From Gammaproteobacteria bacterium (lineage in GTDB: Bacteria; Pseudomonadota; Gammaproteobacteria; Eutrophobiales; Eutrophobiaceae), in contig SCUJ01000011.1 of assembly GCA_004297165.1 (NCBI GenBank), positions 1 to 64,000 of the forward strand: a stretch of DNA of 64,000 nucleotides, given 5' to 3'. Numbering within the stretch: position 1 is the stretch's first letter; each line of letters begins with the position of its first letter. Below, piece by piece: positions 1 to 64,000 of the stretch. Under the pieces are notes generated by a model. The model was given only the letters and a program-made list of their open reading frames with translations. It was not told the DNA's origin and did no database searches. The translations under genes and the position numbers were made by a program.

Positions 1-323
1 GAACCTTTCCCCAGGACCTCGAACTGGTGTTCTCCGACGGGGTAGGAGGCCAGGGCCTGTTCCAGGGGATTCTCGGATTGCGCCAGCTCTTTGAGGATCT
101 TGAGCTTCGTTTCCTCCGTGAAGGAAATTGTTCCTGGATAAGACAGGTACAAACTATCGATCCCCAGCCGTAAGATCCGGACGCTCCCCCCTGGAATGCA
201 ATTAGCAGGTGCTGTGTTACAGGGGAGCGCACCTGCGGCCCGGCTTCGCTCCCCGCGCCCCGGCTGCGCCGGGGACGGGGGGAGACTCCCGCCGAGCGAC
301 GGTATTTTCTCTGAATCTTGCAT
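1..323 (-). CDS. Partial uncharacterised protein (5' end only, runs off the window)
   Basis: Reverse strand is open from ATG (CAT at 321-323) to base 1: MQDSEKIPSLGGSLPPSPAQPGRGERSRAAG...VRILRLGIDSLYLSYPGTISFTEETKLKILKELAQSENPLEQALASYPVGEHQFEVLGKG. Absent from the ORF track because it has no stop in the window. Confidence 0.6.
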   Translation of the reverse strand, partial: MQDSEKIPSLGGSLPPSPAQPGRGERSRAAGALPCNTAPANCIPGGSVRILRLGIDSLYLSYPGTISFTEETKLKILKELAQSENPLEQALASYPVGEHQFEVLGKG

Positions 324-360
324 CGAGCCATCTCCTATCCAAGTAGTGACGGCCAGTAAA

Positions 361-382
361 AAGCCGTCGTGAAAGACGGCTT
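361..382 (-). terminator. Intrinsic terminator downstream of the minus-strand accessory operon
   Basis: Perfect 8-bp stem AAGCCGTC-gtgaaa-GACGGCTT; on the minus strand it is followed by a T run; lies just past the stop at 432. Confidence 0.7.
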
Positions 383-431
383 CTTATGTTATGCAGGATT
401 ATTTTTAGATCGAGGACATGAAATTAGAGTT

Positions 432-1226
432 TTATGTCCCGACGGCTTTCTGTCGCCTCTGAATGAATTTCTTTACGGCGGAGAACGGATCCAATCCATC
501 GGCGGAAAATACTTGCAACGTATCCACCAGAACATCGGTGATTTGTTCATAGGATAAATTATTCAGACCGGCAGCTTGATCCAAGATCAACGCCGCCATT
601 CTGGCATCATCCAGATCTTCTTTCGGCCTTCTGGGACGGGTCTTGGTAATAGCCTTGGATAGCTGATGATAAAAGTCCCAATCCTGTCGCATCGTAGCGA
701 AAGCCATATGCTTGGCGACAGTAGGACAGGAAAGAACTACCGGATCGATCGATACCGCCTGAAATAACGCTTCCGCATTCCCTTCTCGAACCTTTTCGAT
801 CAGTTCATTAATAGAAAAATGATACTGGCGGATCGATTCAAAATTATAGAGACAGGCCATGCACAGAGAAAGAGTGATTCCTTTCTCTTCCATGGACAAC
901 GCCATGAAATCAAGGGGAGATTCCGGTTCAGTCTCCAACCAAGCAATCGCGGCTTCATTGGGATCCAATTCTTTACCAAATTCTTCTATACGATCGACCT
1001 CCAAACAGCGTAGAAGCAGGACAGTAAATGGAAGAAAAGGAAGCTCGTAGAAATACGCCCAGAAAAAGGGAATATTTTTAAACTCTTCGCTGTTCGTTGC
1101 CTTTTCCAGGGCGACATCAGTGACATCTGCCTTCTCTAGGTTTGCCTTATGGACGAAGGCAAAGAGTCTTTGCAGTTGAACGCGGGAGAGTTTTCCGAAT
1201 TCCTTTTCCATATTTGCACATATCAC
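432..1226 (-). CDS. Uncharacterised protein, ~264 aa
   Basis: Long ORF, last gene of the minus-strand accessory operon, abuts the upstream stop. No family recognised. Confidence 0.7.
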   Translation of the reverse strand: MICANMEKEFGKLSRVQLQRLFAFVHKANLEKADVTDVALEKATNSEEFKNIPFFWAYFYELPFLPFTVLLLRCLEVDRIEEFGKELDPNEAAIAWLETEPESPLDFMALSMEEKGITLSLCMACLYNFESIRQYHFSINELIEKVREGNAEALFQAVSIDPVVLSCPTVAKHMAFATMRQDWDFYHQLSKAITKTRPRRPKEDLDDARMAALILDQAAGLNNLSYEQITDVLVDTLQVFSADGLDPFSAVKKFIQRRQKAVGT

Positions 1227-1658
1227 TCATATAGTTGGGCTATAAACTAATCTAGTTTGGAAATTATTGTTGGTAATGTCGGCTAATGCCTGCTGTTTCT
1301 GCTTTGAGGATTGTTTATCTAGCAGTTTATATTCGCACTCCAATTCAGGAATCAAACAATGGCCAGAAAGCTGATCATCTTTTGGATCAGGGACGAGAGT
1401 TAGGCCAATTGAGGTAATTTCTCGAACTTGAAGACGTATTACATAATAGCCTGTTTCACACTGACCACTACGAGCGAGATCTAATGCTGTGGTAAATAAC
1501 TCTCTAAATAATGAGATCCCACCAGTATCCCTATTATTCGGACGGAATGCCAGCCTGGTTACAGGTCTTGAAAGTGTAAGTTTTATGTAATCTATTTGAT
1601 TGGGGATTCTTCTTAAGACATATTCAACATCTATGGGAATGTCATTTGGGGAGACCAC
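1227..1658 (-). CDS. Uncharacterised protein, 143 aa (FRPNNRDTGGISLF / GHCLIPEL motifs)
   Basis: ORF in the accessory operon, directly adjacent to the 432-1226 CDS. Confidence 0.7.
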   Translation of the reverse strand: MVSPNDIPIDVEYVLRRIPNQIDYIKLTLSRPVTRLAFRPNNRDTGGISLFRELFTTALDLARSGQCETGYYVIRLQVREITSIGLTLVPDPKDDQLSGHCLIPELECEYKLLDKQSSKQKQQALADITNNNFQTRLVYSPTI

Positions 1659-1694
1659 AATTCATCGTCATAAAAGTAATTGATATCACCTTTA

Positions 1695-2141
1695 TCAAGC
1701 TGCTAGTAATAATGTATCCCAAGTGGCATGGGATTCAGGTTTGTGATTATCGTCTAGAAAATTTTCCCAACTTACATCGTGAAACGAAGTAGAACCATCG
1801 CTATTAGTGATCATGTATTCGCCTCGCCCTGGAGAACCGGATTCCAATTCCAAAATGTAATAAGGATATTGCCATTCGATAATGATAGCCCCATCAGTTG
1901 AAATTGTAGTTCTATCAGGTGGAGGCATAAACTTGTATTTGAGAAGGCTCAAATATCTAACCATTGAAGAAATTAGCACTTCACTCGGAGTATCGGCACC
2001 TTCTCCATCCCAATTTTCTTCAATATTTCTAAAATTTGAAATATTGTGGAACACGATCTTCCATCGTTGTTCATTACTTACTAAATCAAACGCAGAATCA
2101 ATCAGACCGTCAGTTGAATTCGATAATATTTGATCTGTCAT
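1695..2141 (-). CDS. Uncharacterised small protein with ENWDGEGADTPS motif
   Basis: ORF 1695-2156; preferred start MTDQIL at 2141 gives an ATGA overlap with the upstream stop at 2138, implying translational coupling. Confidence 0.7.
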   Translation of the reverse strand: MTDQILSNSTDGLIDSAFDLVSNEQRWKIVFHNISNFRNIEENWDGEGADTPSEVLISSMVRYLSLLKYKFMPPPDRTTISTDGAIIIEWQYPYYILELESGSPGRGEYMITNSDGSTSFHDVSWENFLDDNHKPESHATWDTLLLAA

Positions 2142-2938
2142 GATCTTCTTCTCCAATATTTATGCGCACTTTCAGACGTTATTTCAGTAAACGTGTTCAC
2201 AATTGCTTCATGACCAAGGAATAAACCCCTTTGATAATCCTGGCTCGCATTGATTGGTCCACGACTTGTAAAGTCTGCGCGAATAATCTCTGGTTCATCT
2301 TGAGATTTTACAACCGCATGGTTCAGTTTAATATGTAATCTACCTGTATTTCCTTGAAGATTAACAGCCCACTCCATATTTAGCGTATCTAACCTTTTTT
2401 TATAAATATCCAATCGCGGAATCGATAATCCAGGGAATATCTCCGTCCAGTCATCGATATTATTCCAAAGTTCGCCTTTGAATATATGATTTACATATGT
2501 TATCTCCCATTGGTTAAATTGTAGCTCTTCGCCACCAGCATCCCTGACGAAATCTTTAAATTTATCAAAGTAATTCTGAAACTCACCATAAATACTTTCA
2601 AAATCCATATAATCTTGGTTATCCTTCTTTCTCCAATTCAATATGAATCTTGTATTCTGAATTTGAATCATTCGGTCATCGGTTTTTCTTACAATCTGAT
2701 GACGTTCAGGGGTAGGCATAGTTTGGACAGTCAATTGAGGAATAATCCCTCGTTTCTTCGATTCGAAGTTTTCAATTTTTGACTCTAAGCGAGGAACTTC
2801 ATTTATATGCGTCCATTCCTCATCAAGATAAGATTTCCAAAACCAACCAGCATGCGCATTAGTAAAAAATGCCAACTCCGCGAATTGAACTCCAATGACA
2901 CGCTCAACTACAGGAGGATTATCGTACTTTGGATCCAT
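2138..2938 (-). CDS. TIGR04255-like family protein
   Basis: N-terminus MDPKYDNPPVVERVIGVQFAEL resembles the PPvvE..vgvqF start of TIGR04255; 266 aa. Confidence 0.7.
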   Translation of the reverse strand: MDPKYDNPPVVERVIGVQFAELAFFTNAHAGWFWKSYLDEEWTHINEVPRLESKIENFESKKRGIIPQLTVQTMPTPERHQIVRKTDDRMIQIQNTRFILNWRKKDNQDYMDFESIYGEFQNYFDKFKDFVRDAGGEELQFNQWEITYVNHIFKGELWNNIDDWTEIFPGLSIPRLDIYKKRLDTLNMEWAVNLQGNTGRLHIKLNHAVVKSQDEPEIIRADFTSRGPINASQDYQRGLFLGHEAIVNTFTEITSESAHKYWRRRS

Positions 2939-3286
2939 GAATTCTTATGAGCACTAGATTAGCTAATAGGTTATAAATATTATGTATCTTATTTATTATT
3001 AATGATATCTGCCATGATATAACACTCAATTTATAGCTAATGAATCATTTTTATTATGGAACATTGGGACGAATGATGAAATAGGTTTTACCAATATATA
3101 GAAAATCGCAAATGAACCCTCGGTAATAGGAAGTTAATTAGTTACCTGCAATGGTATTATTAATTAGAACTGTGCTCAATTGAGATAGTTTGACCGGTAA
3201 TTGAACCCCAATTGAAACACGTTTTGGCACAGGGCACGTGCCGTAAGTGGCTGATAAACTTACTTAGTTAAGATTAAAATTGTGCC

Positions 3287-3331
3287 CTCATAACGCTGGG
3301 GTCGGTGGTTCAAGTCCACCCATAGCCACCA
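3287..3331 (+). pseudogene. 3' fragment of a CAU-anticodon tRNA (Met or Ile2), probable attachment-site remnant
   Basis: CTCATAA anticodon loop, CGCTG, GGGTC variable region, GGTGG-TTCAAGT-CCACC T-arm, CATAGCC acceptor strand, ACCA. No pairing 5' half directly upstream (GTGCC cannot pair with CGCTG). Confidence 0.75.
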
Positions 3332-3370
3332 AATCCAAAGGACGAAATAGAATAATCACGGAGGAACATC

Positions 3371-4132
3371 ATGGAAACAACCACTTATCCACGGCAGGAT
3401 ATCCCGGTCACAGCGACACATGCAGTATGCGACCCGCTGGCCCAGCAAGTAAAAATTCTATATTCCCAATCGGTCATCACATTTTTATTCCCGCTGCTCG
3501 CTGCGCTTTGTATCGTGGCGCTCTTGCATGATCAAGCAGATCGGAGATTCCTGGCGGGCTGGCTTATAGCGATATTTCTGCACGGGACATCGCGTTATTA
3601 CCTGCTTTGGCGCTATTTTCACGGCTCCGCCGTGACCGAGCAATCCAGCGCATGGATGAACAGATTCCTGCTTGGCGCATTCCTTTCGGGAGGTCTGTGG
3701 GGATACGCGGGTATCTTGTTAATCCCGTACCGATCGACGGAAGCGATCGCATTCACTCTGAATAATGGTCTGCTGCTACTCATGATCTGCGGCCTGGTCG
3801 CCGGGTCCGTAATCTCCTACGCCATAAATATCCGGGTAACGCTTTGTTATTCCCTGCCGGCGCTGCTGCCTCCAGCCCTGCATCTGATCTCGATTGGCGA
3901 TCGCTACAACAGCGCATTCGGCGGGTTGCTGCTGCTTTATTCTCTCTACATACTGGTGGCGGCGATCCGGATGAACCGGCAACTGGTTTATTTCCTGAAC
4001 ATGGAACACCGGGAACGGGAGTTGGCGCAAAAATACGGGAATTTACAGCGCCTGTACGAATCCCTGCGGCGTCGCGTCAAGCAAGTGAAGACCTTGCGCA
4101 AGGACGCGCAGCCAATTCAAGATAGATTCTAG
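3371..4132 (+). CDS. Multi-pass membrane protein resembling the N-terminal sensor region of GGDEF/kinase proteins, without an output domain
   Basis: Several hydrophobic segments followed by a basic, coiled-coil-like C-terminus (RERELAQKYGNLQRLYESLRRRVKQV). Confidence 0.7.
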   Translation: METTTYPRQDIPVTATHAVCDPLAQQVKILYSQSVITFLFPLLAALCIVALLHDQADRRFLAGWLIAIFLHGTSRYYLLWRYFHGSAVTEQSSAWMNRFLLGAFLSGGLWGYAGILLIPYRSTEAIAFTLNNGLLLLMICGLVAGSVISYAINIRVTLCYSLPALLPPALHLISIGDRYNSAFGGLLLLYSLYILVAAIRMNRQLVYFLNMEHRERELAQKYGNLQRLYESLRRRVKQVKTLRKDAQPIQDRF

Positions 4133-4470
4133 TCGCGAATCTTGCGGTGCAGTTGCGGAACGCTGGAGGGATCGCCCTTAATCATATAACGCTTCTCCCG
4201 ATCCATGGCGGTGACATTCTCATAGACCCCGGCGTCGCGCTTTACCAGCTTGGTGAATCCCGCATTCTTCAACTCGCTGTTGAATACGGTTACCGTGACG
4301 GCCGGCGCTGTTTTCATGACCTTGTGGACCGGCGCCAGTGGGTCTGTGTCCCCCAACGGGTAGCCGGTGACATAGCAAAGTTCCAGCCAGGTGCCCAGGG
4401 CGGCGCCTATCGGGTGATTGACCTCGATGGTCTGACCATTGGCTTCACAGTAATAATCGTAGGCGGGCAT
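4129..4470 (-). CDS. FmdB-like (degenerate zinc ribbon) small protein
   Basis: From the internal Met at 4470: MPAYDYYCEANGQTIEVNHPIGAALGTWLELC..., resembling the MPTYDYxC start of FmdB-type proteins. The track start at 4575 overlaps the upstream HD gene. Confidence 0.6.
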   Translation of the reverse strand: MPAYDYYCEANGQTIEVNHPIGAALGTWLELCYVTGYPLGDTDPLAPVHKVMKTAPAVTVTVFNSELKNAGFTKLVKRDAGVYENVTAMDREKRYMIKGDPSSVPQLHRKIRD

Positions 4471-4492
4471 GACGTTGGCAGGGGCTGTTAAT

Positions 4493-5128
4493 CTATAACG
4501 TCTCCGAATCATCCTCCAACATGATCCGCAGATTGTTTCTGGTGGATTTGTGAAAAACGGAATCGCCTTTTTCATCGTAGTAGTCGCTGGTCAGATGCAG
4601 TTCCTCACGGAGGAACTCCTCGACCTTTTCGACAGCCATCCTTTTCCAGGAGTTCCAGGAGATGGTGGATCCGGTTTGCTGCTCCAGTTCCTTTTTGAGA
4701 TCCAGGGTATTTTTCTTGAAGATCCGGTAATCCGCGGCGAGTTCGGAGAGATCCGCCGCCCGTACAGCCTTGTCCTCATTGGTGGCGCAATGGGCATCCA
4801 CATGAGTACAGAGGATCGCGGCCTTGATCCTTTCCAGTTTCTCCTTGACGATGCCGTTGCCCGAGAGTTGCTCAACCGCCAGATCGGCGGAATAGGCCTC
4901 CTTCGATGAATAACCCTTGGCGACATGATTCTCGTTGTATCCCGCATCGTGATACAGCAGGGCGTAATAAACGATATCCTCCTGAATCGCCACGTGTTCC
5001 TTTTTGCAACGCTCAACGATCTCATTCCCTTTCCTGATGACGGTCCTGATATGCCCGAAATTGTGATAGGGCAGATCGTCGCTATAGAGCGTAAAGGCCA
5101 GATTTTCCATGTATTCATCGCGCATCAT
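4493..5128 (-). CDS. HD-superfamily metal-dependent phosphohydrolase-like protein
   Basis: YHNFGH, YHDAGY, CTHVDA motifs typical of predicted HD hydrolases. Confidence 0.75.
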   Translation of the reverse strand: MMRDEYMENLAFTLYSDDLPYHNFGHIRTVIRKGNEIVERCKKEHVAIQEDIVYYALLYHDAGYNENHVAKGYSSKEAYSADLAVEQLSGNGIVKEKLERIKAAILCTHVDAHCATNEDKAVRAADLSELAADYRIFKKNTLDLKKELEQQTGSTISWNSWKRMAVEKVEEFLREELHLTSDYYDEKGDSVFHKSTRNNLRIMLEDDSETL

Positions 5129-5281
5129 TATTAATTATATGTCCATCCCTTCGCTAAATTGAAGTGAATATTACTGGCCATACTCATGCGAAGAATAACG
5201 GGATAACCCCTGCTATAACGGGGTTTCAAGCAGGTCTTCGAATATCAGGGGGGATCCCTGAGCATTTCTGTCCGACGCGGT

Positions 5282-5287
5282 TATAAT
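5282..5287 (+). promoter_or_regulatory. Candidate sigma70 -10 element (TATAAT) upstream of the ModE-like gene
   Basis: TATAAT 30 bp before the start codon; -35 is weak. Confidence 0.35.
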
Positions 5288-5316
5288 GACGCCATCCATC
5301 CGGAAATTATTGCAGT

Positions 5317-6393
5317 ATGCAGATCAAGTTCTCATTGCAATGGCGCGGTGAAGGCCATCCCGCAGTCGAGATTGAAGAACAATTGTTCATTTTGCTCCAG
5401 GCGATACGCGCAAACGGGTCGCTGGCCGAAGCCGCGCGCGTCAACCGCATGTCATACCGACATGCCTGGGGCTTGCTGGGACGCCAGGCCACGCTTTTCG
5501 GAAGTCCCCTGGCGCTTCTAGAACGTGGCAGGGGCGCCGCGCTGACAGCCCTCGGCGAGAAGCTGCTCGAGGAAAAACGGCATGTGGATGATGAAGCGAT
5601 GGCGCACCTGGAACGCTGGGCCGCGGGCATCAATGGGACAATTTCCGGATTAGTCACCACCATAAACAAACCGGTCTTGCGCATACACGCGAGCCACGGA
5701 CTCGCCATCGGTCAATTGATTGAGCTACTGTGCAAGGACAAGCGTTTCACGACAGAATTCCAGACCCAAGGCAGCCTCGATAACCTGAAAAGCCTGAACG
5801 ACAAACGCTGCCAGGTCGCTGGATTTCATATCCCCTTACAACTTGTGCATCGATCGCTGGCGCCCCGCTACAGGTATTGGATATCGCCCCAACGGCATTT
5901 ACTGATGCTGGTCGCGACCCGTGAGCAGGGATTGATGGTCAGACGCGGCAACCCGCGGAAGATCAAGCGGCTTGCCGATCTGACCAAACGCTCCGTCCGT
6001 TTTATCAACCGGCAACGCAATTCAGGCACCCGCACCATACTGGATCAGCTCCTGCTCCAGGATAAAGTGCCGGCTTCCCGCATCAACGGTTATAGCAATG
6101 AGGAGTTCACCCATCTTGCCGTGGCGGCGATGGTGGCCAGCGGCGCGGCCGACGCCGGTTTCGGCATTAGGGCGGCCGCGGCGCAGTTCGATCTGGATTT
6201 CATCCCATTCCTGCACGAGGCCTATATTCTCGCGATCGACAATGGTCTGGAACCGTTCATATTGAAAACCCTGGAACAGGCCCTCAGATCCAGATCCCTG
6301 CGCCGGAAGATCAACCGGCTGCCCGGATATCACGCCATCAATGCGGGAAAATACTATACTTTCAATCAGTTATTCGAACAGGCAATGGAATGA
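5317..6393 (+). CDS. ModE-type HTH plus periplasmic-binding-like domain transcriptional regulator
   Basis: N-term ILLQAIRANGSLAEAARVNRMSYRHAWGLL (ModE-like wHTH), C-term PBP-like region (RFINRQRNSGTRTILDQLL, AAMVASGAADAGFGIRAAA). Confidence 0.85.
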   Translation: MQIKFSLQWRGEGHPAVEIEEQLFILLQAIRANGSLAEAARVNRMSYRHAWGLLGRQATLFGSPLALLERGRGAALTALGEKLLEEKRHVDDEAMAHLERWAAGINGTISGLVTTINKPVLRIHASHGLAIGQLIELLCKDKRFTTEFQTQGSLDNLKSLNDKRCQVAGFHIPLQLVHRSLAPRYRYWISPQRHLLMLVATREQGLMVRRGNPRKIKRLADLTKRSVRFINRQRNSGTRTILDQLLLQDKVPASRINGYSNEEFTHLAVAAMVASGAADAGFGIRAAAAQFDLDFIPFLHEAYILAIDNGLEPFILKTLEQALRSRSLRRKINRLPGYHAINAGKYYTFNQLFEQAME

Positions 6394-6465
6394 AGATCCC
6401 CCAAGCGGCTGGAAATGACGCCTGGTACGGTATACTTTACCCCCCTTGTTTAGCGCCTTCAGCGT

Positions 6466-7839
6466 ATGGGTAAGAAACTTTACATTAAGACCTTCGGGTG
6501 TCAGATGAACGAATACGATTCCGCGAGAATCGGCGATCTGCTTGCCGATGCGGAAGGCATGGAACTGACCAGGGATCCGGATAGCGCCGACGTCGTCCTT
6601 TTCAACACCTGTTCCATCCGTGAAAAGGCGGAAGAAAAGCTCTTTTCAGAGTTGGGAAGATGGCGCGGCCGGAAACTGTCGAATCCGGAATTGATCCTGG
6701 GCGTAGGCGGATGCGTCGCCAGCCTGGAAGGCGAGGCCATTCGCAGACGCGCACCGCACGTGGATATCGTTTTCGGCCCCCAGACCCTGCACCGGCTGCC
6801 GGAGTTGTTTGCCGCCGTCCGCGATTCGTGTACACCGGCCATCGATGTCTCATTCCCGGAGATAGAAAAATTCGATCATCTCCCGGAACCGCGCGCGGAT
6901 GGCGTCAGAGCCTTCGTCTCGGTCATGGAAGGCTGTAGCAAGTATTGCAGTTACTGCGTCGTCCCCTACACCCGCGGCGAGGAGATCCACCGACCCTTCG
7001 ACGACATCCTTGCCGAAGTGGACAGCCTGGCCGCTCAGGGCGTGTGCGAGATTACCTTGTTGGGCCAGAACGTCAACGCCTACCGGGGCACCACCCATGA
7101 TGGCAGGGCCGCCGATCTGGCGCTTTTAATCGAATATGTGGCGCTGGTGGAGGGGATCGAACGGATCCGCTTTACGACCTCCCATCCGGCCGAACTCGGC
7201 GACAGCCTGATCGCGGCTTACGCGCGAGAGCCTAAACTCGCCAACCATCTGCACCTGCCCGTGCAAAGCGGCGCCGATCGCATCCTGCAACTGATGAAAC
7301 GCGGACACACGATCGGCGAATACAGGGAAAAAATCCGGAAACTGAGGGAAGCGCGGCCCGATATCAGTCTGTCCTCCGACTTTATCGTCGGTTTCCCAGG
7401 CGAAACCGAAGAGGATTTCCAGCTCACGCTGGATCTGGTAGCGGAATTGAATTTCGATCAGTCCTTCAGTTTCATCTACAGCAAACGTCCCGGCACACCG
7501 GCGGCGAATATGGAGGATGTCATTCCCCACGCGATCAAAAACCGGCGTTTGCAGATCCTGCAGGACCGTCTCAACGCCCAGGCACAGGCGCTTAGCCTGG
7601 GGATGGTAGGATCAATCCAACCTGTCCTGGTGGAAGGCGCCGCCCGCCGCAGCCTTGGGGAAATGTCCGGCCGCACGGGCAACAACCGCATGGTGAATTT
7701 CCCCGGGGATCCCGGCTTGATTGGAACCTTCGCGCCGGTGCGGATCACCGCGGTCATGACCAACTCGCTGCGTGGCGAACTGGTCCAATGCCGGCTGTCC
7801 ACAGACCGCCTTGCTGTGAACGGCGCAGGGATCGCCTGA
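6466..7839 (+). CDS. miaB: tRNA-2-methylthio-N6-dimethylallyladenosine synthase
   Basis: [12 protein letters not shown]; radical [29 protein letters not shown]. Confidence 0.97.
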
Positions 7840-7843
7840 CGCC

Positions 7844-8851
7844 TTGAACACTCCTGTGGATATCATCCACCCTGTCGCCGAGGATATCGTCCTTTCGCCC
7901 CCGGACAACGAACGCCTGGCGAACCTGTGCGGCCCCATGGACGAACACCTGCGCCAGATCGAACGACGGGTCGGGGTCGAGATCAACAACCGCAGCAACA
8001 GCTTCCGCATCATCGGCACGAAGCAGGCGGTGGCGTCGGGCCACCGCCTGCTGGTCCAGCTCTATGAAGCCACGCGGCAGGAACGGCTCTCCCCGGAGCG
8101 CATCCATCTGTTTCTCCAGGACTCCAGGCTGGACGAGGAGCTCGAAGAGGACCTGACCGGCGAGATCGGCATCAAGACCAAACGCGGCGTCATCCGCGGT
8201 CGGAGTCCGAATCAGCGATTGTACCTCGCGAATATCCAGACCCATGACATCAGTTTCGGGATCGGACCGGCCGGCACGGGCAAGACCTATCTCGCCGTCG
8301 CCTCCGCCGTCGCGGCGCTGGAACAGGAACAGGCCCGCCGGCTGGTGCTGGTGCGTCCCGCGGTCGAGGCCGGTGAAAAATTGGGTTATCTGCCCGGCGA
8401 CCTCATTCAGAAAATCGATCCCTACCTGCGTCCGTTGTACGACGCCCTGTATGAGATGCTCGGCTTCGAACGCGTTGCCCGGCTGGTTGAACGCAATGTC
8501 ATCGAGATTGCCCCATTGGCCTTCATGCGCGGGCGCACCCTGAACGAGGCCTGCATCATCCTGGATGAGGCCCAGAACACCACGGTGGAACAGATGAAGA
8601 TGTTTCTCACGCGGATCGGCTTCGGATCGACCGCCATTATCACCGGCGACATCACTCAGACCGATCTCCCGCCCGGCAAAAAATCCGGCCTGCGCCATGT
8701 GATCGACATCCTCAGCAAGGAAGAGGGCATCAGTTTCACCTTCTTTAAATCCCGGGACGTGGTTCGGCACCCGCTGGTAAAGCGGATCCTCGACGCCTAT
8801 GAACGCAGCGAAAAACTGGCCGAAGCAGCGCGGAACCGGCAGCGCGGATGA
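7844..8851 (+). CDS. ybeZ: PhoH-family ATPase (YbeZ-like)
   Basis: GPAGTGKTYLAVA Walker A, ILDEAQNTTVEQMKMFLTRIG; upstream of ybeY. Confidence 0.95.
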   Translation: MNTPVDIIHPVAEDIVLSPPDNERLANLCGPMDEHLRQIERRVGVEINNRSNSFRIIGTKQAVASGHRLLVQLYEATRQERLSPERIHLFLQDSRLDEELEEDLTGEIGIKTKRGVIRGRSPNQRLYLANIQTHDISFGIGPAGTGKTYLAVASAVAALEQEQARRLVLVRPAVEAGEKLGYLPGDLIQKIDPYLRPLYDALYEMLGFERVARLVERNVIEIAPLAFMRGRTLNEACIILDEAQNTTVEQMKMFLTRIGFGSTAIITGDITQTDLPPGKKSGLRHVIDILSKEEGISFTFFKSRDVVRHPLVKRILDAYERSEKLAEAARNRQRG

Positions 8852-9303
8852 CACGGATCGCCGTTCAGTCCGTCTCCCTTGAGGGAGATCTGCCTGACGG
8901 GAGGGAGATCCGGCGCTGGGCGCGAGCCGCGCTCGCCGGCAGCGAGCAGGAAACAGCGCTTACGATCCGCATCGCCGATCTGGATGAAAGCCGGGAACTT
9001 AACCGGCGCTGGCGCGGGCGCAACAAGGCCACCAATGTGCTTGCGTTTCCCTCCGGCGAAGCGGATGCGGAAGGCCGTACGTATCTCGGCGATATCGTTA
9101 TCTGCGCACCCGTGGTCCGCACCGAGGCGCGGGAGCAGGGCAAGCAGCCGCGGGATCATTTTGCCCACCTCGTGATTCATGGCGTACTCCATCTGTTAGG
9201 GTATGATCACCAGGAACCAGGGGCCGCCTCCGCGATGGAGGATCGGGAAACCAGGGCCCTGGCGAGGCTCGGGATAGCGAACCCATATATAATGGAACGA
9301 TGA
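8848..9303 (+). CDS. ybeY: Endoribonuclease YbeY (rRNA maturation)
   Basis: HLVIHGVLHLLGYDH metal-binding motif; operon context. Confidence 0.95.
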   Translation: MTRIAVQSVSLEGDLPDGREIRRWARAALAGSEQETALTIRIADLDESRELNRRWRGRNKATNVLAFPSGEADAEGRTYLGDIVICAPVVRTEAREQGKQPRDHFAHLVIHGVLHLLGYDHQEPGAASAMEDRETRALARLGIANPYIMER

Positions 9304-10136
9304 AAAATAATCGGAAACATTCAAAACTTCCCGCCTGGATCGCCTCCATCAACAAACTGTTCCGCAGCGCGCCGAAGGACCGGCAGACCCTCCTGGAATT
9401 GCTGCGACAGTGCGAGACTACCAACCTGCTGGATCCCGATGTCCTGATCATGCTCGAGGGGGCATTGCATGTCTCCGACATGCGGGTCAACGACATCATG
9501 GTACCCAAGGTGCAGATGGACATCATCGCCTACGATACCGATCCCGGGGATCTCATCAAGGCCGTGGTCGCCTCCGGACACTCGCGCTTCCCGGTCATCG
9601 GCGAGGATCCGAACGACGTCATGGGCATCCTGCTGGCCAAGGATCTCCTGGCGTATTTCGCACAGCCGCATACGGGGAGCTTCGATATCAAGGATGTGAT
9701 GCGCCCGGCGATATTCATACCCGAGAGCAAACGCCTGAACGTCCTGTTGCGGGAATTCCGGTCCAGCCGCAATCACATGGCGATCGTCGTCGATGAGTAT
9801 GGAGTGACCGGACTGGTCACGATCGAGGACATCATCGAGGAGATCGTGGGCGAGATTGAGGACGAGCACGACTTCGAGGAGGAAGACAACATCCGCCAGC
9901 ACGGGGTCAATCGGTATACGGTCCGGGCGATCACACCGATCGAAGAATTCAATGCGCGTTTCGGCGCCGCCCTGAGCGACGCGGAATACGACACCATCGG
10001 CGGGCTGGTCGTCAATGCCTTCGGACACCTGCCGAAACGGGGCGAGTCCATCGATCTGGCCGGTTTTCACATCAAGGTCCTGCGCGCGGATCGGCGCCGC
10101 GTCCAGCTATTGAAGTTCACCAAAGGTGAAGGTTAA
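9300..10136 (+). CDS. ybeX: CBS-domain CorC/HlyC-type transporter-associated protein
   Basis: MVPKVQMDIIAYD, VVDEYGVTGLVTIEDIIEEIVGEIEDEHD. Confidence 0.93.
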   Translation: MKNNRKHSKLPAWIASINKLFRSAPKDRQTLLELLRQCETTNLLDPDVLIMLEGALHVSDMRVNDIMVPKVQMDIIAYDTDPGDLIKAVVASGHSRFPVIGEDPNDVMGILLAKDLLAYFAQPHTGSFDIKDVMRPAIFIPESKRLNVLLREFRSSRNHMAIVVDEYGVTGLVTIEDIIEEIVGEIEDEHDFEEEDNIRQHGVNRYTVRAITPIEEFNARFGAALSDAEYDTIGGLVVNAFGHLPKRGESIDLAGFHIKVLRADRRRVQLLKFTKGEG

Positions 10137-11640
10137 GCGCGGGGAAACCATTCTCCCCGGGCTCCCCTGCCTCATCGGCGGGGCCTTGCTGACGCTCGCC
10201 TTTGCCCCCTTCGATTATTGGGTCCTGGCGGTTGCGGCTATCGCCCTGCTTTTTTTCTGCTCATTGAATTGCGATCCGCGCCAGGGTTTTCTCCGCGGTT
10301 ATCTTTTCGGTCTCGGGATGTTCGGCGCGGGGGTCAACTGGCTGCACATCAGCATCAACCAGTTCGGCGGAATGAATCTCATAGGTTCCCTCCTGGTTAC
10401 GCTGGTGCTGGTGCTCTATCTGGCCCTGTATCCGGGCCTGGCGATCCTTATCGGCAATCGTTATTTCTCCAGCCACGGTCCGATCCCCCAACTGTGTGCA
10501 TTCGCCCTCCTGTGGGTATTGTGCGAATGGCTGCGGGCCTGGGTCTTCACCGGCTTTCCCTGGCTGCAAGTCGGCTACTCCATGATCGATTCGCCGTTGA
10601 CCGGCCTCGCGCCGCTCGCCGGGACCTACGGCATCGGGCTGGCCGTGACTTCGAGCGCGGCACTGCTGGTCGCCGCCCTGATGCCTGCGACCCTCTGGCG
10701 CAGGATCGGGGCGTCGATCCTGTTTGGCGGTCTCTGGTTTGGCGCCTGGACCCTGAAAGATATCGAATGGACGACGCCCGCAGGCGGGGAGATCTCGGTC
10801 GCCCTCGTTCAGGGAGGGATCCCGCAGGATATGAAATGGCAGCCGCAATTCCAGCGTCAGGGTTTCGATCTCTATCTCGAACTCACCGAACCCTACTGGC
10901 AACACGACCTGATCATCTGGCCCGAGACCGCCCTGCCGGTGCTCCTCAGCCGTGCGGAGTCGTATCTGGACGAGATCGAACAACGCCGCAAAGAGGGCCG
11001 AGCCAACCTGCTGCTCGGGATGCCGGTGGATGACCCGGCCACCCGGGAATTCTTCAACAGCGCGTTGCTCCTTGCCGACGAGATTGCCGTATATCACAAA
11101 CGCCACCTTGTTCCCTTCGGCGAGTATCTGCCCATGAAATCCATGCTGGGTGGGATCCTGGATTTTCTCAGGATCCCCATGTCCGATTTCTCGTCAGGGA
11201 ACCCGGTGAGCCCGGTGTTCGCGAATGAAAGATTCAAGGCCGGGATCTCCATCTGCTACGAGGCGACCTTTGGCCGCGAGATCATTAAGGCACTGCCGGA
11301 GGCCGAATTCCTCATCAACCTCAGCAACGACGCCTGGTTCGGCGATTCGCTGGCCCCGCATCAGCACTTGCAGATGGCGCGCATGCGCGCCCTGGAGACC
11401 GGCCGTTACCTGCTGCGCGCCACCAATACCGGGGTCACCGCAATCATCGACAACGAAGGAAGGGTATTGCGGCAGGCGGAGCAATTCGTCCCCGCCGCCA
11501 TCAGCGGCGCCGTGATGCCTTATGCGGGAATGACGCCTTATGCGCTCACCGGCGACCTGCCGGCAATCGGTTTATGTATCGCCGTCCTGCTGGCGCTCTA
11601 TCTCGCAAGGTATTTCAGCCCTGATGATAGGGCGCGCTGA
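10126..11640 (+). CDS. lnt: Apolipoprotein N-acyltransferase
   Basis: N-terminal TM domain plus nitrilase-like domain; [60 protein letters not shown]. Confidence 0.96.
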
Positions 11641-12709
11641 GATCGTGTACGGCGTCCACGAGGACCTTGAGCCTGTCGGGGTCGGCATGCTGGGAGATCC
11701 CGTGTCCTAAGTTGAAGACATGGCCAGGGCCCCGCCCGTAGGCCGCGAGGATGGCCGCGGCCTCTGACCTGATGGCAGCCTCCGAACCATGGAGTACGGC
11801 CGGGTCCAGGTTGCCCTGGAGCGCCACTTTACCCTCGGTGCGCCGGCGCACATCGCCCAGATCGACCGTCCAGTCGAGGCCCATGGCGTCGCAACCGCTC
11901 GCGGCAATCGTCTCTGCCCAGGCCCCGCCCCCCTTGGTGAACAGGATGACCGGTACAATCTTCGTCCCCGATCTGCGCTTCAGCCGCTCCATGATCGCCT
12001 GCATATAGCGCAGGGAAAATTCCCGGTAAGCCGCGGGCGTCAGGATCCCTCCCCAGGTGTCGAAGATCTGCACCACATCCACGCCCGCGGCGATCTGGCC
12101 GTTGAGATATTCCGCGACCGCGCGGGCGAGGACCTCGAGCAGGGCATGCAGGGTGGCGGGTTCCTGGTACAGCATGGTCCTGGCCAGGCGGTGATCATCG
12201 CTCGATCCACCCTCGATCATGTAGGTGGCGATCGTCCACGGGCTCCCGGCAAAACCGATCAGGGGCACGCGGTTACCCAGTTCCCGTTTGATGGTTCGCA
12301 CGGCCTCCAGCACATACCCCAGATCGCGCTCAGGGTCCGGGACCCCGAGACGCGCCACGTCGCTGCGCGTCCTGATAGGCTTTGCAAACCTGGGACCCTC
12401 GTTTTCCACGAAATCAAGTCCGAGACCCATCGCGGCCGGGATGGTCAGGATATCGGAAAAGAGTATCGCGGCGTCCAGATCGAATCGCCGCAGGGGTTGC
12501 AGGGTCACCTCGCAGGCGAGATCGGGATGGCGGCAGAGGTCCATGAAGCTGCCCGCGCGGGCGCGCGTCTCGCGATATTCGGGCAGATAACGCCCGGCCT
12601 GACGCATGATCCAGATCGGCGTGCGATCGACGGGCTGGCGCAAGAGGGCGCGGATGAGGCGATCGTTTTTCAGCACAGGGTCGGTCATGGCGCGGGGAAG
12701 GTCAGTCAA
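11615..12709 (-). CDS. hemE: Uroporphyrinogen decarboxylase
   Basis: [30 protein letters not shown]. Confidence 0.97.
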
Positions 12710-12799
12710 GGAAGGGGAAAATCATACCGGAAATCGTTAGAATGAACAGCCGGATCAACGCCCGCGCCGACCCTTGCCAACCGGGATTCAAGACCCGAA

Positions 12800-14218
12800 T
12801 TGAAAGCCGAAGAGATCCAGAAATACTACGCAGACAACGCCGCCGCGCGCTGGCTTGCGCTCGCCAGCATCTGTCTGGTAAGCCTGTCCAATTCGCTCAC
12901 CATGTCGTCCACGAACGTGGCGATACCGAAGATCGCCGAGGATTTGGCCGCCGACGCCGTGCTCATCAGTTGGGTGCCCACCGCCTTCCTGCTCAGCAAT
13001 GTCGTGGCGATCCTGCCGGCCGGCCGCCTGGCGGACATCCACGGTCGCAAGCGGATCTATCTCACGGGGACTGTGGTTTTTACGCTGGCGAGCCTCATCG
13101 CCTCGCAGGCGCCCTCGATCGAATGGCTGCTGTTCACGCGCGTGCTGCAAGGGCTGGGGTCGGCCATGTCCTTCGCCACGGGTCTCGCCATCGTGATGTC
13201 TGTATTCGGCGTCGCCAACCGCGGCATGGCGCTCGGTTTCGCCAATGCCGCCGTCTACGTCGGCATGTCCTGCGGGCCCTTGCTCGGCGGCTGGTTTACC
13301 CAAACCTTCGGCTGGCGCACCATCTTCATGTTCCCGGTCCCCCTCACCCTGCTGGCGATCATCCTGTTCCTGACGCGCATCAAGGGCGACTGGAAGAGCG
13401 AAACGCCGGACAAGGTCGACTGGCAGGGCAGCCTGATCCTGCTCTGTTCCGCCTCGGCCCTGTTTCTCGGCGTTTCCCTGCTGCCCTCCCTGGCCGGTTT
13501 GCTAAGCCTGTCCGCCGGGCTCTGCGGCATGGGCCTGTTCGTATTCCAGCAGCTCGCCTCCCCGCATCCCCTGATCCGCTTCCGGGCCATCCAGGAGAAC
13601 CGGGTCTTTTCCCGCTCGCTGCTCGCCAGCACCTGTACCTACGCCAGCAACTTTCCCCTGGTCTTTCTGCTCAGCCTGTATTTGCAGTTCATCAAGGGAC
13701 TATCTCCGGCCCAGGCAGGGCAACTGATGATGCTGCAAGCGGTCACCATGGCCGTCGTGGCGCCTTTCGCCGGCCGGTTGTCGGATCGTTTCGAACCCAG
13801 GGTCATCGCGACGACCGGCTGCCTGATCATGTCTGGCGCCCTGCTGGTCTTGCAGCATGTCGATCTGGACACCTCCCTGACGGTTATCGGCGCGGCCCTG
13901 ATGACCATGGGCCTGGGTTTCGGCCTGTTCACCTCGCCCAACAACAACGCCGCCCTGGGTTCGGTGGACAGGGCGCGGCTCAGCATCGCCTCCGCCTTGC
14001 TCAGCCTCTCCAGGCTGCTCGGCAACATGACGGGATCGGCCGGCATCCTGCTGCTGGTCTCGCTGGTCATAGGGAATGTGGAACTCGCGCCGAGTCAGTA
14101 CCCGGCGCTGCTCACCGTAATCCGGTGGACGCTCAGTGCCTCCTGTATTTACTCGCTCGGCGGGGCCTGGTTTTCCTACACCCGCGGGAACGTGCGGTCT
14201 GGGTCTACTACGGGTTAA
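12800..14218 (+). CDS. MFS transporter (multidrug-type, DHA2-like)
   Basis: Many TM segments; VAIPKIAEDLAADAVLISWVPTAFLLSNV, GRLADIHGRKRIY. Confidence 0.88.
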   Translation: MKAEEIQKYYADNAAARWLALASICLVSLSNSLTMSSTNVAIPKIAEDLAADAVLISWVPTAFLLSNVVAILPAGRLADIHGRKRIYLTGTVVFTLASLIASQAPSIEWLLFTRVLQGLGSAMSFATGLAIVMSVFGVANRGMALGFANAAVYVGMSCGPLLGGWFTQTFGWRTIFMFPVPLTLLAIILFLTRIKGDWKSETPDKVDWQGSLILLCSASALFLGVSLLPSLAGLLSLSAGLCGMGLFVFQQLASPHPLIRFRAIQENRVFSRSLLASTCTYASNFPLVFLLSLYLQFIKGLSPAQAGQLMMLQAVTMAVVAPFAGRLSDRFEPRVIATTGCLIMSGALLVLQHVDLDTSLTVIGAALMTMGLGFGLFTSPNNNAALGSVDRARLSIASALLSLSRLLGNMTGSAGILLLVSLVIGNVELAPSQYPALLTVIRWTLSASCIYSLGGAWFSYTRGNVRSGSTTG

Positions 14219-15500
14219 GGTCCTGCAACTTTTTCCTGACCGAGGCAAGTTTCACACAGGTGACGAAGACCGCCATGGTCTGCTCCACCTCTGCCAGCAC
14301 CGGCAGGGAAGGCGCCAGGCGGATATTCCGATCTTCCGGATCGCGGCCATAGGGGAAGGTCGCGCCGGCGGGCGTCAGCTTGACGCCGACCGCGGCCGCC
14401 AGCCGCACAATCTCACTCGCCACGCCAGGGCGGGCATCGAAGGAAACGAAATAGCCCCCCTGCGGAACCTGCCAGCTTCCCAGATCGCTGTCCTTGAAAT
14501 TCTCCTTGAGACTTCTGAGCACCGCCGCGAACTTCGGCCGCAACATTTCGGCATGTAGCCGCATCCGGTCCTTCAGCGCCCGCAAGTCCGGGAACATCCT
14601 GGCGTGGCGCAACTGATTTACCTTGTCGGGGCCGATGGTGGCGATCCCGAGGTGCTTCTTGAACTTGGCCAGATTGCCGGGCGAGGCCGCGAGGAAGGCC
14701 ACGCCGGCCCCGGCAAAGCTGATCTTAGAGGTGGAGGTGAATTGCAGAACGCTGTCTAGCGTGCCGAGGCGTTCGCAATAATCCATGATGTTGGCGAGCA
14801 CGGGGGGATTGTCGTGCAGGTCGTGCACCGCGTAGGCGTTGTCCCAGAAGAGCCGGAAGTTCTTCGCCGCGATCCGGCCCAGGGCGGCCATGCGTTCGAC
14901 CACCGCGTCGCTGAAGACCACTCCCGTGGGATTGGAATATTTCGGCACCACCCAGAGGCCACGGATAGCCGGGTCCTGCCGCAGCAGGGCCTCAATCGCG
15001 TCCATGTCAGGACCGTCGTCCCGCATGGCCACATTGATCATCTCGATGCCGAGTTCCTGGGTGATGGCGAAGTGGCGGTCATAACCGGGGACCGGGCAGA
15101 TGAACTTGATCCTGCCTTCGTCCTTCCACGGCGTGGCGCCTTCATGCGCGCCGAAGAGGTAGGCAAAATGGACACACCGGTGCATCAGCTCCAGGCTGCT
15201 GTTGCCGGCCGCGAGCACAATCTCCGGCTTGACCCCGAGGATATCCCCGCCGAGCTTGCGCAGTTCATGTATCCCTTCAAGCACGCCGTAGTTGCGCGTG
15301 TCGGTCCCGTCGGCGGCGGCGTATCCGCCGCCGAGAATGCCGTCCATGCCATTGCTTAGATCCAGTTGCCGTGAGGAGGGTTTGCCCCGGGTGAGATCGA
15401 GATTCAGCTTCTGCGACTTGAAGCCTTCATATTCGGCGGCGAGTTCCGCCTCCCGCCGCGACAATTCCGCCTTATCGGCCTTATCGATATACAAGGGCAC
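14208..15500 (-). CDS. PLP-dependent aminotransferase (Asp_aminotransf-like)
   Basis: LDLTRGKPSSRQLDLSNGMDGI; YSNPTGVVFSD; STSKISFAGAGVAFLA. Confidence 0.9.
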   Translation of the reverse strand: MPLYIDKADKAELSRREAELAAEYEGFKSQKLNLDLTRGKPSSRQLDLSNGMDGILGGGYAAADGTDTRNYGVLEGIHELRKLGGDILGVKPEIVLAAGNSSLELMHRCVHFAYLFGAHEGATPWKDEGRIKFICPVPGYDRHFAITQELGIEMINVAMRDDGPDMDAIEALLRQDPAIRGLWVVPKYSNPTGVVFSDAVVERMAALGRIAAKNFRLFWDNAYAVHDLHDNPPVLANIMDYCERLGTLDSVLQFTSTSKISFAGAGVAFLAASPGNLAKFKKHLGIATIGPDKVNQLRHARMFPDLRALKDRMRLHAEMLRPKFAAVLRSLKENFKDSDLGSWQVPQGGYFVSFDARPGVASEIVRLAAAVGVKLTPAGATFPYGRDPEDRNIRLAPSLPVLAEVEQTMAVFVTCVKLASVRKKLQDLNP

Positions 15501-15632
15501 ACCTCTAGCATTGATTGAGAAGAATTCCGTCTGGCCGCGCGATTTTCGCTTGCATCATTCCGGCTGCCGGATCGGTCGCAGGATATGTAATCGCCTTGGC
15601 AATTGCAATTGGGCTTGTTGTGAGGGCCGAAC

Positions 15633-17078
15633 TCAGAGTGGCGCCGGAAGGGATGACTCCCCCATGAGATATTGATCGATCGCCCACGCGGCCGAACGCC
15701 CCTCGGCGATGGCCCAGACGATCAGGGATTGGCCGTGCTGCATGTCGCCGGCGGTGAATACGCCCTCGACGCTGGTCCGCCAGTTGCCGTCGTGCCAGAC
15801 GTTATTTCGGTCCGTGCAGCGGACTCCCAGGTCCTCCAGCATGCCCTTCTTTTCCGCCCCGGTGAACCCCATGGCCAGCAGCGTCAGTTGACAGGGGATG
15901 ACGGCATGACTTTTGGGTATCTCGTTGAACGTGATCCGGCCATAATTGTGTACCGTCTCCACGCGGCAATACTCCAGTTGCTGGAGCCGGCCCTCGGCGT
16001 CGCCGATGAAGCGGGTGGTCGACACCGAATAAAGCCGCGTCCCGCCTTCCTCATGCGCGGAGGCCACCCTGTAGATATTCGGCCACTCGGGCCAGGGATT
16101 GCCCTGGGAGCGTTTTTCCGGCGGCCGGGGCATGATCTCGAACTGATGCACCGAGGCTGCCTGCTGCCGGTGCGCGGTGCCGAGACAATCCGCGCCCGTG
16201 TCGCCGCCGCCGATGATGACCACATGCTTGCCGGTGGCGGAGATGCGTTCCGCCTCGGGGATGACATCCCCCTGGCAGGCACGATTCGCCTGGGTCAGAT
16301 AATCCATGGCGAAGTGCACGCCCTTCAACTCGCGGCCGGGCACCGGCAGATCCCGGGGCTGACAGGCGCCGCCGGCGAGCAGGAGGGCGTCGAACTTGCC
16401 GGTTAGGTCCGCGACCGGCACGTTCACGCCTACATGGGCGTTGGTTCGGAACTCCACGCCTTCTTCGCGCATCTGCGCAAGGCGCCGATCGAGCCGGTCT
16501 TTCTCCATCTTGAATTCAGGGATGCCGTAACGCAACAGGCCGCCGATCCGATCGCTTCTCTCAAACACTGTGACGCTATGTCCGGCGCGGGCCAGTTGCT
16601 GCGCCGCGGCAAGCCCGGCGGGTCCCGATCCGACGATCGCGACCTTTTTGCCGGTCTTTTTCTCCGGCGGTCGCGGGTGAATCCATCCTTGTTCGAAGGC
16701 CTTGTCGATGATGGCGAGTTCCACCGCCTTGATGGTGACCGGGTTGTCGTTAATGCCGAGCACACAGGCGCCTTCGCACGGTGCGGGACACAGCGTGCCG
16801 GTGAATTCGGGGAAATTGTTGGTGGCATGCAGGCGGTCGATCGCGCGTTGCCACTGTTCCCGGTAGACCAGGTCGTTCCAGTCAGGGATGAGATTCCCGA
16901 GCGGACAGCCGTTGTGACAGAACGGTATGCCGCAATCCATGCAACGGGAGGCCTGCGCGAGCAATCCGGACTCGGGCCAGGGGGCCATCACCTGTCGCCA
17001 GTCCCGCAGCCGTTCGGGCTTCGGCCTATAGGGTTGCTTGACCCGGCCGGTTTCCAGGAATCCCGTCGGCTTAGCCAT
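15633..17078 (-). CDS. gltD: Glutamate synthase small subunit
   Basis: [30 protein letters not shown] and NAD binding motifs; paired with gltB. Confidence 0.97.
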
Positions 17079-20000
17079 GCGCGGCCTCCATCACGGCTTC
17101 GTCCTCCGGGATGCCGGAAGCCTTCGCCCTCTTTATGGCCTCCAGCACCCGTTTGTAATCCTTTGGCATCACCTTGACGAACAGCCGCCTGTAGCGATCC
17201 CAGTCCGACAGGATCCGATCCGCGACCGTACTCCGGGTGTATACCTGATGCCGGGCGATCAACTCATGCACCGTCTCGAGATCCTCGTCTTCCTCCAATG
17301 CCTCGAGTTCGACCATGGATCGATTGCAACGCCCCCGGAACTCCGCCTTGTCATCCAGGACATAGGCAACCCCGCCGGACATCCCGGCCGCGAAGTTCCG
17401 GCCGGTCTTGCCGATGACCACGATCCGTCCTCCGGTCATGTATTCGCAACCATGATCGCCGACCCCTTCAACGACGGCCCGGGCGCCGCTGTTCCTGACC
17501 GCGAAGCGCTCGCCCGCAATGCCGCGGATATAGGCCTCGCCACTGGTCGCGCCATAGAGCAATACATTGCCGGCGATAATGTTCTCTTCCGCCGGAAAGG
17601 TCGCGGCTGCCGGCGGAAAAACAATTATCTTGCCGCCGGAGAGGCCCTTGCCGAGATAGTCGTTGGCGTCGCCCTCGACGGTCAAGGTAATGCCTTTGGG
17701 CAGGAAGGCCCCGAAGCTCATCCCGGCCGACCCCTGAAAACGAACCCGGATGGTGTCCTCAGGCAGACCCTCACCGCCGTGTCGGCGCGTGATCTCGTAT
17801 CCCAGTATGGCGCCCACCGAGCGATTGGTGTTCCTGATTGGCAGGATGAGTTCGACCGGGTCCCGGTTCTCGATGGCGTTCTTGCAGAGCGGCACGAGGG
17901 TGGTAACGTCCAGGGATTTTTCGAGCCCGTGTTCCTGCGCGCGGGTGCAGTAGACGCCCACGCCTTCCGCAGCCTTGGGCTTGTGCAGGATCATGCTGAA
18001 ATCGAGTCCGGTCGCCTTCCAGTGCGAGATGGCGCGGTTGACATCGAGGCGATCGACCTGGCCGATCATCTCCTCGATCTTCCGGTAACCCAATTGGGCC
18101 ATATATTCCCTGACTTCCTCCGCGAGGAACCGGAAATAACTCACGACATGATCCGCCTTGCCGCCGAATTTTGCGCGCAACCGCGGGTCCTGGGTCGCGA
18201 CGCCCACAGGGCAGGTGTTCAGGTGACAAACCCTCATCATGATGCAGCCGAGGACCACCAGCGGCGCGGTGGAGAACCCGAATTCCTCGGCCCCGAGCAG
18301 GGCCGCGATGATCACATCCCGGCCGGTCTTGAGCTGACCGTCCGTCTGCACGACGATCCGATCCCGCAGGCGATTCATGACCAGGACCTGTTGCGTCTCG
18401 GCGAGCCCCAGCTCCCAGGGCAGTCCCGCGTGCTTCAGGGAACTGATGGGCGAGGCGCCGGTGCCGCCGTCGTAACCGGAGATCAGGACAACATCGGAAT
18501 GCGCCTTGGCCACGCCCGCGGCGACGGTGCCGACCCCAATCTCGGAGACCAGCTTGACATGGACCCGCGCGCGTGGATTGGCGTTCTTCAGATCGTGGAT
18601 GAGTTGCGCGAGGTCCTCGATCGAATAAATATCGTGGTGTGGCGGCGGCGAGATGAGGCCGACGCCGGCGGTGGAATAGCGGACCTTGGCAATCCATGGA
18701 TAGACCTTCGTGCCCGGCAGTTGTCCGCCCTCGCCGGGCTTCGCACCCTGCGCCATTTTGATCTGGATGTCATCCGCATTCACCAGATATTCACTGGTGA
18801 CGCCAAAGCGTCCTGAGGCGACCTGCTTGATCGCGCTGCGGCGCGAGTCGCCATTCGGATCGGGCGCATATCGAGCCGGGTCCTCGCCGCCCTCGCCGGT
18901 ATTGGATTTACCGCCGATCCGGTTCATGGCGATAGCCAGCGTCTCGTGCGCCTCCTGACTGATCGAGCCGTAGGACATGGCGCCGGTGGCAAATCGCCGC
19001 ATTATCGACTCGATCGACTCCACCTCCTCCAACGGCGCGGGCGGGCGGTCGAACTTGAATTGGAATAATCCGCGCAATGTCGCCAGATGTTCGTTCTGTT
19101 CGTCCACCAGACGGCTGAATTCCTTGAACTGGCTGTAATCGTCGTTGCGGGTGGCGTGCTGAAGTTTCGCCACAGTGGCCGGGTTGAACAGGTGATATTC
19201 TCCGTCCCGACGCCACTGATACTCCCCGCCCCAGTCCAGATCCGGTTGCTTCACCTGGCGTTCAGGGAAGGCATTGCAATGCCGCAGCGCATTCTCGTGG
19301 GCGACGATATCCAGGCCGATGCCGCCGATCCGCGAGGTGGTCCAAGTGAAATAACGATCGACGAATTCCTTGTTTAGTCCGATTGCCTCGAAAACCTGCG
19401 CTCCGCGATAGGATTGGATGGTCGAGATGCCCATCTTCGACATGGTCTTGACCAGACCCTTGTTGAGCGCCTTGATATAAAGCTTCACGGCATCCGCAGC
19501 GACCATCTCCGGCAGTTGACCCTTGCCGATCATGTCCTCCAGCGTCTCGAAGGCAAGATAGGGGTTAACGGCCCCGATACCGAAACCTACCAGCAGCGCG
19601 AAGTGATGCACCTCGCGCGGCTCACCCGATTCCAGCAGCAGTCCGGCCTTGACGCGGGAACCATTGCGCACCATGTGATGATGCACCCCGGCGGTTGCGA
19701 GCAACGAAGGGATCGCCGCAAGCTCCGGCGTGATGCCGCGATCGGAAAGAATGATGAATGTGTAACCCTCGGCAACCGCGGCATCCACCGCCTGGCAGAC
19801 CAGATGCAGGGCTTGATCGAGGCCGGGACCGCCAGCGGCGACCGGATAGAGGATCGGCACGACCTTGGCCCGGTATCCGGGCAGATCGACCTGGCGTATC
19901 TTCGCCAGCTCTTCGTTGGTCAGGACCGGCGAGGAAATGCGGATCTGCCGGCAACTCTCCGGCACCGGTCGCAGCAGATTGCCTTCGGGACCGATGGTGC

Positions 20001-21639
20001 TCGACACCTGGGTGACCAGCTCCTCACGGATGCCGTCTAGCGGCGGATTGGTGACTTGGGCGAAGAGTTGCTTGAAATAATCGAACAGCAGCCGGGGGCG
20101 ATTGGAGAGCACGGCCAGCGCCGCATCGGTGCCCATCGAACCGATGGGTTCTTCGCCGTTAAGCGCCATCGGGGCCATCACGATCCGCAGGTCTTCATGG
20201 GTATAACCGAAGGCCAACTGTTTCTTCAACAAGGTTTCAGGATCCGGCGTGGGGATCTTGACGGAGGGCGGCAGATTCTCCAGTGGCAGGAGATTCTCCG
20301 TTAACCATTTCCGGTAGGGATGTTCCCTGGTAAAGGTTCGCTTGAGTTCCTCGTCATCGATGATCCGGCCCTGGCGCGTATCCACCAGGAAGATCCGGCC
20401 GGGATGCAGTCTTTCCTTGATCAGGATATTTTCCGGCGGGATGTTCAGGACGCCGACCTCGGAGGCCATGATCACCATATCGTCCTTGGTCACGTAATAG
20501 CGGGACGGCCGCAGACCGTTGCGATCCAACACCGCGCCGATGACTTCTCCGTCCATGAAGGCGATCGAGGCCGGTCCGTCCCACGGCTCCATCAGACAGG
20601 AGTGGTATTCATAAAAGGCCCGGCGATCGTCATCCATGGCCTCATGTCCGCTCCAGGCCTCCGGAATCATCATCAGGACGGCGAGCGGCAGCGGCCTCCC
20701 CGTCATGTAGAGGAACTCCATGACATTATCGAACGTGGAGGAATCGCTGCCGCCTTCCATGATGACCGGGAAGAGCTTCTTCAGGTCCTCGCCGAAGAGT
20801 TCCGATTTGCACAACGCCTCGCGCGCCCGCATCCAGTTGATGTTGCCCCGCAAGGTGTTGATCTCGCCGTTGTGCGAGATATACCTGAAGGGATGCGCGA
20901 GCGGCCAGGATGGAAAGGTGTTGGTCGAGAAGCGTTGATGAACCAGCGCCATCGCCGATTCGACATCCGGGTCGGTGATGTCCGGAAACATCGTCTCGAG
21001 TTGGGTGCCGGTCAACATGCCCTTGTAGCCGAAGGTGCGACAGGACAAGGTCGGCACATAGAACAGGGCGCCTTCCGTCAGTCCCGCATCCCGGATGCCC
21101 TTTTCCACGCGCTTGCGGATGATGTAGAGCTTGCGGTCGAAGGCGGCGACATCCTCAACATCATCGCCGCGGCGGATAAAAATCTGTGCGAAGGCTGGTT
21201 CGCCCGCCTTCGCCGTCGGCCCGATGGGCGAGTCGTCCACCGGCACATCCCGCCAACCCAGGACCGTCTGCCTCTCGTCGGCCACTATCTGTTCGAAGAG
21301 ACGGCGACACTGCGACGCCTGCTCCGGATCCCGCGGCAGAAACACGAGCCCGGATCCGTATTGTTGCGGATCCTCCGGCAGGGGAATATCCAGTTCCGCG
21401 CAGACCCGGCGGAAGAACTTGTGCGGCTTTTGCAGCAGGATGCCCACGCCATCGCCGGTATTGACCTCCGCTCCGCAGGCACCGCGGTGCAGGAGATTCT
21501 TCAGCACGGTCATCGCGTTATCCACGATCTGATGCGATTTCCGCCCCTTCATGTCCACGACGAAACCCACCCCGCAGGCATCGTGCTCATGCGCGGGGTC
21601 GTAGAGTCCTTCAGCGGGGTGGCCGAGTAACATGTTCAT
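17071..21639 (-). CDS. gltB: Glutamate synthase large subunit
   Basis: 1522 aa; [13 protein letters not shown] class II amidotransferase start; [12 protein letters not shown]; Fe-[15 protein letters not shown]. Confidence 0.98.
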
Positions 21640-21846
21640 ATCGTGAAATCTTTCAAATTGGCTGCGCGGCGTGCGGCGCAGCGGATCGATGCAATTCAGG
21701 GCTTCAGATGAGAGGCGGCGCGCATTTCGTCAGACGGGATGATTTAGCGTCGCGCCATTTCGCTCATGCAAAAGGAGCAGGATTATAATAAAGCAACCCG
21801 GAGAAGTCACGAATGGCAAGACCCAATTTGGCACGCAATCGTGGGG

Positions 21847-23220
21847 TTATTCGTTCACTGCGGATATGGCATCGCTCTCTGCCAATACCGCTGCCACGCT
21901 CCTCGGCCAGGGACTGTTTTTCCTGGCATATTCTGGCAATTTCGCAATCCCAGCCATGGCCGCCTCGCGATTGGCAAAAGATCCGGTCAACAAGAGATAC
22001 CAGGCGCGGTTGTCCCTCCTCGCCTTCACCAGGGACAGATTCCCGGTCAGGGCCGGTTCGAATTCCAGAAACCGCCTGATGGTATGCAATTCATGCGCGC
22101 CGATGAGCTGGATCACGTAGCTGTCCCCCGGCAGCGGCGCGAGCGATTCCTCGCCCAGCACGGCCGGAAATCCGGGTAATGCCTGCGTCTGTGTAACAGG
22201 CGTTCGCGGCGCCTCGGCGACTGCCGCGAACGTAGCTGTCTCTGGTGCTTGGGGCTGTACGGTTTGGGCAAGCGGGGCTTCAGTTGGCGCCCTCGCTGGA
22301 GGTGGAATCGATGCCAGGGGGCGTGGCTGGATGTGGACCGGGGCTATCCGTACTGTTTGATCCACTTCGGTCTTGTCTTTCCTTAAGCTTATGATCAACA
22401 AAAGTGCGATTACCATGATGGTAACAAACCCCGCTAGCACAAAGCGGCTGTGTAATCCTGGCAAAGTGATGCCGCGATCAACCATTGAAGTTCGAGTTTG
22501 CGGCGGCCGTACGGCCTGCCTTGTGAGTTTATTGATTCTGGCCGGCAAACCCCCTGAGACCACGGCAATATCGTCGCCCAGTTGCCGGTCGATCAAATCG
22601 CCAGGGAGACTGCAGGCCGCAAGTCGATATGCAATGTAAGCGCTGACCTCGGCCGGGACAAGAGGCTTAATCTGGACGAGATGAGTGACGCCCTGCGACG
22701 CGCCCGGCGCGCCGACGCAAGCCACCCGCTGTTCTATATCGCCATGCCCTGCAAGGATGATCCGGTAGTAGCTTTCCCGGTAGCGAATCTGCGCGAGCCG
22801 GAGCAGGACCTGCAACTGCGGCGCAAGCAACAGTTCGACATTATCCACGATAATCAGCGGTTGCAGGCCCTGTTCCTCCATTTGTTTCAGGTTCCTGACC
22901 AACCGATCGTCAAATTGCCCGTCGGACGGATGTTCGTTCAGGACCCCGGCGAGGATCGCATCGGGATCGGATGAAGGGGCGGCGGCGATCAGCCGTACGC
23001 TCCAGGGCCTGTCCGCGCGTGTGGCAAGGTAGCGGCACAAGGCGCTGACGCCGGAACCGCGCGGCCCCGTAATCAGTATCAGTTGCCGGCTGTTTTGCAA
23101 CAGATGCCGGATAACCTGGAGATTTTGTTGCAAGACTGGGGAAAGAAAATAAATGTCATCCAAAAATTCCGGAAACGGCTCATGCGTTGCGGTGACGCGG
23201 CCAAGTTCTGTCTTCTTCAC
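21847..23220 (-). CDS. AAA-ATPase/SPOR protein, DamX-like
   Basis: LILITGPRGSGVSALCRYLA, single TM, C-terminal SPOR-like region YVIQLIGAHELHTIRRFLEF. GTG start at 23220 avoids overlap with dgt. Confidence 0.85.
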   Translation of the reverse strand: MKKTELGRVTATHEPFPEFLDDIYFLSPVLQQNLQVIRHLLQNSRQLILITGPRGSGVSALCRYLATRADRPWSVRLIAAAPSSDPDAILAGVLNEHPSDGQFDDRLVRNLKQMEEQGLQPLIIVDNVELLLAPQLQVLLRLAQIRYRESYYRIILAGHGDIEQRVACVGAPGASQGVTHLVQIKPLVPAEVSAYIAYRLAACSLPGDLIDRQLGDDIAVVSGGLPARINKLTRQAVRPPQTRTSMVDRGITLPGLHSRFVLAGFVTIMVIALLLIISLRKDKTEVDQTVRIAPVHIQPRPLASIPPPARAPTEAPLAQTVQPQAPETATFAAVAEAPRTPVTQTQALPGFPAVLGEESLAPLPGDSYVIQLIGAHELHTIRRFLEFEPALTGNLSLVKARRDNRAWYLLLTGSFANREAAMAGIAKLPEYARKNSPWPRSVAAVLAESDAISAVNE

Positions 23221-23233
23221 GGCGTCCCCTGCA

Positions 23234-24412
23234 TCAGAGATGGTTGATCGTGGCGTCGAGGAACCGCGCATGTCCATCGTGCGCGCCATAAAGACGCTCG
23301 TATTCCGCGATGGCGAACCGATCGGTCATGCCTGCGATATAGTCGGCGATCCGGCGTTGCAGGACATCCCGCCCATACCCCTGATCTCGTTCCGCATCTT
23401 GTTCGCGAAACCCTTCCGGCATTTGTTCAGGCGCGCTGCAATAGGCCCCAAACAGAGACCTGATGATGACCGCAGCCTTGCGCGTCATGTTTATCACATA
23501 CTCATGCCGATACAGATTTGCCCGTAAAAAACGTTTAAGCTCCAGTTGCATCTCACCCATATCGGGACTTAAAACCACCAGCGATTCCCCGGCGCCGCGC
23601 ACATCGTCGATGGTCCGCGGAGTATGCGCAGCTATTTTTACCAGGGTCGCGGAGATTAAATCCATGACCTGTCGATTGATCATTCCCCTGATTACTTCGT
23701 GTGTCAGACGCCGGGAAGTCAAACCTGGCCATTGCTTGACCGTCGCGTCGTGATGCGTCCGAAACAGCCGGCATTGCCGCAATTGCTCCACCGTAATCAA
23801 ACCGGAGCGCAGACCATCATCGACATCGTGGTTGTTATAGGCAATCTCATCGGCGAAATTGGCGACTTGCGCCTCCAATCCCGGTTGTGTCCCGTTCAGA
23901 AATCGCGCGCCGAGATCGCCTAGGGAGGCGGCGTCCATCCTTGAACAATGCTTGAGAATGCCTTCTCTCGTTTCGAAACAAAGATTAAGTCCCGGGAAAG
24001 CCGCGTATTTCTCTTCCAGCCGATCCACGACCCGCAAGGACTGCATGTTATGTTCAAACCCGCCATGATCCTTCATGCACTCGTTCAGGATATCCTGGCC
24101 CGCATGACCGAAGGGGGTATGGCCGAGGTCGTGCGCAAGACAGATCGCCTCGGTCAGGTCCTCATCGAGTTCCAACGCCCTGGCGATGGTCCTGCCAATC
24201 TGCGAAACCTCCAGCGAGTGCGTCAGACGCGTCCGGAACATGTCCCCTTCATGGTTTACGAACACCTGGGTCTTGTATTCCAGACGGCGGAATGCTGATG
24301 AATGAATAACGCGATCGCGATCCCGCTGGAATTCGCTACGCAGGAAAGGTCTTGTTTCGGGATACCGGCGGCCCCGGGAATTCTCCGTACTGGCGGCATA
24401 GGCGGCCGGCAT
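23234..24412 (-). CDS. dgt: dGTPase-like triphosphohydrolase
   Basis: [55 protein letters not shown]. Confidence 0.93.
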
Positions 24413-24417
24413 CTAAC

Positions 24418-25506
24418 TCAGCCTCCGGTGGCGCCGAATTCGCTCAAGGTCTCGGCCAGCAATTTTTCTTCGTACTGATCGGTAAGAAAAGCCGCGCCGA
24501 TCTCATGCAATAACACGAGAAACAGCCGGGCGCTTCTGGCCTTCTTGTCGATGGCCATGGTCGATCTGAGTGTTTCTGCCGCCAAGCCGGCCGGCAATAC
24601 CAATGGCAATCCGGCCCGCTCCTGGATCCGTTTCAGGCGCCCCATCGATTCCCGCGTGAGCCAGCCATGACGGCACGAGACATCGGCGGCCATCAGCATG
24701 CCGATCGCTACTGCTTCACCGTGCAGAAATTTAGTATATGCGGTTGCGGTCTCGATGGCGTGCCCGAAGGTATGACCGAAATTCAAGAGCGCCCTGACGT
24801 TTTGTTCTGTCTCATCCAGGGAGACGATTTCGGCCTTGTTGCGGCAGGATTGTTCAATGGCATGGGCGAGACAACCTTGATCCCTTGCCAGAAGTCCATC
24901 CAGGTTCTCTTCCAGCCAGGCGAAAAATGCCTGGTCGCGAATGATTCCGTATTTTATGACTTCGGCAAGGCCCGCACGGAGTTCCCGATCCGGGAGCGTC
25001 GCCAGCGTACGCGTATCCGCCAGCACGGCCACCGGTTGGTAGAATACGCCAATCATATTCTTACCCAAGGCATGGTTCACCGCCGTCTTGCCTCCCACCG
25101 AGGAATCCACCTGGGCAAGAAGCGTGGTCGGGACCTGGATATAATCGACGCCGCGTTGATAGCAGGCGGCCGCAAATCCCGTAATGTCGCCGATCACGCC
25201 GCCACCCAGCGCCACCAGGAGGCAATCCCGACTGAATCCCAACTCCAGAAGTCGGGTTATGACCGCATTGAGGGCGTCGAGTGTCTTGTACTTCTCACCA
25301 TCTTCGAGAGTCACACTCCCGATATTGCATCCGGACAGAGCTGTCATGACCTGGTCCAGGTACAAGGGGGCAACGGTCCTGTTGCTTACCACCATGACCT
25401 GTTTCCTGCGGCATATCCGCGCCCAAAGGTCTTTTACGCCAAGCAAGTCTTCGCCGATGAATAGGGGATAGCTGCGGTCCCCGAGACTGACCTGCATCTC
25501 TTTCAT
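24418..25506 (-). CDS. aroB: 3-dehydroquinate synthase
   Basis: ALGGGVIGDITGFAAACYQRGVDYIQVPTTLLAQVDSSVGGKTAVNH; start MKEMQVSLGDRSYP at 25506 fits aroK overlap. Confidence 0.97.
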   Translation of the reverse strand: MKEMQVSLGDRSYPLFIGEDLLGVKDLWARICRRKQVMVVSNRTVAPLYLDQVMTALSGCNIGSVTLEDGEKYKTLDALNAVITRLLELGFSRDCLLVALGGGVIGDITGFAAACYQRGVDYIQVPTTLLAQVDSSVGGKTAVNHALGKNMIGVFYQPVAVLADTRTLATLPDRELRAGLAEVIKYGIIRDQAFFAWLEENLDGLLARDQGCLAHAIEQSCRNKAEIVSLDETEQNVRALLNFGHTFGHAIETATAYTKFLHGEAVAIGMLMAADVSCRHGWLTRESMGRLKRIQERAGLPLVLPAGLAAETLRSTMAIDKKARSARLFLVLLHEIGAAFLTDQYEEKLLAETLSEFGATGG

Positions 25507-26021
25507 AGGGCGTTTAACTTTCTGCATATCTTGTTGACGATTTGTTTTGCCGTCTGCTTGTCGGTAGTGACGACCCAATCGGCCAGTTCTTCGTAGATCG
25601 GTTCGCGTTTCGCAAGAATCTCACGGATCCGGCCCAATCTGTCGGACGTTTGCAGCAGTGGCCGGCGATTATCTTTCGCGGTCCTGCGCAGCAACTGATC
25701 CGGATTGGCCTTCAGGTAGATAACGCAACCCCGTTCCGAAAGATATTTCCTGCTGGTCTTGTCAAGGATTGCTCCACCACCCGTCGCCAGCACAATACCT
25801 TGCTGTCTGGTCAATTCCTCGATCACCCTGGATTCGCGCCGGCGGAAACCGTCCTCACCCTCAATCTCGAAGATCAGGTCAATCGCCGCGCCGGTTCGTT
25901 GCACGATGACGGTATCGGAATCTATAAACTTCCGGCCGGTACGTTCCGCGAGCAGTTTCCCGATTGTCGTCTTGCCGACCCCCATCGGGCCGGTCAGAAA
26001 TATGTTATCTGCCGTCTTCAT
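25503..26021 (-). CDS. aroK: Shikimate kinase
   Basis: IFLTGPMGVGKTTIGKLLAERTGRKFIDSD; ATGGGAILD. Confidence 0.96.
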   Translation of the reverse strand: MKTADNIFLTGPMGVGKTTIGKLLAERTGRKFIDSDTVIVQRTGAAIDLIFEIEGEDGFRRRESRVIEELTRQQGIVLATGGGAILDKTSRKYLSERGCVIYLKANPDQLLRRTAKDNRRPLLQTSDRLGRIREILAKREPIYEELADWVVTTDKQTAKQIVNKICRKLNAL

Positions 26022-26085
26022 CGCGATTACCGCACATCTTTATCGTTGAGCGAAATTATGCGGTTTAAATCCGAATCCTCATCAA

Positions 26086-26122
26086 AAAAAAAGATGCAGT
26101 CTGGTTAAGACTGCATCTTTTT
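26086..26122. terminator. Bidirectional-looking intrinsic terminator between pilQ and aroK
   Basis: AAAAAGATGCAGTCT-ggtta-AGACTGCATCTTTTT, near-perfect stem flanked by A and T runs. Confidence 0.85.
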
Positions 26123-26141
26123 ACTCTTGCGCGTCTGCCGG

Positions 26142-28256
26142 TCAGATCTTCAAATCGTCGCTGAGGATCCGGGGCGTAACGAAGATCAGCAGTTCATTCC
26201 GCGTATTCCTGATGCGGCTGTTTTTGAAGAGAAATCCAACGTAGGGCAGGTCCCCGAAGAAGGGTACGCGATCAGAATCGTTTCTGTCGACCTGGGTATA
26301 GACACCGCCGAGCACGACGGTTTCCCCATCGTTGACCAAGACCTGTGTTGTGACGTTCTTGGTGTTGATGATCGGAATGCCTGACTGAGTCGAAGCGCCT
26401 TGGGAATCCTGATTCACGGTCAGGTCGAGGATAATCCGGTCGTCAGGGGTTATCTGTGGCGTGACCTTGAGCGAGAGCACCGCCTTCTGGAAGGAGGTAG
26501 ATGTCGCTCCGCTCGAGGTTGCTTCTTGATAAGGAATCTGGACACCCGACTCGATAGTCGCAGTGGTCTTGTTAGCCGTAATGATCTTGGGGTTGGCGAT
26601 ATCCTCGCCTCGGCCTTCGGCCAGAAGCGCCGATAACTCGAGTTGCAGGAGGTATGAGCCTACCTTGCCCACCGCGAAACCTATGCCGCTGGTTCCAGCG
26701 ACAGGGAGATTGACCAGAAAATCGTCTGCGGTAGGCTCCAGATCGAATATGGCATCGCTACCCACAGTCGCCGTACCGTTATTAGTCATGGCATCGACGG
26801 AGCGCTTACTGTAACCGAATTGCACGCCGAGATCCCTCGAGAAGGACTCGTCTGCATTGACGATACGCGATTCGATCATTACCTGCCGGACGGGTATATC
26901 TAGTTTGGCAATCATGTTCCGGATGGCCTCCAGGCTCGTGGCGACATCCTGGATAATCAGCGTATTCGTCCTGTCATCGATAGTGACATTACCCCGGCCG
27001 GACAACAACTTACTTTCGCTACCCTGGATCAACGAGGCCAGATCGCTCGCCTTGGCATAGTTGATCTGGATGAAGTCGGTCCGTAGCGGCGATAATTCCG
27101 TGACCTGCTGTTGTGATTCCAGTTCCAGTTTTTCGCGCGCGGCGATTTCCTCTGTCGGAGCAACCAGCATGACATTCCCATCCTTGCGCACGGCCAATCC
27201 CTTGGCTTTCAGGATGATGTCCAGGACCTGATCCCAGGGTACATTCCGCAATCTCAAGGTAACGCTGCCGGACACGGTATCTGTAGCCACCAGATTGAAT
27301 CCGGTAAAGTCCGCGATCAATTGCAGTACGGCGCGGACCTCAATATTCTGGAAATTGAGCGATAACCGTTCCCCTGTATAACCGAATTTTTCCTTTTCCT
27401 GCGCCTGTTTTTCTTCCTGTGTCAGGGGCCTGACTTCAATTGTAAAGAGGTTGCCGGACTGATAGGCCATATGATCATATTGATCTGTTACGGTCGAAAT
27501 CAGCATCCGCGTTCCTCCGGCAACGCTGGAGGTATCGATCTCCTTCACCGGGGTCGCAAAATCGACAACATCAAGCCGTCGGTCAAGTTCTGCCGGCAAA
27601 TTGGTTGACATGAAATCCGCCACGATCTGGCCGGATTCCTGCCCCAGATTCACGCCCACAGATGGATCCGAAAGTGTGACGATAATTCGCCCTTCGCCGC
27701 CTTCGCCCCGGCGAAAATCGATTGCTTCGATCCTGCCGGCATCGCCGCCACTGGTTTCCCGCGCGCCAAGCGCAGGTTGCGCCGCGGCTGATGCGGCTGC
27801 GGGAGCCGCGCCCACGCCTGCCCCGAGAGTCATGAGTACCAGATTACCTTCGCTGGATATCTCATAAGAAACGGGGCGTACGAGGTTCACCACAACGCGT
27901 GTTCTTCCGCCGGCCTCGACCGCAGCTAGGCTGTGAGCCATGCCGATGCCTATACTTTGATTACGTTCCGCGAGATTCAACGATACACCAGGCAGATCCA
28001 CGGCAATCCTGGCCGGATTGTCGATGGTGAAATTAACGGGTTCGGACGACAGCGCCTCCGAAAATTTCAGGCTGATTTGAACCTTGTCTCCTGGCATCGA
28101 GGAATAACTGATATCGTCCAGGGTCACTGCTGCGTTCAGATTCGCACACGCCATCATACTGAAAGCAATCAGCGATAGTAGCCGACTATAGTTCATTACC
28201 GTTCTCCCGACGAATTGCTTGAACATTTCGGATCTCGTTAAAGTCATTTTACCCAC
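26142..28256 (-). CDS. pilQ: Type IV pilus secretin PilQ
   Basis: AMIN-like domains, VRAVLQLIADFTGFNLVATDTVSG, secretin C-terminus VPFFGDLPYVGFLFKN. Confidence 0.97.
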   Translation of the reverse strand: MGKMTLTRSEMFKQFVGRTVMNYSRLLSLIAFSMMACANLNAAVTLDDISYSSMPGDKVQISLKFSEALSSEPVNFTIDNPARIAVDLPGVSLNLAERNQSIGIGMAHSLAAVEAGGRTRVVVNLVRPVSYEISSEGNLVLMTLGAGVGAAPAAASAAAQPALGARETSGGDAGRIEAIDFRRGEGGEGRIIVTLSDPSVGVNLGQESGQIVADFMSTNLPAELDRRLDVVDFATPVKEIDTSSVAGGTRMLISTVTDQYDHMAYQSGNLFTIEVRPLTQEEKQAQEKEKFGYTGERLSLNFQNIEVRAVLQLIADFTGFNLVATDTVSGSVTLRLRNVPWDQVLDIILKAKGLAVRKDGNVMLVAPTEEIAAREKLELESQQQVTELSPLRTDFIQINYAKASDLASLIQGSESKLLSGRGNVTIDDRTNTLIIQDVATSLEAIRNMIAKLDIPVRQVMIESRIVNADESFSRDLGVQFGYSKRSVDAMTNNGTATVGSDAIFDLEPTADDFLVNLPVAGTSGIGFAVGKVGSYLLQLELSALLAEGRGEDIANPKIITANKTTATIESGVQIPYQEATSSGATSTSFQKAVLSLKVTPQITPDDRIILDLTVNQDSQGASTQSGIPIINTKNVTTQVLVNDGETVVLGGVYTQVDRNDSDRVPFFGDLPYVGFLFKNSRIRNTRNELLIFVTPRILSDDLKI

Positions 28257-28267
28257 CCCGTAGTGTT

Positions 28268-28846
28268 TTACTCTTCACCAGCCAGCGCAATGGCCGCCTC
28301 GCGTTCTTCCCAGCGTCCCTGACTATTTCTGACAATTTCACGCAGCTCTATCCTGTCCTCGAAAATGTTGACAATCTTGCCCACATTTCTGCCCATATAA
28401 TTGCCGACCTTTACCGGCGAGACATTGCCATCGGGATCCCTGACGATCCCCCATGTCACACCCTCGTTCTCCATGATGCCAACCATCTTGAGGCTGTCGA
28501 GTTCGTATTTTTCCAGTTCCTCACGATTGCGATCTCGCAACTGCTTTTCCATCTCTTCGCTCAGACCAGCGTTCTCATCCACTTCCACCTCAGTCACCCG
28601 CACCTGATAGAAAGACTCGAAAGGATCCGTCTTGCCTTCCTTGCCGGACATATAGGCATAGGCTTCGTAGGGTTTAATCTCGGGGAGTGGTTCGATGCGC
28701 CCGCCTGGCCGAGCCAGGACTTCGTCACGCCAACCATTCAGATCGGGATCCGAGGTAATATCCCTGCTGACACAGCCACCAGTCAGCAACACCACGGGCA
28801 ACACTAACCCCACTGATATCAACCTTGTGTTCGGTAGAATATACAT
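28268..28846 (-). CDS. pilP: Type IV pilus lipoprotein PilP
   Basis: Lipobox-like LTGGC; PVKVGNYMGRNVGKIVNIFEDRIELREIV; operon position. Confidence 0.93.
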   Translation of the reverse strand: MYILPNTRLISVGLVLPVVLLTGGCVSRDITSDPDLNGWRDEVLARPGGRIEPLPEIKPYEAYAYMSGKEGKTDPFESFYQVRVTEVEVDENAGLSEEMEKQLRDRNREELEKYELDSLKMVGIMENEGVTWGIVRDPDGNVSPVKVGNYMGRNVGKIVNIFEDRIELREIVRNSQGRWEEREAAIALAGEE

Positions 28847-28848
28847 GG

Positions 28849-29451
28849 CTAACCCTCTTCTTCTTCGAGGGCGCGATACGTCTTGGCGACCGCGGTCATG
28901 CTCAACACATTACCCCCCGTATTCGCATTTGCCAGAGCAATTTTGATATCGTGTGTGGTCACGATTCTGGGCAGGGCTGCGACGCCGCTGATGAATTCCC
29001 CCAGTTGATGATAGGTCCCGCGCACCTGTATGTTAATAGGCGTTTCCGAATAAAACTCGCTCTGTTTTTCCGGTTGCGGCTGGAACAGATCGAATTCCAA
29101 CCCGGCCGCGAGACCGGTCTGCGAGACATCCACAATAAGGCCCGCGATCTCGGTCTTGTTGGGCAATTGCCGGATCATGTCGCCAAAGGATTGCTCCATT
29201 TCCTTCATCTGCTCCTTTAGCGCATCGAGATTCGCGGCCTTGCGTTGCTTGGTCTCGAAAGTGGTTTTCAATTCCTGCTCCTTGGTCTCCTCGCCGGCCA
29301 GGGTTTCGCGTTGCTTGCTGACATCGAAATGCCACCCGGCATAGAGAATCGCGGCAAAAACAATAACCGCCACCACTAGTTGATATAGAATCGGCCACAA
29401 GCCGGGATTGTTCGGATCCAGATTCTTGATCTCGTTCAAGATGTTCTTCAT
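28849..29451 (-). CDS. pilO: Type IV pilus assembly protein PilO
   Basis: Single TM, coiled coil, operon position, YHQLGEFISGVAALPRIVTTHD. Confidence 0.94.
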   Translation of the reverse strand: MKNILNEIKNLDPNNPGLWPILYQLVVAVIVFAAILYAGWHFDVSKQRETLAGEETKEQELKTTFETKQRKAANLDALKEQMKEMEQSFGDMIRQLPNKTEIAGLIVDVSQTGLAAGLEFDLFQPQPEKQSEFYSETPINIQVRGTYHQLGEFISGVAALPRIVTTHDIKIALANANTGGNVLSMTAVAKTYRALEEEEG

Positions 29452-30017
29452 GCGCCGTCCCCTTCCTCTTCAGCACTTGGTATCACCTGCTGGAAACGCA
29501 GGGTAAAACCGCTAATCCGTGTACCATTGGCGTCTCGCGCCTGAATGATGTCTACGGCCGGATTGGCCAGCCATTCCGAAGCCTCCAGATTTCGCAGGAA
29601 CGACGACACCCTCGCATTGGACTGGGCTTCGCCGGTGATTGTGATATTGTTAGCCTGCTGAGTGACGGAGGTAACACTGACGCCTTCCGGTAAGCTGTCG
29701 ACAAGTTCATCGAAGAATCTCACGATCAAGGGCCGGTTGCCCTGCAACTGTTCAATCGCGCGCATACGGTCCAACAGACGCTGCTTCTCCATCTCCAGCT
29801 GCTCAATCTCTTTGATTTTGGCGTCCAACTTGGCCGTTTCATCGACGATAAACTGGTTTCGTCCCTGTTGACCCTCGATTAATTGACCATGGAACCAGTG
29901 AATCATGAACCAGACGACCACGCCGACAACCGCCGCGACGCCCAGCAGTTGTACAAATTCCTTCTGTTTTTCCTTCCGTTTCGCTTCCCGCCAGGGAAGT
30001 AGATTAATCTTGGCCAT
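29448..30017 (-). CDS. pilN: Type IV pilus assembly protein PilN
   Basis: INLLPWREAKRKEKQKEF. Confidence 0.95.
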   Translation of the reverse strand: MAKINLLPWREAKRKEKQKEFVQLLGVAAVVGVVVWFMIHWFHGQLIEGQQGRNQFIVDETAKLDAKIKEIEQLEMEKQRLLDRMRAIEQLQGNRPLIVRFFDELVDSLPEGVSVTSVTQQANNITITGEAQSNARVSSFLRNLEASEWLANPAVDIIQARDANGTRISGFTLRFQQVIPSAEEEGDGA

Positions 30018-31078
30018 CAGTCGAAACTCCTCAATGCCAATCCACAGGAAACCATCAGCGCCGGCGCGTCATTGGCCAAGGACTGTGCCGAGACTCTAGA
30101 TGACACCGACATATCGGCGAATGGATTGGCCACTATTGTCGGTATGCCGATCTTTGCCTCCACCAACTCGGCGATCCCGCTTATCGAGGCGCACCCTCCA
30201 GCCAGAATCAGATGATCGATGTTCGAAATCTGACTTGCGGAATAGAAAAACTGTTGGGCGCGACTGATTTGCTGGCTGATTGAATCCTTGAACGGCTCCA
30301 ACACTTCGGGGATGTAGTTGTCCGGAAGGCCGCCCTGGCGTTTGGCGAGACCTGCCTCCTCATAGGACAGACCGTAGCGGCGCTGGATGTCCTCGGTGAG
30401 CTGCGCCCCGCCGAATTGTTGTTCCCGGGAATAGATAATCTTCATCTTATCCAGCACGCTGAAGGTGGTCACCGTCGAACCGATGTCCGCCACGGCGATA
30501 ATCTCGTCGCTCGGATCAGTAAACTTGCTGTTGGCGATCATCGCCACTGTATTTTCCAGCGCGAACTGCTCGACATCGACAATCTTGGCGTTCAACCCGC
30601 CCAGCTGCACGGCGCCAACCCTCAGATCGACATTGTCGCTACGTGACGCGGCGAGCAAGACGTCGATACGATCCGGGTTATCCGCGTTCGGGCCCTGCAC
30701 ATCAAAGTCCAGCGCGACTTCATTAAGCGGAAAGGGAATATATTGATCCGCTTCCACCTGGATCTGACTCTCGAGTTCGGCATCGGTCAGGTTGGCGGGC
30801 ATGGTGATAATCTTGGTTATCACGGATGATCCGGCGACAGCGACCGCAGCGTCCTTGGTCTTGGTGCCTGACTTTTTTACCGCCCGCGCGATTGCCTCGC
30901 CTACCGCATCCATATCAGTTATATTCTTGTCGACGACGGAATTCGGCGGCAGAGGCTCAACAGAGTAGCTTTCAACACGATAACTACCGCCACTCCGGCT
31001 AAGTTCAAGCAACTTAATTGCTGTTGCGCTGATATCAATCCCGATAATCGGAGTTGATTTTTTCTTACGCAGTTGCAC
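30017..31078 (-). CDS. pilM: Type IV pilus assembly protein PilM
   Basis: IIGIDISATAIKLLELSRSGG; actin-like ATPase motifs. Confidence 0.96.
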   Translation of the reverse strand: MQLRKKKSTPIIGIDISATAIKLLELSRSGGSYRVESYSVEPLPPNSVVDKNITDMDAVGEAIARAVKKSGTKTKDAAVAVAGSSVITKIITMPANLTDAELESQIQVEADQYIPFPLNEVALDFDVQGPNADNPDRIDVLLAASRSDNVDLRVGAVQLGGLNAKIVDVEQFALENTVAMIANSKFTDPSDEIIAVADIGSTVTTFSVLDKMKIIYSREQQFGGAQLTEDIQRRYGLSYEEAGLAKRQGGLPDNYIPEVLEPFKDSISQQISRAQQFFYSASQISNIDHLILAGGCASISGIAELVEAKIGIPTIVANPFADMSVSSRVSAQSLANDAPALMVSCGLALRSFD

Positions 31079-31268
31079 AGTTTTTTCCTTTTATCGTGGT
31101 GGGTTATATGCCTTTCATATAATACAACATTAACTTCTATCAGCAACTATAGTCAACTCTAATTTAAAAAACAAAGCCTTTGCAATCACCGCGAAAAAAC
31201 AAGGTGAAAATCGAAATAATTCCACAAAAGCAATACATATTGGAGCTTGATCTTGTAATCTACACAAC

Positions 31269-33746
31269 ATGTTGAGGTTTACCGCTAAATTATTTGCTCT
31301 TCTGTGTCTGGCCGGGATCCTGTCGATCATCGGCCTGTGTCTTTACATCATCCCGAAGTTACCGGAAATCGAGACCCTGCGGGAAGTTAAGATGCAGGTG
31401 CCGTTGCGCGTATATTCGCAGGATGGATCGCTGATCGCCGAGTTCGGCGAGAAACGCCGGCAACCGATTCGCATCGAAGAAATTCCCCGCTCCATGATCG
31501 AGGCGGTACTTGCCGCCGAGGATGATCGCTTCTACGAGCATCCCGGCGTGGACTGGCAGGGCATCACCCGCGCCGTAGTCAATCTCATCCTCACCGGGAA
31601 GAAATCCATCGGCGGCAGCACCATCACCATGCAGGTCGCGCGTAACTTCTTTCTGAGTTTCGAGAAATCCTATATCCGCAAGATTAACGAAATCTTTCTG
31701 GCACTAAAGATCGAACGTGAATTGAGCAAGGATGAAATCCTCGAACTCTACATGAACAAAGTCTTTTTCGGCCATCGCGCCTATGGCGTCGGTGCGGCTG
31801 CCCTGGTTTACTACGGGCAGGAACTTAATAATCTCACACTGCCGCAGATCGCCATGATCGCCGGGTCGGCACAAAGCCCATCGCGGACGAATCCGGTGAG
31901 TAATCCCGACAGGGCGCTAATCCGTAGAAAATACGTTCTCGGTCGGATGTTGGAACAGGGCTATATCACCGAAGAAGAATATGACGGCGCGGTGAATGCC
32001 CCGGAGACGGCGTCGCTCCACGGACCTATTGTCGATCTGGAAGCGCCTGACGTTGCGGAGATGGTGCGCAGTCAGATGGTCAGCCGGTTCGGCGAAGCCG
32101 CCTACGACGACGGCTACAAGGTCTACACCACGATCCGGGATCGTAATCAATCTGCCGCCACCCGAGCGTTACACTCCACCCTGAACGATTACGACAGACG
32201 TCATGGCTTCAGGGGGGTAGAGGCGCATACCGACCTCGCCGATGGCGGAAACGACCAGGATTGGATAGAGATACTTCGGTCGTACTCTAACCTGGGTGAA
32301 CTGAAACCCGCACTGGTGACCTCGGTGTCGGACAAGGATGCGGGGATCTTTGTAAAGGATGTGGGACCGGCCGTCATCGAATGGCAACACCTCGAATGGG
32401 CGCGAAGATATATTTCTGAGAACCGCCGTGGCCCCACTCCAAAAACAGCCGAAGAGATTTTGCAGCGGGGCGACATAATCCGCGTGAGTCCTAATGCTGA
32501 AAACCAGTGGCAACTCATGCAGGCGCCTGAAGTCGAAGGCGCACTGGTATCCGCCGATCCGGCCACCGGCGCCGTGCTGGCGCTGGTCGGCGGTTATGAT
32601 TTCAGACGCAGCCAATTCAATCGCATCATCCAGGCCCATCGGCAACCCGGCTCCAGTTTCAAACCGTTCATTTATTCCGCGGCGCTGGAAGCCGGCTTCA
32701 CGGCCGCGAGTCTCGTCAACGACGCACCGGTAATTTTTGACGATCCGGGGATCGGAGGAACCTGGAGACCCGAAAATTACACGGGGAAATACTATGGACC
32801 TACGCGGCTGCGGGATGCCCTCATCCATTCGCGGAATCTCGTGTCCATCCGCGTCCTCAATGAAATTGGCGTGGAACCTGCCCTCGAGCACATCGCCAAC
32901 TTCGGTTATGACATGAACGAGCTGCCCCACAGTCTCTCGCTTGCCCTCGGCAGCGGGGCCGTCACCCCCTGGCAACACCTCGCCGGCTACATTGTCCTCG
33001 CAAACGGCGGTTATCGTGTGGCGCCCTATTTCATTGATCGAATCGAGCAATCCGGCGGCAAGGTCGTGGAGAAAATCATCCCGCCGCGGATATGCACGGA
33101 ACCGCCGCCTGCGGCGCCCGGTGAACCTCTGTTCTCGGACGCGACCGCAACGGGTGGGACTGCGCCGCCCAACCCATCGGGCGGTGTCGCCATTACTCCT
33201 GTCATGCCGTCGGAAAATCCAGAGCCTGCGACCTGCGTGGAGCGCACGCTGGATCCCAGAAACCTCTGGATCCTGACCGACATGATGCGGGATGTCATCC
33301 AGAATACCGAAGGGACTGGCAGGCGCGCCATGGCGCTCGGCCGCAAGGACCTCTCCGGCAAAACCGGCACTACCAACGATCAGAGCGACGCCTGGTTCGC
33401 AGGTTTCAATGCGCGGGTGGTCACGATCGCCTGGGTCGGTTTCGATGATTTTCAGCGCAAGCTAGGCAACAACGAGACGGGAGGCGTCGCGGCCCTGCCC
33501 ATGTGGATCGAATATATGCGCACGGCGCTTGAAGGGGTCCCGGAAAGCATCCTGGAGCGGCCGGCCGGTCTCGTAAATGTACTTATCGATCCGATCAGCG
33601 GCAGCCCCACAAACGCCGGCGACCCCCGCGCCATCTTCGAGGTGTTCCGCGTCGACAATGCCCCAGGCGTGGGGCAAGACGGGGGCCTGCCCGAGGTCTT
33701 CGAGAGGCAGGATACCCCCCGGGGCGCCCCCGAGGAGTTGTTCTAA
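31269..33746 (+). CDS. mrcA: Penicillin-binding protein 1A
   Basis: AAEDDRFYEHPGVDWQGI transglycosylase; SSFKPFIYSAAL; KTGTTNDQSDAWFAGF. Confidence 0.96.
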   Translation: MLRFTAKLFALLCLAGILSIIGLCLYIIPKLPEIETLREVKMQVPLRVYSQDGSLIAEFGEKRRQPIRIEEIPRSMIEAVLAAEDDRFYEHPGVDWQGITRAVVNLILTGKKSIGGSTITMQVARNFFLSFEKSYIRKINEIFLALKIERELSKDEILELYMNKVFFGHRAYGVGAAALVYYGQELNNLTLPQIAMIAGSAQSPSRTNPVSNPDRALIRRKYVLGRMLEQGYITEEEYDGAVNAPETASLHGPIVDLEAPDVAEMVRSQMVSRFGEAAYDDGYKVYTTIRDRNQSAATRALHSTLNDYDRRHGFRGVEAHTDLADGGNDQDWIEILRSYSNLGELKPALVTSVSDKDAGIFVKDVGPAVIEWQHLEWARRYISENRRGPTPKTAEEILQRGDIIRVSPNAENQWQLMQAPEVEGALVSADPATGAVLALVGGYDFRRSQFNRIIQAHRQPGSSFKPFIYSAALEAGFTAASLVNDAPVIFDDPGIGGTWRPENYTGKYYGPTRLRDALIHSRNLVSIRVLNEIGVEPALEHIANFGYDMNELPHSLSLALGSGAVTPWQHLAGYIVLANGGYRVAPYFIDRIEQSGGKVVEKIIPPRICTEPPPAAPGEPLFSDATATGGTAPPNPSGGVAITPVMPSENPEPATCVERTLDPRNLWILTDMMRDVIQNTEGTGRRAMALGRKDLSGKTGTTNDQSDAWFAGFNARVVTIAWVGFDDFQRKLGNNETGGVAALPMWIEYMRTALEGVPESILERPAGLVNVLIDPISGSPTNAGDPRAIFEVFRVDNAPGVGQDGGLPEVFERQDTPRGAPEELF

Positions 33747-33760
33747 TCCCGGACACGGTC

Positions 33761-34381
33761 ATGAACGAATCCAGTTCCCGCGCCTCGGCCAGGATCCGTC
33801 TCGCCATCGCCAGCGCCGCGGCAAAATACATCGCCGTGGATGGCATGAACGATTTTTTGGCGGCAAAACGCAAGGCGGCAGTGCAACTCGGTCTCAATCC
33901 CGGCCGTAACATGCCCTCGAATATCGAGGTGGAAGAGGCGCTCGTCGAATACCAGGGCCTGTTTCATGGCGAACGGCAATCCCGAGCACTGCGGGAGATG
34001 CGCTTCGCCGCCGTCCGGGCCATGAAGTTTCTCCATCCGTTCGATCCCCATCTGGTCGGCCCCGTGTTGCGGGGCACGGCCACGCCTCACACCGAGATCA
34101 CCTTGCACCTCTTCTGCGAGGAGCCGGAACAACCGGGTTTCCTGCTGCGTGAACATGGCATCCCTTTCCAGGTAACGAGTAAAAGTATCCGTCTCAATGG
34201 CCGTGAACTGATCGAACTGCCCGCCTACCGCTTCGACGCACAGGACTATTCCTTCATCCTGATAGTGTTCGCCGGCAAACACAAAAACCTCGCGCCCTTG
34301 AGCGGCATCGACGGCAGACCGGAACCGCGCGCAGATTCCGGCCAGGTCTCGGCGCTGCTTGACTCGGCAGGCGCCGATTGA
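33761..34381 (+). CDS. Conserved-looking hypothetical, possible nucleotidyltransferase-like fold
   Basis: 206-aa ORF overlapping priA start by 4 bp; FDPHLVGPVLRGTATPHTEITLHLF weakly resembles a nucleotidyltransferase signature. Confidence 0.65.
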   Translation: MNESSSRASARIRLAIASAAAKYIAVDGMNDFLAAKRKAAVQLGLNPGRNMPSNIEVEEALVEYQGLFHGERQSRALREMRFAAVRAMKFLHPFDPHLVGPVLRGTATPHTEITLHLFCEEPEQPGFLLREHGIPFQVTSKSIRLNGRELIELPAYRFDAQDYSFILIVFAGKHKNLAPLSGIDGRPEPRADSGQVSALLDSAGAD

Positions 34382-36612
34382 AGCCCGCAGTGGAGTCGTC
34401 CAGGCCATCTGGCCGCAGGGTCGTTTTGCGCGTGACCCTGCCGGCGCCTGTACGGCGGCTGTTCGACTACCTCCTGCCGCAGGATCTGGCTGACCGGACC
34501 ATCAGACCAGGCATGCGGGTGCGAGTCCCTTTCGGCAAATCCAGCATCAGGACCGGCCTCGTCCTCGGGATCGCGGATGCCAGCGAACTCGAACCCGGGC
34601 GCCTGAAATGCATCATCGGCATACTGGATGATTCCCCGGCGCTCTCCAAGTCCCAAATGAAACTCCTTGCGTGGGCCAGCGATTATTATCAGCACCCCGT
34701 GGGCGAGGTATATTTCAACGGACTGCCGGTCCTGTTGCGCCAGGGAAAACCCGCAAGCGTCAAGCGACGCCATTTTTGGACGCTTACCGCGGCGGGTCTG
34801 TCGTTCGATTCCGCATCGCTCGCCCGTGCTCCCCGGCAACGTCTGATGCTCGAACAACTCCGGCAGCGCGAGCACGGGCTGGATCCCGAGAGCGAAGGGT
34901 TCGACAATCTCGATCACCGCTGCCTGCGGATACTTGAACAGAAGGGCCTCGTTCACCGCTTGGAAGTGGAGGACCGGACCGAGGCGAGTCCGGCGCCAGT
35001 CACGCCATTATGTCTGAATCCGGAGCAGGCAGAGGCCGCCGACCGGATAGAAAAACTGTCCGGCGTATTTCATTGCATTCTGCTCAACGGCGTCACCGGC
35101 AGCGGCAAGACCGAGGTATATCTCAGCCTGATCCGCCGGAATATCGCAGCCGGCAGACAATCCCTCATCCTGGTCCCGGAGATTGGCCTGACGCCGCAGT
35201 TGATGGAACGCATCCGCGAACGCCTCGGGGCCCGGATCGCAATACTTCATTCGGGACTTACCGACACGGAACGCCTGAATGCCTGGCTTGAGGCGCGCGA
35301 CGGCCGCATCCCGGTGATCCTGGGCACCCGTTCCGCAGTATGGACGCCGCTGAAAAATCCGGGGTTGATCATCGTCGATGAGGAGCACGACGATTCCTAC
35401 AAACAACAGGAAGGCTTTCGTTATTCCGCGCGGGATGTCGCCATCATGCGAGCCAAGCTCTTGGGGATACCAGTCGTGCTCGGCAGCGCGACGCCTTCAA
35501 TGGAAAGCCTCTGCAATGCAGGCAATGACAAATACATCGAGTTGCGCCTGCGCGAGCGGGTGGCGCAGGTCCCGCACCCGGAATTTAGGATCGTGGATAT
35601 GCGCTCCCGGCCAATGCAGGGCGCACTTTCCGATGTGTTGCTGCGGGCCATCGGCGAGGACCTTGCGGTCAGGAAACAAGTGCTGCTGTTCCTCAACAAG
35701 CGCGGTTATTCCCCGGTATTGATGTGCCATGGCTGCGGTTGGTCGGCGCGCTGCAACCGCTGCGAACTGCCAATGACCTATTACAAAAAGGAGGGAAGGA
35801 TCGCCTGCCATCATTGCGGCAGCGGAAAACCGGCCCCAGGGATGTGCCCGGACTGCGGCGCGAACCAGCTTTTCCAGATCGGTCACGGCACCGAGCGTCT
35901 GACGGAAACGCTCGCGGAGGCATTTCCCGGCGCCCGGATCCTGCGGATCGATCGTGACTCGACCCGCCGGCGCGGCGCGCTTAACGACATGATTGAGGCC
36001 ATTCACTCAGGGACGGTGGACATCCTCGTGGGCACGCAAATGCTCGCGAAGGGACACCACTTCCCGAACCTGGATCTCGTGGGGATCATCGATGCCGATC
36101 GCGGCCTCTTCAGCGCCGATTTCCGCGCGAGCGAACGGATGGCGCAACTGGTATTGCAGGTCAGCGGCCGGGCCGGTCGGGTTTCCGGCGGCGGCCGGGT
36201 GTTGTTGCAGACGCACCATCCGGATCACCCGCTGCTGCACGAACTGGTCGGGCAGGGTTATGAAAAATTCGCCCACTCCCTGCTGGAAGAGCGGCGGGCG
36301 GCGCGACTGCCGCCCTACGCTCATATCGCGCTCCTTCAGGCGGAGGATTATGACCCGGCGCGGTTGCGGCAGTTTCTCGCGCAGGCGCGCGCAAGCCTCG
36401 TGGATATCGAGACCGGCATTGAGGTGTACGGTCCCTATCCGGCCCCGCTGGAAAAACGGGCGGGTCGGTCTCGCTGTCAGATATTGATTCAGTCGTCCGG
36501 GCGCAAGCGTTTGCAGGCCGCCTTGTCCGTCTGGGCGCCGCGCCTCGAATCGATTGCCTCCGGCAAAAAGGTCCGCTGGTTCCTGGACGTGGATCCGCGC
36601 GAGATGATCTGA
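34378..36612 (+). CDS. priA: Primosomal protein N' (PriA helicase)
   Basis: LLNGVTGSGKTEVYL; DEEHDDSYKQQE; zinc-binding CHGCGWSARCNRCELPMTYY. Confidence 0.97.
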   Translation: MKPAVESSRPSGRRVVLRVTLPAPVRRLFDYLLPQDLADRTIRPGMRVRVPFGKSSIRTGLVLGIADASELEPGRLKCIIGILDDSPALSKSQMKLLAWASDYYQHPVGEVYFNGLPVLLRQGKPASVKRRHFWTLTAAGLSFDSASLARAPRQRLMLEQLRQREHGLDPESEGFDNLDHRCLRILEQKGLVHRLEVEDRTEASPAPVTPLCLNPEQAEAADRIEKLSGVFHCILLNGVTGSGKTEVYLSLIRRNIAAGRQSLILVPEIGLTPQLMERIRERLGARIAILHSGLTDTERLNAWLEARDGRIPVILGTRSAVWTPLKNPGLIIVDEEHDDSYKQQEGFRYSARDVAIMRAKLLGIPVVLGSATPSMESLCNAGNDKYIELRLRERVAQVPHPEFRIVDMRSRPMQGALSDVLLRAIGEDLAVRKQVLLFLNKRGYSPVLMCHGCGWSARCNRCELPMTYYKKEGRIACHHCGSGKPAPGMCPDCGANQLFQIGHGTERLTETLAEAFPGARILRIDRDSTRRRGALNDMIEAIHSGTVDILVGTQMLAKGHHFPNLDLVGIIDADRGLFSADFRASERMAQLVLQVSGRAGRVSGGGRVLLQTHHPDHPLLHELVGQGYEKFAHSLLEERRAARLPPYAHIALLQAEDYDPARLRQFLAQARASLVDIETGIEVYGPYPAPLEKRAGRSRCQILIQSSGRKRLQAALSVWAPRLESIASGKKVRWFLDVDPREMI

Positions 36613-36697
36613 ACGTCACGCCAGTCCCGCCGCCCTTCATGAATAACGCCGGACAAGATAGAATGCCCGGTCTTTTAACCCGGTAACCAGTCATTCG

Positions 36698-38446
36698 ATG
36701 CGGTCACACCTCACACAACTCTTGGAACAATCCCTGCAAAGGCTGAGTGATGCCGGGGCATTACGGCTCCCTGAAGACCTCGCCATCAACGTGGAGCGAA
36801 CCAGGGACAGCGCGCATGGCGATCTGGCGAGCAACATCGCCCTGCTGCTGGCAAAAACAGCCGGGATGAAACCGCGGGATCTCGCGCAGCGGATCGCCGA
36901 CCATCTCCCCGCCTCGGCGCAGGTACGCAAGGTGGAGATCGCGGGTCCGGGGTTCATCAATTTCTTCCTAACCGAACGTTCGGGACAGGCGGTGATCGAG
37001 ACGATCCACGCCGCGGGCGAGCGCTTCGGCTGCAGCGATCTTGGCAAAGGGAAAAAAATCCTGATCGAGTTCGTTTCCGTCAACCCGACCGGTCCGCTGC
37101 ATGTGGGACATGGCCGCGGGGCTGCCTACGGCGCCGCGGTTGCGAACCTTTTGGATGCTTGCGGTTATACGGTGACGCGGGAATATTATGTCAACGACGC
37201 GGGCCGGCAGATGGACATCCTGGCGCTCAGCGTCTGGCTCCGCTATCTGGAACTGAACGGAACTCCAGTGAGTTTCCCTGGGAATGCCTATCAGGGGGAT
37301 TACATCCGGGAGATCGCCGCCGGGCTTCGAGCGCGTGTTGGTGCGGATTTGCTGCCTGACGCCCCGGATTTACCCGCGGAAGTAACTGCGATCGCCGATC
37401 CCGAGGAACGGCTCGACGCGCTGATCGAATTCGCGAAACAGAGCCTGGGCGCCTCCGCGTATCGGACGATCCATGCCACCGCCCTCGCCGAGATTTTGCG
37501 CGACATCCGCACGGAACTGGAATCCATGAATATCCGGTTCGATAACTGGTATTCCGAGCAATCGCTGTTCGACAGCGGCAAGGTGGATGACTGCATCGAA
37601 AGGCTGAGGCAAGGCGGCGAGTTATATCTCGAAAACGGCGCAGACTGGTTCCGCGCCACCAAATACGGTGACGAAAAGGATCGCGTCGTGGTCCGCGAGA
37701 ATGGCCAGAAGACATATTTCGCCTCCGACATCGCCTACCATCACGACAAGCTCGCGCGCGGCTTCGATCGCGCGATCAATGTGTGGGGCGCGGATCACCA
37801 CGGCTATATCCCGCGGGTGAAGGGCGCGCTTCAGGCGCTCGGCGAGGACCCGGAGCGGCTGGAGATCCTGCTGGTGCAGTTCGCGGTGCTCTATCGCGGC
37901 AGCGAGAAGGTGCAGATGTCCACGCGTTCGGGCAACTATGTGACCTTGCGGGATCTGTGCGCCGAGGTCGGCAAGGATGCGGCGCGCTTCTTCTACGTGA
38001 CCCGCCGGTCCGAGCAGCATCTGGATTTCGATCTGGAACTCGCTAAATCGCAATCGAACGACAACCCGGTCTATTACATTCAATACGCCCACGCCCGCAT
38101 TTGCAGCGTGCTGGAACAACTGCGGGCGAGAAATCTCGAATACCGGCCTGAACGCGCCTTGACCAATCTTTCTCTGCTGTCGGCGGCGCCTGAACTCGCC
38201 CTCCTGCGGACGCTGCCCAAATATCCCGAAGTTGTGTCTGCCGCCGCCGCGTCACGCGAGCCGCATCAACTCGCCTTTTATCTGCGCGACCTGGCGACGG
38301 AATTCCACGGGTATTACAATTCGCACCAGTTTCTCATCGAGGATGTCAGCCTCAGGGAGGCGCGGCTCGCCCTGATCGTCGCCATCCGGCAGGTCATCCG
38401 CAACGGCCTCGCCATACTGGGGGTATCGGCCCCGGAGCAGATGTGA
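36698..38446 (+). CDS. argS: Arginyl-tRNA synthetase
   Basis: VSVNPTGPLHVGHGRGAAYG; C-terminal DALR-like domain. Confidence 0.97.
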   Translation: MRSHLTQLLEQSLQRLSDAGALRLPEDLAINVERTRDSAHGDLASNIALLLAKTAGMKPRDLAQRIADHLPASAQVRKVEIAGPGFINFFLTERSGQAVIETIHAAGERFGCSDLGKGKKILIEFVSVNPTGPLHVGHGRGAAYGAAVANLLDACGYTVTREYYVNDAGRQMDILALSVWLRYLELNGTPVSFPGNAYQGDYIREIAAGLRARVGADLLPDAPDLPAEVTAIADPEERLDALIEFAKQSLGASAYRTIHATALAEILRDIRTELESMNIRFDNWYSEQSLFDSGKVDDCIERLRQGGELYLENGADWFRATKYGDEKDRVVVRENGQKTYFASDIAYHHDKLARGFDRAINVWGADHHGYIPRVKGALQALGEDPERLEILLVQFAVLYRGSEKVQMSTRSGNYVTLRDLCAEVGKDAARFFYVTRRSEQHLDFDLELAKSQSNDNPVYYIQYAHARICSVLEQLRARNLEYRPERALTNLSLLSAAPELALLRTLPKYPEVVSAAAASREPHQLAFYLRDLATEFHGYYNSHQFLIEDVSLREARLALIVAIRQVIRNGLAILGVSAPEQM

Positions 38447-39030
38447 TGTCGAGAGATTTTAAAAATATCGGCAAACCAGACGCAGCGCCCAGCCCGCTGA
38501 TGGGCTATCTCTTTTCCACTGTGGCGGGCCTGGCCGTGGGTCTGCTTGCGGCATTTCTGGTTTACGTCTATAAAATCCAGCCCGCGGCGGAGGCACCGCA
38601 ACCGGTCACCCTGCCCGCACCCGAGGTTGCCGCGCCGCAAGCGGAAGCCCAGGCCAAACCCGAGGTCCCTGAGCCCACCTTCGATTTCTATACGATCCTC
38701 CCGGAACGTGACGTCAACATTTCCGAGTGGATCGAGGAAACCCCCGCGGCGAATGCCCCCGTAACCGAGACTGCCGCCGAAGCGGACGGAAACTTGTATA
38801 TCTTTCAAGTGGGTTCGTTCGAGGAATTCGAGGCGGCCGACCAGCTCAAGGCGCGCCTCGCGCTGATCGGCATCAAGGCGGATATTCAACGCGTGGTCAT
38901 CAACGGTCAGGAAACCACGCACCGGGTGCGCGTCGGGCCCTACCAGGAACAGAGCCGGATCCAGGAAATCAGGGAACGCCTGCTGGATAACAACATCGAA
39001 TTCATGTTGCTCAGGCTGAACGCCGACTGA
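38443..39030 (+). CDS. SPOR-domain protein, FtsN-like
   Basis: N-terminal TM, proline/alanine linker, YIFQVGSFEEFEAADQLKARLALIG. Confidence 0.88.
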   Translation: MMSRDFKNIGKPDAAPSPLMGYLFSTVAGLAVGLLAAFLVYVYKIQPAAEAPQPVTLPAPEVAAPQAEAQAKPEVPEPTFDFYTILPERDVNISEWIEETPAANAPVTETAAEADGNLYIFQVGSFEEFEAADQLKARLALIGIKADIQRVVINGQETTHRVRVGPYQEQSRIQEIRERLLDNNIEFMLLRLNAD

Positions 39031-39099
39031 AAAACCACTGCGCGCCGCATGGCGACATCGCGCGCGTCCACCCTAGAATGGACAAGGCTCTAATTGGAT

Positions 39100-39173
39100 T
39101 GGAGCGGGTGATGGGAATCGAACCCACGCTCTCAGCTTGGGAAGCTGATGTTCTACCATTGAACTACACCCGC
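39100..39173 (-). tRNA. tRNA-Gly (CCC)
   Basis: Reverse complement GCGGGTGTAGTTCAATGGTAGAACATCAGCTTCCCAAGCTGAGAGCGTGGGTTCGATTCCCATCACCCGCTCCA folds as a full cloverleaf, anticodon CCC, encoded CCA. Confidence 0.95.
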
Positions 39174-39432
39174 CTGGAATGGCGGACATTACAGCCCGGA
39201 CCCGGGTACTTCTTTTTGCCCGATCAGCCGCGAACAAATGACGGTTGGAAAAGGCGCGGACGGAAACTGTATCGGTCTGTATCAGGGGCTGGAAAGTAGT
39301 GTAATATGAATCCGTTGATCAGGGAAGGAGCGGGGTTTTTAATATCCGTAAGCTTGGATCCCGAATGAGGTATTTGGCTTGATGGAACTTGTTTACCAGA
39401 TGATGACGGGATTCGCCGCGACATACTGAACC

Positions 39433-39813
39433 ATGGTCATTAACGCCACGCCCACCGTCGTCGTCGTCGATGACAGCCCCTCCATCAAGACCATTTTCGA
39501 AAGAGGCATGGAAGGTCTCAACGTCAAGCTCAGGATCTTCGATTCCGCCCAGAGTTCCTGGGAATATCTCGCCATCAACAAACCCGACCTGCTGTTCCTG
39601 AACATCAAGATGCCCGGCAAGGACGGACTCACCTACCTCAAGGAACTTCGCCAACTGCCGCTGCACCGGGACACGGCGGTTGTCATGATCAGTTCCAAGG
39701 ATTATGCTCAGGACCGTACGATCGCCAACGAACTCGGGGCGCGGGATTTCCTGACCAAGCCGATGCCCATCAGGGCAATCACCGATATCGTGGTGAAATA
39801 TATCGGCAACTGA
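39433..39813 (+). CDS. Stand-alone response-regulator receiver domain
   Basis: VVVVDDSPSIKTIFERGM; MISSKDY; GARDFLTKPMP. Confidence 0.9.
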   Translation: MVINATPTVVVVDDSPSIKTIFERGMEGLNVKLRIFDSAQSSWEYLAINKPDLLFLNIKMPGKDGLTYLKELRQLPLHRDTAVVMISSKDYAQDRTIANELGARDFLTKPMPIRAITDIVVKYIGN

Positions 39814-39843
39814 ACGCTTCCGCCCAAACAATACATTCATGCT

Positions 39844-40755
39844 ATGAGCAAGGCTTATCTCCGCTTCTGGGGGGTGCGCGGATCGTATACGGCGCCCTTC
39901 GCCTCGCACCTCGGCGTCGGCGGCAACACCTCCTGCGTGGAGATCCGGGTCGACGATCATGTCCTGCTGTGCGACGCGGGGACCGGGATCATCAATTTCG
40001 GCAACCACATGCTGCGGCAGAAGGACATCCGGGATCTACTCATCATCCTGACCCATTATCATTGGGACCATATCTGCGGCCTGCCCTTTTTCGTGCCTGC
40101 CTTCGTGCCCGACTGGAACATCAGCATCTTCGGGCCTGGACAGAAGGCCGCCGACATCGAAGAATATGTCTCGGCGCAGATGAAGGCGCCCTTTTTCCCT
40201 GTGGGAACGGAGACCTGGCTGGCGAAAGTCAGATATATCACGCCGCCGCCGGACCATCGTTTTGCGCACGGACCGATCCAGATCGCCTACGATAATGTGC
40301 ACCATCCGGGCAGCACTTATGGCTACCGAATCCGGGCGAACGGTAAAAACATCCTCTACGTTTCTGACAATGAATGCCTGTACCTGGATAAATCCATCAA
40401 GCTGAAATACGGGGAATTGAGCGCGGAGGAACAGTCGCTTTATGACCGCATGCAACGGGAGGAATACGAGGCGGAGATAAAACTCCTGCAGGGCGCGGAT
40501 ATCGTCATCCATGACGCCCAATACACCCCCGAGGATTACCTGAAAAAGCGCGGCTGGGGGCATTCCTGTTTCATTGACACCGTCAACACCGCCATCGAGG
40601 CGGGGGTAAAGGAATTGTATCTCTATCACCACGATCCGAACTATGACGACCAGGAGATGGAAAAGATTCAGCGCCGCGCCTTGGAGGTCATAAGAGAGCG
40701 CAAATCTGATCTCGTCTGCCATCTGGCGAAAGAAGGGATGATCATTGAGCTGTAA
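39844..40755 (+). CDS. MBL-fold metallo-hydrolase
   Basis: FWGVRGSYTAP...VGGNTSCVEI; LTHYHWDHICGLPFF. Confidence 0.92.
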   Translation: MSKAYLRFWGVRGSYTAPFASHLGVGGNTSCVEIRVDDHVLLCDAGTGIINFGNHMLRQKDIRDLLIILTHYHWDHICGLPFFVPAFVPDWNISIFGPGQKAADIEEYVSAQMKAPFFPVGTETWLAKVRYITPPPDHRFAHGPIQIAYDNVHHPGSTYGYRIRANGKNILYVSDNECLYLDKSIKLKYGELSAEEQSLYDRMQREEYEAEIKLLQGADIVIHDAQYTPEDYLKKRGWGHSCFIDTVNTAIEAGVKELYLYHHDPNYDDQEMEKIQRRALEVIRERKSDLVCHLAKEGMIIEL

Positions 40756-41437
40756 TCCCGCGGCTGCAAACCGGCGAATCAAGAGTTACGTACTGCGCCA
40801 AGGCCGCATCACCCCTGCCCAGAAAAAGGCCCTCACGGAATATCTTCAGCGCTACGCCATCCGGGCCGGCGCATCCCCCCTCGATTTGAACGAGATCTTC
40901 GGCCGGTCAGCGCCCAGGGTTCTCGAGATCGGCGCCGGCAGCGGCGAGTTCACTTTGTGCGAGGCCGCGCTGCATCCGGAAAACGATTACCTAGCCGCCG
41001 AGGTGCACGCGCCGGGGATCGGCAGGCTGCTGCAAGGGATCGCAGCCGGAGGCCTAACGAACATCCGGGTGATCGATCAGGACGTAGTGGTGGCCTTGCA
41101 AGGACTGATCCCCGAGGACGCCCTCGATCAAGCGATGATCTTCTTCCCCGACCCCTGGCCGAAGCAGCGGCACCACAAGCGCCGGCTCATCAACCGTGAA
41201 TTCCTCGATCTCCTCGTCACGCGCATGCGGGCTCATGGTCGTTTGTACCTGGCGACGGATTGGCAGGAACTGGCAGAAGAGATCCGGACGCTCGGCGATG
41301 CGCACCCCCGGCTGTGGAACCTCGCGGGTCCTGGATACTTCGCACCCCGTCCGGCCTGGCGGCCCGAAACGCGCTTCGAACGACGCGGCAAACGACTCGG
41401 CCACGAGGTCTACGACCTGGTCTATTGTTTACGGTAG
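40745..41437 (+). CDS. trmB: tRNA (guanine-N7-)-methyltransferase
   Basis: VLEIGAGSGEF; IFFPDPWPKQRHHKRRLI. Confidence 0.95.
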   Translation: MSCNPAAANRRIKSYVLRQGRITPAQKKALTEYLQRYAIRAGASPLDLNEIFGRSAPRVLEIGAGSGEFTLCEAALHPENDYLAAEVHAPGIGRLLQGIAAGGLTNIRVIDQDVVVALQGLIPEDALDQAMIFFPDPWPKQRHHKRRLINREFLDLLVTRMRAHGRLYLATDWQELAEEIRTLGDAHPRLWNLAGPGYFAPRPAWRPETRFERRGKRLGHEVYDLVYCLR

Positions 41438-42079
41438 TATGTGCATGAATGAATCGATCGCGGCGAATTCCGCGGTATCCCGCCCCACCACCCCGCTGTC
41501 CGGCTCGGCGATCGTCAGCAGGTGACCAATCCCGTAATCCCGCGCCATGCGCAGGACCGTCAGGTTGTCGTCGATGAGCAGAGTATTCGCTCGCTCGAAA
41601 CGAAACTCCGCCTCGAGCCGCTCCCAGAACGCCGCGATCTCCTTGGGCGCCCCGTAATCGTGGGATGAGACGATGTGGTGGAAATACCGGTCGATCCCGG
41701 TCCGTTCGATCTTAAGCGTGAGCAGCTTGCGGTGGGCATTCGTCACCATGACCACCTGACGACCGCTGGCGAAGAGGCGGTGTAAAAACTCCTCCGCGTG
41801 CGGGCGGTAGACGATCATGTGATCGATATCGGCCTTCAGCGCCATGACATCAACCCCAAGCTCCCGCGACCAGAAATCGATGCAATACCAGTCGAGGGTC
41901 CCGACGCGCCGGGCGATGCGGGCCATGAGTTCTGTCCGGGCCGCGCCGGGATCGAGACCCAGGCTCGAACCCCACCGATCCGGGAGGTATTCGTTCCAGA
42001 AATAATTATCGAAACGCAGGTCCAGCAGGGTGCCGTCCATGTCCAGCAGGACTGTGCGGATCCGTTCCCAGGCGATCAT
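41429..42079 (-). CDS. HAD-superfamily hydrolase (YrfG/GMP-IMP nucleotidase-like)
   Basis: VLLDMDGTLLDLRFDNYFWNEYLP; MVTNAHRKLLTLK. Confidence 0.88.
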   Translation of the reverse strand: MIAWERIRTVLLDMDGTLLDLRFDNYFWNEYLPDRWGSSLGLDPGAARTELMARIARRVGTLDWYCIDFWSRELGVDVMALKADIDHMIVYRPHAEEFLHRLFASGRQVVMVTNAHRKLLTLKIERTGIDRYFHHIVSSHDYGAPKEIAAFWERLEAEFRFERANTLLIDDNLTVLRMARDYGIGHLLTIAEPDSGVVGRDTAEFAAIDSFMHILP

Positions 42080-42192
42080 GTCAGCTTGCGTCCCGATTCA
42101 GGCGGGCGCGGCCATGCCGCGATTTGTTGTAGGCATTCCCCCCATGGGTCTGTAAGATGCCGCCGAAAAAATTCATATGATGATCATCCGCC

Positions 42193-43014
42193 ATGACTGA
42201 CCGCAATTCTAACACGACATCGCTGCTCCCGGCCGTCGCCAACCTGGCGCGAGAGGCCGGGGAAAAAATCCTTGCGATTTATGACACGGACTTCGCGGTG
42301 GATCACAAGGGCGACGACTCGCCGCTCACGGCCGCGGACCTGGCTGCTCACGAGACGCTCTGCGCCGGCTTGGCAAGGCTCACCCCGGATCTCCCCATCT
42401 ATTCGGAGGAGGCGGCGGATATCCCCTTCGCGGTCCGCTCCGGTTGGCGGAGGTACTGGCTGGTCGATCCGCTCGACGGGACCCGCGAGTTCGTCAAGCG
42501 TAATGGCGAATTCACCGTGAATATCGCGCTGATCGACGATCACCGGCCGATCCTCGGCGTGGTGCATATCCCGGTCAAGGGCATTACCTATTTCGCCGCG
42601 CGCGGGCAGGGCGCCTTCCGACAGGATACCGGGAAGGCGGCCGAGGCCATCCGGACCAGAAAGACCCGGACCGGCGCGCTCACGCTGGCCGGCAGCCGCT
42701 CCCATGCCACGGAACGGCAGAACCGGTTCTTCGAGTCCCTGGGCGGCAAGGCCGAGCTGCATTCCATCGGCAGTTCGCTCAAGTTCTGTCTGGTCGCCGA
42801 AGGCGCGGTGGATCTGTACCCGCGTTTCGGCCCGACCTCCGAATGGGACACCGCGGCGGCGCATTGCCTTGTCGTGGAGGCGGGCGGGATCGTCACGGAC
42901 CTCGACCTTCGCCCGCTGGAATACAATCGGAAGGAATCCGTGATCAACCCCGATTTTCTCGCCATCGGCGACCCCGGTTTCGACTGGAAGCCTTACCTCG
43001 ATCAGATTCGGTAA
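42193..43014 (+). CDS. cysQ: 3'(2'),5'-bisphosphate nucleotidase
   Basis: DSPLTAADLAAHE; WLVDPLDGTREFVKRNGEFTVNIALI. Confidence 0.95.
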   Translation: MTDRNSNTTSLLPAVANLAREAGEKILAIYDTDFAVDHKGDDSPLTAADLAAHETLCAGLARLTPDLPIYSEEAADIPFAVRSGWRRYWLVDPLDGTREFVKRNGEFTVNIALIDDHRPILGVVHIPVKGITYFAARGQGAFRQDTGKAAEAIRTRKTRTGALTLAGSRSHATERQNRFFESLGGKAELHSIGSSLKFCLVAEGAVDLYPRFGPTSEWDTAAAHCLVVEAGGIVTDLDLRPLEYNRKESVINPDFLAIGDPGFDWKPYLDQIR

Positions 43015-43017
43015 CTG

Positions 43018-44679
43018 CTACGCCAGCTCCCGGTATTCCCACAGCTTCGCCGTGAGATAGGCGGCGAAATCCTGCGCATCCTCCGCCTCTATGCGGACCT
43101 GCTCCTCCCGCGATCTGCGGCTCAATTCCCGGAAGGCATCAAGCCGCTCCGCGGGCAACGGCCGGGACAGGAAATAACGCCGGTGCGCCGCCGCCTGGCT
43201 GAGGCCGAATTCGATGAAGGACTGCCGGGCCGCGCGCAGGTCCGCGAGCAGGCGGGCGGACAATGTCGCCTCCGGGTCCGCCATCCGCGCCTGTTGCAGA
43301 ATGAGACTTTCGACATGGGCGGGCTTCCCGATCGCCCGATCCAGGAGTTCCGCCGCGGGCTGCAGAGCGCGCAGCAGCTCGCCGCCCCAATCGCGGATCG
43401 TCCGCCAGTCCCCGCGGTCATTCAGCAGGAGCGCGGGATCGCGCCCCCCGCAGACCACGGCGAGCACGTTCTCCCGCACGGAGTAACACAGTTCGTCGCC
43501 ATGCTCGGGGCTGTCTTGCAGCAGACAATACAGCAGCAGCGTATCCAGGAAGCGGACCTCGGGCTCGTCGATCCCGAGCGGCAGATAGGGATTGAGATCC
43601 AGGAGGCGCACTTCAAGATAAGCCACGCCGCCGCTTTTCAATTCCTTCAGATAATTCCGGCCTGGCGGGGGAACGCACTTCGCCCGGATGGTCGTATAGA
43701 ACTCCGCCTCGCCCTGCAGCAGGGCGGTGCTCACCTGAAGATATTCCCCATCCCGTTGCGCGCCAATCTTTTCGTACGGCGGATACGGCGTAAGGATAGC
43801 CTCTGCGAGGGTATCGACATAGTTGTCCAGTCCGTTGTAACAGATGGCGATCGCCTCGGACTGCACATCACTCTGATAGCCCAGGTTGCCGTTGCGCAAG
43901 GACGTCGCGAGCGCGCCATAGAAGCTCTCGCCGTCCAGGCGTTGCAGCGTGTGCGCGCGTCCGCGGACGAAGGAGTCATGCACCGCCGGGGAGGCGCCGA
44001 AGAGATAAACCGGCAGCCAGGAGAAGCGCCGGAAATTGCGCATCAGATCGAAATAGCGCCGGGAGCGGAAATCCCGGAGGTCCTCCCGTCCGTCTTGTTC
44101 GCGCCACAACAGGGTCCAGAGGGCGTCCGGCAGGGAGAAATTATAATGTACGGCGCAGATCGTCTGCATGGTGCGGCCGTAGCGCCAGGCCAGACCCTTG
44201 CGATAGAGGTGCTTCAGACGGCCCGGATTGGATTCCCCGTAATAGGCGAGCGGGATCGCCGCGTCCTCCGGCAACCGGCAGGGCATGCTGGCCGGCCAGA
44301 GCAGTTCCCCATTGAGACCCGTATAGACGAAGCGGTGGATCTCGTCCAGCCGATCGAGCATCTCGCCCACGTCCTGCGCGACGGGGGTGATCAGTTCCAG
44401 TTGCGATTCGCTGTAGTCGGTCGTGATGCTGGGGTGGCACAGTTTGGCGCCAAGGTGCTCCGGATGCGGGGACTGCGCGAGACCGCCCTCCGGCGTGACC
44501 CGCAGGGTCTCCCGTTCCACCCCCCGGTTGATCGCGGCGAGCAACGGCAGGGCGTCCGCGGCGGACAGCCGCGCCAGGCGTTCGTTGTACGGATCCTTGC
44601 TGCCGGGGTCAGGGGCCTTCATGCGGGAGTGTCGGATGGGGAAGATGTTTTCGGGCAACCTCGAAACGCAATGTAACAC
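43018..44679 (-). CDS. gshA: Glutamate-cysteine ligase
   Basis: NRGVERETLRVTPEGGLAQSPHPEHLGAKLCHPSITTDYSESQLELITP. Confidence 0.96.
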   Translation of the reverse strand: MLHCVSRLPENIFPIRHSRMKAPDPGSKDPYNERLARLSAADALPLLAAINRGVERETLRVTPEGGLAQSPHPEHLGAKLCHPSITTDYSESQLELITPVAQDVGEMLDRLDEIHRFVYTGLNGELLWPASMPCRLPEDAAIPLAYYGESNPGRLKHLYRKGLAWRYGRTMQTICAVHYNFSLPDALWTLLWREQDGREDLRDFRSRRYFDLMRNFRRFSWLPVYLFGASPAVHDSFVRGRAHTLQRLDGESFYGALATSLRNGNLGYQSDVQSEAIAICYNGLDNYVDTLAEAILTPYPPYEKIGAQRDGEYLQVSTALLQGEAEFYTTIRAKCVPPPGRNYLKELKSGGVAYLEVRLLDLNPYLPLGIDEPEVRFLDTLLLYCLLQDSPEHGDELCYSVRENVLAVVCGGRDPALLLNDRGDWRTIRDWGGELLRALQPAAELLDRAIGKPAHVESLILQQARMADPEATLSARLLADLRAARQSFIEFGLSQAAAHRRYFLSRPLPAERLDAFRELSRRSREEQVRIEAEDAQDFAAYLTAKLWEYRELA

Positions 44680-44745
44680 ACAACCGATCTGATATCATTC
44701 CGGGTACAATATTTTCACGATTTGCATCCCGGCGGGAGATAAGAC

Positions 44746-44892
44746 ATGCCAAGGAAACGCGCCGCGCCGGCCAAACGCAACCCGGTCGCCAAATTCGCGG
44801 CGCGCTTCCAACGGGCGGTGAGCTTTCGCGACCGCACTGTTTATCGACGCCGCGCCAAGCACAAGCGGCGGGGCGACGCTGGCGGGGAGTGA
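44746..44892 (+). CDS. Small basic protein, 48 aa
   Basis: Hand-translated: MPRKRAAPAKRNPVAKFAARFQRAVSFRDRTVYRRRAKHKRRGDAGGE*; RKR.NPVAKFA..F.RA...RDR pattern as in small conserved gammaproteobacterial proteins. Below the ORF-track size cut. Confidence 0.65.
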   Translation: MPRKRAAPAKRNPVAKFAARFQRAVSFRDRTVYRRRAKHKRRGDAGGE

Positions 44893-44955
44893 GGGGGCGG
44901 GTCCCCGGTTCAATCACGTTATCGATTTATTTACAAGAACCACGAGGAGCACACC

Positions 44956-45243
44956 ATGGCACACGAAGGTTACCACGAGTCCGTCAACGAACTCAGCGCC
45001 GAGACCCGCGACATGCATCGCGCCATTGTCTCGCTCACGGAGGAACTCGAGGCCGTCGACTGGTACAACCAGCGCGCCGATGCCTGCGCGAACGAGGAAC
45101 TCAAGGCCATCCTCAAGCACAATCGCGACGAGGAAAAGGAACATGCCGCGATGCTGCTGGAATGGATTCGCCGCCAGGACCCCGCCTTTAACCACGAACT
45201 GCAGGACTGGTTGTTCAAGGACAGCAAGAAACTGGATCATTAA
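44956..45243 (+). CDS. Encapsulated-ferritin (EncFtn)-like protein
   Basis: 95 aa; MHRAIVSLTEELEAVDWYNQRADACANEELKAILKHNRDEEKEHAAMLLEWIRRQDP closely follows the EncFtn core (RHRAIVS.MEELEAVDWY.QR...HNRDEEKEHAAM.LEWLRR). Confidence 0.88.
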   Translation: MAHEGYHESVNELSAETRDMHRAIVSLTEELEAVDWYNQRADACANEELKAILKHNRDEEKEHAAMLLEWIRRQDPAFNHELQDWLFKDSKKLDH

Positions 45244-46769
45244 CGTACCAAGTGCGCCAGATTCACGGCGCCGAGCCAGCAGGTGGCCAACTCGTGTGCG
45301 CGCCGGGTTTGCTCGGGCGCTCTGGAGACATCTCCATTGACCCAGATGGCATACTCCACTTCAGGCGGCGGAGCCCCGAACCTGGCATACACACCCGGCA
45401 TGATCGGCACATGGTCACCGAACCAGCATAACCCCGCCGGCCGATGGTGGCGATCGAGCCGCTGCCGTAGCGCGCCAATCATCCGGTCGGCATTGCGCAG
45501 ATGACGCAGATAGATCGTGAGGTCATCGCATCCAGACGGAGGGGGCGTTGTGAAGAGGTCGGCCAAATCCGCCCCGCGCACTTTCTCCAGATGCAAAGGA
45601 CCATGATTCTCCATGGTGATGACAAAGACGAACAACGGGCCGCCGGCCCGATCGAGGAGTCCCTCCAGTTTCGCCATAACCGCGGCGTCGCTCACGTAAG
45701 GCCCGCGGCGCTCTGCCCCGGCAAAGGCCCGGATATCCAGAAACTCATCGAAACCCAGGAGGGGATAGACGCGGTTGCGCCGGTAAAAACCGGAATGGTA
45801 GGGATGGATGCACACGGTGCGATATCCCAGGTCCTTCAGCAAGAGCGGCAAGGCGCGCGGACGCCACCCCGCCAGGATCGGCAGATAGGGATTGAAACGG
45901 TGAATTCCCAAATCGTCCTCATTCAGACCGGATAGGAACGCGAATTCGGTGCGCACGGTGTTCGCCCCCCAGGCCGGGACCTTGAGCCGCCCATGCGCCA
46001 TGGAGGCATCCTTGAGCCGATCGAACTCGGCCAGCGCGTCCCCGCGGATCCCGGCGAACAGGGGTCTGGGGTCGAAGAACGATTCGCTCTGCACGGCGAT
46101 CAGATCGGGCAGAGAAGCATCTGTCTCACTCCGTATCGACGCCGCGAATGGCCCTGTCACCCGCGGCGGCTTGCGCCCGGCAATGGCGTAGCGCCACAGA
46201 CAGGCGAGGAGACCATGATTTACCAGATCGCGATCCGCCTCCAGGGTAAGCGGGGACGATCGCCGTTCGCCCACGCTGAGCAGCAGCAGGCCTGCCGCGA
46301 TCAGTATAAGCACCCCGCCCGTTTGTCCCGTCGGCGAGAAACGTCCCGTGGGGGCATGCTCCAGAACCAACCCGGAGAGCACCGCGAGGAGCAAGCCCAG
46401 CGCCGCAGCCATCCCCCTGCCCCAGCCGAGGAATGGCAGGTACAGGCGCGGATAACGGAGGGCATGGCTGAAATACCAGTAGTCCTGCCAAACGAACGGT
46501 TCGCGCAGGGACTTGAACTTGGCGTTGCTCACCAGAACAAGCAGGAGCAGGATTGCGCTCACGCCAGCCGCGGCGAACCACGGCCGACCGGTCGCCAGGA
46601 CCAGCACGCAGAAGGCAAGCGTCCATAATCCGCCGTGCAGGCGCCAGGCGCTGAAGGGCCGCGCGGCAAGGACTGGCGAGGGCCGCAACAATCGCTCGAT
46701 GCAGAACGAGAGGATCAGTCCGGCGAAGGCCACATAAAACACTGCGAGGAAAGCCGCTTTATCCGCCAT
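45240..46769 (-). CDS. LTA-synthase-family membrane sulfatase / phosphoglycerol transferase-like protein
   Basis: N-terminal TM segments; IAVQSESFFD, GANTVRTEFAFLSG, VITMENHGP, FGDHVPIMP. Confidence 0.87.
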   Translation of the reverse strand: MADKAAFLAVFYVAFAGLILSFCIERLLRPSPVLAARPFSAWRLHGGLWTLAFCVLVLATGRPWFAAAGVSAILLLLVLVSNAKFKSLREPFVWQDYWYFSHALRYPRLYLPFLGWGRGMAAALGLLLAVLSGLVLEHAPTGRFSPTGQTGGVLILIAAGLLLLSVGERRSSPLTLEADRDLVNHGLLACLWRYAIAGRKPPRVTGPFAASIRSETDASLPDLIAVQSESFFDPRPLFAGIRGDALAEFDRLKDASMAHGRLKVPAWGANTVRTEFAFLSGLNEDDLGIHRFNPYLPILAGWRPRALPLLLKDLGYRTVCIHPYHSGFYRRNRVYPLLGFDEFLDIRAFAGAERRGPYVSDAAVMAKLEGLLDRAGGPLFVFVITMENHGPLHLEKVRGADLADLFTTPPPSGCDDLTIYLRHLRNADRMIGALRQRLDRHHRPAGLCWFGDHVPIMPGVYARFGAPPPEVEYAIWVNGDVSRAPEQTRRAHELATCWLGAVNLAHLVR

Positions 46770-46796
46770 GTATAAGGGGAACGCACGGCGGGGCAG

Positions 46797-48020
46797 TCAT
46801 AACAACGACTCCAGCGGCGAGCGTTCGGCCGTCAGTACGCGCGCGCCGTTCTCCACGGCCAGCGCGATCCCGCGTGCGCAGTAAAAACCACCGTTGATCT
46901 GGGCCGTTCGCAACACCACGCGACGGAAGCAGCCGAACAGGTTCATGTCCGGGGGTTCGGGCTGCGTCCAGAAATTGTCGACATTGCCCTGAAAGGTCAA
47001 CCCAGGCAGGTTGTAGATGGGATCGCTCAGCGTATGCGTGGGCCGCCCCAACCCGAGCGCGACCATGCCGACGGTGCTGTTCACCGTCACCACGCCCACG
47101 GCGCGCGCCACCAACGAATTCAAATCGCCGTCTTCGAGATACACGACGCGGCGGGAAAGATCGAGGCGCCGGCTGCAGGCGCGGATGATGCGGCGGAAAT
47201 TCATCAGGCCCATATCGAGCGGATGATTCTTGATGACCAACCGGCAAGCCGTGGGCGCGTGACGGGCGAAGGATTCCAGAAGGTATTCGATGACCTCGCC
47301 CATGTGCGCGAAGCGGGAATGATCGCGGATCTGGGCGTCGCTGTTGAGCTGCAACGGAAGAAAGAAAAAAGGTTTGCCGGAGTCGATTAATTCCGCCGCC
47401 GTCGCGGCATCCGCGTCCCGGATCTGTCTGAGTCTGGCGAAACGCCTGAGGTAACCGGCGTAGCCTAGCGGGGCGATTACCTGCGCATGATTGTGATAAC
47501 CGCGGAACAATACCGGATTGACCAGCCCAGCCACATGATAGACCACGTCATGAAAGGCCCGCACGCGCAATGACGAGCGGAAGGTAATCGGCGCCTCCGG
47601 CTCGCCGAGTTTTCGTCCGGCCTCGGCGAACCAGTCCGGATTGCGCGGCAACAGCGAATGACCGTTGACGCCTTCGCGCTCCAGCGTCACCCAGTGCGGC
47701 CGGAAATAACCTTCCTCGAAGACATGGGTGCGCAGTCCGCAGACCTCGCCATGATCCGCCGCCGGTTTGTGCACCGGCCGTTGGTCGCCGAACAGGACCT
47801 GATCGGTGATGCCGTGCCGGCGGTACGTCTCATCCAGAAAATCGCGGAGCCCGGCGACATCCCCGCGAAAATTCCAGGCCGGCCGCAAGCCCCAGTAGAA
47901 GGCGTCGCCGCCGCAGAAATTTACCCGATGCACCGCATGGCCGTCCGCGGCCAGCCGATCCGCCAAGCGTCCGAAAAAGGGCGTGCATGGACCTTGCAGA
48001 AAGAGAAAACTCCGTTTCAT
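46797..48020 (-). CDS. kpsS: Capsular polysaccharide protein KpsS-like (Kdo transferase family)
   Basis: MKRSFLFLQGPCTPFFGRLADRLAADGHAVHRVNFCGGDAFYW; start at 48020 gives ATGA overlap with the upstream gene. Confidence 0.85.
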   Translation of the reverse strand: MKRSFLFLQGPCTPFFGRLADRLAADGHAVHRVNFCGGDAFYWGLRPAWNFRGDVAGLRDFLDETYRRHGITDQVLFGDQRPVHKPAADHGEVCGLRTHVFEEGYFRPHWVTLEREGVNGHSLLPRNPDWFAEAGRKLGEPEAPITFRSSLRVRAFHDVVYHVAGLVNPVLFRGYHNHAQVIAPLGYAGYLRRFARLRQIRDADAATAAELIDSGKPFFFLPLQLNSDAQIRDHSRFAHMGEVIEYLLESFARHAPTACRLVIKNHPLDMGLMNFRRIIRACSRRLDLSRRVVYLEDGDLNSLVARAVGVVTVNSTVGMVALGLGRPTHTLSDPIYNLPGLTFQGNVDNFWTQPEPPDMNLFGCFRRVVLRTAQINGGFYCARGIALAVENGARVLTAERSPLESLL

Positions 48021-49165
48021 CGCACGCCCACCACCCGGCGCAGGACCACCCGGAAGAGCTTGCGCCACCAGGGGGCTTCCCTGCCGGCGCGTTCGCGCCA
48101 TGCCAGTAATTCTTCCAGGGCCTCCTCGGGCGTAACCTGCCGCGCCCGCGACCGGCTCAGATAACATGGATACAGAATCAGTGCACCGGCCGCAAGTTCA
48201 TCGAGAGTAAGCCGGCGTGTGCGCCGGGGGATGGGCAGGATATCGGTCGTCAGTCCCCAGCCGGCATAAAACGGCTGGCCGTAACAGGTCACCCGCCGGC
48301 CGCGCAAGAGGGCCTCGAATCCGGCAAGCGAGGTCAGGACATGGACCTCCTCCACCTGGAGAAACATCTCATCCATTGAGACATCCACAACGATCTCGTC
48401 ACACCACTGGCCGGCGGCATCTTCGGCGGCGCCGCGCGCGCGCAACCCGGCCACGACATCCGGATGAGGTTTGTACACCACATACGCATCCGGATGGGCC
48501 TTGCGCACGGCCTGCAACAGACCCAGATTGGTACGGATGCCGGGGGCGCCACAGTCCAGCGCCGCATCGCTCTCCACCTGCCCTGGAACCAGGATCGCCC
48601 GCGCCACGCCCGCGGGCCGGCGCCAGACCGCGGCGCCGACATTGTATTTCGTCAGGCCGGCGTCAACGATGCGTCCACGCAGCGCTGCGGCGCGCGCAAG
48701 CATGGCGTCGGTGAATTCGGTTTGGGACAACAGGACTTCCAGATCGGAGGGGCGGGTCGCGTCGTAGTACATTCCGCGCCGGTCCACGACCCAGGAGAGC
48801 GGGCGGATCAGATCGGCCCCGAGACCCACGGAGCGCAGGAAACCGTCTTCGAGCCGGACGATGCCGATCCCGCGGGCAGCGATATTATCCGGTATGGCGC
48901 GCATGCCCCAGACTGCAAGGGTCGCCTTATCCGGGACAGCGCGGAGATCCCGGACGAAACGCACCTCTTGTTCCGGGAAGCACAGACTCACGGAACGGCG
49001 CTTCCAGCGCGAAAAATCGAGGGCATATACCGGCGCAGTCTGCGACACCGTTAAACAACCACAAAGCGCCGCGCCATCAGATCCTCCCTCTGCTCGCACT
49101 ACCATCCGCGCCGGCCGATGACATTGAAAGGTTGGTGGCCAGGGACAGAATTGAACTGCCGACAC
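48017..49165 (-). CDS. Single-module KpsC-like capsular polysaccharide protein
   Basis: LEDGFLRSVGLGADLIRPLSWVVDRRGMYYDATRPSDLE; VHVLTSLAGFEALLRGRRVTCYGQPFYAGWGLT. True start probably downstream of the annotated one. Confidence 0.85.
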   Translation of the reverse strand: MSAVQFCPWPPTFQCHRPARMVVRAEGGSDGAALCGCLTVSQTAPVYALDFSRWKRRSVSLCFPEQEVRFVRDLRAVPDKATLAVWGMRAIPDNIAARGIGIVRLEDGFLRSVGLGADLIRPLSWVVDRRGMYYDATRPSDLEVLLSQTEFTDAMLARAAALRGRIVDAGLTKYNVGAAVWRRPAGVARAILVPGQVESDAALDCGAPGIRTNLGLLQAVRKAHPDAYVVYKPHPDVVAGLRARGAAEDAAGQWCDEIVVDVSMDEMFLQVEEVHVLTSLAGFEALLRGRRVTCYGQPFYAGWGLTTDILPIPRRTRRLTLDELAAGALILYPCYLSRSRARQVTPEEALEELLAWRERAGREAPWWRKLFRVVLRRVVGVR

Positions 49166-49208
49166 AGGGATTTTCAGTCCCCTGCTCTACCAACTGAGCT
49201 ACCTGGCC
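49133..49208 (-). tRNA. tRNA-Phe (GAA)
   Basis: Reverse complement GGCCAGGTAGCTCAGTTGGTAGAGCAGGGGACTGAAAATCCCTGTGTCGGCAGTTCAATTCTGTCCCTGGCCACCA; cloverleaf, encoded CCA. Confidence 0.95.
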
Positions 49209-49264
49209 TTGATTTCAGGAGGGCGTATTAAATCGTCCGGACCGTCCCGCGTCAAGCTGAGTCT

Positions 49265-49534
49265 TCAGCGCGGCGGCGTGTACTGGTCGGGCGGTGCGGA
49301 ACCTTCGCCGAAGAAATATTTCTCCATCTCCTCTTCCAGAAATTTCCGGGCCTTGGGTTCGATGGGCGAAAGCCGGTATTCGTTGATGAGCATGGTCTGA
49401 CGCCCCAGCCACTGCCGCCAGCCTTCCTGCGAGACATTTTCGAAGATCCGTTTACCGAGCGCGCCGGGATAAGGCGGGGCATTGAGACCGGGGGCCTCCT
49501 TATGGAGCTTCACGCACTGCACCATTCTTGTCAT
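49265..49534 (-). CDS. yggX: Fe(II)-trafficking / oxidative damage protection protein YggX
   Basis: [52 protein letters not shown]. Confidence 0.96.
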
Positions 49535-50592
49535 TCATGATCCTCGGAGTATGGAAACCGGTTTTCGATCAGGTCCCGCACCGGGCCCGGCAAACCGATG
49601 CGTCTATTATCCCCGTTCGGCCGGTACCAGTACAGATTGACGGCATCCCGGATCCGATCAGGCGCGGGCTGCACAACGGCATGCACAGGTTCGATCTCCA
49701 GGCGGAAATGGCTGAACCCATGGTGGAAAGAACGCCCGAATTCGTATCCCCGGGAGACGAGAGCGAAGCGTTCGGCGATCCAGGCGTTCAACTCCGCGCC
49801 GGGATCGCATTCCGGGAGGCTCCACAGGCCGCCCCAGACGCCCGTGGGTGGACGTTGCTCCAGCAGGATCCTCCCACTCGCATCTTGCAGCAGAAGCATG
49901 CGGGTATGCCGGAGGGGCAGGGGGCGTCGTGGCCGCGGCGCCGGCAGGTCAGCCTGGATCCCGGCCTGCAACGCCTGACAGTCGCCGGCAACCGGACAAA
50001 TCCCGCATTGTGGTCGCCGCCGGGTACAGACCAGCGCCCCGAGGTCCATGATCGCCTGGGTGTAAGCGGCGATCTCCTGTTCCGGCAACAGTTCTTCAGC
50101 GAGCCGCCATAACCTTTTTTCCACGGCGCCTCCGGGCCAATCCTGGATGGCGAAATAACGGGAGAGGACGCGTTTGACGTTGCCGTCGAGTATGGCCGCT
50201 CGTTGATCGTAGGCCAGCGCCAGGATGGCCGCCGCCGTGGAGCGACCAATACCGGGCAATTCACGCAGTTCAGCGATGCTGGCCGGCAGATGTCCACGAT
50301 GCCGGTCGCGGATCAGACACGCGGCGGCGTGGAGATTCCGCGCCCGCGAGTAGTAACCGAGGCCGGTCCAATAATGCAGGACCTCATCGAGCGGCGTGGC
50401 GGCGAGTGCATGTATATCAGGGAACCGCGCCATAAAGCGCTCGAAAAAGGGGATGACAGTAACGACCTGTGTCTGTTGCAACATCACCTCGGATATCCAG
50501 ACGCGGTAGGGTGTCCGGGGCCGCTGCCAGGGCAGGTCATGCCGGCCGGAATGCCGGAACCAGCCAAGCAGGTTCGCGGCGAAATCACTCAT
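49531..50592 (-). CDS. mutY: A/G-specific adenine glycosylase
   Basis: [40 protein letters not shown]; 4Fe-4[18 protein letters not shown]. Confidence 0.97.
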
Positions 50593-51127
50593 GCGCGGCC
50601 AATGCCTCGATCCTGTCGATGACCGCGCCGGCCTCCCGGACGAGTTTGCGTTGCAGGATATACGGGCCGATTACCGGAGGTATCCAGAACGCGGGCACGA
50701 CCGTGCCGGAGAGATGCACGCGGCTCGCCCCGGCCCGGGCCTCCTGCACCTCGCAGGCGAGCGCACCCTGGCGGAAATCGCTCTCGCCGGGGATGAGCGT
50801 TGCAGCGATGAACCCCGGCCCGCGTTCCACGATCTCGCCAACCGCCTTGACGTGAAAACAGTAGAACAGGATGCAGGTATGCGCCCTGAGCCGCAGACGC
50901 AACGGTTGTGTGGAGATCAGGGTCGCTTCATCCAGCACCGGGCTGATCCGTTCCAGGCGCTCATAATCCGTGAGGATGGCATGCACCGTGTCGCTGTTCG
51001 CGTCCATATCGGCATCGACGTGGACAATATACTCACCACCCCGGTGCAGCAGTCCGGCGTGGCGCAATTCTCCGGGCTGCGCCGCGAGCGGGATCAGCGC
51101 GGCAAGATACAGAAACCGCAGATTCAA
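50585..51127 (-). CDS. Secreted SRPBCC (START-like) family protein
   Basis: Signal-peptide-like N-terminus; DYERLERISPVLDEATLIS polyketide-cyclase-like pattern. Confidence 0.75.
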   Translation of the reverse strand: MNLRFLYLAALIPLAAQPGELRHAGLLHRGGEYIVHVDADMDANSDTVHAILTDYERLERISPVLDEATLISTQPLRLRLRAHTCILFYCFHVKAVGEIVERGPGFIAATLIPGESDFRQGALACEVQEARAGASRVHLSGTVVPAFWIPPVIGPYILQRKLVREAGAVIDRIEALAAHE

Positions 51128-54100
51128 TCAGAGCCCCAGACCTCGCAAGGCATCCCGCATCTTCTTCACCGGATCGGTTGCCGGGGCCTGCTGTTCCGTG
51201 GGGTCTCCGGTGGTCCCCTGCTCTCCCGCGGCGCCATCCACCGGTTGTTGTTGCGCGCCCGGTAACGGCAAGACCCTGGTGGGGAGGGTGAGCACTCGCT
51301 CGATGGCCTTCAAGCCCAGGGCCGCGATCAGTTTGGCGGCGTCACACTCGCGCCTGGGTTCGTCCACGGGACCATGGATCCGGCAATCCAGCGGCACGCC
51401 TTCGAGTTTGCCTTGCTGGAGTTCCCTCCCACCCTGTCCGGTGGAGGTGGCGACGAGCCGCGCGGTGATGGTGTAATCCATGACCTGATTCCGCAGATCA
51501 GTAATCACCCCCGCGCCGCCCAACCGCACCGCCGGGGATTTGCCCGTGAGATCGTCCAACCGGATCACGCCATTTTCAGCCACGGGATTGCCGGTGATCT
51601 CGGTGAAGTCCGTTTCCTCCCGGTCGGAGACCTTGAGCGAAAAATTGGTCTGCAACTGGTTGGCCATGCGCAGGATCTTGCCCAGGTTATAACCCTTGAT
51701 GGCGCCATCCTTGAATCTGAAGCTCATCTTGCCGTTCAGCGTCTGTTTCATGGCGAAGGTGTCCGCCCCCGCCGCGGACAACGCGGCGCTGAAGTCCCCG
51801 GTCCCGCGGACCCTGGCCTTGCCCTTGACGTCGGCCATCAGCGGTTCCACCTGGATGCCGGAGAGCGCCGCATTCAGGGTCATGCGCGGGAGATCGTCTT
51901 TGACATTGAGGGCGAGATCCCCTGTGAAGCCCCCCTGATAAAGGCTCGCGGTCGAGGGATCGAGCTTGATCTCGCCGTTGCCGGCGGTGAGTTTCAGGCG
52001 GAGATCGGCGAGCCTCGCCTTGGACAGGATCATCTGCCCGATGCGCAGTTCCCCCTCCGCGTTCAGATTCCTGAGGGTCTCCACCGGCAGCGGTGTGGTT
52101 GTCGCGTCTTGCGGTTCGCCCTTCCTGGTCTTTGCCTCCTTCACCGGGAGGTAGCGATCGAGATCGATGCTGTCGACATCCAGATTGAAACGGTAGGCGG
52201 GACTGCCGAAGTCATGCACCGAGAGCCGCCCATCCATGCGGGTGTCATCGAGGACGAGACCCAGGCTGTTCACATCGAGATCGCTCCGCGTGCCCTGGAA
52301 GGCCGAGTTGAGCGCCACCTTGCGCAGGGTCGCGGCATCCGCGGTGTCCGGGACCTTCAGGTTCATCTGCCTCAGCAGCTCCCGCAGGTTGAATTCCTCC
52401 ACGCGCAATTCACCCTGGTAATCGGGGTCCGAAACGAACCGGGTCGCGGACAGGTGTCCGTTGACATCGAGCCCGAGCCCCCGGATCCGCAATCCTTCTA
52501 CTGCCAGGTTTTGCTGTTCGAGATCCATCGTAGCCTTCGCGTTCATGGCCAGATTGACCGGGGACCCAGGGATCTGATCGCCGGCAAACAGGGCCTTCAG
52601 GGAAAACGGCTCAAGCACGACGTTGCGCCGCCCGCCGTCGATGCCGAGGTCGAGGATGAAGGATTGCAGCGAACCCGCCAGGTCCTTGTGGCCGATAGCC
52701 CGCAACACCGCCGGCAACTCCTGGCCAATGACCGCGAAATTCCCCTTTACGGCGCCGGAATCGCCCTTCATGTCCGTGGCGTTCAGGATCCCGGTGATGT
52801 TGATCCCGAGTCCGGAGAGGGACAGGGCCGGCAGGTCGATATCCCCGGATTCGAGGTTCGCGACAAAACGCGCGATCGCCGCGAATGCCTTCTTATCCGC
52901 CGGGACCGCGCTCAGGTCCTTGCCGTAGACCGCCAGCGGTGAATCCTCTCCGCCCGTGACCACGCCGGCCACCTGCATGAGGGTCGGGAGATCCGGCCCC
53001 GCGGCCTCGATGGTTCCCGTCAGCGCGCCCTTGCCCGCGCCCGCATTGTCAGAGGCTATCTCGCCCTTGATATTCGCGCCCAGCATCGCCAGGGTGAAAT
53101 CGGGCAAGGCGATCTTGCCCTCTTCCAGATCCGCATCGAGTTTCAGGACCATGCTGTAGCCGCGATCGCGCAGTCTCGCGAGCTGCGTGGCCAGGGGCTC
53201 GACCTCCATGACCTTGAATGGCAGGGCGATATCGGCCCCGGTCACATTGACGTCCGCCGTTACTCCAGGCAAGCGCGCCGCGAGATCCGCCACCGTTACC
53301 GTGCCATTGAGTTTGGCGCCGAGGGCATCCAGATCGAGATCGGCGAGGGTGACGGTTTGGGATTCCGTGTCGATATCGACATTGCCGGTAAAGGTCATGC
53401 GGGACTGGCCCTCAGGCAGGGCCGCGCTACGCACGAGCGAGGCAATCGTAACCGGCCGGATCCGGATCATGTCATCGCCACTGGCATACGAGACCACGCC
53501 TTTCAGTTCCGTCTCCGCCGACACCTCCGGCCGGTCGGAGGCGGCGGTAAAGTGCATGGTCAGATCGACGGGCTCGCCGGAGACGAGCTCGCCGCTCTCG
53601 AGGTTGAGATCCAGGATCGCATAACGTCTGTCCTGCATGCGGTCATCGTAAGTGACGCGCGCGTCGCTGAGGTTGACCCCGCCGACCACGAAGGCGGCCA
53701 GCGGCATATCAACACCCGCCCCGGCGGCATGGCCGAGGAGATCGCTCCAGTTACGCTCCCCGGTGGCATCGACTTCCAGATTGATCTCCGCTCCCTGGAT
53801 TCGAATGGTATCCACCTCGTAACTCCCCCACAGCAGGGGCAGGAGTTTGAGGCGCACGGCCAGGTTATCGGCGCGCAGGAAGGATGCGGAGGGAAATCCC
53901 GGCCGGTTGCTGAAGGTCACATCGGCGGCAGTGACCCCGAGCCAGGGGAAGATATCCACCTCCAGATCGCCGTTAACTTGCAGTTCGCGTCCGGTGGCCT
54001 CCCGGATCTTGCCGCTGATCCAGTTTTTGTAATCGTCCTGCCCCAGGGTCGCCACCGCGATGGCAACCGCAAGCACCACTACCAGCACGAGGCCGGCCAT

Positions 54101-54130
54101 GCCGGCGATGAGTTTCACTACGATCTTCAT
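51128..54130 (-). CDS. AsmA-family protein
   Basis: 1000 aa; N-term TM; GRELQVNGDLEVDIFPWLGVTAADVTFSN; C-terminal AsmA repeats. Confidence 0.93.
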   Translation of the reverse strand: MKIVVKLIAGMAGLVLVVVLAVAIAVATLGQDDYKNWISGKIREATGRELQVNGDLEVDIFPWLGVTAADVTFSNRPGFPSASFLRADNLAVRLKLLPLLWGSYEVDTIRIQGAEINLEVDATGERNWSDLLGHAAGAGVDMPLAAFVVGGVNLSDARVTYDDRMQDRRYAILDLNLESGELVSGEPVDLTMHFTAASDRPEVSAETELKGVVSYASGDDMIRIRPVTIASLVRSAALPEGQSRMTFTGNVDIDTESQTVTLADLDLDALGAKLNGTVTVADLAARLPGVTADVNVTGADIALPFKVMEVEPLATQLARLRDRGYSMVLKLDADLEEGKIALPDFTLAMLGANIKGEIASDNAGAGKGALTGTIEAAGPDLPTLMQVAGVVTGGEDSPLAVYGKDLSAVPADKKAFAAIARFVANLESGDIDLPALSLSGLGINITGILNATDMKGDSGAVKGNFAVIGQELPAVLRAIGHKDLAGSLQSFILDLGIDGGRRNVVLEPFSLKALFAGDQIPGSPVNLAMNAKATMDLEQQNLAVEGLRIRGLGLDVNGHLSATRFVSDPDYQGELRVEEFNLRELLRQMNLKVPDTADAATLRKVALNSAFQGTRSDLDVNSLGLVLDDTRMDGRLSVHDFGSPAYRFNLDVDSIDLDRYLPVKEAKTRKGEPQDATTTPLPVETLRNLNAEGELRIGQMILSKARLADLRLKLTAGNGEIKLDPSTASLYQGGFTGDLALNVKDDLPRMTLNAALSGIQVEPLMADVKGKARVRGTGDFSAALSAAGADTFAMKQTLNGKMSFRFKDGAIKGYNLGKILRMANQLQTNFSLKVSDREETDFTEITGNPVAENGVIRLDDLTGKSPAVRLGGAGVITDLRNQVMDYTITARLVATSTGQGGRELQQGKLEGVPLDCRIHGPVDEPRRECDAAKLIAALGLKAIERVLTLPTRVLPLPGAQQQPVDGAAGEQGTTGDPTEQQAPATDPVKKMRDALRGLGL

Positions 54131-54143
54131 GTGGACCTCCCGC

Positions 54144-55547
54144 TTACACGCAGAGTCTGGAAAGTTCCTCCCGCGCCTGTTTTACCGCCTGTCTGACCCG
54201 CGCGGGCGCCGTCCCGCCGACATGATCCCTGGCCTTTACCGAACCCGCCGGCTCCAGGCAGGGAAAGACATCGGCGTCGATCCGGTCGCTGAAGCGGCGC
54301 AGTTCTTCGAGTTCGAGCCCGGCGAGGTCCTTGCCATGCCGGATGGCGTACTGTACCGCGGCCCCGACAACGGCGTGGGCATCCCTGAAGGCGAGACCCT
54401 TTTTCGCCAGGTAATCGGCAAGATCGGTCGCCGTGGTATAGCCCTGCAATGTTGCCTGACGCATCGCCTCCGGCTTAACGGCGATCGCGGGGATCAGTCC
54501 GGCATAAGCCATGAGCGCCGCCTTCACGGTATCCAGGGCATCGAAAAGGATCTCCTTGTCCTCCTGATTATCCCGATTATAGGCCAGCGGCTGGGCCTTC
54601 ATAAGGGTAAGGCCCGCCAGCAGGTCGCCAAAGACCCGCGCGCTCTTGCCCCGCACCAGCTCAGGGACATCCGGATTCTTCTTTTGCGGCATGATCGAGG
54701 AGCCGGTGCAAAAGGCGTCGTCGATATCGATGAAGCCGAAACGCGGCGAGATCCACAGGATTAATTCCTCGGAAAAACGGGACAGATGCATCATGATGAG
54801 GGCGGCGACCGCGCAGAACTCGATGACGAAGTCCCGATCGCTCACGGCGTCCAGCGAATTGCGGCTGATCTCGGCGAAACCCAGGAGCCCGGCGGCATAC
54901 TCCCGATCGATGGGATAAACCGTCCCGGCGAGCGCCGCGGAACCGAGCGGCATGACATCGATCCGGCGGCGGCATTCGTTCAAGCGATCGAAATCTCGCC
55001 GGAGCATCTCGTACCAGGCCAGCATGTGGTGCCCGAAGGTCACGGGCTGCGCGGCCTGCATGTGGGTGAAGCCCGGCATGATGGTAGCGGCCTCCTGGTC
55101 TGCGAGGTTCACCAGGGCCTGCATGACCTCGATTACGCGGGCGCGGAGCGTTGCGGTCTCGTCCCGCAGATACAGGCGCAGATCGGTCGCCACCTGATCG
55201 TTGCGCGACCTCCCCGTGTGCAGCTTCTTGCCCACCTCGCCGATGCGCTCGACCAGGGCTGTTTCGATGTTCATGTGCACATCTTCCAGGGCCGTCTTCC
55301 ATTCGAACTTCCCGGCCTCGATATCCCCTTCGATCCCTTCCAGCCCCGCGACGATCTGATCGCATTCCGCCGCGGCGATGACGCCGACCTTCGCCAGCAT
55401 GCGGACGTGGGCGATCGACCCCATGATGTCGTGGCGGTAGAGGCGGCGATCGAAAGACACGGATTCCGTGAAGGTTTCCACAAAACTGTCGGTGGCTGCT
55501 GAGAATCGCCCGCCCCAGGGCTTTACTGTCGGCTGTCGGGATGTCAT
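54144..55547 (-). CDS. argH: Argininosuccinate lyase
   Basis: [51 protein letters not shown]. Confidence 0.97.
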
Positions 55548-55598
55548 CTTTGTCTGCCAGTTGCGCGGTCTGAACTCTGGTAGGAGACAGTATACCCC

Positions 55599-56675
55599 AT
55601 GCCCAACGGAAACCCGCCCTCATCGCCGTTAACGGATTCCTTTCTGCCGGATTTCTGCGGCACCCGCATGGTGTTCGTGGTGGTCATCGCCGCCGAATTG
55701 CTCGCCGTCACCCTGTGCCTCGCCCGTCTGCCCGCGGCGGAGAATCCCTGGCTCGGGCTGGCCCTTTATTCATTATTCATTCAATGGTGCGCCCTGGGTT
55801 GCACCGCGGTGCTTTGTCTCAGCCGCGCCCGGCTCAATCGCTTGAACGACAAATCGGCGGCGGGCCTAGCCTATCTGCTCTGTCTCCTGACCTGTTATCT
55901 GATCAGCGAGATCACCTGGCTCATCTTCCAGCGCTGGTTGGGTTTTACCGGCATATTTTCCAGCACGCACGGGATGTTCCTCGCGCAGAGCATGGGCATC
56001 AGCGCCATCACGACCGCGCTGGGACTGCGTTATTTCTATGTCCAGCATCAACTCCGGCTGCGGATCCGCTCGGAGGGCGAGGCCCGCTATCAGGCCCTGC
56101 AGTCCCGGATCCGGCCGCATTTCCTGTTCAATTGCATGAATACCATTGCGAGCCTCATCCGCCGCGATCCCCGCAAGGCCGAACAGGCGGTAGAGGACCT
56201 CGCCGATCTGTTTCGCGCGGCGCTCGAAGACGGCCGGCAATACTGCACCCTGCGGGAAGAGGTCGATCTGTGCAAACGCTACCTGAACATCGAACAACAA
56301 CGCCTTGGCAACCGTCTCGCAGTGAGTTGGGACATCGCCGCGCTGCCCGATGACCTTACGTTGCCGGCGCTCTGCCTGCAGCCGCTGGTCGAGAACGCCA
56401 TTCATCATGGCATAGAAAACCTGCCCACTGGCGGGACGATCACGATACGCGGGGAACGCCGGACCCTGTACGCCAGCATCATCGTGGAAAATCCTTTGCC
56501 GGCGAACGGATCGGCGCCCGCGTCCGGACATCGCCTGGCGCAGGACAACATCCGCCAGCGGCTCGCAAGCCTGCACGATCTCAGCGATCCGCTCAAGGTC
56601 AGCGCCGAACACGGCCGCTACCGGGTAACACTGACCATTCCCTACGATCATGAAGATACTGATAGTCGACGATGA
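55599..56675 (+). CDS. algZ: LytS-type sensor histidine kinase (AlgZ/FimS-like)
   Basis: [43 protein letters not shown]; argH-algZ-algR arrangement. Confidence 0.9.
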
Positions 56676-57393
56676 GGAACCCGCGCGCGCGCGGCTTCAC
56701 GATCTCCTGCGGGAGATCGACCCGGAGATCGAGATTGCCGAGGCGGAGAACGGCAAGGCCGCGCTGCAAACGGCCGGACGGGATGACTTCGACCTGGTGC
56801 TGATGGATATCCGGATGCCGGTCATGAACGGACTGGAGGCGGCCTATCACCTCAGCCGGATGCAGCCCGCCCCGGCGGTGGTCTTCGCCACGGCCTATCA
56901 GGATCACGCCCTCGCGGCCTTCGAGGCCAATGCCGTGGATTACCTTCTCAAACCCATCCGGCGCGATCGCCTGCAGCAGGCCATGGAGCGCGCCCGCATC
57001 GTCTCGCGGGCCCGGATGGAGAATGTCCTGGCGCGCGAGCCCGGACGTCCCGCCCGCGGTTTTCTGGTGGCGACCAACGCCCGGCGCACGGAGCTCGTCC
57101 CGGTGGAGGAAATCTTTTATTTCAAGGCCGAGGAAAAATATGTCATGGCCGGTTGCGGCGATCGGGAGATCGTGATCGAGGAACCGCTCAAATCCCTGGA
57201 AGAGGAGTTTGGCGACCGGTTTCTACGCATCCATCGCAACGCCCTGGTCGCCGTGGCCCACATTGGATCCCTGCAACGCGAACCCGATGGCGGCGTGAGC
57301 CTGAGTCTGCGCGATAGCGGCATGAAATTGGCGGTGAGCCGGCGGCATTTGCCGGATGTGCGCAAGGCGATCCGGAGGATGGTAAAAAATTAA
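56650..57393 (+). CDS. algR: LytTR-type response regulator (AlgR-like)
   Basis: [18 protein letters not shown] receiver; C-terminal LytTR FLRIHRNALVAVAHI. Confidence 0.93.
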   Translation: MKILIVDDEEPARARLHDLLREIDPEIEIAEAENGKAALQTAGRDDFDLVLMDIRMPVMNGLEAAYHLSRMQPAPAVVFATAYQDHALAAFEANAVDYLLKPIRRDRLQQAMERARIVSRARMENVLAREPGRPARGFLVATNARRTELVPVEEIFYFKAEEKYVMAGCGDREIVIEEPLKSLEEEFGDRFLRIHRNALVAVAHIGSLQREPDGGVSLSLRDSGMKLAVSRRHLPDVRKAIRRMVKN

Positions 57394-57404
57394 AAACAGC
57401 GAGC

Positions 57405-57543
57405 TAAGGAAGCTCTGAACAATTGCCAATTTCCATTGGTCGTCTATCCGGCGAAGGCCGGAATCCAGTCAAAACAATTATGTCTACTGGATGCCGGGGC
57501 AAGCCCGGCAAGACGGGGTAGGTGTTCGTGAAGTAGTTCCTTA
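57405..57543. repeat. MITE-like repeat, copy 1
   Basis: TAAGGAAGCTCTGAACAA...CCGGCGAAGGCCGGAATCCAG...CTGGATGCCGGGGCAAGCCCGGCAAGACGGG...TTCCTTA; same architecture as 63184-63321. Confidence 0.85.
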
Positions 57544-58275
57544 ACCTCCGAGATCGCCCCAAAGAATCTGACATGCACTCAAGGCCGCGACCGCCGCAGT
57601 CTCGGTGCGTAACACCCTAGGACCGAGCCGTACCCCGGTATAACCCTCCCGCAACGCAATCTGCACTTCGTCCCTGCTGAATCCCCCCTCGGGCCCGCAC
57701 AACAGGCTGAGGGCGCCGCCGGGTTCCGGGATATCACCCAGCGAATGGTCGCTCTCGGGATCCAGGATCAGGCGCAGGGAGTTCGTATCCTGCGCCAACC
57801 ATTCGTTGAAGCTTATGGGCGGGCTGAGCGTGGGGAGCTGGTTGCGTCCGCATTGCTCGCAGGCATGGATGACGATCCCTTCCCAGTGTCGCAAACGCGA
57901 TTCGATCCGTTCATCCTTCAGACTGACATTGCCATGCCCGGTCAGGATCGGGACGATGCGCTTCACTCCCAGCTCCACGGCCTTCTGAATGGCATAATCC
58001 ATGCGCTGACCGCGCGAAATGCCCTGGGCGAGGAGGATGTCGAGATTCGATTCCCGTTCCTCTTCCTTGAAGACGAGCAGTTCAACCTCCACCTGCCGTT
58101 TACCGATCGAAACGATCCGCGCCTCATGACGGCCGCCCCGGCCATTAAAAACGTGCAACGCCTCGCCGATGCGCAGCCGTAACACCCTGCTGAGGTGATG
58201 GGAGACCGCCTCGGGGAGATTGATATTGGAGTGTGGCGGAAGCGGTTGATCCGTGTAGACTCGAACGATGCGCAT
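57541..58275 (-). CDS. rsmE: 16S rRNA (uracil1498-N3)-methyltransferase
   Basis: HHLSRVLRLRIGEALHVFNGRGG; LLCGPEGGFSRDEV; LRTETAAVAALSACQILWGDLGG. Confidence 0.95.
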   Translation of the reverse strand: MRIVRVYTDQPLPPHSNINLPEAVSHHLSRVLRLRIGEALHVFNGRGGRHEARIVSIGKRQVEVELLVFKEEERESNLDILLAQGISRGQRMDYAIQKAVELGVKRIVPILTGHGNVSLKDERIESRLRHWEGIVIHACEQCGRNQLPTLSPPISFNEWLAQDTNSLRLILDPESDHSLGDIPEPGGALSLLCGPEGGFSRDEVQIALREGYTGVRLGPRVLRTETAAVAALSACQILWGDLGG

Positions 58276-58358
58276 CTGACATCCGGGTGTTTTGATTAGC
58301 CTTGTGCGGGTAGTTTATAGTAACCGCCTTCACTAAACCTACCGCCGGATCCTGACCC

Positions 58359-58820
58359 ATGCTGAAATCCCTGAAGGAATTGTTCATCGCCCGTATCGAA
58401 CCGGCGCCGGGACGCCACAAGGTTGCCGATCTTAGGCTCGCAGCCGCCGTGCTGATGGTCGAGGTGGGGCTTGCCGATTCCGCGATCGGCGGGGCGGAAC
58501 GCATAGTCATGGAACACACCCTCAAGGAAGCTTTCAAGTTATCCCCGGAAGAGGCCGGCGCCATCATCCGCCTGGCCGAACAGGAGGCGGATCACGCCGT
58601 TTCGTTGCAGGAATTCACCAGACTCCTCAACCAATCACTCGATACAGGGGAAAAACGCCGGCTGGTGGAGATCCTCTGGCGGGTGGCCTTCGCGGACCAG
58701 GTGGTCGATAAATACGAGGAATATCATATCCGCAAGATCGCGGACCTGTTGTATGTGACGCACCGGGATTATATCCGCGCCAAACATAAGGCCGCGGAAC
58801 GAACCGAAACTCCTTCTTAA
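58359..58820 (+). CDS. TerB-like family protein
   Basis: LRLAAAVLMVEVGLADSAIGGAERIV; LWRVAFADQVVDKYEEYHIRKIADLL. Confidence 0.85.
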   Translation: MLKSLKELFIARIEPAPGRHKVADLRLAAAVLMVEVGLADSAIGGAERIVMEHTLKEAFKLSPEEAGAIIRLAEQEADHAVSLQEFTRLLNQSLDTGEKRRLVEILWRVAFADQVVDKYEEYHIRKIADLLYVTHRDYIRAKHKAAERTETPS

Positions 58821-59257
58821 CCCTCGATGAGCGTCCGGATCAACTGATCCTCGAACTCGATTCGGGCGGTCAGGATTTCGCCGAGACTGGAGAGATCGGC
58901 ATAGAAGATATCCGCGGATGGCCGCCGCTTCCCCGATTCATATTTCTCGTTGAAATCCAGGGCGGAGCGTGTGGTCTCCCCGATCCTGGAATAGACATCT
59001 ACGGCAAGGTCCTGCACCTTGCGCCGGCGCTCCTTCCCCTCGACGATACGCTGATAGAGGCCGAAGTGGCCGGCGGCGATATAGTCCACCAACATCTGGG
59101 AGAACTCATCCAGCAGGTCCGGATCCGGCGGATTGGGCTTGCGGGACGACACCTCCAGCATCAACCCCAGCAGTTGCCGCCGCTCGTCCAGCATGTGTTG
59201 TATCAATTTTCTGGCCTGACCACGCCGTTCGGTGGTTGACCCCGCTCCCCCTGCCAT
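58817..59257 (-). CDS. rsd: Rsd/AlgQ family anti-sigma-D regulator
   Basis: LLDEFSQMLVDYIAAGHFGLYQRIVEG and DLSSLGEILTARIEFEDQLI follow the Rsd pattern. Confidence 0.85.
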   Translation of the reverse strand: MAGGAGSTTERRGQARKLIQHMLDERRQLLGLMLEVSSRKPNPPDPDLLDEFSQMLVDYIAAGHFGLYQRIVEGKERRRKVQDLAVDVYSRIGETTRSALDFNEKYESGKRRPSADIFYADLSSLGEILTARIEFEDQLIRTLIEG

Positions 59258-59424
59258 GGCGCACCTTCTTGAACGATATTTAGTTGTCCGCCATCATACT
59301 ATAAGTCCCCGAATTCCCTTTCAGCTTCCCGGCGAGTTACCTGCCGCCGCGGTTGCAACATTCGCTTTGCCGGACGCCGATCTGACGCCATAATGTATCG
59401 CGATAAATCAGGATAATCCGCACG

Positions 59425-60918
59425 ATGGAAGTCCCCGGCTATAAAATCCAGCGCGAGATCGGCAGAGGCGGGATGGCGACGGTCTACCTCGCCATCCAGG
59501 AATCCTTGGGACGGCCGGTCGTCCTCAAGATGCTGAATTCGGGGAATCTTGGCAAATCCGAAGAACTCGTGGATCGATTTCTCGCGGAGGGCCGCATCCT
59601 CGCCTCGCTCAATCACCCAAACATCATCACGATCTACGATATCGGCCTGGCCGGCGGCAGCATGTACATCTCCATGGAATATGTGCATGGCGGCGATCTC
59701 AAGCAGCGGCTGGAGTTGTCCATCTCCCCGGCGGAGGCGCTGGATTATCTGGCGCAGGTGACAAGGGCGCTCGGCGAGGCCCATAAGCATGGCATCGTGC
59801 ACAGGGACGTCAAACCGGCGAACATCCTCTTCAAGGACAACACCCCGATCCTGACCGACTTCGGCATAGCCAAGTACGTGGATACCGACAGCGACCTCAC
59901 ATCCACCGGCGTGTTTCTGGGCAGCCCGAATTATGTGAGCCCGGAACAGGCGAGCGGGACCAAGCTGGACGGACGGGCCGACATCTACAGCCTCGGCTGC
60001 ATCTTTTTTGAAATGCTGGCCGGTAAAAAGCCTTATACCTCCGATTCCGTCATCGACATCATTATCAAGCATCGCCAGGCCCCCATCCCCAAACTGCCGA
60101 AGGAACTGGCCGAATATCAGCCGCTGCTCAACCGCATGATGGCGAAAAAACGGGATGAGCGCTTCCCGGACGCGGAAAGCCTGTTGACCGAGATTGAGAA
60201 ACTCCGGAAGCAGCATCTTAAAAACGCCACCGGAGAGATTGAGATCACCGGCGAGCAGGCACACCAGTTGTTACTGACCCAGGAAAGGCGCAAGCGGCGT
60301 ATCCTGATCGGACTGATCCTGATCTCGCTCGTGGTGTTCTCGACGCTCAAGTACGTGGAGATCAGGATCAAGACCCCCAGCGTGGTGAACACGCGCAATA
60401 TCTCTACAGAGACTATCCTCGATAATTCGACCGGAACGGTCGTCACCGCGATGACGCAGTCTTCGCCAACCCCTAACAGCGCAGCCCCCGCGCCAGTCGT
60501 GACGCAGGCCCCCCTGATCGCGGACCCTGCCACGGAACCCGTCACGACGCCCGCGCCCGCCCCACCGGTCAATGCGGAGATCGTAAAGGCCCTCAAATTC
60601 CTCGGCCAGCAGAGTCTGGATGCCTATAAGCTGACTTATCCGCCAGGCGACAATGCCTATTATTATTTCTCCCGTTTGCTGGAGATTGAGCCCGGCAATC
60701 CGGAGGCGGTGAACGGGATCCTGCAAATTGCCGATCGTTACGCCTTTCTCGCCGAACAGGCGGTGCTGAACAACGAGAACGAAAAGGCCTCCGCTTACGC
60801 GGACATTGGACTGCGGATCAATCCCCGGAACGAGGCCCTGCTCGCGCTCAAGAACTTTTCGCAATCGCAGGACGGGTCGCTGTGGACGACGGTCAGGAAG
60901 TTGTTTTCGGGGAAGTGA
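59425..60918 (+). CDS. Serine/threonine protein kinase with TM and C-terminal repeat-like domain
   Basis: IGRGGMATVYLAIQESLGRPVVLKML; HRDVKPANILF; TDFGIAK; TM IGLILISLVVFSTL. Confidence 0.95.
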   Translation: MEVPGYKIQREIGRGGMATVYLAIQESLGRPVVLKMLNSGNLGKSEELVDRFLAEGRILASLNHPNIITIYDIGLAGGSMYISMEYVHGGDLKQRLELSISPAEALDYLAQVTRALGEAHKHGIVHRDVKPANILFKDNTPILTDFGIAKYVDTDSDLTSTGVFLGSPNYVSPEQASGTKLDGRADIYSLGCIFFEMLAGKKPYTSDSVIDIIIKHRQAPIPKLPKELAEYQPLLNRMMAKKRDERFPDAESLLTEIEKLRKQHLKNATGEIEITGEQAHQLLLTQERRKRRILIGLILISLVVFSTLKYVEIRIKTPSVVNTRNISTETILDNSTGTVVTAMTQSSPTPNSAAPAPVVTQAPLIADPATEPVTTPAPAPPVNAEIVKALKFLGQQSLDAYKLTYPPGDNAYYYFSRLLEIEPGNPEAVNGILQIADRYAFLAEQAVLNNENEKASAYADIGLRINPRNEALLALKNFSQSQDGSLWTTVRKLFSGK

Positions 60919-60930
60919 CCCTCTAACAAA

Positions 60931-61494
60931 CTATTTGTTAATCTGCTGACCGCCGACAGTTTCTTTTGCCTGCTGGGTCTGCTGCTGCTCCCAGGCCGAG
61001 ATCAGGGCCCGCATATCCTCGACAGACATCTCCTCCGCCGCAGCCGGGACCTCCGGCGATAACGGCGCTGCGGGTTCCGCGGTTTCGGGTTCCGCCTCCG
61101 CTGCTGCTGCCTCGGCGATCCCGGCCTCCGTTTCGGCAACGGCCTGTTGTTGATGCTCCATGGCCGCCTTGAGCCGTTTCGCCTGCAAAAGTTTTTCCCT
61201 GGCCGCGTCGCGTTGCGCCTCGGCGTCGATCAGGGCCTCCTGCCGCAGCCGATCGCGCTCCGTTTCGGAGAGCTTGATGCCGGTGTCATCCACGACCCGG
61301 TCCTTATCGAAGACGAATACCCTGGGTCCTGCCTCCGCGCTTCTATACCAGACCGGCGGTTTGCCGGACAGTTGTGTGGTCCCGGTGTCGGGGTCCACCC
61401 ACTGGTACATGCGTTCGGCGGACGCCGACGTCGCTCCGAGCGCCGACAGTACGATAACGAGGTATCTGATCAGATGCATCGATGCAGTAACCAT
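60931..61494 (-). CDS. DUF4124-like domain protein with Ala/Glu-rich tail
   Basis: Signal peptide; MYQWVDPDTGTTQLSGKPPVWYRSAEAGPRVFVF. Confidence 0.8.
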   Translation of the reverse strand: MVTASMHLIRYLVIVLSALGATSASAERMYQWVDPDTGTTQLSGKPPVWYRSAEAGPRVFVFDKDRVVDDTGIKLSETERDRLRQEALIDAEAQRDAAREKLLQAKRLKAAMEHQQQAVAETEAGIAEAAAAEAEPETAEPAAPLSPEVPAAAEEMSVEDMRALISAWEQQQTQQAKETVGGQQINK

Positions 61495-61527
61495 GAAGGG
61501 ATGTGAAGGAAGTATAGCAATACTTTA

Positions 61528-62289
61528 TTACGCCTCGATACACCGCAGATAGGCCTGCTCGAAATCGGCGCTGCCGAAGTTGCCGCAACATTCCTGCGGC
61601 GTGCCCACAAAACGGATCCGCCCCTCGTGCAGGATGGCGACCCGATCGCAAAGCTGCTCCACATCGCTCAACTGATGGGTGCTGAACAGCAGGGTGCGGC
61701 CCGCCGCGTGCGCATCCATGAGATGCCGCTTCAACAGGGCGCGGGCCTTGGGGTCCAGTCCGCTCATGGGTTCGTCGAGGATCAAGAGTTCGCGCCCGCT
61801 CAAGAGGCAGGCGGCTAGCCCGAGTTTCTGCGACATCCCCTTGGAGAACTGCCGCACGGGTTTGCGCAGGGATTCCGGATCGAGATCCAGCGCGCTAAGG
61901 ATCGTCGTCAAGCGCTCCTCCTCCAGGGGCTGCCGATAGAGGCTTGCCATGTAGGCGAGAAAGTCGCGGCCGGTCAGGTAATAGGGTGGCGTGAAACGCT
62001 CAGGCAGGTATGCCAGACGCTCCCGCGCCTCTATCCGCCCGCTGTCATGCCCGTAGATCTTAATCGTACCGCCGCTCGCGGTAGTGAAATCCAGGAGGCA
62101 TTTGAGCAGGGTGGTCTTGCCGGCCCCGTTGCTGCCCACCAGGCCGAGTGATTCTCCTGCATGCACCGTGAGACTCACCTTGGCGATCACCTCCTGCCGC
62201 CCGTAGGTCTTGCTTACATCGCTGAAGACGACGGCGGGGTCAACGGAAAAAAAAGGCCCGCGAACGGGCCTTTCGGGTACTGCTAGCAC
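61528..62289 (-). CDS. ABC transporter ATP-binding protein (NosF/CcmA-like)
   Basis: LVGSNGAGKTTLLKCLLDF; FSKGMSQKLGLAACLLSGRELLILDEPMSGLDPKAR. GTG start uncertain. Confidence 0.9.
   Translation of the reverse strand: MLAVPERPVRGPFFSVDPAVVFSDVSKTYGRQEVIAKVSLTVHAGESLGLVGSNGAGKTTLLKCLLDFTTASGGTIKIYGHDSGRIEARERLAYLPERFTPPYYLTGRDFLAYMASLYRQPLEEERLTTILSALDLDPESLRKPVRQFSKGMSQKLGLAACLLSGRELLILDEPMSGLDPKARALLKRHLMDAHAAGRTLLFSTHQLSDVEQLCDRVAILHEGRIRFVGTPQECCGNFGSADFEQAYLRCIEA
62247..62273 (-). terminator. Intrinsic terminator for the prepilin gene, inside the annotated 5' end of the ABC ATPase ORF
   Basis: Minus strand: GGCCCG-TTCG-CGGGCC followed by 8 T (forward A run 62247-62254). Confidence 0.85.
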
Positions 62290-62297
62290 TGCAATGC

Positions 62298-63104
62298 CTA
62301 GTACAGATAAACCGCGTTACAACGGGTGTTGTCGCTGTCGACGTTGTAAGTCGCCGTGGCGGTGTCCGGATTAGTCACACAGGCGGGACCGAAGGTGCTG
62401 TTCCAGAGCAGGACCTCCCGTCCGGCTGTACCGCCAGCGCCGAAGTTCGTTCCGCCGACCGCCGTTTCGCCGTTCTTGACCGCGCTGACGGTGGATCGCA
62501 CCACGCCCGTGCCCGGAGCGCCGTCATCCAACTTGACATCGAGTTCCCGCAGGAGGGATGCCGTAACGCCTGCGCCGTAGGCGTAGGCGAGCCGCACCGT
62601 GGAGGTCGAGCCGCCCCCGTCATAATCATCGGTATAACCGAGGAAGATTGGTTGCTGGAAGGCGTTGCCAGGTACATTACCGCTCAATACGCCGCCCTCG
62701 TAGGCCGCAACGTTCCCAGTCACTCCAGGGTAGGTTCCGTTGATGAATCCCGCAGCGGATAGATGGGCCCAAATCGCGCCCGCCTCTACCCAGGAATCGA
62801 TTCGACCATTCTGATTACCGCCCACAGTCGCTGCACCAAACGGAGAGGCGCCACAAGCGGTGATGGTCGAGGTGATCGCCGAGCAGGCCAGGGCCGGAGG
62901 CATATCGCCGGGGATTTGGCGATAACGGTCGATGAAGCCGAAGTAAGCCGCCTGGATGCCGGTATTCTGATCCGCCATGTTGCGCACCCGGGCGCTGCTG
63001 ATCAGTTGCTGGCCCTTCAGGATGCCGCCGAGCAGCAGTCCGATGATGACGAGCACGATGGCGATTTCCACCAGGGTGAATCCGCGTTGTCTTGATTTGT
63101 ACAT
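62298..63104 (-). CDS. Type IV prepilin-like protein
   Basis: MYKSRQRGFTLVEIAIVLVIIGLLLGGILKGQQL: class III signal peptide with G/FTLVE cleavage site; start at 63104 preferred. Confidence 0.9.
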   Translation of the reverse strand: MYKSRQRGFTLVEIAIVLVIIGLLLGGILKGQQLISSARVRNMADQNTGIQAAYFGFIDRYRQIPGDMPPALACSAITSTITACGASPFGAATVGGNQNGRIDSWVEAGAIWAHLSAAGFINGTYPGVTGNVAAYEGGVLSGNVPGNAFQQPIFLGYTDDYDGGGSTSTVRLAYAYGAGVTASLLRELDVKLDDGAPGTGVVRSTVSAVKNGETAVGGTNFGAGGTAGREVLLWNSTFGPACVTNPDTATATYNVDSDNTRCNAVYLY

Positions 63105-63183
63105 ATCATTTCTCGCTTTGTGTGGTTTGGTGTTGCGTGCCGGATTAAATGCACTATTCATGCCATTTCTATAACTTTATGAT

Positions 63184-63321
63184 TAAGGAAGCTCTGAACA
63201 AGTGCCAATTCCCATTGGTCGTCATTCCGGCGAAGGCCGGAATCCAGTCAAAAACAACTGCTTACTGGATGCCGGGTCAAGCCCGGCAAGACGGGATAGA
63301 CACTTTTGCTAAGGTTCCTTA
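63184..63321. repeat. MITE-like repeat, copy 2
   Basis: TAAGGAAGCTCTGAACAAGTGCCAATTCCCATTGGTCGTCATTCCGGCGAAGGCCGGAATCCAG...CTGGATGCCGGGTCAAGCCCGGCAAGACGGG...TTCCTTA; close relative of 57405-57543. Confidence 0.85.
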
Positions 63322-63511
63322 ATTGGGTTTTATATAGACATCACCAGTAATTACCCCCATGACCTCTGTTGAAATCCCGGCAAAACTGTCGATTTTTCAT
63401 CATGTAAACAATCAATTGCTGACATGGATTCCGGGTTCATCTCGTAATTACATAATTTTTTACCCGGAATTTTATGCAGGGTACACTACGCCATTTCCGC
63501 CAGCCTTTGCC

Positions 63512-64000
63512 ATGACAGCAGACACAACAATAACGACCAGGATGACCCGGCTGCTCACGATTGCCGACAGGGACACGCTCCACAGGCGCTTCATCCCCTC
63601 CGCCATCCTGCTGTTCATCCTGCTGATCTTCACCGCCAATGCCCTGGGGATCAGCTATCTCAGTTCGAGCGCCGCCCTAGGCATCTCGTTCAACTTCACC
63701 CCGTTGCAGCTCTCGCCCATCGTCGGCTCGCTGGAATTCAACGTCATGATGACCGCCGGGTTGTTGTTGTCATTGCTCTTGCCCTGGCTCAGCCCGATTC
63801 AGGGGTCGTTGCTCACGCTGTGCTGCGCGATCGTACCGGTCTATGTGAATTACACCCATCCCGGCCGGCAGACGCTGTTGCCGATGGAATATGTCCTGCT
63901 GACCATGCTCGTCATATTCGCCATCGACATCCTCATCGCCTGGTTCGATGAAACGCGGCAGAAACAGCGGATCGTGCAATTGTTCGGCCAATACATCCCG
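63512..64000 (+). CDS. Partial membrane protein, probable N-terminus of a class III adenylate/guanylate cyclase-type protein
   Basis: Hand-translated open frame MTADTTITTRMTRLL...DETRQKQRIVQLFGQYIP; the LFGQYIP segment after the TMs resembles the linker before class III cyclase domains. Runs off the window. Confidence 0.65.
   Translation, partial: MTADTTITTRMTRLLTIADRDTLHRRFIPSAILLFILLIFTANALGISYLSSSAALGISFNFTPLQLSPIVGSLEFNVMMTAGLLLSLLLPWLSPIQGSLLTLCCAIVPVYVNYTHPGRQTLLPMEYVLLTMLVIFAIDILIAWFDETRQKQRIVQLFGQYIP

Follow-up and report, generated by a model that had tools for sequence, protein, structure and literature searches.

A three-gene cassette with a TIGR04255 protein, related to the candidate system PDC-M32, as cargo of a small tRNA-Met integrative element

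Closest described systems

PDC-M32, a phage-defence candidate represented in PADLOC by the models PDLC04574-76 (M32A) and PDLC04578-79 (M32B), is reported as a hypothetical system in prophages (PMC12429752), in the one paper found to name it. In several genomes we found the PDC-M32 pair between hsdM and hsdS. Our literature search found no experiment on anti-phage activity of PDC-M32, and its standing as a computational candidate only was counted against the defence reading considered below. The protein family TIGR04255 (sporadTIGR04255), the identifier of which was not found in the literature searched, includes members with HTH and 'HDCDI' proteins or with PIN nucleases encoded downstream. 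Small integrative elements and phage satellites bearing defence cargo are likewise a known kind.

We analysed a window of 64,000 nucleotides, the start of contig C5 in a gammaproteobacterial genome of 3.53 Mb and 13 contigs, in which a gene of the TIGR04255 family is followed by two further genes in a compact cassette (P1-P2-P3, or genes A-B-C). P1 (gene A; positions 2138-2938, minus strand) encodes a 266-aa protein that scored 56.6 bits against NCBIfam TIGR04255, above the curated cut-off of 30 and over profile positions 1-251 of 252, so that the family membership proposed in the preliminary description of this DNA holds over the full length. Unlike other TIGR04255 members, P1 belongs to a divergent 'NWRK' subfamily with genes B and C downstream. 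Its AF2 model is confident (pLDDT 93.2, pTM 0.90) and resembles two copies of a TBP/helix-grip-type unit, with weak Foldseek matches (best E 8e-3). Elsewhere in the family, TIGR04255, an HTH protein and a 'WRQGD...HDCDI' protein form a recurring operon (L049, L051, L053, L054, L062, L065, L076); for the one member scanned, Pfam, NCBIfam and PADLOC all gave nothing.

The cassette has the same gene order as PDC-M32, a B-domain gene followed by a C gene, and differs from it in that the B domain is encoded apart from TIGR04255, in a gene of its own, and that no restriction-modification (RM) genes are adjacent. P3 matched the PDC-M32B models weakly and over most of the model (PDLC04579, 3e-5; PDLC04578, 0.0019), and P1 and P2 had no PADLOC match at E values up to 1. 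Filing the window cassette as PDC-M32 was rejected because none of its proteins matched an M32A model. The PDC-M32A models do match relatives of P2 at the C-terminal ~110 positions, and M32A (C-terminal part) and M32B match the B and C profiles that were built from loci selected by P1. These profile matches make P2 a homologue of the C-terminal domain of M32A, and P3 one of M32B. The TIGR04255 profile gave no match to the N-terminal part of M32A, the place of which is taken here by TIGR04255; in locus L082 this part consists, by eye, of TPR-like repeats. Because the N-terminal part of M32A differs from TIGR04255, B-C is the core that both systems have in common, and the partner preceding it is the variable component.

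The position of PDC-M32 between hsdM and hsdS, and a locus (L099) in which A-B-C is followed by a specificity subunit, would suit a modification-dependent or DNA-targeting module, in which A and B would serve type I RM-like machinery as a specificity/adaptor pair and C would be an accessory or anti-restriction protein instead of a toxin. We regard this as improbable, as RM genes are absent beside the cassette in the window element and in most of the 78 loci described below.

Gene content and boundaries of the cassette

Four minus-strand open reading frames, at positions 2138-2938 (P1), 1695-2141 (P2), 1227-1658 (P3) and 432-1226 (P4), make up the block that had been presented as a single four-gene operon. 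P1 and P2 (gene B, encoding a 148-aa 'WDGxGA' protein) share 4 nt in the ATGA overlap noted at the outset (2138-2141), and P2 and P3 (gene C, encoding a 143-aa PDC-M32B-like protein) are 36 nt apart. The zero gap claimed between P3 and P4 requires P4 to begin with the GTG at 1226. In alignments, its homologues agree with an ATG at 1211, which leaves a gap of 15 nt and gives P4 the extent 432-1211. The terminator after P4 is present as a GC-rich hairpin with a T run on the minus strand, 3' of P4 at positions 361-382, and looks like an intrinsic terminator. A pattern scan calls this hairpin on the plus strand, and it is probably bidirectional.

The block had further been described as AT-rich and tightly coupled, and both statements were confirmed for the first three genes. 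Their G+C contents are 0.372 (P1), 0.376 (P2) and 0.391 (P3) against about 0.6 for the genome. P4, at 0.46, belongs to a different unit, and its homologues lie beside rep and int genes with unrelated cargo. The four-gene operon was rejected on the ground that P4 accompanies rep and int in three elements with cargo unlike P1-P3. What had been taken for one unit is a three-gene cargo cassette, A-B-C, plus one element core gene, P4. The sequence comparisons give good support to an arrangement in which a small integrative element carries the three-gene cassette as cargo and P4 is part of the element core. The feature is larger than first described, as the block forms the right end of this element.

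A small integrative element at tRNA-Met

The mobile context proposed for the block was supported by an attachment repeat, a tyrosine integrase and an HTH gene. The window starts at a contig end and inside a gene (N-terminal part at positions 3-323, minus strand; G+C content of 0.60) that we take to be rep-like from residue patterns and that had no Pfam model match. Its reading frame extends into contig C4 (L005:7967-9077), where an intact tRNA-Met(CAT) lies beside a tyrosine integrase gene (PF00589, 1.4e-35), a gene for a small HTH_17 protein and the rep-like gene, which reaches the contig end. The 3' part of this tRNA, from the anticodon to CCA, is repeated in the window at positions 3284-3332 (plus strand; 98% identity over 49 nt) and forms the right attachment repeat. 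With an integrase and the tRNA 3' end directly repeated on either side, the region has the characteristics of a tRNA-targeted integrative element, in the order tRNA-Met, int, HTH, rep-like gene, P4, cassette and tRNA 3'-end repeat.

C4 ends in the same 120 bp with which C5 begins, and the rep-like reading frame runs across them, from which we infer that the two contigs join; across this join the element would be about 5.7 kb long. A second copy of int and rep (rep 96% identical) is located next to tRNA-Arg at the end of contig C1, which could in principle also be joined to C5. C4 is the likely partner because the attachment repeat on C5 matches tRNA-Met. The copy on C1 (L006:7598-9959) is a second element of the family in the same genome, with int, HTH and rep at tRNA-Arg; it shows no cargo, since C1 stops within the shared 120-bp segment. 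Outside the tRNA-Met element, the window encodes a protein with a below-cut-off HD-domain match (4493-5128), which adjoins a zinc-ribbon-like open reading frame (4129-4575).

Recurrence, transfer and neighbourhood of the cassette

Scanning GTDB genomes with an alignment of the P1 subfamily yielded 78 loci, 51 of which have B and C directly downstream of P1 in the same order (53 with the final profiles). The B and C profiles were built from part of these 78 loci, and P2 and P3 scored 35 and 40 bits, respectively, against versions built without them. Profiles were needed because a single-sequence search with P2 in 299 genomes of the phylum was near-empty, with two weak matches only. B was immediately upstream in 10/10 loci that had been selected by C or M32B alone, and B or C occurred in none of 33 control loci. 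In an unselected sample of the class, 28 TIGR04255 loci included eight with B and five with C. Recurrent co-occurrence had been proposed as a check, with genes that do not co-occur elsewhere as the outcome that would speak against a module; the P1-P2-P3 order was found across many phyla. Judged by profile matches and gene order, the cassette is a conserved, ordered unit.

Its distribution is sporadic: TIGR04255 was detected in 23/229 genomes of the class (about one in ten) and C in 10/299 genomes of the phylum. In the P1 tree, the protein from this gammaproteobacterial host nests inside a Planctomycetota clade with 100/99 support, which indicates horizontal transfer. P1 and P2 had no match in plasmid and phage records. 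The P1 subfamily as a whole was found in one of 72,556 plasmid records and in none of the viral contigs or phage records searched. A phage-structural role, which had been named as a finding that would overturn the proposed module, is therefore unlikely, and the near-absence from plasmids makes a plasmid-addiction role a poor fit.

Enrichment in defence islands, suggested as a further check, was not evident, as in other genomes the cassette is flanked mainly by genes of ordinary metabolism. Counting the cassette flanks alone, 142 genes in 51 loci gave few matches to defence models (AbiJ-like, one specificity subunit, PDC-S01, mad3 and DpdF) and mostly metabolic Pfam matches; for the flanking-gene families these figures refer to 25 of 71 matched families, among the matches listed. 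The mostly ordinary neighbours oppose a simple defence reading, and a role in defence or as a toxin-antitoxin system is therefore something that we infer.

The same neighbours favour an accessory regulatory or housekeeping-like module, in which A-B-C sense a metabolite or nucleic acid and control a process other than phage infection, with the presence in an element being incidental. The absence of phage copies and near-absence of plasmid copies of the subfamily are consistent with such a role, as is the weak likeness of the predicted P1 fold to ligand-binding helix-grip or TBP domains. We nevertheless consider it unlikely in view of the sporadic distribution, the horizontal transfer of P1, the homologues inside type I RM loci, the sharing of the cargo slot with RM genes and the occurrence of PIN nucleases as third gene in sister operons, the last two of which are described below.

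The third gene as a putative effector

Where loci of the P1 subfamily lack C, the third gene encodes a PIN-domain protein (seven loci) or a 'TQxCDL...EHLSQAFARFFMRVGLP' protein (ten loci), and the type of gene in the third slot changes at least six times on the P1 tree. PIN proteins are usually nucleases. Their presence at this position in sister operons suggests that the third gene is the effector, and P3 is accordingly read as probably the effector of the window cassette. A conserved 'TQGD...MTQxCDL...PPYREHLSQAFARFFMRVGLP' protein follows TIGR04255 in ten loci (L091, L092, L097, L098, L100, L104, L124, L133, L158, L159), usually with a variable protein between the two.

The preliminary description had recognised no function in these proteins, and this is borne out. 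Sequence searches with the A, B and C profiles against solved structures gave no credible match. The AF2 model of P3 is good (82.8 pLDDT, 0.79 pTM) and offers a weak indication of fold. Its Foldseek matches at ranks 1-18 all belong to the ADP-ribosyltransferase superfamily, with KptA/Tpt1 at the top, at a best E of 0.47 and TM scores of at most 0.39, none of them significant. A viral structure library gave a similar picture, with RNA 2'-phosphotransferases among the named matches. The residues R16, S49 and H100 are nearly invariant across the C family and are kept in P3, as seen in the alignment, and a conserved arginine at alignment position 82 of the family is a T in P3. The modelled fold of P3 and the polar residues R16, S49 and H100 hint weakly at the superfamily (KptA/Tpt1, DarT); P3 differs in being much smaller and in having no conserved glutamate. 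The P3 profile matched neither KptA nor RES in a comparison of low power, in which KptA and RES likewise failed to match each other. We offer an ADP-ribosyltransferase-like effector as a lead, suggested by the model and somewhat doubtful.

Sister elements and putative function

Homologues of P4 occur in other genomes of the class Gammaproteobacteria, and a homologue of the rep-like gene occurs in the same family. P4 had no Pfam or PADLOC match above cut-off, and a sequence search against solved structures found no credible relative. In all three loci examined (L171, L172 and L173), the P4 homologue lies beside rep and int, and the cargo, in the same slot as the cassette, is unrelated to P1-P3. 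At tRNA-Met, with repeats 6.5 kb apart, the L171 element carries an AriA/OLD-like AAA_15 ATPase, closest to AriA, and a CoiA-like protein. The L172 element (tRNA-Arg, 8.7 kb) carries a PDC-S02-like PD-(D/E)XK protein (nuclease) and other genes, and the L173 element (tRNA-Phe, 7.0 kb) a restriction set of two C5 DNA methylases and an HNH endonuclease. Since P4-rep-int recur with unrelated cargo in these sister elements, P4 belongs to the element core and lies outside the cassette; since the cargo of the sister elements is restriction-modification or other defence-type, the P1-P3 cassette occupies a slot that is used for defence-type genes.

The elements share with the small integrative elements and phage satellites already known to carry defence genes a tRNA target, a tyrosine integrase, an HTH gene, a rep-like gene and a variable cargo slot with defence-type genes. 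They differ in their small size of only about 5.7-8.7 kb and in the P4 core family, and on general inspection neither a relaxase nor a phage packaging gene was noticed. The slot of this very small element family, with its RM or other defence-type cargo, is a convenient target in the search for new systems.

Against this background, we propose that P1-P2-P3 is a conflict module between elements, an abortive defence or toxin-antitoxin-like system carried as element cargo. A conflict role is the most likely function, with a probability of about one in two. The toxin-antitoxin-like form is suggested by the gene order and by the sharing of the third slot with PIN nucleases. P1, with its tandem TBP/helix-grip-like fold, may sense or bind a ligand or nucleic acid; P2 may act as an adaptor and restrain P3; and P3 would be a small effector, perhaps a minimal ADP-ribosyltransferase or KptA-like enzyme that uses R16, S49 and H100. 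Release of P3 upon infection or loss of the element would lead to modification of nucleic acid or protein and arrest growth.

A role confined to element maintenance, with P3 as a toxin that P1 and P2 hold back and stabilisation of the integrative element as its sole purpose, would be in line with the tight arrangement of three co-directional genes, the last of which encodes a candidate small effector, with their location on a small mobile element and with the PIN toxins that relatives have as third gene. Most copies are chromosomal and have no recognisable element alongside, and sister elements of the same family do without the cassette, so that such an addiction module appears very improbable.

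The conflict reading can be extended to a rather unlikely but broader proposal, in which B-C would lie at the centre of a modular immune or toxin-antitoxin family, widespread and so far undescribed, with interchangeable sensors and third-slot effectors, and C would be a minimal enzyme of the ADP-ribosyltransferase fold. The sensor modules of this tentative family would be TIGR04255, the M32A N-terminal domain and TPR-like repeats. TIGR04255 itself gains a testable context, as part of a three-part cassette whose last two parts are also found in the candidate PDC-M32 and whose third slot can hold PIN proteins.

Two minor observations concern the flanks of the sister elements. The tRNA-Phe attachment repeat of L173 is present in three copies (1800-1898, 2873-2971 and 9891-9989), which suggests tandem accretion of elements. 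Directly outside the L172 element, at positions 706-846, lies a short tandem array with a 38-bp unit (...TAAGACCTGACCCCGTGATTCG...).
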